The position numbers and the translations under genes are program-made. Below, piece after piece: positions 1-35,403 of a DNA stretch of 35,403 bases (position 1 is the stretch's first letter; each line of letters begins with the position of its first letter). The stretch covers positions 1-35,403 of the forward strand of contig CAIRYQ010000052.1 of NCBI GenBank assembly GCA_903882875.1. Direction: 5' to 3'. The notes beneath the pieces were generated by a model, which saw only the letters and a list, made by a program, of their open reading frames with translations, was not told the origin of the DNA and made no database searches. This stretch comes from an uncultured Spartobacteria bacterium (GTDB lineage: Bacteria; Verrucomicrobiota; Verrucomicrobiia; Chthoniobacterales; Chthoniobacteraceae).

Positions 1-116
1 AGCGCGCGCGGAGCGACGCGCTCCACCGCGCCAACGATCCCCGAAACATTGCGGCGACACTCGAAATGAAAGGGCTCAAAATTCTTCTTGCCATTTCGCA
101 GGCCGGTGATTTTCAT
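1..116 (-). CDS. start of an unidentified gene, cut by the window edge
   Basis: An open frame on the minus strand begins with ATG at 116 and runs off the left edge without a stop, giving about 38 residues that start MKITGLRNGKKNFEPF. The stop of a long open frame read through the neighbouring repeat overlaps this ATG as ATGA, but that frame is probably not a gene. I do not recognise the family. The N-terminus is basic with no signal peptide or membrane segment. It is divergent from the repeat and FN3-like gene that follow. It could be a chance open frame, because the sequence is short and GC-rich. Confidence 0.3.
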   Translation of the reverse strand, partial: MKITGLRNGKKNFEPFHFECRRNVSGIVGAVERVAPRA

Positions 117-313
117 CCGCACCGATGATGGCTTTCCCTCCAGCTTTCTTGCTCATCGCGCAGAGTGCCCCCGGTGCGCCTTTGCGTTCCGCGTTCCTGA
201 TAGGTGCGGGTCATTTTTTCGGAAAAGTAGCGGCGAAAATCGCTGCCAGGGTGGGGGAGGGCGCGATGCGCGGGGCGGATGCTTCCGGTTTCGTGAGGCA
301 GGTTTCTGTGCCG

Positions 314-491
314 GACATGACCATGTTCAGGACAGACATGACCATTTCCGTGACGGACATTGCCATGTCCAGAACAGACACGACCATTTCCGCGACAGAC
401 ATTGCCATGTCCAAGGCAGACATGACCATTTCTGCGACAGACACGACCATTTCCGCGACAGACACGGCCATGTCCAAGGCAGACATGACCG
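314..491 (+). repeat. 21-bp tandem repeat array upstream of FN3-like gene (locus 1)
   Basis: Units begin at 314, 335, 356, 377, 398, 419, 440 and 461, with a partial unit at 482; spacing is exactly 21 bp with no indel. Two unit types mostly alternate: one of the form GACATGACCATTTCCGCGAC and one of the form GACATTGCCATGTCCAAGGC. Because 21 is divisible by three, all frames stay open and encode heptads such as TDTTISA/TDIAMSK on the plus strand. No spacers are present, so it is not a CRISPR. I read it as a non-coding leader or regulatory array for the gene starting at 565, but translation cannot be excluded. Confidence 0.9.
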
Positions 492-564
492 TGAAAACTG
501 TGCAGAAAGCCACAGTCACGGCGGAAACGGCCCTTTTTCAAAAACAACAACCCGCAAACCCATC

Positions 565-1326
565 ATGCCTGAAATACCCGGAACTTGGGACGGGCAGGAC
601 TCCCAGGGCAACCCCCTGCGCTTCGACTCCGGCCTGACCTGGGACAGCCTCATCCAGCAACCCTCAACCCCATCCAGAAAAATGCCAGCCATCCACGTCA
701 TCGTCGGCTTCGATAATTTCACCGACAACAACATCTTCAACCTCGCCACCGCCGTGAGCGCCGGCTTCTACGGCAGCGCCGCATTCCCAAACCCGCCCGC
801 CACGCTCCCCTCCAAGCCCGTGTTCGACGCGGCGAACTCCGCATTCGGCCTCTCCATCGCCGCGGCCAAGGCGGGCGGCCCCGCGGCCACCGCGGACAAG
901 GACAACAAGCGCGCCGCCCTCATCGCCCTGCTCCGGCAGCTCGCCGCCTACGTGCAGGCGAATTGCAACAACGACCCCGCCGTGGTGCTCTCCACTGGCT
1001 TCAAAGTCGGCAAGACCACCCGCACTCCCGCGTCTGAGCTTGAGAGCGTGCCCCACATCCGCAGCATCACCAATGGCGCCACCGGCCAGTTCATCATCCA
1101 CATTGATCCCGTGCCGAACAACCACGGCTTCGACGTGCGCCTGGCCCCCGTCGGCCCCGGCGGCGTCCTCGGCCCCTACCAGTCCGGCGGCCATTTCACG
1201 GACAGCCGCTCGATGGTCGTGAGCAACCTCATCCCCGGCACCCTCTATTCCGTGGAAGTCTGCGCCCACCTCGGCGGCAACCGCACCACCGGCTGGAGCG
1301 ATGGGATGCAGCATATGAGTCTGTGA
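565..1326 (+). CDS. fibronectin type III-like domain protein (paralog 1)
   Basis: This is a 253-residue protein of unknown function. The N-terminal leader contains a GLTWDS motif (residues about 22-27). A helical region with FP.PP and a D..RAAL..LL..LA.YV pattern follows, then a C-terminal fibronectin-III-like beta domain ending in LIPGTLYSVEVCAHLGG and W.DG. It has a clear paralog at 20953-21585 with the same order of elements. The ATG at 565 was chosen because the tryptophan-containing leader looks coding. The in-frame ATG at 682 gives 214 residues, closer to the 210 of the paralog. The open frame extends upstream through the 21-bp repeats, which I do not count as part of the protein. No signal peptide is visible. 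Such proteins are common and uncharacterised in Verrucomicrobia; binding or structural roles are only guesses. Confidence 0.75.
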   Translation: MPEIPGTWDGQDSQGNPLRFDSGLTWDSLIQQPSTPSRKMPAIHVIVGFDNFTDNNIFNLATAVSAGFYGSAAFPNPPATLPSKPVFDAANSAFGLSIAAAKAGGPAATADKDNKRAALIALLRQLAAYVQANCNNDPAVVLSTGFKVGKTTRTPASELESVPHIRSITNGATGQFIIHIDPVPNNHGFDVRLAPVGPGGVLGPYQSGGHFTDSRSMVVSNLIPGTLYSVEVCAHLGGNRTTGWSDGMQHMSL

Positions 1327-1408
1327 GACAGACACACCACTTGCGCTGCTGAATAACATAATAGGCATTTGAGTAATATTTCAAAAAACACCAAGCTCAG
1401 GCATAAGT

Positions 1409-1729
1409 ATGAATGACGATAAGCAAGAATCATCAAGTGATAACTCCGCTGCTGTGCAGCCAGAATCCAAAGTCTTATCTTGTCCGAAGTGCTCGGGCAC
1501 CAAAGTGCAGAGATATATAGGATGGCCAGCATTTGGGGTCACCAGTCTTGCTTTCATAGTGTCGAAACTAATCTTTCCTGAAGGGCGCATCTTTCTAGAT
1601 ATGCCAGAGTGGTACTCGGCCGCTTCCCTCCTTTTGCCAGGCACAATTGTGATAGTTGGCACTTTTATTTTGTTTAGCGCATTGACTGGTAAGAACAAAT
1701 GCAGGACATGCAGCCATAAGTGGAGATGA
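1409..1729 (+). CDS. small zinc-ribbon membrane protein
   Basis: This 106-residue protein has one CPKC knuckle near residue 25 and a second CRTC near residue 98, which together could form a zinc ribbon. Between them are two hydrophobic stretches, around residues 44-56 (FGVTSLAFIVSKLIF) and 70-90 (AASLLLPGTIVIVGTFILFSA), likely membrane segments. The hydrophilic N-terminus is rich in Ser, Asp and Gln. The gene and its flanks (about 1330-1800) are visibly more AT-rich than the surroundings, suggesting recent acquisition. The ATG at 1409 precedes the first cysteine pair. No family function is known to me. The protein is small and the call rests on composition and cysteine spacing. Confidence 0.6.
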   Translation: MNDDKQESSSDNSAAVQPESKVLSCPKCSGTKVQRYIGWPAFGVTSLAFIVSKLIFPEGRIFLDMPEWYSAASLLLPGTIVIVGTFILFSALTGKNKCRTCSHKWR

Positions 1730-1849
1730 AAAGGAGAAAGATCCACCCATTTAGAGAAGAATAATTGGCAATGCGTGTATGCCACACCGCGCCGCGCTTA
1801 GTTTTTGAATCCTGTAACTTACCGTATAAGACTAGCCCTTCGATCCCAC

Positions 1850-1966
1850 CCAGCCCTCCGACCACTCTGCGCTCAGTTCGCAGGTCGTGCGCAACCAGTT
1901 GAACGGGCTGAACGACAACATCGCGGCCACCCCCGTCGGCCCGCGGTACGAGGGACAGAGAGACTA
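1850..1966 (+). pseudogene. possible C-terminal gene remnant
   Basis: One plus-strand frame reads DHSALSSQVVRNQLNGLNDN followed by IAATPVGP and a stop at 1964-1966. The helical QVVRNQLNGLND-type segment followed by PVGP resembles the middle of verrucomicrobial repeat or tail-like hypothetical proteins. No convincing start or upstream domain is present, and AT-rich sequence precedes it. I regard it as a possible remnant of a larger gene. Chance coding-like sequence is a real alternative. Confidence 0.25.
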
Positions 1967-1988
1967 ATTGTCGCTCAGAAAGATCGCC

Positions 1989-2477
1989 TCAGGCATCCTC
2001 ACCCGCCGCACGGAGGACAGCGATGCGTGTCTGCGAGGAGACGTGGAAGCGCAGTTGATTCAAACGATCGAGGCACGGTGCGATGGCGGGAAGCAGGCCG
2101 ACGCGTTTGGCATTGAGAAGCAGGCCGAGGGTGCCGATGAGCGGGATGTGGAGGTGTTCGGCAGCCTGGCGGGCGAGGGAGTCGTCGAGGATGACGGCGG
2201 GATCGGACGATTCGAGTGCGAGTGCGAGGACAGCAGATTCACCGGGACCGAGATGGCTGGCGAGCGGGAGCGCCGGAGTGCTGATGGGGCGGCGGATTTC
2301 CAGCCACGGGAGGCTGTGCAGGTCGGGAAGGTCGCAGCCATTTTCCAGCCCGGCTTCCAATTCTTGCAAGACGCTATGGGGGACAATCACGCGGTTGAGC
2401 AGCCGTGGCAGAATCTCCAGATGCCCAAGCTGGTGGAGATACTGGAGAGGGGAGGTGTTGCAGATGAACTCAGGCAA
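1989..2477 (-). CDS. PIN-domain toxin, DUF3368 family
   Basis: This 162-residue protein has the DUF3368/PIN layout. The N-terminal NTSPLQYL carries the near-N-terminal part of the acidic site, PHSVLQELEAG supplies a conserved glutamate, GPGESAVLALAL supplies the central glutamate, and AVILDDSLARQAA supplies the DD. The C-terminal GTLGLLLNAKRVGLL matches the family signature. PIN toxins are Mg-dependent ribonucleases. The likely start is TTG at 2477, overlapping by 8 nt the stop of the UPF0175 antitoxin gene upstream, so the two are translationally linked. In DUF3368 systems the UPF0175 protein is the usual partner. The catalytic residues look intact, so the toxin could be active. Confidence 0.85.
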   Translation of the reverse strand: MPEFICNTSPLQYLHQLGHLEILPRLLNRVIVPHSVLQELEAGLENGCDLPDLHSLPWLEIRRPISTPALPLASHLGPGESAVLALALESSDPAVILDDSLARQAAEHLHIPLIGTLGLLLNAKRVGLLPAIAPCLDRLNQLRFHVSSQTRIAVLRAAGEDA

Positions 2478-2721
2478 GGCGCACCTCGCGCTGGAGTTGC
2501 TCGGCGCTCAGGCGGAAGGCATCCACGCCAAAATCCGAGAGGCGCTGGAGGAATACGACGCGTGGCAGGCCGGCAAGATGCGCGGCGGCACCGGAGGAGA
2601 GGCGGTTGAGTTCGTAGAGCTTCACGGCGGCGGCGAGGAGCAGCTCGGGGCCGGCGGCGTCCGCGGAAGTGCGGAGGGCAAGCAGGGAATCGTCGGGCAC
2701 GTCGAGAAGGATACGGCTCAT
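2470..2721 (-). CDS. UPF0175 family antitoxin
   Basis: This 83-residue protein starts at ATG 2721 and ends inside the start region of the PIN toxin gene. It shows the UPF0175 order: an N-terminal strand (ILLDVPDDSLLAL), a helix (ELLLAAAVKLYELNRLSSGAAAHLAGL) forming the presumed helix-turn-helix with the LSSGAAAHLAG core, then FLQRLSDFGVDAF. UPF0175 proteins act as antitoxins to DUF3368 PIN toxins and probably bind their own promoter. The 8-nt overlap with the toxin gene supports one operon. A second UPF0175 gene lies 54 bp upstream on the same strand, which is unusual for a single toxin. Confidence 0.85.
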   Translation of the reverse strand: MSRILLDVPDDSLLALRTSADAAGPELLLAAAVKLYELNRLSSGAAAHLAGLPRVVFLQRLSDFGVDAFRLSAEQLQREVRLA

Positions 2722-2775
2722 TGGCGAAGGTCGTGGGTTGCTTGTGAAGGAGGCGAAGAGTGAGAGGCTTGGCTT

Positions 2776-3018
2776 TCAGCGACGGGCGCGGAGTTTCTCG
2801 ATGGTGATGAGATCTTGCGCGAAGTCCTCGACGCCGCAGTTCATCGGGATTTTGCGGCGGCCCAGCCCGTGAAGAAATTGCGTCTGGTTGAGATGAGCAA
2901 CTCCCGCCGCCTGACCAAGCGTGACCTCGCCGGAAGTATAAATGCCAATGGCAAGGTGCAACGCAGCCTGACTGGATGCGAGCGTCGTTTCGAGCGGCTC
3001 GGGCAGTGTGATGTTCAT
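2776..3018 (-). CDS. second UPF0175 family antitoxin
   Basis: This 80-residue protein starts at ATG 3018 (MNITLPEPLETTL); an in-frame ATG at 3063 would add 15 unlike residues. It carries the UPF0175 core EVTLGQAAGVAHLNQTQFLH followed by LGRRKIPMNCG and an acidic VEDFAQDL tail, which fits the family better than its neighbour does. It lies 54 bp upstream of the other UPF0175 gene and reads in the same direction. No PIN gene of its own is adjacent, so it is either an orphan left after loss of its toxin or a second regulator of the DUF3368 operon. Length is normal for the family. Confidence 0.8.
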   Translation of the reverse strand: MNITLPEPLETTLASSQAALHLAIGIYTSGEVTLGQAAGVAHLNQTQFLHGLGRRKIPMNCGVEDFAQDLITIEKLRARR

Positions 3019-3261
3019 GACGGTGGGAAGGTATCGCATTCCGCGTGTGCTGCAATCCCGCAATGAACCGATGCCGTCGGGAGCAGATGATTTGTTGCTT
3101 CACCGGCTGCTGTTCAAAGTCGCCGGTGTTCAGCTTTTCGCCGCGCGGTTTCTGACTTTTGCTGGCAAACCGAAACCGTCCTGATGTGGCTTCAGGGTGA
3201 TACTGCACGACGAACTTCCTGATTGAATGTGCCGGGGGCAATCATCCGTCATGGATAGGAC

Positions 3262-4812
3262 TCAATACCCGATGCTTTCCAGTGCACTATCGCCGAGGCG
3301 CTCGCGCAGTTGGGCGAGATATAGGCTTTTGGGCAGCACATGCGTCCCGTGCGACGAAAGCCACGGGCTCTTTTCAACAGCGCCTTGCTTCAGCCCGCCG
3401 ATGCAGCCGATGCACCAGTTGATCGCTCCGGGCGGCTGTTGCACGTCGAATAACTTCGCCGTGCAGTTCCAAGCCACCGCCCAGCCGACGGCCCACCCGT
3501 GCCCCGAACCGGCGGTTCCCCGGTTGATGAAATCAATTTTTCCATCCGGGAGATGGCAGCCATCCAACAGGAGACCCGTGGACCAGCGCATGTGCGGCTG
3601 GATGCCGCCCTTTCCCTCAAAGGTGCAATTCAGCGCCACATTCAGGACCGCGCCGGAATTCAAGGTGGCCACATAGAACGCCCCATCACCGGACGAAGTG
3701 CAGCGGTCAATGAGAACCTGGGAGCCAACGAGGGTGAAATCCGACGGATAACCCGCACCCTTGGCGACGCTCGCGGTGTGGGTGGCGTGGACGGACTGGA
3801 TGGTGATGCGCCGCGCGCCGCCCAATACCCTGACAATGTTCAGGGCGTCATGCGTGGTGACATCCCTGACCCAGCAGTCCTCGCAGTGGTCGAGTTCGAC
3901 TGCCGTGTTGTTCGGTGCTGCAAGGTCGCCAGCGGGAGGGGGTGAATGGATCTGCAGCGATTCCAGGCCGCATTGTGCGAGGCGGGGCGGCTCCGTCGTT
4001 TTGATCACTACGGCGGTGTCCGGCGCGAGGAGCCGCGCATCAATGGCGTCGGTAAGCGGCACATCCAGCGTCAGGCGGCTGCCGTTGATGGAACGGATGG
4101 TGCGGTCGAACACAGTCGGCGAATTGGCTTTGATCCACGTTTGTGGCTTCCCGTCCCGCACCAAGGCGTCCATGCCCATGAAGTGAATCCACTTCTCTGT
4201 CCTCGGCCAGCGGATGCGGATGGCGTCGCCGACTTCAAGCCCCTTCACGCTCCCGACAGAAAGACTCTGCACGCCGGATGGCACATAGTCATCGGTGATT
4301 GGGAAAAGCCCCGCCGGATTCTCCTTTGGAAAGGACATCCGCCCGCCGATGATCTTCACCGCGGTATGGGGTGTGCCTGTCATTTCGATCACAGTGCCGC
4401 CATTGCCCGAGCCGGAACCTCGCAGGACAACACCTTTTTGGGAAATGGTGAGTGGCTTGGAGCAATGGAATGTTCCAGGCCGAAGTAACACCGCCCCGCG
4501 AATATCGTCCGTCAGCGGCAGCTCGGCGATATAATCAAGGGCCTCTTGGATGGCGGATGAATCATCTCCGCCCGAGGGGGCGACCTCTTTGCGAACGGGG
4601 CAGGTCGTAAGCCTAACCCCGCCACCCCGATAGCCTGCATGGGAAAAATCCACGATACGATCCCCATTGCCGGTGCGTTGGTAACTGAGTTTCCCACTGT
4701 CTCCAGGGATGACCCACGGCGTTGGGTGCGGCGGCTGTGCATCGGCTGAATGAAGTGGAGTCAGCCGAGCGAGCAACAGCAGCACGGTGATGTGAGAGAA
4801 GTTGGATTTCAT
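3262..4812 (-). CDS. secreted right-handed beta-helix (pectate-lyase-like) protein
   Basis: This 516-residue protein starts at ATG 4812, chosen because it begins with a signal peptide (MKSNF, then ITVLLLLARL, cleavage after residues 22-26). An upstream in-frame ATG at 4881 would bury the signal. The mature part shows the pectate-lyase-superfamily pattern: GGDDSSAIQEALDYI near residue 100, GAVLLRPGTFHCSKPLTI, GVVLRGSG, and later LDHCEDCWVRDVTTHDALN and VLIDRCTSSGDGAFYV, as expected for coils of a parallel beta-helix. It probably acts on or binds polysaccharide outside the cytoplasm, but catalytic residues cannot be assigned. It lies 418 bp downstream of the cytochrome gene and may be independent of it. 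Confidence 0.8.
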   Translation of the reverse strand: MKSNFSHITVLLLLARLTPLHSADAQPPHPTPWVIPGDSGKLSYQRTGNGDRIVDFSHAGYRGGGVRLTTCPVRKEVAPSGGDDSSAIQEALDYIAELPLTDDIRGAVLLRPGTFHCSKPLTISQKGVVLRGSGSGNGGTVIEMTGTPHTAVKIIGGRMSFPKENPAGLFPITDDYVPSGVQSLSVGSVKGLEVGDAIRIRWPRTEKWIHFMGMDALVRDGKPQTWIKANSPTVFDRTIRSINGSRLTLDVPLTDAIDARLLAPDTAVVIKTTEPPRLAQCGLESLQIHSPPPAGDLAAPNNTAVELDHCEDCWVRDVTTHDALNIVRVLGGARRITIQSVHATHTASVAKGAGYPSDFTLVGSQVLIDRCTSSGDGAFYVATLNSGAVLNVALNCTFEGKGGIQPHMRWSTGLLLDGCHLPDGKIDFINRGTAGSGHGWAVGWAVAWNCTAKLFDVQQPPGAINWCIGCIGGLKQGAVEKSPWLSSHGTHVLPKSLYLAQLRERLGDSALESIGY

Positions 4813-5230
4813 CGGCACAGATTTCAGATTCACGGAGAAACTTGGTGAATCTTCTGCACGAGCCGATGCTTGGATAGCCAAAATGCGGGGGTGCCGTGAA
4901 TTAGCGGGCGATTCATCTTATCTCTTGAACCCGCGCCAATCTTGGATCTTCACCAAGTGCGTCAACTAGATGCCCAGCGAGTTTTCGCTTGCAGTTATCA
5001 AGGCGAAGGCGCTCCACATTCGTACGCGTGATTCGGATCTCACGCCGGGCATCCAGCAGCGGTACACAGGAACGCCTCGCCCGGAGGCGATGCTCGAGTA
5101 AAATGTTGGCGATACCGTGCATGTTGAGCTATTCAGCAATGGGATAACCTTCGCGCTCCAAGACACCTTGCAATCACCATGGAATAGTTGCGTCCTGCCG
5201 GCAGGAAACCCATCCATCCAGGCAAGGCGC
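4813..5230. other. intergenic stretch, mostly empty
   Basis: I see no convincing gene here. Minus-strand open frames of 69 and 83 codons exist but have no recognisable domain. The only structured feature is a perfect 14-bp palindrome, TCCTGCCGGCAGGA, at 5193-5206, about 25 bp past the stop of the DUF1592 gene. As RNA it forms a 5-bp stem with a 4-nt loop and has no following T-run, so it is a weak terminator candidate at best. Confidence 0.4.
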
Positions 5231-8071
5231 TCATTTCATTTGAAAGGCTTCCGTGGCTATGATTGCCTGCACGAGGGATTGCATCCGATAGTCATCCCGC
5301 GCGAGCTTCTTGACGATGCCGTCAACCATCTCACGGTCGGTCGCACCGACCGGGCGGCAAAGGGCATAGGTGAGCATTTTTTTCGTGAAGCCGCGGATGA
5401 AGTGATCCTTTTCCTCCAGCAACGCCTGTTTGTATTCGGCGAGGTTCTTGAACTCGCGTCCATCTGGCAGGACTCCGCCCACTTCGAGGGGGGGCGACTT
5501 GTCGTCACCCCTGAAGCCCTCACCTGTCTGGCGTTCCCGCCATGCACCGATAGCGTCATAGTTCTCCAACGCGATACCGAACGGATCGAGGTGTGCGTGG
5601 CAACTTGCGCAACTGGCCGAATCCCGGTGTGCTTCGAGCCGCTGTCGGACCGTCAGGTTTGCTTTTACGGCGGGAAGGTCGCCGGCGTTGGGCGGCGGAG
5701 GCTTTGCGGGCTCATTCCACAACGTGTCTTTCACATAGGCTGCACGTCGCACCGGCAGGGTTCGGAACCCGTCGGTCAGATACGTCAGCACACCCGCCAT
5801 TCCCAACACGCCGCCCCGATGATGTTCCGGCCGGATGGCGACCTTCTTGAATCCATCAACTTCTTTCACTCCGTTAATACCGTAGTAATTGGCCAGTTGT
5901 TTGTCGATAACCAGAAAATCACTGTCCAAAAAATTGACGATGGAGAGATCTTTGCAAAGGATCTCCTTGAAAAACTCGTAAGGCTCCTGCCAGGACGATT
6001 TGCGCAACTCCTCCGTATAAGTCTTGTACTGGTTGCGATCGGTCATTGTCTTCCCAAAATCCCGGATCTGCAACCATTGTCCTGTGAAGTCGGTAATGAG
6101 GCCCGTCGCCTTTGGGTCGGCAATCATTCGCCGGACTTGGGATTCCAGGGTTCTCGGATCGTGCAGCTTGTTCTCACCGGCCAGTTTAAGCAGATCCTCA
6201 TCCGGCATCGTGCTCCACAGGAAATAAGAGAGCCTTGAAGCTAGTTCATATTCCGCGAACTGCTGCGGCTTGTTCATCAAACTCGTTGGCTCCTGAATCA
6301 TCAGGAACGCCGGCGAACAAAGCACCGCCTTGATACCCTCCTTCACAGCGTCAACGCCGGAAAGCGAATAATCCTTTTGGGCTTTAAGCACCCATTCCAG
6401 CCAGTCGTTGAGCGCCTCGGGTTCGACTGCCCTGCGATACGCCCGCGGAAGAAAACGGGCGAAGATCTCACGAATGTAACCCGCGTCAATCGGACGATCT
6501 TCGCCAGCGAAAAGCAGCTTCGTTCGTCCTTTCGGCGGCCATTCGACAATCGGTCCCTCGACCTCCCATGACTCCAGCCAAAGCCGCGGAAGGGACTCAA
6601 GGTCGTAATCGGGGTTGTAAACAAATGCCGGCTTCTTCGCCTCGATGTATTCCTGCACGGCCTTGTCGTGCTTTTCGTTCACTTCTGCAAATCGCGACTT
6701 CAGTAACTCGTTGATCTTGTCCTGGGGCGTTCCCTTCTTCTTCTCCTCAGAGGCAATCCGATAATGCTCCAAAACGAGGTCGGACTCCAAGCGGTTCAAT
6801 TCCGGCACTCTTTGTATGAGGCCCGTTTGTACCGTCGCTCCCCGGATTATCTCCTGGGCTCCGGCGCGCACTCCGTTCCACGTAAGACGTATTGTATTGG
6901 TGCCGCTCACCTCGGGCCGGGGATGCAGGTAAACTTCCATCACAAAATCTTTGGGCTGGTCGAGTGGAGCGTCAACAATCACCGATCCACGATCCAGATT
7001 TACCTGTTCGCCACCCTTCCCAAACTGGAACAGCAACTTCACGTTTTCCACTGCGTATTTTCCCTTTCCTGCGAACGCCCCGGCGCGAAACTTCATGCGA
7101 TATCTCCCTTCCTGTGTCGCTCGAAAGAAGAAATTGCCCACATGATCCATCCACGAGCCCCCTCCCGCCCCGCTATACGACCAGTCGCCGTGACTCCCGA
7201 TGGTTGAGTCCGGGCCGCCGGCCAGGTATTCGATGCCCCCGTTCTTTAGCTCATAGATTCTTGCTCCCGTGGGGAGCATCGCCAGTGTCCTGTTCCAACT
7301 GTTGGGCGGAAAAAAGAGTTCACCGAAAGGGCCTGTTACCGTCAGTTTTGTGAGCTTGCCGTCCTGACTCTCTCGCCCCCATCTCATATCCCTCGCGATA
7401 TCCTTCACCGGGACGCTGGCCTTCGGTTGTGGCGCGAATACTTTCTGGCTGAGCACGCGCTCAGCCAGTTCCAGATACTTGGCCAGTTGCGATTGATCGA
7501 TGTAAAGCGATGCGCCCACGCGATCGAAGCCGTCCACTTTCCCATCCGGCGGCAGTTCGTCCTCAAGGCTGCGCACGTAGTTTTCGTCAAGGTCGAACAG
7601 GTCGCGGAGGGTGTTGAAGTATTCGGTCCTGTTCAACCGCCGGGTTCGCCCGGACATGTTTCTGGCCACCCTCGTGGCGTCACGAATTTCCTGATCGATC
7701 CAATCCATGACGGCCCTGGCTTCGCTTTCCGTGGGCTGGGCCTCTTTCTTTGGTGGCATCTTGCCAAGGCCGATGTTGTCGTAAATTTCCTGCCAGTTAT
7801 CGGCTGTCTTGCCGGCGAGGAAATCGGTGCCCAAGTTATCTATTCGAAAGCCTGCGCGGGTCTTTTCGTCGTTGTGGCACTTGACGCAATGGGTTTCCAA
7901 AAATGGTGCGACCTTCTCGTCAAACTGGCGCTGCGACTCCCGCGAAAGCGGTGCTGCTTCAAGCGCGGAGAAGGCACCCAGAGATGCAATCGCCACCGAT
8001 ATCAGTGAGAACAAGTGAATCAAAAGACGATTTCGGGTAATCCTGCGGCTTATTCCGTCTGCGGAAGCCAT
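5231..8071 (-). CDS. DUF1592/planctomycete-type cytochrome c domain protein
   Basis: This 946-residue exported protein starts at ATG 8071, where a signal segment occurs (RLLIHLFSLISVAIASLGAF, residues 15-34). An N-terminal planctomycete cytochrome domain has heme motif CVKCH at residues 62-66 and a possible axial methionine in GKMPP at about 105. A DUF1587-like RLNRTEYFNTLRDLFDLD follows at about 146-163. The DUF1592, DUF1595 and DUF1588 regions come next, with a second CxxCH (CASCH, about 821-825) and DPFGIALENYDAIGAW. A DUF1585 C-terminus ends the protein (FTKKMLTYALCRPVGATDRE). The gene lies 26 bp downstream of the DUF1552 gene in the same direction, the usual pairing. The function is not established; a periplasmic redox or polymer-degradation role is generally assumed. 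Confidence 0.92.
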   Translation of the reverse strand: MASADGISRRITRNRLLIHLFSLISVAIASLGAFSALEAAPLSRESQRQFDEKVAPFLETHCVKCHNDEKTRAGFRIDNLGTDFLAGKTADNWQEIYDNIGLGKMPPKKEAQPTESEARAVMDWIDQEIRDATRVARNMSGRTRRLNRTEYFNTLRDLFDLDENYVRSLEDELPPDGKVDGFDRVGASLYIDQSQLAKYLELAERVLSQKVFAPQPKASVPVKDIARDMRWGRESQDGKLTKLTVTGPFGELFFPPNSWNRTLAMLPTGARIYELKNGGIEYLAGGPDSTIGSHGDWSYSGAGGGSWMDHVGNFFFRATQEGRYRMKFRAGAFAGKGKYAVENVKLLFQFGKGGEQVNLDRGSVIVDAPLDQPKDFVMEVYLHPRPEVSGTNTIRLTWNGVRAGAQEIIRGATVQTGLIQRVPELNRLESDLVLEHYRIASEEKKKGTPQDKINELLKSRFAEVNEKHDKAVQEYIEAKKPAFVYNPDYDLESLPRLWLESWEVEGPIVEWPPKGRTKLLFAGEDRPIDAGYIREIFARFLPRAYRRAVEPEALNDWLEWVLKAQKDYSLSGVDAVKEGIKAVLCSPAFLMIQEPTSLMNKPQQFAEYELASRLSYFLWSTMPDEDLLKLAGENKLHDPRTLESQVRRMIADPKATGLITDFTGQWLQIRDFGKTMTDRNQYKTYTEELRKSSWQEPYEFFKEILCKDLSIVNFLDSDFLVIDKQLANYYGINGVKEVDGFKKVAIRPEHHRGGVLGMAGVLTYLTDGFRTLPVRRAAYVKDTLWNEPAKPPPPNAGDLPAVKANLTVRQRLEAHRDSASCASCHAHLDPFGIALENYDAIGAWRERQTGEGFRGDDKSPPLEVGGVLPDGREFKNLAEYKQALLEEKDHFIRGFTKKMLTYALCRPVGATDREMVDGIVKKLARDDYRMQSLVQAIIATEAFQMK

Positions 8072-8097
8072 AGTTAGTTTACGAAAGGCTAAGTCGG

Positions 8098-9417
8098 CTA
8101 TAGAACTTCCTTGATAACATTCTTCGCCAGCCCGCCCTGAAAATCCTTTGGAACCGGCATCCCAATGCGGTCCACCACCGTCTTCCAGACGTCGGCAATC
8201 ATCACATCCTTCTTGATGATGTGCCCCTGATGCTTGATTCCCAAGCCCGCTCCGCCGCAGAGGATGAGCGGGAGATGGTCGCGGCCATGGCCGCCGTAGC
8301 CATTGGTCGTAGCCCAGGCGGCTATGGTATGATCGAGGAGCGTGCCATTTCCCTCTTTGACGCTCTTGAGGCGGCCAATGAAGTAAGCCCAGAACTCCAT
8401 ATAGACTTGATCCACCTTTGCCCACATCTCCAATTTTTCCGGGAGCTGGCCGTGATGGGTTAGGGAATGGTAATCGTGCGGGACCTTCGTGCGATCCTTG
8501 AAGACCGGCCCGTCCTCACCTTTCGGGAAGTGGGAGATCACCCGTGTGCTGTCCGTCTGGAGGGCGAGCACGATCACGTCAAACATGAGCTTGAGATAGT
8601 TCCTCATGCAGGTGCCGTCATCATTAGTCATCGCCAGCTTTTCCGGCGGGGCCTTTCCGAACTCGAGCGGCTCGACGGCAGGCTTGGGCTTGTCCAGCCA
8701 TGCCCGGTCTATCTTGATTCTCTCCTCAAAGTCGCGGATGGAGGTGAAATACTGATCCACGGTGGCGCGGTCGTCCTTGCCAAGCCGCTTTTCCAGCTTC
8801 CGGGCCTGATCCTTCACCCGGTCGAGAATGCTGCTGGTGTGGGCCATCTCGGTTCGCCGTCTGTTCCGTGTCTCCTCATTCTCGACACCAAACAGCCGAT
8901 CGAAAACAGCCTTGGGACTGTTTTCGGGATTGATCGGCGTCTTGTTGCGGCTCCACGAGAGCGTCGGTGTGCGGTTGTGAGCCAGCACTAGGGAAGGGAC
9001 GCGCGTCTGGCCTTCATAGAAGTCCGCGATTTGCTGATCCACCGACACCAGCTTCATCCCGTTGGTCGGGGTGTCCAGGCCGGTGAGCAGGCAGGGCTGC
9101 TGGAAGTGGCCGCCGCTGAATGCCCTCAACTCCGAGATGACCGTGCAATCGTTCTTGTATGGCTCGAGGGGCGAAAGCGTCGGCGTCATCGTGTAATTGA
9201 CGCCGGTGTCCTTGGGCATCGCGGCCTGAGCCTCGAAGAATCCCCAGTTGGAAAAATAAGCGCGCCGCGGAATTTCGCCGGGGGCCATGCTTCCCGCACT
9301 CGTGATGGACGCCGAGTTCGCACCCATCGCCTCCAGCCACGGCAGCGAGAGGGAAACCCCGGCCGCCCGCAGGAAAGTGCGGCGGTTCATCTGCCAGTTC
9401 TTGCGCTGAATGTTCAT
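8098..9417 (-). CDS. DUF1552 family twin-arginine-exported protein
   Basis: This 439-residue protein starts at ATG 9417; an alternative ATG at 9390 gives MNRRTFLRAAG directly. The N-terminus carries a twin-arginine motif (NRRTFLRAAGVSLSLPWLEA), so it is likely folded in the cytoplasm and exported by Tat. DUF1552 family features include RRAYFSNWGFFEA, RAFSGGHFQQPCLLTG, SVDQQIADFYEG and a C-terminal ATTNGYGGHGRDHLPLILCGG reminiscent of alkaline-phosphatase-like/DUF1501 proteins. It is followed 26 bp later by the DUF1592 cytochrome gene, with which it almost always occurs in Planctomycetes and Verrucomicrobia. The pair probably acts together outside the cytoplasm. The biochemical activity is unknown. 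Confidence 0.92.
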   Translation of the reverse strand: MNIQRKNWQMNRRTFLRAAGVSLSLPWLEAMGANSASITSAGSMAPGEIPRRAYFSNWGFFEAQAAMPKDTGVNYTMTPTLSPLEPYKNDCTVISELRAFSGGHFQQPCLLTGLDTPTNGMKLVSVDQQIADFYEGQTRVPSLVLAHNRTPTLSWSRNKTPINPENSPKAVFDRLFGVENEETRNRRRTEMAHTSSILDRVKDQARKLEKRLGKDDRATVDQYFTSIRDFEERIKIDRAWLDKPKPAVEPLEFGKAPPEKLAMTNDDGTCMRNYLKLMFDVIVLALQTDSTRVISHFPKGEDGPVFKDRTKVPHDYHSLTHHGQLPEKLEMWAKVDQVYMEFWAYFIGRLKSVKEGNGTLLDHTIAAWATTNGYGGHGRDHLPLILCGGAGLGIKHQGHIIKKDVMIADVWKTVVDRIGMPVPKDFQGGLAKNVIKEVL

Positions 9418-9648
9418 GATTGTCTGCTTTGGGGAGAATGTGTGGGAGTTCGGGAATTTCGGATGCGACAGTGAAGTGAGCCGCATTGAAAAGGAATCCG
9501 CCGAGGCCGGACTTCTTGGCATGTTCCAGCCCGCCAAAGCGAATGCGCTCGCCGGGGAAACTCTCGGGAATCATGAGGGGACGAATTTCACGAGAGAGCA
9601 TTTTCCGAACGCACGACTTTCTCATCCGAAGCGCCTGCTTTCGTCTGC

Positions 9649-9667
9649 GTGCGACAAATTTTCGCAC
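9649..9667. promoter_or_regulatory. candidate operator, inverted repeat GTGCGA-N7-TCGCAC
   Basis: This is a perfect 6-bp inverted repeat separated by 7 bp, lying between the divergent DUF1552 and ridA genes and about 43 bp upstream of the ridA -35. The geometry suits a dimeric regulator. There is only one copy and no regulator gene adjacent, so its role is speculative. Confidence 0.3.
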
Positions 9668-9709
9668 CAACATGAGATCTCGCACCGCACGTCATGTCGC
9701 CCGGTTTCA

Positions 9710-9737
9710 TTGACAGCCCGTCGCTCGCTGATAGTAT
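9710..9737 (+). promoter_or_regulatory. sigma70-like promoter for ridA-pyrE-secA
   Basis: TTGACA at 9710-9715 and TAGTAT at 9732-9737 are separated by 16 bp. Transcription would start near 9744, only about 9 nt before the ridA ATG at 9753, implying an almost leaderless transcript. This fits the absence of a Shine-Dalgarno sequence there. Confidence 0.55.
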
Positions 9738-9752
9738 CGCCGTCCTTTTTCC

Positions 9753-10145
9753 ATGAAACGAGCCATCACCAGTGATCGCGCACCGAAAGCGGTCGGCCCC
9801 TATTCGCAGGCCGTCGCGTTCGGCGATTTGCTGTTTTGCTCCGGGCAGATTCCGCTCGATCCTGTGTCGGGGGCAGTCGTCTCTTCGGATGTGGCGGCGC
9901 AGACTGAGCGTGTGATCGAGAACATCAAGGCCGTGCTTACTGTGAATGCGATGACGCTTGACGACGTGATCAAGACGACGGTCTTCCTCACCACGATGGA
10001 TGATTTCGCGGCGATGAACGAAGTGTATGCGCGGCATTTCGCGCAGCCGTTTCCTGCGCGATCCACGGTCGCAGTTCTTGCACTCCCACGCGGGGCGAAG
10101 GTGGAGATCGAAGTGACCGCCGCGAAACAACGGGCAAAGGCTTGA
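9753..10145 (+). CDS. ridA: RidA family 2-iminobutanoate/2-iminopropanoate deaminase
   Basis: This 130-residue protein of the YjgF/YER057c/UK114 family hydrolyses reactive enamine/imine intermediates made by PLP enzymes, releasing ammonia. Family residues are visible: GPYSQA at 15-20, SGQIP at 30-34, the substrate-carboxylate-binding arginine in ARSTVAV (R103), and E120 in VEIEVTA. Length is typical. It is the first gene of a plus-strand run with pyrE 4 nt downstream, so a shared transcript is likely. The start follows a good promoter by only a few nucleotides. Confidence 0.95.
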   Translation: MKRAITSDRAPKAVGPYSQAVAFGDLLFCSGQIPLDPVSGAVVSSDVAAQTERVIENIKAVLTVNAMTLDDVIKTTVFLTTMDDFAAMNEVYARHFAQPFPARSTVAVLALPRGAKVEIEVTAAKQRAKA

Positions 10146-10149
10146 ACTC

Positions 10150-10719
10150 ATGACTGACGACGAAATCCTTTCATTCTTCCGCCAGACGAACGCGCTCCTC
10201 GAAGGCCATTTCGTCCTGCGCTCCGGGCTGCACAGCCGGCAGTTTTTCCAATGCGCGCTTCTGTTGAAGGAGACACCGGTCGCCGCGCGCATCTGCGCGG
10301 CGCTCGCGGAGAAAGTGCGCGGCGTCGGCGCGGAAACGGTGATCTCGCCGGCGATGGGTGGCATCATCGTCGGCCATGAAATTGCGCGCGCCCTTTCGTT
10401 GCCGCACATTTTTGCGGAGAAGGAGGACGGCAAGCTCGTGCTCCGGCGCGGATTCGAGATTCGTCCGGGGCAGAAATTGATCGTTGCGGAGGATGTGGTC
10501 ACACGCGGCGGACGCGTGCAGGAGACGATTGACATCGTGCGTTCGCGCGGCGGCGTGGTCGTGGGAATCGCGGCGATCGTGGATCGTTCCGGCGGCAATC
10601 TGCCGGACTTTGGCGCGCCGTTTTTTTCGCTCATGAAGCTGAACGTCGAGACCTTCGAGGCCGACAAGCTCCCGCCCGATCTCGCGGGCACTCCCGCCAC
10701 AAAGCCCGGAAGCAAGTAG
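10150..10719 (+). CDS. pyrE: orotate phosphoribosyltransferase
   Basis: This 189-residue cytoplasmic enzyme joins orotate and PRPP to give orotidine 5'-phosphate in de novo pyrimidine synthesis. It shows [11 protein letters not shown] near the N-terminus, [17 protein letters not shown] in the middle, and the PRPP-binding loop [16 protein letters not shown] (about 114-129). In that loop the usual ThrThrGly is ThrArgGly, a mild deviation. The short form without an OMP decarboxylase domain resembles the Thermus-type PyrE. It begins 4 nt after ridA and precedes secA by 35 bp. Confidence 0.93.
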
Positions 10720-10754
10720 CCCGGCACACCACTTTCACTTTTTCAAAACAACTC

Positions 10755-13700
10755 ATGAATCCAATCTCCTGGATCCTCAAAAAATTCTTCGGCTCAAAAA
10801 ACGCGCGCATGATCAAGGCGCTGAAGCCGGTCATCGCGCGCATCAACCTGCTCGAAGTGGAATTCCGCTCGCTCAGCCCGGACGCGCTGCGCGCGAAGGT
10901 CGCGAAGTGGAAGGAAGAACTGAAGCCGCTCGAATGGGCCGCGCAGCAGGAATACCTCGACAGGATCTTGCCCGAGGCGTTTGCCGCGGTGAAAAATACG
11001 GCGTGGCGGCTCACCGAGGCAAAGGCGCAGTTCACGGTGTGCGACCAGCCGATGACCTGGGCGATGGTTCACTTCGACACGCAGCTCATTGGCGGCTACT
11101 GCCTGCACAAGGGCTACGTCGCAGAAATGGCGACCGGCGAAGGCAAGACGCTCGTCGCGACGCTGCCGCTCTTTTTGAACGGCCTCACGGGACGCGGATC
11201 GCACCTCGTCACGACGAACGACTACCTCGCACGCCGCGACGCGGAATGGATGGGGCAGATCTACCAATTTCTCGGACTCACCGTCGGCATCATCCAGCAC
11301 GACCAGTCGCCGGACGAGCGCCGCGAGCAGTACCGCGCGGACATCTGCTACGGGATGAATTCGGAATTCGGCTTCGACTACCTGCGCGACAACGGCATGG
11401 CCACGAGCAAAGAGCAGCAGGTGCAACGCGGGCATTGGTTCGCCATCGTGGACGAGGTGGACTCCATTTTGATCGATGAAGCGCGCGTGCCGCTGATCAT
11501 CAGCGGGCCGGTCACGGTCTCTACGCACCAGTTCGACAAGTACAAGCCGCTCGTCGAGCAGATCGTGAGAAAGCAGGCGGCGCTCTGCAACCGCCTCGCG
11601 TCGGACGCGACGAAACTTTTTGACGAAGCCGCCAGCGAGCAAGCTGCGGGGATCGCCGCGAAAACGAAGGGTTCCGAGCTGACCAAAATGGAGGAAGCCT
11701 CGCGGATGATGGTGAAGGTGAAATGGGGCCAGCCGCTCAACAAGGGCTACCTCCGCGCAATGGAGGATCCCGAGCGCCGCAAGGCCATCGAGAAGATGGA
11801 GCTGTCGTTCTATGCCGACGTGCGCAAGGAGGAGATGTGGAAGCTGAAGGAGGAGCTGTTCTTCAACATTGACCAGCGCGCGCACGAGGCCGACCTCACC
11901 GAGCAGGGCCGCGAATTCATGAGCCCCGGCGATCCGGATGCATTCATGCTGCCGGATCTGCCCACGGCATTTGCGGAGATTGACGGCAGTGACACGCTCA
12001 CCGAGCAGCAGAAGATCGAAGCGAAGGCGAAGGCTCAGGAGCAGATGAACGTGCAGAGCGAGCGCATCCACAACATCTCGCAGCTCCTCCGTGCGTACTG
12101 CCTTTATGAAAAGGACGTCCACTACATCGTCGCCGAAGGCAAGGTGGTCATCGTGGATGAAAACACCGGGCGCACGATGCCGGGCCGCCGCTGGAGCGAC
12201 GGATTGCATCAGGCTGTCGAGGCGAAGGAGGGCGTGCAGATTGACAAGGAGACGCAGACGCTCGCGACGATCACGGTGCAGAATTATTTCCGCCTGTACA
12301 AAAAGCTCGCGGGCATGACCGGCACCGCCGAAACCGAGGCGAATGAATTCCACGACATCTACAAGCTCGATGTCGCCGTCATCCCGACGAACAAGCCGTG
12401 CATCCGCAAGGACGGCAACGATCTCATCTTCAAGACGCGCCGCGAAAAGTACAACTCTGTCGTGCAGGAAATCGGCGAGGCGCACGCAAAGGGCCAGCCG
12501 GTGCTCGTCGGCACGGCGAGTGTCGAGGCATCCGAGCTTGTCTCGCGCATGTTGCAGCGCGCAAAGATTCCGCACACGGTGCTGAACGCGCGGCACAACC
12601 AGCAGGAGGCGGAGATCATCGCGCGCGCCGGGCAGTTCGGTGCCGTCACCATTTCCACGAACATGGCGGGTCGCGGAACGGACATCAAACTCGCGCCCGG
12701 CGTGGCCGAAGTCGGCGGACTTTACGTGCTCGCCACGGAGCGGCACGAATCACGGCGCATTGATCGTCAGCTCCGCGGACGCGGCGCGCGCCAGGGCGAT
12801 CCCGGCTACTCGCGTTTCTACGTGAGCTTTGAGGACGATCTGATGCGCAACTTCGGCGCGGCCGAGCGCATGACGAAACTGATGGAGCGATTCGGCATGA
12901 AGGAAGGCGAGGCGCTCGAGCACTCGTGGCTGAACCGATCCGTCGAGACTGCGCAGAAGCGTGTCGAGCAGCGCAATTATCTCATCCGCAAACGCACGCT
13001 CGAATTCGACGATGTGATGAACAAGCAGCGCGAGGTCATCTACGGCTGGCGCAACGAGGCCATCACCACGGAAGACCCGCGCGGCCTGCTCTACGACGCG
13101 ATTGACGATCGCATCCCCGAGAAGGTGGAGGAATTTTTCCCGCAGGGCGACATGCCGCAGATTGCGGAGCTGCTGCACTGGGCCAACGTCACTTTTCCCA
13201 TCTCGGTGACGAAGGAATCCATCGAGGGCAAGTCGCTGGAGGAAATCAGCGTGCTGCTCGCCGAGCGCGTAAAAAAGGCGTACGAACTGAAGTCACAGCA
13301 CGAGGTGCCGGAGCAGATCAAAGGGCTCGAACGCTACATCACGCTCGGCGCGATTGACCGGCTGTGGCAGGAGCACCTTTACAACATGGACAGCCTGCGC
13401 GAGGGCGTCTATCTGCGCGCACACGGCCAGAAGGATCCGCTCATCGAATACAAGCAGGAAGCCTTCAAGATGTTCGGGGTGCTCATGGGCAACATCAAGG
13501 ACGAGGTGCTGGGCAATCTCTTCCGCAGCACGTCGAACATCATGGCCTTCGAGTCCTTCCTCTCGAACCTGCCGCAGTTCCTCTCCGCGCCCGATGAAAG
13601 CAGCATCGCCGGCAGCGGAGCCGAGCCGCAGCCGCAGCCCGAGGCCGAATCCGAGGTGAAAATCAATCTCCCCGCGCGCCGCGAAGCGCCGAAGGTCGGC

Positions 13701-13766
13701 CGTAACGAGCCGTGCCCGTGCGGCAGCGGCAGAAAATTCAAGGATTGCTGCGCGAAGAACGGGTAG
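10755..13766 (+). CDS. secA: preprotein translocase ATPase SecA
   Basis: This 1003-residue motor ATPase drives secretory proteins through SecYEG at the inner membrane. Walker A is ATGEGKTL at 126-133, the Walker B/DEAD-like segment is [13 protein letters not shown], and the second nucleotide-binding domain contains [13 protein letters not shown] and [14 protein letters not shown]. The C-terminus ends with a SEC-C zinc motif, [15 protein letters not shown], used for SecB and ribosome contacts. It is about 100 residues longer than E. coli SecA because of a charged insertion at about residues 260-390 within or near the preprotein cross-linking domain, as also seen in Bacteroidetes and PVC SecA. 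No Shine-Dalgarno sequence is visible before ATG 10755. Confidence 0.97.
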
Positions 13767-13799
13767 GGCCGGCACTTTCCTGCGAGCGCCAGATTCTCG

Positions 13800-15095
13800 T
13801 CATAGCGTCCCCGGTTCCGCAAGGATCGCCTCCGCCGCACGCCGCGCTGCACCGCGTTCGCCGAGGCTCGCGATCACTTCACGCTGCGCGCGCTGCTGGT
13901 CCTCTCGGTTCTCGGAGCAATTAAGCAGGAGGGAAAGTTCCGCGATGATCGGCTCGGGCTGCGCCGCATCCTGCAAAAATTCGCGGATGATTTCGCGGCC
14001 CGCGAGGACGTTTGGGAGGCCGAGCCACGGGATTTTTACGAGCCGCTTGCCGACAAACCATGTGAGCCACGCGACCTTGTAGAGGATGACCATCGGCAGG
14101 CCGAAAAACGTGCTCTCCAGCGTCGCCGTGCCGCTGCACACCATGCCCGCGCCCGCGCGCTGCATGAGTTCGTGCGCGGAGCCGATCGTGATCGTGATGA
14201 AGCCCGGATCGAAAGAATACGGTTCGAGGATGCGCCGCATTTCGCCGGCGATCACCTCGCTCGCGGCGGCGGCCTCGAAACGGATTTCCTTCCACCGGAT
14301 TCCCAACTCCTCAGCAACTCGGACCATGATCGGAAAAATCCGGCGCACTTCCTTCATGCGGCTGCCGGGCAGCATGGCGATGAGCGTGATGTCGCGCCCA
14401 TCCTGCCGCATCAGTTCCCATTCCCTTTGCCGTTCCCTCTCCAACCGATCGAGTTGACTCTGCCCCTCGAACGAGAGTTCCGTCTGCGCGGGATGCTTGT
14501 GCTTTTTCGGCTGCGCGGTTTTCTCCACGCTCGCGGAGGAGTGCGGTTCAGCGGCAGACGTAGGGGCAGGTTTTGGGATTCGTTTCGCTTCGAGTGAATC
14601 GAGCAGCGGGTGGCCGACGCACACGGCGCGCAATCCGGCATCGGCATACAGCGGCAGCTCGAAGGGGAACAGGCACAGCATGAGGTCGAGGAACTTCGCC
14701 ATCTTCGGGATGCGTCCGCGATGCCACGCCCACACTTGCGGCGAGATGTAGTGGATCGTGCGCAGCTTCGGCATCCGGCGTTTCGCTTCCTTCGCGAGGC
14801 GCATGTTGAAGCCGGGGTAGTCAATCGTGATGAGCGCGTCGGGCTTCGCGGCCTCGATCTCGGCAAGCATCCGGTGGAACTGACTGCGGAAGTAGCCGTA
14901 CTTTTTCAACACGTCCCAGAGGCCCACGACGGCCTCGTCGGCCCAGTCGAAAATCGCGTCGCCTGCGAAGGCGCGCATTTCGCGTCCGCCTGCGCCGAGG
15001 AACTCGATGTCCGGGCGCATTTCGCGCAACGCGCGCATCAGCTCGACGCCGCGCGAATCCCCGCTCGCCTCGCCTGCGACGACGTAGAACTTCAT
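13800..15095 (-). CDS. lpxB: lipid-A-disaccharide synthase
   Basis: This 431-residue GT19 glycosyltransferase condenses UDP-2,3-diacylglucosamine with lipid X to make the lipid A disaccharide at the inner membrane. Motifs are GEASGD at 8-13, IDYPGFNMRLAK, YISPQVWAWHRGR at 116-128, CLFPFE at 141-146, VGHPLLD, and LPGSRMKEVRR at about 242. It carries an extra low-complexity and then charged segment at about residues 172-233 (Pro/Ser/Lys-rich, then LDRLERERQREWEL), which makes it some 50 residues longer than usual. The start at 15095 overlaps the upstream dehydrogenase stop as ATGA, so the genes are translationally coupled. It converges on secA with 33 bp between. Confidence 0.95.
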   Translation of the reverse strand: MKFYVVAGEASGDSRGVELMRALREMRPDIEFLGAGGREMRAFAGDAIFDWADEAVVGLWDVLKKYGYFRSQFHRMLAEIEAAKPDALITIDYPGFNMRLAKEAKRRMPKLRTIHYISPQVWAWHRGRIPKMAKFLDLMLCLFPFELPLYADAGLRAVCVGHPLLDSLEAKRIPKPAPTSAAEPHSSASVEKTAQPKKHKHPAQTELSFEGQSQLDRLERERQREWELMRQDGRDITLIAMLPGSRMKEVRRIFPIMVRVAEELGIRWKEIRFEAAAASEVIAGEMRRILEPYSFDPGFITITIGSAHELMQRAGAGMVCSGTATLESTFFGLPMVILYKVAWLTWFVGKRLVKIPWLGLPNVLAGREIIREFLQDAAQPEPIIAELSLLLNCSENREDQQRAQREVIASLGERGAARRAAEAILAEPGTL

Positions 15096-16111
15096 GCGGG
15101 CTTCACGTTGGCCGCTTCGATCTGCCGCGTGATTTCGAGCGCGAGTTCCAACGCCGCCGTCGCCTCGCGGCCGGAAACCTTCGGCTGCGCACCAGCGCGC
15201 GCGCATTCGACGAATGAAACCAGTTCGCGCTTCAGCGGCTCGTCTTTGTCGATGGCGACGGGCTCACGCACGATGCGCTTGCCGGCGAATTCGGTGACAA
15301 TCGTCGCATCCGTCGCGAGGCCGAAAATTTTCCCGAGGAATGTGCTCTCCTTCTCCCCTTCCCCGGCGAGCCGCAGCAGGTAGCCCTCCTGCTTTTGGTA
15401 ATCGAGCGAGAGATACGCGTCGGGCTGAAACACACGCACCTTGCGCACCTTGTCCTGACTGATGCGCGATGCGGTGATGTTCGCGACGCAACCGTTCTCG
15501 AAACGGATGCGGACGTTCGCGATGTCCTCGCGCTTGCTCAGGATCGCGACGCCCACCGCATCCACCTGCACCCACGGCGAGCGCACGAGATGCAGGATGA
15601 TTTCCAAATCGTGAATCATCACGTCTAGCACCACACCGACATCGAGGCTGCGCCCCGGATACGGCGAGAGCCGCGTGGCCTCGATGAAGCGCGGCGCGTT
15701 GAGGCGCTTCTCCAGCGCGGGCATCACGGGATTGAATCGCTCGATGTGCCCGACCTGCAGCACGAGGCCGCGTGCCTGCGCGAGCGCGCACAGTTCGCGC
15801 GCCTGCTCGGGCGTCTCGGTGAACGGCTTTTCCACGAGCACATGCTTGCCCGCTTCGAGCAGCTTCTTGGCGATTTCAAAATGCGTGACCGTCGGCGTCG
15901 CGACCGTAACCGCATCCACGAGCGGGATGAATTTCTCCAGCGAAGTCACCGGCTCCGCGCCGAACTTCGCGGCCATCTCGCGCGCCACGTCCTCGCGTGT
16001 GTCGAAGATGGCGGTGAACTTCGCGTCCGGCAGCTCGGAGAAGATGCGCGCATGGTTTTTTCCCATGCTGCCGGTGCCGATGACGCCGAGGCGGATTGCG
16101 GATTGGGCCAT
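15092..16111 (-). CDS. Gfo/Idh/MocA dehydrogenase in lpx cluster (GnnA-like?)
   Basis: This 339-residue NAD(P)-dependent dehydrogenase has an N-terminal Rossmann motif GVIGTGSMG (9-17) and the family signature VLVEKP (E94-K95-P96), followed by the C-terminal dimerisation/substrate domain (VLDVMIHDLEIILHL). It lies between lpxI (3 bp away) and lpxB (4-nt overlap), so it is almost certainly part of lipid A or LPS synthesis. GnnA, which oxidises the 3-OH of UDP-GlcNAc to allow amide-linked acyl chains in lipid A, belongs to this family and is a plausible identity. Its transaminase partner GnnB is not in this window. A nucleotide-sugar oxidoreductase of another specificity remains possible. Confidence 0.85.
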   Translation of the reverse strand: MAQSAIRLGVIGTGSMGKNHARIFSELPDAKFTAIFDTREDVAREMAAKFGAEPVTSLEKFIPLVDAVTVATPTVTHFEIAKKLLEAGKHVLVEKPFTETPEQARELCALAQARGLVLQVGHIERFNPVMPALEKRLNAPRFIEATRLSPYPGRSLDVGVVLDVMIHDLEIILHLVRSPWVQVDAVGVAILSKREDIANVRIRFENGCVANITASRISQDKVRKVRVFQPDAYLSLDYQKQEGYLLRLAGEGEKESTFLGKIFGLATDATIVTEFAGKRIVREPVAIDKDEPLKRELVSFVECARAGAQPKVSGREATAALELALEITRQIEAANVKPA

Positions 16112-16114
16112 AAA

Positions 16115-16924
16115 TCAGAGTCCGAAGATCGAGAGCTTGTGCTGCGCGGCGAGGGCGCTGACGCGGTCGCGTTCGAGGATGATCGTACGGCCCGCCTCGA
16201 CGCCGATGATGCGCACGCCGGCGTCGCGGCAGCTCTCCAGTGTCACGGGGCCGATGACGGGCACGTCGAAGCGCAGGTCCTGATCGGGCTTGCTCACTTT
16301 CACCATCACGGCATCGCCGCGGCCGAGCGCGCCGCCTCGCTTGATGCATTCGTTCGTTCCCTCGAATGCCTCGACGGCGAGCACGGTGCCGTTTTTCACG
16401 AGCACCGTCTGGCCGATGTCGAGGCGGCTGACCTCCTTCGCGATGTCGTGGCCGTAGCGCAGGTCGTCCTCCACGCGCGATTTGATCTTCGGCCCGGCGA
16501 TGAGGCCGGCGGGCGCGAGGTGATCGTCCATGAAAGTCGTCGCGGGCAGCAGCTCGACGCCGATCTTTTTCATCTCCTCGCCGATGGCGGCAAAAATCGT
16601 CTCAGCGTTGCGGCGCTTCAATCGCGCGAGGAGGAAGAGCGCTTTGAAATCGGGCCGCAGGTCGAAGAGATTTTTCGGTGCGATCTGTCCGGCCATCACC
16701 GCGTGGCGCGTGCCGCTCTTTTCGAGATACTTGAGCAGCTTCCCGAGTTGGCCCACGCGTAGCCATGCGATGTCGTCCACCTCCGGCGCGAGCCGGTCGC
16801 TCGTCTCATCCGTGAACGACGCGGCGACGATGCGCTTCACGCCCGCCTTGCGCGCGCCGCGCACCATCGCAAACGGGTAGCTTCCGTTTCCGGCGACGAT
16901 GGCGAGTGTGTCAGGGATGTCCAA
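16115..16924 (-). CDS. lpxI: UDP-2,3-diacylglucosamine diphosphatase LpxI
   Basis: This 269-residue protein of the LpxI (formerly DUF1009) family hydrolyses UDP-2,3-diacylglucosamine to lipid X, replacing LpxH. The family start LAIVAGNGSYPFAMVRGAR is clear, as are VMAGQIAPKNLFDLRPD, LPATTFMDDHLAP and KVSKPDQDLRFDVPVIGP. The last holds the aspartate (about D220) equivalent to the catalytic D225 of the Caulobacter enzyme. It is the first gene of the minus-strand lpxI-dehydrogenase-lpxB run and diverges from nuoD across 124 bp. Confidence 0.95.
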   Translation of the reverse strand: MDIPDTLAIVAGNGSYPFAMVRGARKAGVKRIVAASFTDETSDRLAPEVDDIAWLRVGQLGKLLKYLEKSGTRHAVMAGQIAPKNLFDLRPDFKALFLLARLKRRNAETIFAAIGEEMKKIGVELLPATTFMDDHLAPAGLIAGPKIKSRVEDDLRYGHDIAKEVSRLDIGQTVLVKNGTVLAVEAFEGTNECIKRGGALGRGDAVMVKVSKPDQDLRFDVPVIGPVTLESCRDAGVRIIGVEAGRTIILERDRVSALAAQHKLSIFGL

Positions 16925-17048
16925 GGCGGGCGCACGCTACGCGCTCACCACCACGCGCGGCAATTCCCAAGCGACGACGCGCAAATTGCAAAATGCCTTG
17001 CGCCACTCCCCCACCGCTCGCATCGTCGCGGGCACCAATTTTCCACAC

Positions 17049-18299
17049 ATGGCAGCAAGCACCGTTGAGTTAGAAATTCCCGACACCATCGCCCGCGCCG
17101 AGGCCGGCATCTCGAAGACGGAGGGCGACATGCTCGGCGAGAAGATGATCATCAACATGGGCCCGTCGCATCCCGCGACGCACGGCGTGCTGCGGCTCAT
17201 CCTGGAGATGGACGGCGAATACATCACGAAGGCCACGCCGGAGGTCGGCTACCTGCACCGCGGCGACGAGAAGATCGCGGAGAACATGACCTACAATCAG
17301 TTCATCCCCTACACGGACCGGCTCGACTACCTCGCCCCCATCGCGAACAACGTCGCCTACGCGCTCGCCGTGGAAAAGCTCATGGGTTGGGAACTCCCCG
17401 CCCGCGGCCAGGCCATCCGCGTCCTCTGCTGCGAACTCGCGCGCATCTCCGCGCACCTCCTCGGCATCGGCTGTTTCGCCATGGATACGGGCGCGATGAC
17501 CGTCTTCCTCTACACCTTCCAGCAGCGCGAAATCGTGTACAACCTGATGGAGCAAATCACCGGCGCGCGCTTCACCACCAGCTACACGCGCATCGGGGGA
17601 ATGGTCCGCGACATCAACGAACGCATCATCAGCGACGTCCGCAAATTCTGCGAAGGCGTGCTCCCCGTCGTGGACGAGACGGACAAGCTCCTCACGCGCA
17701 ACCGCATCTTCGTGGACCGCACAAAGGACATCGGCACCATCACGAAAGAGCAGGCCATCAACTACGGCCTCAGCGGCCCGAACCTCCGCGCCAGCGGCGT
17801 GGACCACGACCTCCGCAAGCGCCAGCCCTACTGCGGCTACGAGCAGTATGAATTCGACATCCCGCTCGGCTCCATCGGCGACAGCTACGACCGCTACCTC
17901 GTCCGCATGGAGGAAATCAAACAGAGCGTCCGCATCCTCCGCCAAGTCTGCGACACCATGCCCTCCGGCGAGTGGTATGTGAACGACCCGAAGAATTATC
18001 CCCCGCCGAAGACCACCGTCCTCACCAAGATGGAGGAACTCATCCACCACTTCCTCATCCACACCGAGGGACTGAAGGCCCCCGAGGGCGAAGTCTATTT
18101 CGGCGCGGAAAACCCGAAGGGCGAACTCGGCTTCTACATTTACAGCAAGGGCGGCGGCACGCCCTACCGCCTGAAGATCCGCAGCCCCAGCTTCATCAAT
18201 CTCAGCATCCTGCCAAAGCTCCTTCCCGGCCACATGATGAGCGACGTCGTGAGCATCCTCGGCTCCCTCGACTTCGTGATGGGCGAGTGCGACCGGTAA
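17049..18299 (+). CDS. nuoD: NADH-quinone oxidoreductase subunit D
   Basis: This 416-residue 49-kDa subunit of respiratory complex I forms much of the quinone-binding pocket at the membrane interface. Diagnostic segments are NMGPSHPATHGVLRLIL, EVGYLHRGDEKIAENMTYNQ, the hydrogenase-like SYTRIGGMVRD, and the C-terminal [17 protein letters not shown] 17049 was chosen over an upstream in-frame ATG at 16899, which would add 50 low-quality residues and overlap lpxI. No other nuo gene is adjacent, so the complex I genes are split in this genome. The last 118 bp up to the stop are repeated at 19044-19161, beyond the HNH cassette. Confidence 0.96.
   Translation: MAASTVELEIPDTIARAEAGISKTEGDMLGEKMIINMGPSHPATHGVLRLILEMDGEYITKATPEVGYLHRGDEKIAENMTYNQFIPYTDRLDYLAPIANNVAYALAVEKLMGWELPARGQAIRVLCCELARISAHLLGIGCFAMDTGAMTVFLYTFQQREIVYNLMEQITGARFTTSYTRIGGMVRDINERIISDVRKFCEGVLPVVDETDKLLTRNRIFVDRTKDIGTITKEQAINYGLSGPNLRASGVDHDLRKRQPYCGYEQYEFDIPLGSIGDSYDRYLVRMEEIKQSVRILRQVCDTMPSGEWYVNDPKNYPPPKTTVLTKMEELIHHFLIHTEGLKAPEGEVYFGAENPKGELGFYIYSKGGGTPYRLKIRSPSFINLSILPKLLPGHMMSDVVSILGSLDFVMGECDR
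18181..18298 (+). repeat. 118-bp direct repeat, copy 1 (3' end of nuoD)
   Basis: Positions 18181-18298 match 19044-19161 with four mismatches by my count (about 97% identical), starting at GCAGCCCC and ending at GACCGGTA in the stop codon. This copy is the functional end of nuoD. The two copies flank the HNH cassette. Confidence 0.93.
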
Positions 18300-18368
18300 A
18301 AGCGGAAGCCCGCTCGGACTCACAGCCTTTCCTTGCCGCTTCACAGTTGGGAATGTAGTCTCCACCGC

Positions 18369-18623
18369 ATGAGCACTCAGACAGCCTTCCATCGTGGCGT
18401 GCATCCGCTCCTCCGGCTCCTGCTTCCGGGAAAGGAGAAGGCCGTGCTGACTGCGAAGCCCGATCGCGCGCTGCTCGAACGCATCGAGCAGCTCGCGGCA
18501 AAATCCACCGAAGGCAAACTCACCGCCAAGGAACGCGATGAATACGAGGGCTACGTGCGCGCCAACAAATTCGTCGCCACCCTGCGGCGCGAAGCCCGTG
18601 CGATGAAAACCAGCTCGCTGTGA
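18369..18623 (+). CDS. small protein partner of HNH endonuclease
   Basis: This 84-residue, basic, helical protein starts at ATG 18369. Its C-terminal half has the pattern LLERIEQLAAKSTEGKLTAK, then ERDEYEGYVRANKFVATLRR. I recognise this type of short protein as a frequent companion of HNH nuclease genes in Planctomycetes, Verrucomicrobia and Cyanobacteria. Its stop overlaps the GTG start of the HNH gene as GTGA, so the two are translationally coupled. A toxin-antitoxin-like relation or a DNA-binding helper role has been suggested by context only. Function is unknown. Confidence 0.75.
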   Translation: MSTQTAFHRGVHPLLRLLLPGKEKAVLTAKPDRALLERIEQLAAKSTEGKLTAKERDEYEGYVRANKFVATLRREARAMKTSSL

Positions 18624-19000
18624 ATGCCGCGACGCGCACCCTGGTGCGTCGGCGCGCTGCGGATCGCTGCGAGTATTGCCAGCTTCATCAGGACGACTCG
18701 CCCCTCGCCACCCTGCACATCGAGCACATCCGCCCGCGCAAGCACGGCGGCACCGACCACGAGTCGAACCTCTGCCTCGCGTGCATTGACTGCAACCTGC
18801 GCAAAGGCCCCAATCTCACGGGCATTGATCCGCAGACCGGCGAAGTCACCCCACTGTTTCACCCGCGCCAGCAAAAGTGGGATGATCATTTCGCATGGGA
18901 GGGAATCCGCATCACCGGAAGGACAGCCATCGGACGCACGACCATCCAAGTTTTGGAAATGAACTCCGACGACCAGCTCAACCTCCGCGCGGAAGGGTAG
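18620..19000 (+). CDS. HNH endonuclease
   Basis: This 126-residue HNH nuclease starts at GTG 18620, overlapping the partner stop. The zinc-binding pairs are C17/C20 (CEYC) and C55/C58 (CLACIDC). The catalytic HNH core includes HIEHIRPRKHGG (H33/H36, H42), N50 and N59. The C-terminus has the conserved LTGIDPQTGEVTPLFHPR and W.DHF segments of the PVC/cyanobacterial small HNH family. It probably nicks or cleaves DNA in the cytoplasm. Its position between two copies of the nuoD 3' end suggests a mobile or homing-like cassette. Confidence 0.9.
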   Translation: MNAATRTLVRRRAADRCEYCQLHQDDSPLATLHIEHIRPRKHGGTDHESNLCLACIDCNLRKGPNLTGIDPQTGEVTPLFHPRQQKWDDHFAWEGIRITGRTAIGRTTIQVLEMNSDDQLNLRAEG

Positions 19001-19043
19001 TAGAATGCCGCTCGCTTAAAATCTCAGCCCGCCTTCCGCTCAT

Positions 19044-19161
19044 GCAGCCCCAGCTTCATCAATCTCAGCATCCTGCCGAAGATTCTTCCCGGCCACATGA
19101 TGAGCGACGTCGTGAGCATCCTCGGCTCCCTCGACTTCGTCATGGGCGAGTGCGACCGGTA
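19044..19161 (+). pseudogene. 118-bp direct repeat, copy 2 (displaced nuoD 3' end)
   Basis: This fragment encodes the last 39 codons of NuoD in frame and ends in TAG instead of TAA. It differs from copy 1 at four bases. These give a synonymous Pro change, Leu to Ile, and a synonymous Val change. It has no start and no upstream nuoD sequence. It is probably the original nuoD end displaced by an insertion, or what remains of a second nuoD. Confidence 0.9.
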
Positions 19162-19219
19162 GCGAAGCAGCGATGCTCTCCCGAACTGCGAGATGTGCTG
19201 ACGGCGGTCTTGAAAATAA

Positions 19220-20074
19220 TCAGTCTGTCCCTTGTTCCCGCTTTAGCACTTCCGACCAAGTGGTTGGCAAGATTTCAAGTTCAAATCTCTTTTTGGCGAG
19301 GCGCGCTTTTTTCAAGGGAACAGAATCTAACCCGCTGGTCTTGCATGCTTGATTCAGCCTTAAGATGACATCCTTCTCGATAAGTGCTCCAAGAATCACA
19401 CATTCAACCGCCTCTACGGAGAAAGGGAGATACTCGCCATCATTCAGAGTCTCCGGTCGGTGAGTGGCTCGCCATTCTCTCTCATAGCTCCATTCTCGAC
19501 TTTTTCGTTTAAACAGCGGCAACAGGCTTTCTGCGGAACATTGCTCGTCATGAACGGTAGTGATATCAAATTCAGGACGCTCATCATCATACTCCACTTC
19601 AAATAATAGCGTTGCTGGTTTTGTTTCGATCAGCACGTCTGAACGGAATCCAACAGCGAATCCACGATGATTTTGTCCATAGTGACTCCATAGCAACACC
19701 CCATTGTTGCGGCTTGATAGGCACAGAACTCGGGTGCCAGTTGCGACCCTCGACCACTCGGCGATCGGGTTGTCATAGATTACCTCCCATCGCGCTTTCC
19801 ATGCCGCAACCATTGCAGGTGTAATTTTTTCATACATATCAAACCTCGTGGCACTTCGCTCTAAATAGTTACGTATGATACTTGGATCTCTGACCTCCTT
19901 AAAAACAGGCAACATGTCAAAGGGATCGTTCATCGTCCCTATTTTAGATAATTTGAATCGCCGAGCCGAAAGAATATTGGTTGTATCCCTGCCTCCCTCT
20001 GGAGGAGGAAGGTATTGATAGACAATTCTTGGAACAGGATACTTCTCGCTTAATTCTACTTCGCGATCACTCAT
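19220..20074 (-). CDS. DUF2971 domain protein
   Basis: This 284-residue protein starts at ATG 20074 (MSDREVELSEKYP). It has the DUF2971 pattern: LYQYLPP-like N-terminus (IVYQYLPPPEG), FKLSKIGTMNDPFDM near residue 45, LCLSSRNNGVLLWSHYG with HRGFAVGF near residue 125, VEYDDERP, then SREWSYEREWRA. These are the hallmark polar positions of the family, whose biochemical role is unknown; members often sit in mobile or defence regions. The gene is clearly more AT-rich than its neighbours, indicating transfer. It sits between the HNH cassette and a VapBC pair. Confidence 0.8.
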   Translation of the reverse strand: MSDREVELSEKYPVPRIVYQYLPPPEGGRDTTNILSARRFKLSKIGTMNDPFDMLPVFKEVRDPSIIRNYLERSATRFDMYEKITPAMVAAWKARWEVIYDNPIAEWSRVATGTRVLCLSSRNNGVLLWSHYGQNHRGFAVGFRSDVLIETKPATLLFEVEYDDERPEFDITTVHDEQCSAESLLPLFKRKSREWSYEREWRATHRPETLNDGEYLPFSVEAVECVILGALIEKDVILRLNQACKTSGLDSVPLKKARLAKKRFELEILPTTWSEVLKREQGTD

Positions 20075-20104
20075 AGCGGCACACAAGGACAGGCAGATTA
20101 TCCG

Positions 20105-20566
20105 TCATCGCCCCCTGCGGCCTAAGAGGTGCAGAACCCGCACGCCCGCCGCTTCGGCGAGGGCTTTTTGTTCCCCGTCAAATGTCAGGATCGCATCGGC
20201 GCCCGTTTCGATGGCGATGGCGACGTGGAAAAGATCCATCCCGCGGATGGGCACGGAGAGGCCGTGCTCTGCGCTGAGTTCACACGCGGTGCGGACGGCG
20301 TCGCGCCAGTCGAATTCCGCGTGCGGCCAGTAGCCGAGGCGGACTTCCTGTTCGATGATGCGGATTTGCTGGCGCGCGTCGCCGGAATCTATCGCGCCCG
20401 TGCGCTCCAACTGCCGGAAGGCATTGAAGACTTCGACGCGATGCCACGGCGTCCAAAGCACCTTCGCCTGCGGATGCCTGTCGAACAGCGTGAGCGCCGC
20501 ATCATGGTTTGCATCGCGCCGCGACTTATAGGCCAGCCACCACGAGGTGTCCGTGTAAACGGTCAC
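20105..20566 (-). CDS. VapC-like PIN-domain ribonuclease toxin
   Basis: This 153-residue PIN protein begins at GTG 20566 (translated MTVYTDTSWWLAY). Acidic site residues are D6 in YTDTSW, E in HRVEVFNAFRQLER, D in RGMDLFHVAIAIETGAD, and D in ILTFDGEQ, the normal four-residue Mg-binding set. VapC toxins cleave RNA, often initiator tRNA or rRNA. The start overlaps the stop of the upstream 49-residue protein as GTGA, the typical antitoxin-toxin coupling. All key residues look intact. Confidence 0.88.
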   Translation of the reverse strand: MTVYTDTSWWLAYKSRRDANHDAALTLFDRHPQAKVLWTPWHRVEVFNAFRQLERTGAIDSGDARQQIRIIEQEVRLGYWPHAEFDWRDAVRTACELSAEHGLSVPIRGMDLFHVAIAIETGADAILTFDGEQKALAEAAGVRVLHLLGRRGR

Positions 20567-20712
20567 TTCTTGAGTCCGCGCAGAAACGCCACTCCGTCGA
20601 ATTTCGGTTTCGTGGGATCACCCACGGCGCGCGCCTCGGCGAGTGCGCGGGTCATGCGCGGGCGGGCCTTGTCAGCGGCCCTGCGGCTGGGTTTGCGAAC
20701 GGCGGCTTTCAT
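20563..20712 (-). CDS. short antitoxin of the VapC-like toxin
   Basis: This 49-residue basic protein starts at ATG 20712 and ends in a 4-nt overlap with the PIN toxin gene. The N-terminus is rich in Arg and Lys (KPSRRAADKARPRMTRALAE), suggesting DNA binding. The C-terminus, KPKFDGVAFLRGLKK, is likely the toxin-binding tail. No family is certain from sequence, but size, order and coupling fit an antitoxin. A perfect inverted repeat immediately upstream is a likely autoregulatory operator. Confidence 0.65.
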   Translation of the reverse strand: MKAAVRKPSRRAADKARPRMTRALAEARAVGDPTKPKFDGVAFLRGLKK

Positions 20713-20713
20713 G

Positions 20714-20731
20714 GTGCAATGGATATTGCAC
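20714..20731 (-). promoter_or_regulatory. candidate autoregulatory operator of the VapBC-like pair
   Basis: GTGCAAT-GGAT-ATTGCAC is a perfect 7-bp inverted repeat with a 4-bp spacer, ending one base before the antitoxin start codon. Its position would let a bound antitoxin block transcription or translation initiation, as in other type II toxin-antitoxin operons. Confidence 0.5.
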
Positions 20732-20866
20732 GCAGGTGGCGCGATCAAGGAGGAAGAGGCATGGACTGATTATTCACCCCAGCCCGGAGGTCTGCGCGGA
20801 ATGGTGCCGGTGCGTGGAGCCCGCCGGAGGCGGACGCAACCACCGGAGCCCCGCCACCCCACGGAC

Positions 20867-20926
20867 ATGCGCCCCGGCAGCGCGGGGATGCGGCATGGAG
20901 ATTCCCTCGACACATCCGGGGCGCAT
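20867..20926 (-). terminator. GC-rich inverted repeat after FN3-like paralog 2
   Basis: ATGCGCCCCGG at 20867-20877 pairs perfectly with CCGGGGCGCAT at 20916-20926, and a smaller CCCC/GGGG hairpin lies inside. It follows the stop of the minus-strand FN3-like gene by about 27 bp. There is no T-run, so a terminator role is only possible. Confidence 0.3.
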
Positions 20927-20952
20927 CGCGTGTTCCGCGGCGGGTATGCGAT

Positions 20953-21585
20953 TCAGACCACCGTGATCATGGCCGGGTCGCTCCAGGCGCCCATCACGCC
21001 CTTGGCCCCCACGGTGCGGACGCGCACCCAGATGGTGCTGCCCACCGTGAGCCCGGTGAGGATGGCCTTGCCGCCGCTGAAGACGATGCCGTGCCGCCAG
21101 TTTGCCTCCGCATTCGGGTCGCCCTCGCACACCTGCGCCTCGTTCGTGCTGCGCGCGCGGTCCGGGCGGCAGCGGGCGGTGATGCTCGTGCTCACCGGCC
21201 CGTGCGTGAGGCGGAGATTCGCCGGCGCGGCGGGCACCCCCGAGGGCGGACGCGCCGTGGTGTAGGAGGGGAAGCCGCTTTGCGACACGATGATCGCATC
21301 GCCCTTCGCGATGAAATTCACATAGTTGCCGAGACTCGCCAGCGCATCCGCGAGGGCGCTGCGGGCGGCCTTCGCCGCATGGATGTCCGCCGTGGCGCGG
21401 CTCGCCTTGGCCGCGATTTTTCCCTCGAAAGTCCCGATGATGGCCAACAACGCAGGCATCGCCACCGGCGGGTCGGGAAAGGTGGCCGCATTTGCCGACA
21501 TCTGGCTGTGGATGTTCAGGGCCACGGGCGTAAGCGCCGCGCCCTTGAAAGCGCTGAATTCAATGGCTGCCTTGGTCTTGCTCAT
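20953..21585 (-). CDS. fibronectin type III-like domain protein (paralog 2)
   Basis: This 210-residue protein starts at ATG 21585 (MSKTKAAIEFSAFKG). The N-terminal half is helical, with FPDPPVAMPALLAIIGTFEG and ARSALADALASLGNYVNFIA. The C-terminal half from about residue 118 is a fibronectin-III-like domain (PAAPANLRLTHGP, then ILTGLTVGSTIWVRVRTVG and GAWSDP). It aligns along its length with the protein at 565-1326. No signal peptide is seen. Upstream on the same strand are a CGGCCCTTT motif (21709-21717) and a long 21-bp tandem array, the arrangement also found at the first locus. Function is unknown; the in-frame extension upstream to 21729 lacks support. Confidence 0.82.
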   Translation of the reverse strand: MSKTKAAIEFSAFKGAALTPVALNIHSQMSANAATFPDPPVAMPALLAIIGTFEGKIAAKASRATADIHAAKAARSALADALASLGNYVNFIAKGDAIIVSQSGFPSYTTARPPSGVPAAPANLRLTHGPVSTSITARCRPDRARSTNEAQVCEGDPNAEANWRHGIVFSGGKAILTGLTVGSTIWVRVRTVGAKGVMGAWSDPAMITVV

Positions 21586-21741
21586 GGGAATGGGTTCTGG
21601 CGGAAAGCCGTAAGGAAAGCCCCCGGCCTGCATCAGAAAGAGCCGGGTGAATCCCGAGGCAGCGAGCCTGCCAGCAGGTTTGGTGTGTTTTCGTTCGTTT
21701 TCTGGCTGAAAGGGCCGATATTCGGACAAATGGGCCGAAGA

Positions 21742-22199
21742 GTCAAGAAAAAAAAGGCATTGGAGTTTTGAAAAAAGGCATCAAAATCAAAAAACAAAGC
21801 AGTTGTTTCAAAAAACAAGGTATCATCATTAAAAAAGAAGGAATTATCTCTGAATAAAAAGGTATTATTGTTTAGAAATAAGCAATCAGATTATAACAAA
21901 AATGAATCTGAATTCAAAAATAAGGCATTATTTTTGTAGAACAAGGCATCAGATGTGTGAAGAAAAGCCTTATATTCAAAAAAAGAGGCATTCTTTGTCT
22001 CGATGCCTTCAGCATCCGCGCCAGATCCGCCAAGCATCTGCGCAACTCTCCATCCATCCGCACCGAACCTCGAAGCTTCCGCATCAACCCCTGAAGCCTC
22101 CGCGCCAAACCCCAAAGCCTCCGCGCCAAACCCGGAAGCCTCCGCGCACAACCTCCCATCATCGGCACCAAAGCCGGAATCTTCCACGCCTCTCCGGTT
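21742..22199 (-). repeat. 21-bp tandem repeat array upstream of FN3-like gene (locus 2)
   Basis: About 21 units occur in 458 bp. Anchors of the form GGCAT/AGCCT (plus-strand view) lie at 21756, 21777, 21798, 21819, 21840, 21861, 21882, 21903, 21924, 21945, 21966, 21987, then after a 3-bp offset at 22011, 22032, 22053, 22074, 22095, 22116, 22137, 22158 and 22179. The half nearest the gene is strongly AT-rich, with a run of As before most anchors. The far half is GC-rich, with units like GCCTCCGCGCCAAACCCGGAA. Both halves share one register. Heptads are encoded in several frames, but the AT-rich half has stops, so there is no continuous protein. Confidence 0.92.
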
Positions 22200-22220
22200 C
22201 GTTGCCAAGGTGCCTTTGAC

Positions 22221-22362
22221 AATAGCCCAGCGATTCATCGCTGGGGAACGTCGGAGGAAGAAAACAAAGTCCCGCGAGGGACGAAAGAACGCTCCTTCCG
22301 TCCCTGCCGGGACTTTGTTTTTCTGAAGACTCCGGTTCCCAGCGATGAATCGCTGGGCTATT
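22221..22362. mobile_element. hairpin-rich inverted-repeat element (REP/MITE-like)
   Basis: Outer arms 22221-22245 and 22338-22362 are perfect 25-bp inverted repeats (AATAGCCCAGCGATTCATCG and on). Each arm is itself a near-perfect hairpin around CCCAGCGAT-TC-ATCGCTGGG. Inner arms 22264-22282 and 22300-22318 (ACAAAGTCCCGCGAGGGAC and its complement) also pair, with two mismatches. The 142-bp unit has no coding capacity. It looks like a non-autonomous element or a REP doublet mobilised in trans. It abuts the GC-rich end of the 21-bp array. Confidence 0.75.
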
Positions 22363-22563
22363 TTCACGGCATTCCCTTTCGCCACGCGCTGTGTCCTGCA
22401 ACCGGACAAGCAGGGGATGAGGCAGCGGCGTGGACTGTTCTGGAGGCGATTCATGCCCTGCCGGATCACGAGTTTTGGGACGAGGGATTCAGTGACCGTG
22501 AAGTGGGACATGCAAGCCTTGCCGGATCTGCCCAAGTGGCAACGCACCCGGATGCCGTGCCGC

Positions 22564-23376
22564 TCATTCCCGCGTGATGGAATGAAGCGCCCAGCGCCCT
22601 TTGCTGCGTCGCAGGCGGAGCGGGGCGGCGAAAGTGCGCGTGAGATTGGCGCTGGTGAGGATTTTCTGCACGGGGCCGGTGGCGGTGACTCGGCCTTCGC
22701 GCAGCAGCAGCGCGTGCGTGATGGCGGGGACGATCTCCTCCACGTGATGCGTGACGAAGAGCAGGGTGGGGGAATCTTTCCCGCCGACTTTCCGGGAGGC
22801 GAGGCGCTGGAGGAAGGCGAGGAAGTGCTCGCGCGCGACGGGGTCGAGGCCGGCGCAGGGTTCGTCGAGGATGAGCACGGCGGGCCGGGCCATGAGCGCG
22901 CGGGCGATGAGGACGCGCTGGCGTTCGCCCTGCGAGAGGACGCCCCAGTCGCGTCCGGCGAGGTGGGCGCATTCGGCGGTGCGCATGACCTTCGCGGCTT
23001 CGGCGCGGTCGGCACGGGTGACGCGGCCCCAGTAGTCGAGCATGGCGTATTTTCCGCCGATGACGACGAGGCCGGCGGGGTCCCAGTCGGGGACCTTTTG
23101 CCGGATGGCGGAACTGACGAGGCCGACGCGCTTGCGGAGTTCGCGCCAGTCGGAATTGCCGTAGGTCTCGCCGAGCAGCTCGATCTCGCCCGCGCTCGGC
23201 GTGAGGTAGCCGGTGAGCGCGCTCAGGAGCGAAGTCTTGCCGGAGCCGTTCGCGCCGAGGATGACCCAGTGCTCGCCGCGCTGCACGCGCCAGTCGAGCC
23301 GGTCGAGGATGAGCGTGCCGTCGCGATGGACGACGAGGCCGCGGATGTCGAGGACGGGGCGGGTGGCGCGGGTCAT
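22564..23376 (-). CDS. ABC transporter ATP-binding protein, orphan
   Basis: This 270-residue single ATPase domain starts at ATG 23376 (MTRATRPVLDIRGL). Walker A is GANGSGKT near residue 43, the ABC signature is LSQGERQRVLIARAL, Walker B is AVLILDEPCAGLD, and the H-loop is LLFVTHHVEEI. The sequence resembles the ModF/YlmA-type ATPases often annotated as iron or molybdate transporters (EHWVILGANGSGKTSLL, DYWGRVT). No permease or binding protein is adjacent, so the substrate and even a transport role are unsure. It precedes the hairpin element and is read toward it. Confidence 0.88.
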   Translation of the reverse strand: MTRATRPVLDIRGLVVHRDGTLILDRLDWRVQRGEHWVILGANGSGKTSLLSALTGYLTPSAGEIELLGETYGNSDWRELRKRVGLVSSAIRQKVPDWDPAGLVVIGGKYAMLDYWGRVTRADRAEAAKVMRTAECAHLAGRDWGVLSQGERQRVLIARALMARPAVLILDEPCAGLDPVAREHFLAFLQRLASRKVGGKDSPTLLFVTHHVEEIVPAITHALLLREGRVTATGPVQKILTSANLTRTFAAPLRLRRSKGRWALHSITRE

Positions 23377-23428
23377 GGGAAAAAATCGCGGCGGTGCTGG
23401 CATGAAGGATTAGGCGACGTTGGTGTTG

Positions 23429-23998
23429 TTACCACTGGTGTCCTTCCGGGATTGGCGGAAGCTCTGTTTCAAGTCGTGGGTAATCGAGTTCGAGTTGATC
23501 ACGACGCTGGCCGTAGGTCGCGGGATCGTGCTCCGCAAGCTGGCGATAGATGATCCTGAGATTTGCGTAGATACGAAGGTCTCTCGGATCGAACTCTACG
23601 GCATGTTCAAAGCATCGTGCCGAGCCGACCAGATCGCTTTGCTTGTAGAGCAACGCTCCCAACTCGATATAGGCATCTACAAATGTCGGCTCAACTTCGA
23701 TTGCTGTTCGGTAGTGATCGAAAGCCTCAGCAAATTCGCCAGAACGCTCCAAACGTGTAGCAACGATATAATGATACCTAGCTGAGTAGTGCTCTGGGAA
23801 CTGTTTGAAGATCGCGGAGAACTGATCGACGGCGGCCTGTTGTTCGTGCCGATAGAAATGGAAGTTACCGAGGCATTCGAGACGTTCGGCCTGCGAGAGA
23901 CTATCGGCTGCGGATTGTAGTTCGCTTTGTCCCGCAGCGAACTCGCCACGGCGGAACAAGTCAGTGATGTGGAGATAGAGTTGGGATTTCGACGTCAT
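23429..23998 (-). CDS. TPR repeat protein
   Basis: This 189-residue protein starts at ATG 23998 (MTSKSQLYLHITDLFRRGEF). Three consecutive helix-turn-helix units resemble tetratricopeptide repeats: LECLGNFHFYRHEQQAAVDQ, then YIVATRLERSGEFAEAFDHY with IEVEPTFVDAY, then LGALLYKQSDLVGSARCFEH with VEFDPRDL. TPR proteins serve as protein-interaction scaffolds; the partner is unknown. No signal peptide or other domain is visible. The gene is less GC-rich than trmD, which lies 13 bp upstream in the same direction, and than the ABC gene downstream, hinting at separate origin. Confidence 0.8.
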   Translation of the reverse strand: MTSKSQLYLHITDLFRRGEFAAGQSELQSAADSLSQAERLECLGNFHFYRHEQQAAVDQFSAIFKQFPEHYSARYHYIVATRLERSGEFAEAFDHYRTAIEVEPTFVDAYIELGALLYKQSDLVGSARCFEHAVEFDPRDLRIYANLRIIYRQLAEHDPATYGQRRDQLELDYPRLETELPPIPEGHQW

Positions 23999-24011
23999 CG
24001 CTCTGAGCCGC

Positions 24012-24695
24012 CTAACTGACATCCGGCGGCAGCAAATCCGGCCTGCGCTGGCGCGTGCGAGCGAGGGCCTGCTCGCGGCGCCAGCGTTCGATGTGGGCGT
24101 GGTTGCCGCTGAGCAGGATGTCGGGGATTTTCCAGCCGCGATACTCGGGCGGGCGGGTGTAGTGGGGGAATTCGAGGAGGCCGGTGGCGAAGCTGTCGTC
24201 CGTCGCGCTGGCGTCGTCGCCGAGCACGCCGGGGATGAGGCGCACGATGGCGTCCACGAAGACGACGGCGGCGATGACGCCATTCGTGAGCACGTAGTCG
24301 CCGACGGAGATTTCGTCGTCCACGAGGTGGTCGAGGACGCGCTGGTCCACGCCTTCGTAGTGGCCGCAGAGGATGATGAGGTGGCCGCCGCGCGTGCTGT
24401 ATTCCTGCGCGATGCGCTGGTCGAAGCGCCGCCCGCACGGGCCCATGAAGACGACGCGCGTCTCGGGCGTGCGCAGCGATTCGACGGCCTCGAAGATGGG
24501 TTCGCATTTCATCACCATGCCCTGCCCGCCGCCGTATGGGGCGTCGTCGGCGCGGCGGTATTTGTCGTGCGTCCAGTCGCGGAGGTCGTGCGACTTGAAA
24601 GTGAAGAGGCCCGCGTCCTGCGCGCGCTTCATCATGCTCTCGCAGAGTGCTGCGGTGGCGATGGCGGGGAAGAGGCTGAGGACGTCAATTTTCAA
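24012..24695 (-). CDS. trmD: tRNA (guanine-N1-)-methyltransferase
   Basis: This 227-residue SPOUT-class enzyme methylates G37 of tRNAs using S-adenosylmethionine, preventing frameshifting. Clear motifs are KIDVLSLFP at the start, [17 protein letters not shown], the knot region [15 protein letters not shown] with [12 protein letters not shown], and the C-terminal [12 protein letters not shown]. Translation begins at a TTG (24695). The usual rimM and rplS neighbours are absent here. It diverges from the PBP gene across 79 bp. Confidence 0.95.
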
Positions 24696-24774
24696 TGGGA
24701 TGGCGCGGGCGGAATGTTCGCTGGCTTGTGGATAGCATCGGCCTTTTACTCACGGCGAACCCAAAACGCAGAAC

Positions 24775-26871
24775 TTGTCCCGCCCTTCGTCCAAAACCGC
24801 GCGCCGTTCGCGCTCGAAAGAGAACAAGCCGCGTTCGCATTTTCGCTGGAAACGGTTTTTCCTGAAATGGACGCTCATCGGCGCGATGCTCGTGGCGCTG
24901 ATGCTGTGGTTCTACTGGTGGCGCGCGTCGAAGCTGGACATCCATCAGGTCGAGCGGATGCGTGAGCGGAGCACGGTGTTCGACATGGACGGGAAAGTGT
25001 GGAGCCGTCTGCAGGGCGAGAACCGCGTGCCGGTGGCGCTCGCGAATGTGTCGCCGAATTTCATCGCGTCGCTGCTCGCGCAGGAGGACACGCGGTTCTT
25101 CCACCACATGGGCGTGGACCCGCGCGGGCTGGCGCGCGCGGTGGTGCAGACGATCAAGCGCAACCCGCAGGGCGGCTCGACGCTCACGCAGCAGCTCGCG
25201 CGCAATTCGCTCGACGAACTCGGCCAGCGCAAGAGCATTGACCGGAAGCTGCTCGAGGTCTTCGTGGCGCTGCGCGTGGAGCGGAATTTCACGAAAGAGG
25301 AAATCCTGACGCACTACATGAACCGGATTTATTTCGGCAGCGGCGTGTACGGGATCGAGATGGCGTCGAAGGTGTACTTTGGAAAATCGGCGCAGGATCT
25401 CTCGCTCGGCGAGGCGGCGATGATCGCGGGGATCATCTGCAAGCCAACGAAGGCGTCGCCTTTCCGCAACATGCCGCTCGCCGAGGAGCAGCGCGACCGG
25501 GTGCTCACGCGCCTCGCGCTGCCCGACTGCGAGGAAATCCGAAAGCAGTATCTCATTTCTCCGGCGGCGATCGAACTCGCGCGCAAGCAGCCGCTGAAGA
25601 TCGTCGCGGCGAAGCGCGTGACCACGCAGGAGAACTACGCGATGGACATGGTGATGCGCGAACTCGACGTGCTGCTCGACGACGATCAGCAGGCGCAGGG
25701 CGGGCTGAAAATTTACACGACGATCGATCCGGAGCTTCAGGACGAGGCGCAGAAGTCGCTCGACCGCGCGCTGACGAAGATCGAACAGAAGCCGAACTAC
25801 TCGCATCGGAAAAAAGCGGAATACAGCGAGGACGATCGGAAGATGGAATTGCCGACGGATTACCTCCAGGGCGCGGTGGTCGCCGTGGACAACCGCACCG
25901 GCGCGATCCGCGCGCTCGTCGGCGGGCGCGATTATCGCGACAGCAAGTTCAACCGCGCGATTGATTCGCACCGCACGGTCGGCTCGACGTTCAAGCCGTT
26001 CGTGTATGCCGCGGCATTTTCAAAAGGCATGTCGCCCGAGACGCCGATCAGCGACGGCCCGCTCGAGCCCGGCGAGATCGCGCACGGCGGCGGGTGGCAT
26101 CCAGGGAACAGCGACGACAAATTCGGCGGGATGCTGCCCGCGGAGGAAGGGCTGATCCATTCGCGGAACACGATGAGCGTGCGCGTCGGCAATCGCGCGG
26201 GATTCGAGAACGTCGCGCAATTTGCCGCGAAGGCCGGGCTGCCGGAGATCCCGCTGAGTGCGCAGAGCTACATCGGGAATTTCGGGGCGACGCCGAAGGA
26301 CGTGACGATGGCCTACACCGTTCTCGCAAATGGCGGCGTGCGGCGGCAGGCCTACGTGATCGAGCGGATTGATTCCGCGGACGGCGAAATCATTTTCCGC
26401 GCGGCACACGCGACGGTGCCGGTGTTCGAGCGCAGCGTGTGTTCGATGACGACGAACATCATGAGCGAGATCCTCGCGCGCGGCACCGCGGCGTCGGCGA
26501 AGTCACTCGGCTGGACGAAGCCCGCGGCCGGCAAGACCGGCACGACGGACGGCTACCACGATGCGTGGTTCGTCGGCTACACGAGCACGCTCACGTGCGG
26601 CGTGTGGGTCGGCCTCGACAAGCCCGTGACGATCATTCCGAAAGGCTACGGCGCAGCGCTCGCGTTGCCCGTGTGGGTGGATGTGATGAAGCGCGCCTCC
26701 ACCGACAAGTATCCGGCCGATCCACTCAACGGCAAAGGCGTGGCGCGAATGCCGGCTCCGATTTCGCCGAAGCCCGACAGCGGCACGAACGATGACGGTG
26801 GCCTGCGCAAACCCGACAAGGAGAACGGCGGACTGCTGCGTTCGTTCAAGAAGTTCTTCGGTGGCAAGTGA
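24775..26871 (+). CDS. class A penicillin-binding protein (PBP1A type)
   Basis: This 698-residue bifunctional peptidoglycan synthase is anchored by one membrane segment (about 32-49) after a basic cytoplasmic tail. The GT51 transglycosylase domain has AQEDTRFFHHMGVDP with catalytic E104, GGSTLTQQLARN and EEILTHYMNRIYFGSGVYG. The transpeptidase domain has STFK (S404-K407), SRN (463-465) and KTGT (587-590). It polymerises glycan chains and cross-links stems in the periplasm. The start codon is TTG at 24775, and no better ATG precedes the membrane helix. The C-terminal tail is Pro/Asp/Lys-rich and ends KKFFGGK. Confidence 0.95.
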   Translation: MSRPSSKTARRSRSKENKPRSHFRWKRFFLKWTLIGAMLVALMLWFYWWRASKLDIHQVERMRERSTVFDMDGKVWSRLQGENRVPVALANVSPNFIASLLAQEDTRFFHHMGVDPRGLARAVVQTIKRNPQGGSTLTQQLARNSLDELGQRKSIDRKLLEVFVALRVERNFTKEEILTHYMNRIYFGSGVYGIEMASKVYFGKSAQDLSLGEAAMIAGIICKPTKASPFRNMPLAEEQRDRVLTRLALPDCEEIRKQYLISPAAIELARKQPLKIVAAKRVTTQENYAMDMVMRELDVLLDDDQQAQGGLKIYTTIDPELQDEAQKSLDRALTKIEQKPNYSHRKKAEYSEDDRKMELPTDYLQGAVVAVDNRTGAIRALVGGRDYRDSKFNRAIDSHRTVGSTFKPFVYAAAFSKGMSPETPISDGPLEPGEIAHGGGWHPGNSDDKFGGMLPAEEGLIHSRNTMSVRVGNRAGFENVAQFAAKAGLPEIPLSAQSYIGNFGATPKDVTMAYTVLANGGVRRQAYVIERIDSADGEIIFRAAHATVPVFERSVCSMTTNIMSEILARGTAASAKSLGWTKPAAGKTGTTDGYHDAWFVGYTSTLTCGVWVGLDKPVTIIPKGYGAALALPVWVDVMKRASTDKYPADPLNGKGVARMPAPISPKPDSGTNDDGGLRKPDKENGGLLRSFKKFFGGK

Positions 26872-26893
26872 GCGATTCCCGGACGCGGTCAAA

Positions 26894-27811
26894 ATGCGGA
26901 TTGATTTGCGAGGCGCGCACGACGAAAAGCCACGCGTTGTTTTTCCGAATGAACCGAGCCTGTCCGAATACGTGAGCCTTCGCATTGATCGATTTGAGAT
27001 GAAGTTTGCGATCACGTCGGCGCAGCGGGCGGCGCTGATGGCGCAATTCGGCTCGTTTTTGCGGGCTGATGAAAATGCGGGCGATGGCGCGCGCTACCCG
27101 GTGGTGAGCCTCTACTACGACAACGCCGAGCGCGATTGCTACTGGGAGAAGGCGCGCAGCCTCCCGAGCCGGCGCAAGCTCCGCGTGCGGGTGTACGGCA
27201 GCCGCGACGGTGCGGTGCCCGCGTCCTCCTTCGTCGAGATCAAGCACAAGTGCGATGGCCGCGGCGTGAAGCGGCGTGTGCTGCTCCCGCTCGAACAGGC
27301 GTTGCGGGTGTGCGAGGGCTTGCAGCCCGAGGGCGTGACGCTCGGCGAACCGCAGCGGCGAATCATCGCCGAGGCGCACGATCTCGTCCTCCGGCGCAAT
27401 TTCCGGCCGGTCGTGGTCATGCGCTACGATCGCACCGCGTACGCCGCGCTCGATACGGAGAGCGATCTGCGCGTGACTTTCGACGAAGGAATCCGTGCGC
27501 GCCTCGACCGTCTTGAGCCCGAGCCGGACGACCGGCATTTTTCCGCGGGCTCCGAATTGAACACCGACGGCACGATGGTCATGGAGGTGAAAGTGACGGG
27601 CTGCATCCCATACTGGCTCAGCCGGACGATCGCCGCCGCGGGCTGCCGCATGCAGAGCCACTCGAAATATTCGACCGCCCTCGAGGGGCGCGACCCGGTG
27701 CTGCGTGCGATGCTTTCGCCGAACTGGCGCGCGCGCGCCGCCGCGGCGGTGGAAAAGATCACAGAGTTTTCACCAATGACCGTGCCAGCATTTTCCCCGG
27801 TCGCGGGTTGA
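26894..27811 (+). CDS. VTC-domain (polyphosphate polymerase-like) protein
   Basis: This 305-residue protein has the VTC/CYTH triphosphate-tunnel fold. YPVVSLYYDNAERDCYWEK opens the barrel, RKLRVRVYG supplies basic residues, FVEIKHK is the ExK-type strand, then VVVMRYDRTAYA and VMEVKVTG. In yeast, Vtc4 uses this fold to make polyphosphate from ATP; bacterial homologs are annotated by similarity only. ATG 26894 (MRIDLRG) lies 22 bp after the PBP gene stop. It is followed immediately by a DUF4956 membrane protein, its usual partner. Confidence 0.87.
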   Translation: MRIDLRGAHDEKPRVVFPNEPSLSEYVSLRIDRFEMKFAITSAQRAALMAQFGSFLRADENAGDGARYPVVSLYYDNAERDCYWEKARSLPSRRKLRVRVYGSRDGAVPASSFVEIKHKCDGRGVKRRVLLPLEQALRVCEGLQPEGVTLGEPQRRIIAEAHDLVLRRNFRPVVVMRYDRTAYAALDTESDLRVTFDEGIRARLDRLEPEPDDRHFSAGSELNTDGTMVMEVKVTGCIPYWLSRTIAAAGCRMQSHSKYSTALEGRDPVLRAMLSPNWRARAAAAVEKITEFSPMTVPAFSPVAG

Positions 27812-27819
27812 ACCACCCC

Positions 27820-28647
27820 ATGATTCACACCGCCGGATTTTTTTCACCGTTGCTTGCCGCCGCCGATGCGCCCGAGTTGCCTGCGCTCGGTCCTTTCCTT
27901 CGCGTGCTCAATGAGATTCCCGGTTGCAAATCGCTCGTGGATTTTTTCACCACCACGCTGGGCTTTGGTTCGGATGCGCCGGGGCTGCCGGAAATTTTCT
28001 TCGCGGCGCTGCTGAGCTTCGGGATCATGTCGCTCATCGCCGCGCTCTACAAGGCCACCTTCCGCGGCCCGAAGCTCTCGCAGGATTACGTCCACACGCT
28101 GATGATTCTCGGCATCGTCGTCTCCGTCATCGTCATGGTGATCCGCGGCGGGAACGGCCAGAAGGCGATGGCCACGGGCTTCGGGATGTTCGCGGCGTTC
28201 TCGATGATCCGCTTCCGCACGTCGCTCTCGGAATCGCGCGATGTGGCGTTCATCTTTTTTGCAATGACTGCGGGCCTCGCCGTCGGTGCGCGGCAGTACG
28301 GCCTCGCCACGGCGACGACCGTGCTCATCTGCGCGATGATCTACGTGTTTTCCCGCGGCAACTGGTTCGCACCGAACCGTGCGAGCCATTACCTGCGCAT
28401 CCGCGTGACGAACGACATCAACTACGACACGGAATTTGAGGCGGTCTTCGCGAAGTTTCTCGATCACCACGACCTCGTCTCCGTCGAGTCCATCCAGGCC
28501 GGGATGATGACCGAACTGCGCTACAACATTTCCCTGCGCGCCGAGTGCAAGCCCGGCGAACTTGTGTCTGCAATCCAGCAGGTGAACGGCAACAACCGCG
28601 TGCTGCTCACCTCGACCGCGCCGAGCCGCACGCTGGGGACGGATTAG
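27820..28647 (+). CDS. DUF4956 membrane protein
   Basis: This 275-residue protein has hydrophobic segments at about 63-80 (AALLSFGIMSLIAALY), 90-108 (LMILGIVVSVIVMVI), 115-130, 140-155 and 160-180, then a soluble C-terminal domain with ferredoxin-like character (HYLRIRVTND, LRYNISLRAE). DUF4956 proteins are habitually next to VTC-domain genes and are thought to be membrane partners, perhaps for polyphosphate translocation, without proof. ATG 27820 was chosen; a TTG at 27808 overlapping the VTC stop as TTGA is an alternative. Confidence 0.87.
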   Translation: MIHTAGFFSPLLAAADAPELPALGPFLRVLNEIPGCKSLVDFFTTTLGFGSDAPGLPEIFFAALLSFGIMSLIAALYKATFRGPKLSQDYVHTLMILGIVVSVIVMVIRGGNGQKAMATGFGMFAAFSMIRFRTSLSESRDVAFIFFAMTAGLAVGARQYGLATATTVLICAMIYVFSRGNWFAPNRASHYLRIRVTNDINYDTEFEAVFAKFLDHHDLVSVESIQAGMMTELRYNISLRAECKPGELVSAIQQVNGNNRVLLTSTAPSRTLGTD

Positions 28648-28781
28648 CGCGCAAAAGCGGTTCGGGCTCCGGCATTCCTTTGCGAACCAATGCAGCAGGG
28701 GCCATGCATCCTCGGTCCCCCGTGCTGCCGCGCGACGTTTCCACTCGGCAAGACCCGCGTCGCGTGCCCACACTTTTTTCC

Positions 28782-29582
28782 ATGCCTTCCGCACTGGCGA
28801 TTGCCGCACACCCCGATGACATCGAATTCGTCATGGCCGGGACATTGCTCCTGCTCCGCGATGCGGGCTGGGAGATCCACTGCTGCAATCTTTCCACGGG
28901 AAACATGGGCAGCACGGTGATGACTGCCGCGCAGACGGCGCGCACGCGGCGCGGCGAAGCGCAGGCGGCGGCGAAACTGATGGGCGCACACTGGCATCCG
29001 CCGTGCGCGGACGACCTCGGCATTTTCTACACGGAGGAAAACATCCGGCGTGTGTGCGCGGTGGTCCGCGCCGCGAAGCCGCGCGTGGTGCTCACGCACG
29101 CGCTGGCCGATTACATGGAGGATCACATGATCGCCGCGCGGCTCGCGGTGACGGCGACATTTGCGCGCGGCGTGCCGAACTACCGCTCGCTGCCTTCGCG
29201 CAAGCCGTGCCTCGATCCGTGCGTTGTCTATCATGCGATGCCGCACGGGCAGCGGACGCCGACACGAGTGCGCGTTTTTCCCGAGTCATTCGTGGACACG
29301 GCATCCGTCCACACGCGCAAACGGGCCGCGCTCGCCTGCCATGCGTCGCAGAAGGAGTGGCTCGATCGCACGCAGGGCATGGACAGCTACCTGCGCACGA
29401 TGGACGGATTTTCGCTCGCGCTCGGGAAACAGTCGCGCCGTTTCAAGCACGCCGAGGGCTGGGTGAGGCACCTGCACTACGGCTTCAGCGACGAGGCGGA
29501 TGATCCGCTGCGCGATGCGCTCGCAAAGAAACACCGGATCAACTCCGCATTCGTGCGGGCAGCGGAGCGCGGCGATGCTTAG
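28782..29582 (+). CDS. PIG-L family zinc-dependent deacetylase
   Basis: This 266-residue hydrolase of the LmbE/PIG-L family removes N-acetyl groups from GlcNAc-containing small molecules or conjugates. The zinc-binding motif AHPDD is at residues 9-13 (H10, D13), and the second ligand region is ADYMEDH at 109-115. The sequence RRGEAQAAAKLMGAHWHPP is typical. The substrate cannot be told; BshB, MshB and glycan-processing members share these motifs. It overlaps by 8 nt a small zinc-ribbon gene downstream, suggesting one transcript. A 134-bp gap with no visible feature precedes it. Confidence 0.9.
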   Translation: MPSALAIAAHPDDIEFVMAGTLLLLRDAGWEIHCCNLSTGNMGSTVMTAAQTARTRRGEAQAAAKLMGAHWHPPCADDLGIFYTEENIRRVCAVVRAAKPRVVLTHALADYMEDHMIAARLAVTATFARGVPNYRSLPSRKPCLDPCVVYHAMPHGQRTPTRVRVFPESFVDTASVHTRKRAALACHASQKEWLDRTQGMDSYLRTMDGFSLALGKQSRRFKHAEGWVRHLHYGFSDEADDPLRDALAKKHRINSAFVRAAERGDA

Positions 29583-29886
29583 GCCGCCATCAGGCCGCAG
29601 ACCGCCGCCGGTGTGCCCGGTGTGCGGTACGGACGTGCCGCCGAACGCCGTCGCGTGCCCCGAGTGCGGCGCGTGCCACGAGTCGGGCTGGAAGGAAAAT
29701 GCCGATTCTTACGACGGCGTGGATCTGCTCGACGAGGCGTACGAGGATGACGACGGCAAGGTGCGCTGGCGCGCGAAGCCCGGTCTGCATCCGTTCTGGC
29801 GCATCGTCGCACTGCTCGCGGTGCTCGCGCTGTTCTGGTGGTTTTTCAGCGCGGTCTTCAAGGCGGGCCGGACGCCGTGGTGGTGA
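29575..29886 (+). CDS. small zinc-ribbon, single-pass membrane protein
   Basis: This 103-residue protein starts at ATG 29575, inside the end of the PIG-L gene. It has a rubredoxin-like zinc ribbon, CPVCG and CPECGACH, at about residues 14-35. An acidic linker (DSYDGVDLLDEAYEDDDGK) and a C-terminal membrane helix (WRIVALLAVLALFWWFFSAVF) follow. Such tail-anchored zinc-ribbon proteins are common and uncharacterised in PVC bacteria. It is followed by the P-II gene after 65 bp. Confidence 0.75.
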   Translation: MLRPPSGRRPPPVCPVCGTDVPPNAVACPECGACHESGWKENADSYDGVDLLDEAYEDDDGKVRWRAKPGLHPFWRIVALLAVLALFWWFFSAVFKAGRTPWW

Positions 29887-29945
29887 GCGGCTCGGGGAGC
29901 GCGAGGGAATGCTTGCCGAAGCGCAGACCTCGCCCTACGACTTGA

Positions 29946-30290
<345 letters not shown>

Positions 30291-30338
30291 TCCGTCGGCT
30301 GGCGCAGCGCACGAAACTTCGATCCCCAAGGCATCCTC

Positions 30339-31136
30339 ATGTCCATCTGGCTCATCGCCATCATCCTCGGCATCGTTGAGGGTCTCACGGAATTCATCCC
30401 GGTCTCGTCCACGGGGCACCTGCTGATTGCGGAACAGTGGCTGCCGCGACAGAGCGACCTTTTCAACGTCGTGATCCAGGCGGGCGCCGTGCTCGCGGTG
30501 CTACCGCTTTTCGCCGGTCGTCTGAAGATGCTGGCGCGTTGGCGCGAGCCGGCGAGTCAGGCACTGCTCGCGAAAATCGCGGTTGCGTTTCTCATCACCT
30601 GCGCCGGGGGATTCACCCTCGAGAAAAAGGGGTTCAAGCTGCCGGAGAACCTGATGCCTGTCGCCGTGGCGCTCCTGGTCGGCGGCGTGCTTTTCATCGG
30701 TGTCGAGGCACTCCTGCGCGGGAAAAAAGGGGCGGACGAAATTTCATGGCGCGTCGCGATCGTCATGGGATTTGCGCAGCTCATCGCCGCAGCCTTCCCC
30801 GGTGCGTCGCGTTCCGGTTCGACGATCATTTTTGCGCTGATACTCGGCACCGCGCGGCCTGCCGCCACGGAGTTTTCATTCCTCATCGGCATTCCGACGA
30901 TGCTCGCCGCGAGCGCGCTGAAAATTTACAAGGCGCTGCATCATCCCGTCGCGGGGGCACCGCATGAGAATTGGGCGGCGCTCGCACTTGCCGCTGTCGT
31001 CGCCGCTGTCGTCTCATTCATCTCGGTGAAGTGGCTGCTGCGCTACGTGCAGAGCCACACGTTCACCGGCTTCGGCTGGTATCGCATCGTCGCGGCTGCG
31101 CTGCTCATCGGCATGGCGTGGTACGGGTGGCGCTGA
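30339..31136 (+). CDS. uppP: undecaprenyl-diphosphatase
   Basis: This 265-residue BacA/UppP membrane enzyme dephosphorylates undecaprenyl diphosphate to recycle the lipid carrier for peptidoglycan and other envelope polymers. Motif 1 is EGLTEFIPVSSTGHLLIA (14-31), with the catalytic Glu and His. Motif 2 is FPGASRSGSTI, with the essential Arg. About seven or eight hydrophobic segments span the length. It lies 48 bp after the P-II gene and 45 bp before an M23 peptidase gene, both in the same direction. Overproduction gives bacitracin resistance in E. coli. Confidence 0.96.
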   Translation: MSIWLIAIILGIVEGLTEFIPVSSTGHLLIAEQWLPRQSDLFNVVIQAGAVLAVLPLFAGRLKMLARWREPASQALLAKIAVAFLITCAGGFTLEKKGFKLPENLMPVAVALLVGGVLFIGVEALLRGKKGADEISWRVAIVMGFAQLIAAAFPGASRSGSTIIFALILGTARPAATEFSFLIGIPTMLAASALKIYKALHHPVAGAPHENWAALALAAVVAAVVSFISVKWLLRYVQSHTFTGFGWYRIVAAALLIGMAWYGWR

Positions 31137-31181
31137 GGCTTTGCGTTTCCCCGCGGCGGTTTCCTAAGCTGCGTCTCCACG

Positions 31182-31859
31182 ATGCGAATCCTCCTCCTCA
31201 TTTTCTGTTTCGCGCTGTCCCCGCGCTTCGTGTGCGCGGGGGATGTCGTCGCGACGCTGGCTGCGGACGGGTTTGATTTTCCCGTCGGAAAGCCGGACGG
31301 CGAGGGCTACTACCGCTCGCGCGGCTACCGGCCAAACGGCCATCTCGGCGAGGACTGGAACGGTAAGGGCGGCGGCAACACGGACCTCGGTGATCCCGTG
31401 TATTCGATCGCGCACGGGGTCGTCGTATTCGCGCAGAATTTCGCACACGGGTGGGGGAATGTGGTCATCGTGCGACACGCGTACGAGGAGGGCGGGCACG
31501 TCAAATTCGCGGACTCGCTCTACGGCCATCTCGACCGGATTCTCGTGCGCGAAGGCCAGGCGCTCAAGCGCGGGCAGCAGCTCGGCACCATCGGCACGGG
31601 CGGCGGACTCTACTCGGCACATCTCCACCTCGAGATGCGCAAGGACATCCGTGTGGGGATGGCGCAGCACCGTTTTCCGCACGACGACACGGTGTATTTC
31701 AGTTCGGTGGATTTCATCAACGCCCACCGGCACCTGAAGCCCGCTGTGAGCGTTGCCACGGTGCCGATGAATACGTTCGTCGCATTCGATTCGACCGCTC
31801 CAGGCGATCCGGTCACACCGGGGCCATCCACCGCAAAGAAGCCTGCGCCGCGTCGCTAA
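31182..31859 (+). CDS. secreted M23 family metallopeptidase
   Basis: This 225-residue exported zinc peptidase has a signal peptide (MRILLLIFCFALSPRFVCAG, about 1-19). LytM/M23 residues are present: HLGED (H54, D58), GHLDR (H116) and HLHLE (H147, H149). These correspond to the HxxxD and HxH zinc ligands plus the catalytic His. It probably cleaves peptidoglycan cross-bridges or stem peptides in the periplasm. The C-terminal 40 residues are Pro/Thr-rich. Its end overlaps by 4 bp the end of the convergent channel gene. Confidence 0.9.
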   Translation: MRILLLIFCFALSPRFVCAGDVVATLAADGFDFPVGKPDGEGYYRSRGYRPNGHLGEDWNGKGGGNTDLGDPVYSIAHGVVVFAQNFAHGWGNVVIVRHAYEEGGHVKFADSLYGHLDRILVREGQALKRGQQLGTIGTGGGLYSAHLHLEMRKDIRVGMAQHRFPHDDTVYFSSVDFINAHRHLKPAVSVATVPMNTFVAFDSTAPGDPVTPGPSTAKKPAPRR

Positions 31860-33400
31860 ATCTCGAACAGCGACCGGATTTTTTTTCGGAAGCCGATGGC
31901 GTATTCCTGTCGTTTCTGCTCGATGACCTGCGGTGGTGTCCGCGCGGCGAGGACGCCATCAGTCACGAGGCGGCGGCGTGCGAGCAGTTCGCTGAGACGT
32001 TCTGCGAGCGCGGCGTTTTCGTGGATGATCGGCTGGAGTTGTGCGCGGTCTATTTCCCAGAGTTCGCAGTCGCACTTTGCGACGACGGTCGCGCTGCGTT
32101 TCTCGCCGGTGAGCAGGCACATCTCGCCGAATGCCTCGCCCGCGTGGAGTGTGGCCACCGTCGTGTCGGAGCCATTGGCGCGGATGACGACGTCCGCCTC
32201 GCCGTGGACGATGACGAACATCGAGCAGCCATCGCTGTCTTGCCGGATCACTTTTTCGCCGCGGCCAAAACGGCGGATCTGTGCATGTTCGAGGAGCCGG
32301 TCCTTTTGCACCTCGTCGAGCGTGGCGAGGATATCCTGACGCGAGAGCTGTTCGCGCAAATCCGCGGTGAGTGTTTCCTTGTGCGCCGCCGGACGCCGAA
32401 GCTCGACGGTGCGCATCGGGAACGGAATCGCGAGGCCGGCACGGCGCGCCTCGTACCAGACGTTCGTGCGGATGGCGTCCTCGATGTCGTTGAAGCGTCG
32501 CTCGTCATCGAGGCTGTATTTGATCTCGTAGATGATCGCCGAGTCGCTGAACTCCTTCAGAAAAACCTTCGGCGGCGGCGACTCGAGCACACCACCCGCA
32601 TTTGCCGTGGCGCGCTGGAGAATGTCGCGCACGCGGTTCGGCGGTACGCCGTACTCGAAGCCGACGCGGATGCGGTTTGAGTGGACCTTGGTCGGGTAGC
32701 TGAGGTTCACGATCGTGTGGGAGACGATGGCCTTGTTCGGGATGTCGAGGTAGTAGTCGTCGTTCGTGCGCAGTTTCGTGGAGCGCCAGTTCATCTCGAT
32801 GACTTCGGCGCGCTGCGAATCCACGATGAGCCAGTCGCCGACGGTGAACGGTTTTCCAAACTGGAGCGCGATGCCCGAGATGATGTTTGCGAGCGTCTCC
32901 TGCATCGCAAAGCCGATGACCACCGCGACGATCCCCGAGCCCGCGATGAATGTGTCCACATGGAAGCCATACGCGACCTTCAGCACGAGGGTGATCGCCA
33001 CGCAGAAGACGGCGAACGCGAATACTTGCTGGAGGAGTTTCGGCGCCTCCGCGCCATGCTTCCGGGTGAACCAGCGCTGCCAGTAAAAACGGCGGAGCAA
33101 CTGAAGCGCGAAGATGACGGCGAGGATGATGATCGTCGCGTGAAAGGCGCGGATGCTCTCGTCGTGCCACGCCTTCACCGAGCCGTCCGTCTGGTGATTC
33201 AGGCGCAGCATCCGCAGCGGTGCCCACACGGCGAGCGCGACGCAGAGCAACTGATACATGAGCCCGAGCGGGACATGGTGCCTGCGCTTCAGCCAGCGGC
33301 CAAACGCGAGTGCGCAGAGGTAAATTACCGGTGCCGCAGCCAGCGCCACGATCTCGGACGACTGATCAAAAAAGGAGGCGAGACTGGGCGCGGCGGTCAC
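31856..33400 (-). CDS. MscS-family channel with C-terminal cyclic-nucleotide-binding domain
   Basis: This 514-residue membrane protein has N-terminal hydrophobic helices (about 17-34, 44-62, 87-104 and 127-148). The MscS pore/beta domain follows: FIAGSGIVAVVIGFAMQETL, then NIISGIALQFGKPFTVGDWL and the RSTKLRTNDD segment. A cNMP-binding fold occupies about 365-490, with the phosphate-binding cassette FGEMCLLTGEKRSATV containing the Glu and Arg used to bind cyclic nucleotides. Such fusions form the bacterial cyclic-nucleotide-gated (bCNG) branch of MscS channels; many do not gate under tension. The conserved cassette suggests ligand binding here. Confidence 0.92.
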   Translation of the reverse strand: MTAAPSLASFFDQSSEIVALAAAPVIYLCALAFGRWLKRRHHVPLGLMYQLLCVALAVWAPLRMLRLNHQTDGSVKAWHDESIRAFHATIIILAVIFALQLLRRFYWQRWFTRKHGAEAPKLLQQVFAFAVFCVAITLVLKVAYGFHVDTFIAGSGIVAVVIGFAMQETLANIISGIALQFGKPFTVGDWLIVDSQRAEVIEMNWRSTKLRTNDDYYLDIPNKAIVSHTIVNLSYPTKVHSNRIRVGFEYGVPPNRVRDILQRATANAGGVLESPPPKVFLKEFSDSAIIYEIKYSLDDERRFNDIEDAIRTNVWYEARRAGLAIPFPMRTVELRRPAAHKETLTADLREQLSRQDILATLDEVQKDRLLEHAQIRRFGRGEKVIRQDSDGCSMFVIVHGEADVVIRANGSDTTVATLHAGEAFGEMCLLTGEKRSATVVAKCDCELWEIDRAQLQPIIHENAALAERLSELLARRRLVTDGVLAARTPPQVIEQKRQEYAIGFRKKIRSLFEI

Positions 33401-33482
33401 GATCCGACTCGTTGCCTGACTTTTCGCCGTGCGTCGAGAGCCGAGGAGCGGAAGGGATGGAAATCATACGGCAGACATGGCG

Positions 33483-34448
33483 CTATTTTTTCTGCGGCGC
33501 GACAAAGATGTGCTTCTCGCGACGACGTGCGCACAGGCCGCCGGGGAGGTTCACTTTCGCACCGTGCGAATCGAGCAGGCCGCGCACGGACTCGACTTCC
33601 GCGAAGCCGACGGTGCGGACGTTGTGACGCTGGAGCCAGAGGTGGATGAGCCGTCGCTGGAGCGCGAGCGGCAGCGAGCGGAGCAGCGGGACTTGCAGCA
33701 CGTCGGGCGCGCCGCGGAGTTCAGGTTGTGCGGAAAGGAATTCGTCCTCGGCGCGCAGCAGTTCCGTCGTGCGCAGCAGCGCAGCGCGGACGTCGCGCCC
33801 GAGCGCAGCGGTGAGCGCGGGAATCGCCGCGTGCCGCAGCCGGTTGCGCGTGAAGCGCGGGTCGGCGTTCGATGCATCTTCGCGGAAGGGCAGCTTGTGC
33901 CGCGCGATGTAGGCGTCGATTTCCTCGCGCCAAGTTCCGAGCAGCGGGCGCGCGACGAGCAGCGCGGTGCCGTGCATTTCGAGAGTTGAGATCGCGCTCA
34001 TCCCGCAAAGTCCGGACGGGCCTGCGCCGCGGAGGAGATTATGCAGGAAGGTCTCGACCTGATCGTCGGCGTGATGCGCGAGGAAGATGCGCGGGCACAC
34101 GCGCTCGATTGCGGTGCGCGCAAAAAATTCGTGGCGTGCGCGGCGTGCGGCGGTCTCGATGGAAAGACGTTCGTCGCTCGCGAACGTGGCGACATCGGCG
34201 CTGCCAGTGATGCACTCGACGCCGAGCGAATCGGCAAACTTTCGGACGAACGTCGCGTCTTCGCCGCTCTCCGCGCGCAGGCGGTGGTCGAGATGCACGG
34301 CGATCAGTTTTTTGAAGCTATGTGCATGCAGCCAGTGCAGCAGCGCGATGGAGTCGCGTCCACCGGATACGCCGACGAGCTGCGGTTCGGATGGCGCGAA
34401 TGCCTCCGGGATGGCGAGCTTCGGGATGGGTTCGTTGGCGCGGCGCAC
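33483..34448 (-). CDS. tilS: tRNA(Ile)-lysidine synthetase
   Basis: This 321-residue N-type ATP pyrophosphatase converts C34 of the CAU-anticodon tRNA-Ile to lysidine, so the tRNA reads AUA. The P-loop is GVSGGRDSIALLHWL (SGGRDS at 28-33), followed by AVHLDHRLRAES and FLAHHADDQVETFLHNLLRG, the signature of the family. It lacks a long C-terminal domain, as in shorter bacterial TilS proteins. It is followed, upstream on the same strand, by leuS with 40 bp between. Confidence 0.95.
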   Translation of the reverse strand: MRRANEPIPKLAIPEAFAPSEPQLVGVSGGRDSIALLHWLHAHSFKKLIAVHLDHRLRAESGEDATFVRKFADSLGVECITGSADVATFASDERLSIETAARRARHEFFARTAIERVCPRIFLAHHADDQVETFLHNLLRGAGPSGLCGMSAISTLEMHGTALLVARPLLGTWREEIDAYIARHKLPFREDASNADPRFTRNRLRHAAIPALTAALGRDVRAALLRTTELLRAEDEFLSAQPELRGAPDVLQVPLLRSLPLALQRRLIHLWLQRHNVRTVGFAEVESVRGLLDSHGAKVNLPGGLCARRREKHIFVAPQKK

Positions 34449-34488
34449 GGTGTTCGGAGTGAAGCAGCGCGAGCGCGCCCGCGGAAGC

Positions 34489-35403
34489 TCAGGCCACGAC
34501 GATGTTCACGAGGCGACCGGGGACGACGATGAGTTTCTTGATCGTTTTGCCGGCGATGGCTTCGGCGATTTTTGGCGCGGACTTGGCGATGGCTTCGATG
34601 TCGGCCTGCGTGGCGTCTTTCTTCACGACGATCTTGTCGCGCAGTTTGCCGTTCACCTGCACCGGAAGTTCGATCTCATCCTCGATGAGCAGCGCGGGAT
34701 CGTAGGAGGGCCACGGCGTTTCGGCGAGGAGCGTGGTGCCGCCGAGGATGGCGTGCAGTTCTTCGCTGAGATGCGGGGCGAAGGGATTCAGCACTTGCAG
34801 CAGCAGGCGGATGGCGGCGACGGGGCGCGGGGTGGAGGCGATGAGCGCGTTCGTGCAGACCATCATCTGCGAGATGGCGGTGTTGAAGCTGAGATCCTCG
34901 ATGTCTTCGCCGACTTTTTTGATAGTGGCGTGGACGACTTTGGCGAGCGGCTTTTCCATCGGCACGTCCTGCACGGCGGCGCTGCGCTGCCACTCGCCGG
35001 CCTGGTTTTCCTCCATGACGAGACGCCACACGCGGGCGAGGAAACGGAACACGCCTTCGACGCCGCTCATGCTCCACGGCTTCGTGGCTTCGAGCGGGCC
35101 CATGAACATCTCGTAGAGCCGCAGCGCGTCGGCGCCGTATTCCTTGATGACGTCGTCGGGGTTCACGACGTTGCCGCGCGACTTGCTCATCTTTTGCCCG
35201 TCCTCGCCGAGGATGAGGCCCTGGTTCACGAGGCGTTGGAATGGCTCGGGCGTGCTGACGTGGCCGAGGTCGAAGAGCACCTTGTGCCAGAAGCGCGCGT
35301 AGAGCAGGTGCAGCACGGCGTGCTCGGTGCCGCCGACGTAGAGGTCCACGCCGCCGTGGGGAGTTTTGTGACTGGTGACTGGTGACTGGTGACTGGTGGT
35401 GCC
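34489..35403 (-). CDS. leuS: leucyl-tRNA synthetase, C-terminal part (cut by window edge)
   Basis: About 305 residues of the class I leucyl-tRNA synthetase are visible; the N-terminal two-thirds lies beyond 35403. [20 protein letters not shown] leads into the catalytic [18 protein letters not shown], then the anticodon-binding domain ([13 protein letters not shown]) and the C-terminal domain ([18 protein letters not shown]). Just before GGVDLYVGG the frame reads through a heptanucleotide microsatellite (35368-35400), giving an unusual Ser/Thr/His-rich segment where the conserved WMPVD-type motif is expected. The frame stays open through it in this window. The enzyme charges tRNA-Leu. Confidence 0.94.
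35368..35400 (+). repeat. heptanucleotide tandem repeat within leuS
   Basis: GACTGGT is repeated four times in a row, with partial copies at each end (GTGACTGGTGACTGG and on). A 7-bp unit is not a multiple of three, so each gain or loss would shift the leuS frame. It resembles the short tandemly repeated heptanucleotides of cyanobacteria and some PVC genomes. Confidence 0.85.

Follow-up and report, generated by a model that had tools for sequence, protein, structure and literature searches.

The locus studied here raises the question of how a small gene pair came to lie between two ends of nuoD while the gene itself stayed complete. In the window, the whole stretch of 35,403 nucleotides that was analyzed, nuoD is followed by a small ORF and an HNH gene and then by a second, detached copy of its own 3' end (Table 1). 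The identification of nuoD draws on a score of 544.6 bits with the NCBIfam profile, against a cut-off of 459.35. Over 118 ungapped nucleotides the two copies of the end are 97% identical (BLAST E 9.6e-52 in a search within 10 kb), with four mismatches between copies A and B at 18215 (A/G), 18219 (C/A), 18221 (C/T) and 18278 (G/C). The codon changes AAA/AAG and GTG/GTC are synonymous and CTC/ATT exchanges leucine for isoleucine, while the base following the repeat also differs, giving the stop TAA in one copy and TAG in the other. The recurrence of the nuoD end with four mismatches, two of them synonymous and one codon changed from Leu to Ile, had been described in a sequence-only reading of this DNA, together with a two-gene HNH cassette filling the space between the ends, and both descriptions are confirmed.

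Table 1. Features of the nuoD locus; coordinates refer to the window.
Feature	Coordinates	Strand	Basis or remark
nuoD, complete	16899..18299	+	ORF; NCBIfam NuoD 1.1e-163; Pfam Complex1_49kDa
Copy A, duplicated nuoD 3' end within the complete gene	18181..18298	+	Sequence comparison
Left gap, copy A to module, 70 bp	18299..18368	+	Holds last base of nuoD stop
Small leading ORF of the module, 84 aa	18369..18623	+	ORF; predicted four-helix protein
HNH gene, 126 aa, GTG start	18620..19000	+	Pfam HNH 6e-11
Right gap, HNH stop to copy B, 43 bp	19001..19043	+	Sequence
Copy B, detached nuoD 3'-end fragment	19044..19161	+	Frame intact; stop TAG intact (to 19162)

Apart from this pair, the only direct repeat of at least 40 bp within 6 kb in the whole window is an imperfect local one at 303-490. 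There is no tRNA or tmRNA attachment site in the window, and in the region 17000-21500 a search of Rfam at E 1 returned no structured RNA, introns and the IscB guide RNA included. With regard to an integron cassette, the repeat consists of nuoD coding DNA, and a Pfam scan of 15 ORFs of the window found no recombinase.

The gene pair has the layout of a toxin-antitoxin system, two short co-directional genes of which the smaller comes first, with a 4-bp overlap between its stop and the start of the HNH gene. This arrangement recurs in all 80 loci collected, where the HNH gene is directly preceded by a homologous small ORF at a distance of -8 to +38 bp. The 84-residue protein has no match in Pfam or NCBIfam at E 0.001 and none in PADLOC or PHROGs at 0.1, and its family of 53 members yields weak matches to DUF896 only (Pfam, best 1.6e-4). 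An AlphaFold2 model based on these 53 sequences has a mean pLDDT of 94.0, and no fold in the PDB matched it at E 0.001. In the HNH protein the invariant columns among 32 relatives include C17, C20, H36, C55 and N59, and PtuB models of PADLOC match it with values of up to 2e-12; PtuB is not a toxin-antitoxin family. With the type II toxin-antitoxin systems, represented in the same genome by VapBC, the pair shares the overlapping short genes with the smaller one first, a sporadic distribution and the gene-end signature analyzed below, and it neighbours toxin-antitoxin and defence-type genes. It differs from them in that neither the small protein nor the HNH protein matches an antitoxin or toxin family. 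By analogy, the best reading of the pair is a compact toxin-antitoxin-like module of putative function, in which the HNH protein would play the toxin-like part and would not act in homing. A likeness to the IscB-type RNA-guided HNH nucleases of IS200/605 elements was considered because the HNH domain scores against the NCBIfam model guided_IscB, but the score is 48 bits at a cut-off of 175 and the match covers residues 4-65 only, and with the Rfam search also negative such an element was rejected.

Among 213 genomes of the order, 10 contain the module, at 15 places (E 1e-15). Its nearest copy among those 10 genomes, 76% identical, belongs to another family (G054), whereas congeners reach 57% at most, so that the module has not been inherited in a simple vertical line. 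At the DNA level, the similarity to the module of G054 spans 18368-18979, the two ORFs and nothing outside, and the locus in G054 has no straddling repeat. As for a wider origin, relatives of the HNH protein occur in 38 plasmid records (10 of which were opened), none with 60% identity or more and the best matches being cyanobacterial, and in 2 phage records; a phage or plasmid origin of the cassette was discarded on these grounds.

The seven congeners with a nuoD match have a single nuoD end and no cassette at that place; two others, G005 and G007, gave no match. The HNH pair and nuoD could both be placed in seven genomes (G002, G004, G006, G008, G014, G031 and G054), and in each of them they are on different contigs. 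The sequence-only reading had predicted that an empty site would show one nuoD end followed by the sequence after 19162. The seven congeners do have one end, but such a site was not seen, as the DNA downstream of nuoD is not conserved: of the 1,239 bp after 19161 only 34 bp found a match, in one congener. A match of 34 bp lies between the PIN gene of the window and DNA just past nuoD in G004. By eye, about 20 bp past the stop are alike between copy A and G003, a likeness left out of the comparison. Of the four differing sites, copy A has the base of G003 and G004, the nearest congeners, at three and copy B at one, and a tree of 119 bp places copy B outside the group of copy A, G003 and G004 with weak support (about 0.77). 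The earlier statement that the complete gene carries an end brought in by the mobile unit, 19044-19161 being the displaced original, is neither strengthened nor contradicted by these sites and the weak tree.

The same reading had proposed a search for the cassette beside other gene-end duplications, and these were indeed found. Direct repeats straddle 17 of the 80 HNH-pair loci, against 24 of 879 control points, and under a stricter geometry the figures are 10/80 and 2/1750. The gene ends that a family scan recognised around HNH pairs belong to uvrA, an Eco57I-type methylase, a DUF1501 gene and a CHASE2 cyclase. In one array (L067) three copies of the start of an ECF sigma gene surround an HNH pair and a PIN gene, and on a closed plasmid of Geminocystis sp. 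NIES-3708 gene end and module alternate twice, with repeats of 66-69 bp, so that metagenome assemblies are not alone in showing the pattern. Cassettes lying elsewhere without duplications had been named as evidence against the earlier reading, and this is the situation at 63 of the 80 HNH loci and at 13 of the 14 in genomes of the same order. The isolate records recognised among the 80 (L104, L141, L144 and L146) have no such repeat either (0/4).

The gene-end signature is not specific to HNH modules. In the source genome, 9 of 23 VapC-type (PIN) loci are straddled by repeats of at least 50 bp; in congeners the counts are 13/60 and, for a set of the best-scoring loci, 2/27, which is near the random rate. 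One of 11 ParE loci has a straddling repeat. As controls, 0 of 30 response-regulator loci of the same assembly and 15 of 675 random points were straddled, the latter including two points made by the window's own nuoD repeat and counting some repeats at several neighbouring points, so that the points are not independent as the Fisher tests assume. We viewed 12 pairs of background direct repeats, in ten regions of G000 contigs and included in the random-point control; those that could be interpreted look like multi-copy intergenic elements, a duplicated pilin and similar signal peptides and do not resemble module insertions. The gene ends recognised beside VapC modules are those of trpB, cysK, glyA, hpnD, ffh, a DUF1501 gene, an iron alcohol dehydrogenase, a GFO/IDH oxidoreductase and a DinG/YoaA-like helicase. 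For the helicase and trpB, both copies are present in two separate assemblies (G000 and G004) with different sequence, and the congeners fetched have a single copy where the gene is not cut by a contig end.

How the two copies of an end differ was assessed in 14 cases with a recognisable gene by counting differences at codon positions 1, 2 and 3; seven of these were labelled young only after the counts had been seen, the trpB pair of G004 was left out, and no claim here draws on P values pooled over the cases. In cysK all 12 differences fall on the third position [0,0,12] and in uvrA 10 of 12 do so [2,0,10], in neither case with an amino-acid change. The methylase [2,1,12], the DUF1501 gene in L349 [1,0,4] and nuoD itself [1,0,4], with four of its five differences in all at the third position, follow the same pattern. 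Intermediate counts are found in hpnD [3,1,6] and glyA [4,1,5], and there is no third-position excess in trpB [6,3,3], the iron alcohol dehydrogenase [4,4,5], the GFO/IDH oxidoreductase [5,8,10] and the helicase [0,4,4]. The copies in several young cases differ as would be expected of two diverged functional alleles, and older cases have the look of decay. For nuoD the coding-type differences speak for two alleles over a decaying duplicate. Pairs lacking the excess fit decayed self-copies or decayed foreign ends. Ordinary allelic recombination into the intact gene end after a self-duplication could be another source of third-position differences.

What has to be explained is what was observed here: the duplication, a two-gene module between the copies, its sporadic presence, a recurrence above controls and, in several cases, coding-type differences. 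We think it somewhat probable that a toxin-antitoxin-like module settled beside nuoD by a recombination with related foreign DNA that duplicated the gene end. The small-ORF + HNH module would have come with, or recombined through, a diverged nuoD 3' end from a related lineage and settled exactly at the end of nuoD, so that one of the copies, A or B, would be foreign. On entry, the gene end would have provided the homology for one joint, the joint on the other side being less homologous, either in a one-sided homologous recombination as in transformation or by the integration of a circle carrying the module plus a gene end. Homology-facilitated illegitimate recombination in transformation is a known process. 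The outcome would be a complete nuoD on one side of the module and a detached second end on the other, and events of this kind would also have brought HNH modules, VapBC and modules containing ParE or BrnT next to the ends of other genes.

Among the alternatives, strict insertion with a long target duplication holds up best, although we regard it as a minority reading. Here the nuoD end would have been broken with a stagger of about 118 bp and filled in while the module was joined, making both copies resident. The pattern is named for restriction-modification genes of Helicobacter pylori (Nobusato et al. 2000, Gene 259:99, as reported in PMC1643837, PMC3031569 and PMC3154945 and cited in PMC2654758). 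The likeness extends to a small module of accessory, potentially addictive genes, to long and variable direct repeats derived from the target (about 50 to 400 bp in the cases recognised here) and to the lack of a transposase beside the module. The present locus has target repeats on both sides, 118 bp at nuoD, no recombinase gene was found nearby and the gaps between repeat and module vary; several fragments, such as those of trpB and the iron alcohol dehydrogenase, have decayed without third-position excess, and PMC3031569 and PMC1643837 describe the pattern. However, differences confined to third positions, as found in cysK (12/12) and in uvrA, would not be expected of a self-copy that is not translated as part of a gene; the methylase and, on five sites, nuoD also speak against it, and, more weakly, the tree places copy B of nuoD outside copy A, G003 and G004. 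The systems also differ in that the modules here are HNH pairs and VapC-type, in Verrucomicrobiota and other phyla, that the repeated sequence is in many cases the end of a housekeeping gene and that several young cases look like alleles from different lineages.

Homing by the HNH nuclease, as the sequence-only reading had it, is improbable. The enzyme would cut a cassette-free nuoD, and repair would copy in the cassette together with a gene end, leaving the old end in place. The HNH motif is conserved and intact, the copies differ in a coding-type manner, and the anatomy resembles that of mobile ORFs in fungal mitochondria, which, according to PMC3630166, replace the C-terminal part of a gene and leave the native part behind (atp6 in Allomyces; atp6, atp9, cox2 and nad3 in Glomus). 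There, as that source describes it, a complete gene end, proposed to be foreign, is followed by an endonuclease-type ORF and a second, native end of the same gene, with mainly synonymous divergence. The fungal ORFs, by the same account, belong to organelle DNA, encode enzymes of the LAGLIDADG or GIY-YIG type and substitute the gene end in frame, whereas here modules lacking any homing-type enzyme show the pattern and the foreign nuoD end may be A or B. Since VapC modules without an HNH gene carry the same signature in the same genome, HNH-driven homing is unsupported; moreover, the HNH pairs of the seven relatives are at other places, on contigs other than that of nuoD, and do not share a cognate gene end, and gene-end homology was not seen at 63 of the 80 loci. 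What stands of the earlier reading is an insertion beside nuoD that left the gene whole and duplicated its end, as supported by the congeners with one end, the recurrence and the coding-type differences.

An assembly artefact joining two strains of the metagenome is very unlikely. The genome is a draft of 129 contigs with 1.92% contamination, most positive loci come from metagenome-assembled genomes, mixed strains would give two alleles differing at third positions, and the isolate records among the HNH loci were negative. Against this stand junctions without a repeat that would allow the assembler to jump, the finding of both copies at the helicase and at trpB in G000 as well as in the separately assembled G004, the same kind of array on the closed plasmid of an isolate and the absence of such repeats around response regulators in the same assembly. 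Least credible of all is a decayed tandem duplicate of nuoD that the pair reached later by another route: a second end does exist downstream and some relatives have paralogous nuoD-like genes, but none of the seven congeners with a nuoD match has a second end near nuoD, copy B retains an intact frame with four conservative changes and the gene's own stop, and the recurrence at many other genes would be coincidence.

Returning to recombination with related foreign DNA, we tentatively consider a more general form of it, less likely true than not. Toxin-antitoxin-type and HNH modules may spread among related bacteria without an integrase, using a captured housekeeping gene end as homology arm, so that one complete gene, hybrid or native, is rebuilt and the other end is left as a scar past the module, with addiction and not homing as the driver. 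If true, bacterial chromosomes would have their own equivalent of the mitochondrial ORFs of fungi with their foreign gene end. An open-access search by literal terms, which is weak evidence of absence, found no paper on gene-end duplication around toxin-antitoxin modules or the HNH module described here.

The findings suggest that gene-end duplication is a possible way for modules to settle by essential genes without breaking them, and they bear on the long-standing question of transposase-free movement in small chromosomal toxin-antitoxin modules. There is also a gain for annotation, as fragments of this kind can readily pass for pseudogenes or duplicated genes. If modules habitually bring a diverged end of the neighbouring gene, the scar would tell the age, the donor and the entry-port gene of each arrival, and scars would show whether essential genes are favoured because their end is restored. 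A coupling is also predicted: where loss of the module goes unpunished, the direct repeats should bring about its deletion, and repeats would then mark the modules that are still addictive.

The last 118 bp of nuoD are repeated at 19044-19161 with four mismatches and no gaps, and the space between the copies is filled by two overlapping reading frames of 84 and 126 amino acids, the second encoding an HNH protein; in length, mismatches and gene content the sequence-only reading had described this cassette accurately. The similarity starts inside nuoD and takes in the first two bases of the stop codon; the third differs (TAA/TAG). Because a DUF2971 gene, which PADLOC places in its candidate family PDC-S31 (4.4e-38), and a PIN gene (VapC-type toxin) come after the detached copy (copy B; copy A ends the intact gene), the region beyond nuoD resembles a small group of defence- or toxin-type genes.

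Features of the nuoD locus and duplicated gene ends at HNH and PIN modules (L numbers, fetched loci)
Feature	Sequence	Position	Strand	Module or context	Basis
nuoD	window	16899-18299			
DUF2971 gene and PIN gene	window	19220-20566	-	3' of copy B	
uvrA 3' end	L132			HNH pair; second copy cut by contig end	family scan
Eco57I-type methylase gene 3' end and downstream DNA	L160			HNH pair	family scan
DUF1501 gene 3' end	L175	6549-6656		HNH pair	family scan
CHASE2 cyclase gene 5' end	L174			HNH pair	family scan
Gene 3' end	L166			HNH pair	by eye
GFO/IDH end fragments	L198; L202; L236; L235	2444-2559; 6104-6199; 2386-2499; 2531-2653, 3428-3554		different VapBC-like modules	
Ends of trpB, iron alcohol dehydrogenase, GFO/IDH oxidoreductase and DinG/YoaA-like helicase genes	window genome			PIN loci	
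Ends of cysK, hpnD, glyA, DUF1501 and ffh	congeners			PIN loci	

Among the 57 genomes searched, nuoD was found in 51. Because each of the 29 relatives' nuoD loci fetched, 7 of them from congeners (two more, G005 and G007, gave no nuoD hit), held a single match to the 118 bp and no match to the cassette, only the window genome has the second end and the cassette among the genomes seen. This comparison could not show the full empty site asked for earlier, as nuoD is followed by non-conserved DNA: of the 1,239 bp past copy B, only 34 bp matched, in one congener (G004). There, 12 bases past the stop, a 34-bp stretch (L004 2120-2153) shows 91% identity to the window PIN gene (20265-20298) and may be what is left of a VapC module that stood at this gene end.

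At the four differing sites copy A reads A, C, C, G and copy B G, A, T, C, while the congeners G003 and G004 read G, C, C, G; the ATT codon of copy B is also found in nuoD of G002 and G008, and its GTC codon in that of G009 and G028. Over 119 bp, copy A differs from copy B at 5 positions, from G004 at 4, from G003 at 5 and from G008 at 10; the values for copy B are 5 (G004), 8 (G003) and 7 (G008), and G003 and G004 differ at 7. In a tree of these 119 bp, copy A groups with G003 and G004 to the exclusion of copy B, at local supports of ~0.77. Over its final 115 bp the intact gene, with 5 and 4 differences from G003 and G004, is neither nearer to nor farther from these congeners than in its other nine windows (2 to 14). 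The evidence thus leans towards copy A as native and copy B as the stranger, although five sites decide little, and points away from the earlier view that the mobile unit brought the end of nuoD and left the original at 19044-19161.

One genome per species was scanned for HNH pairs, and in all 80 loci taken (best 80 of 175 relatives) a small ORF lies immediately 5' of the HNH gene. Direct repeats (at least 30 bp and 75% identity, up to 2.5 kb to either side) straddled the HNH gene in 17 of these best 80, versus 24 of 879 control points taken from the same loci at distances above 3.5 kb. A window-like geometry, with at least 50 bp repeated, the right copy at most 250 bp from the HNH gene and the left at most 1.2 kb upstream, was found in 10 of the same 80 versus 2 of 1750. 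Among same-order genomes 1 of 14 HNH loci was positive, some places overlapping with the 80. The cassette does lie beside other duplicated gene ends: in the 13 of 17 positive loci inspected, family scans confirmed four, three 3' and one 5', and apart from the case assigned by eye the remaining repeats were non-coding or not clearly assignable. The array in L067 (3374-6005) is made of an HNH pair and a PIN module that alternate with the opening ~130 bp of an ECF sigma gene, present three times in near-identical form, and the intact sigma gene farther on is only 66% alike to these copies; in L177 the repeats alternate with an HNH pair and a ParE gene, and a PIN gene lies beyond. L067 also carries an inverted repeat of 33 bp (3533-3565, 3617-3649; 97% complementary), located between the HNH pair and the first sigma fragment, and an array of 42-bp tandem repeats that follows the alternating fragments and modules.

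Gene-end repeats are not specific to HNH modules. Of the 23 PIN matches fetched from the window genome, 9 were straddled by repeats of at least 50 bp and 10 by repeats of at least 30 bp. Response regulators put through this test (best-scoring 30 of 87 matches in this genome) gave 0 of 30 and ParE matches 1 of 11, while of 675 points spaced regularly along 17 of its sequences 15 (50 bp) and 28 (30 bp) were positive. Among PIN loci of congeners, the best-scoring 27, 8 with shortened flanks, yielded 2 at 50 bp and 4 at 30 bp; a second set of 60, hand-picked from the remaining matches and including some whose right flank runs into a contig end, yielded 13 and 15. The DUF1501 3' end is duplicated at an HNH pair and, in another genome, at a PIN gene (L349 1082-1155), and modules may have used this gene family as an entry port more than once.

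The last ~100-130 bp of the GFO/IDH gene occur as fragments on contigs C2, C87 and C128 of the window genome and twice on C38 of G004, apart from the native gene in 4 of 5 cases, and on C2, C87 and C38 they are accompanied by a shared ~50-60 bp before an antitoxin-type start. Because these fragments recur, mostly away from the native gene and with the shared stretch, gene ends do travel with such modules.

If an end is copied and one copy falls out of use, differences are expected to spread across codon positions. Third-position differences made up 12 of 12 in cysK of G001 (310 bp, no amino-acid changes), 10 of 12 in uvrA (likewise none), 12 of 15 in the methylase, 4 of 5 in nuoD and in DUF1501 of L349, 2 of 2 in ffh, and 7 of 10 in DUF1501 of L175, where one stop falls within the fragment. 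We read this group as two functional alleles that would have been united recently. Counts at positions 1, 2 and 3 in trpB (6, 3, 3), iron alcohol dehydrogenase (4, 4, 5), GFO (5, 8, 10), helicase (0, 4, 4), hpnD (3, 1, 6), glyA (4, 1, 5) and CHASE2 (31, 21, 42) indicate decay or a mixture, and these we read as putatively older events. In most 3' cases printed the similarity breaks off no more than a few bases from the stop codon, as it does between orthologous genes whose intergenic DNA differs.

At E 1e-15, 10 of the 213 genomes searched from the order carry the HNH module, at 15 places in all. Its closest copy there, 76% identical, belongs to another family (congeners reach at most 57%), and DNA similarity to it spans 18368 to 18979, the two ORFs and nothing beyond. 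The small protein is predicted with high confidence to form four helices, and its predicted fold showed no clear resemblance to any solved protein structure. Gene order and overlap are like those of a toxin-antitoxin operon, which makes this a candidate function. In the plasmids (10 of 38 records examined) a short hypothetical gene precedes the HNH gene, save in L383, where none is annotated; a BrnT, MazF or ParD gene lies near the pair in 3 of the 10.

The repeats might be an assembly artefact, as the majority of positives come from metagenome assemblies and none of the 4 recognised isolate records among the HNH loci (best 80 of 175 relatives) was positive. Nevertheless, the helicase and trpB cases are common to the separate assemblies of the window genome and G004, with both copies in each (one helicase copy in the 6 congeners fetched; one trpB copy in 4, the fifth, G003, being cut by a contig end), and the response-regulator control was clean in the same assembly. 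Moreover, the closed isolate plasmid of Geminocystis sp. NIES-3708 (L389 1752-3400) has the start of a DUF1156 gene (promoter and first codons) repeated over 57-69 bp: besides its place at the gene, this stretch precedes both a BrnT module and the HNH pair. It is the only one of ten plasmid HNH loci with repeats of at least 50 bp; one more has 38 bp. As to the homing-like mode proposed earlier, same-site insertion was looked for and not found in the seven relatives where both nuoD and the HNH pair were located, hence we do not class the window case as a homing element, and the repeats also surround PIN genes.

Gene-end duplication around modules is thus real and general, and its driver is probably not HNH homing. 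Passages of PMC1643837 and PMC3031569 describe 'insertion with long target duplication' for restriction-modification genes of H. pylori, and passages of PMC3630166 deal with mitochondrial genes in which a mobile endonuclease ORF has supplied a new C-terminal part, with the native one left on its far side; by analogy, the window case would work like a mixture of both. The pattern is of wider interest than the single nuoD case.
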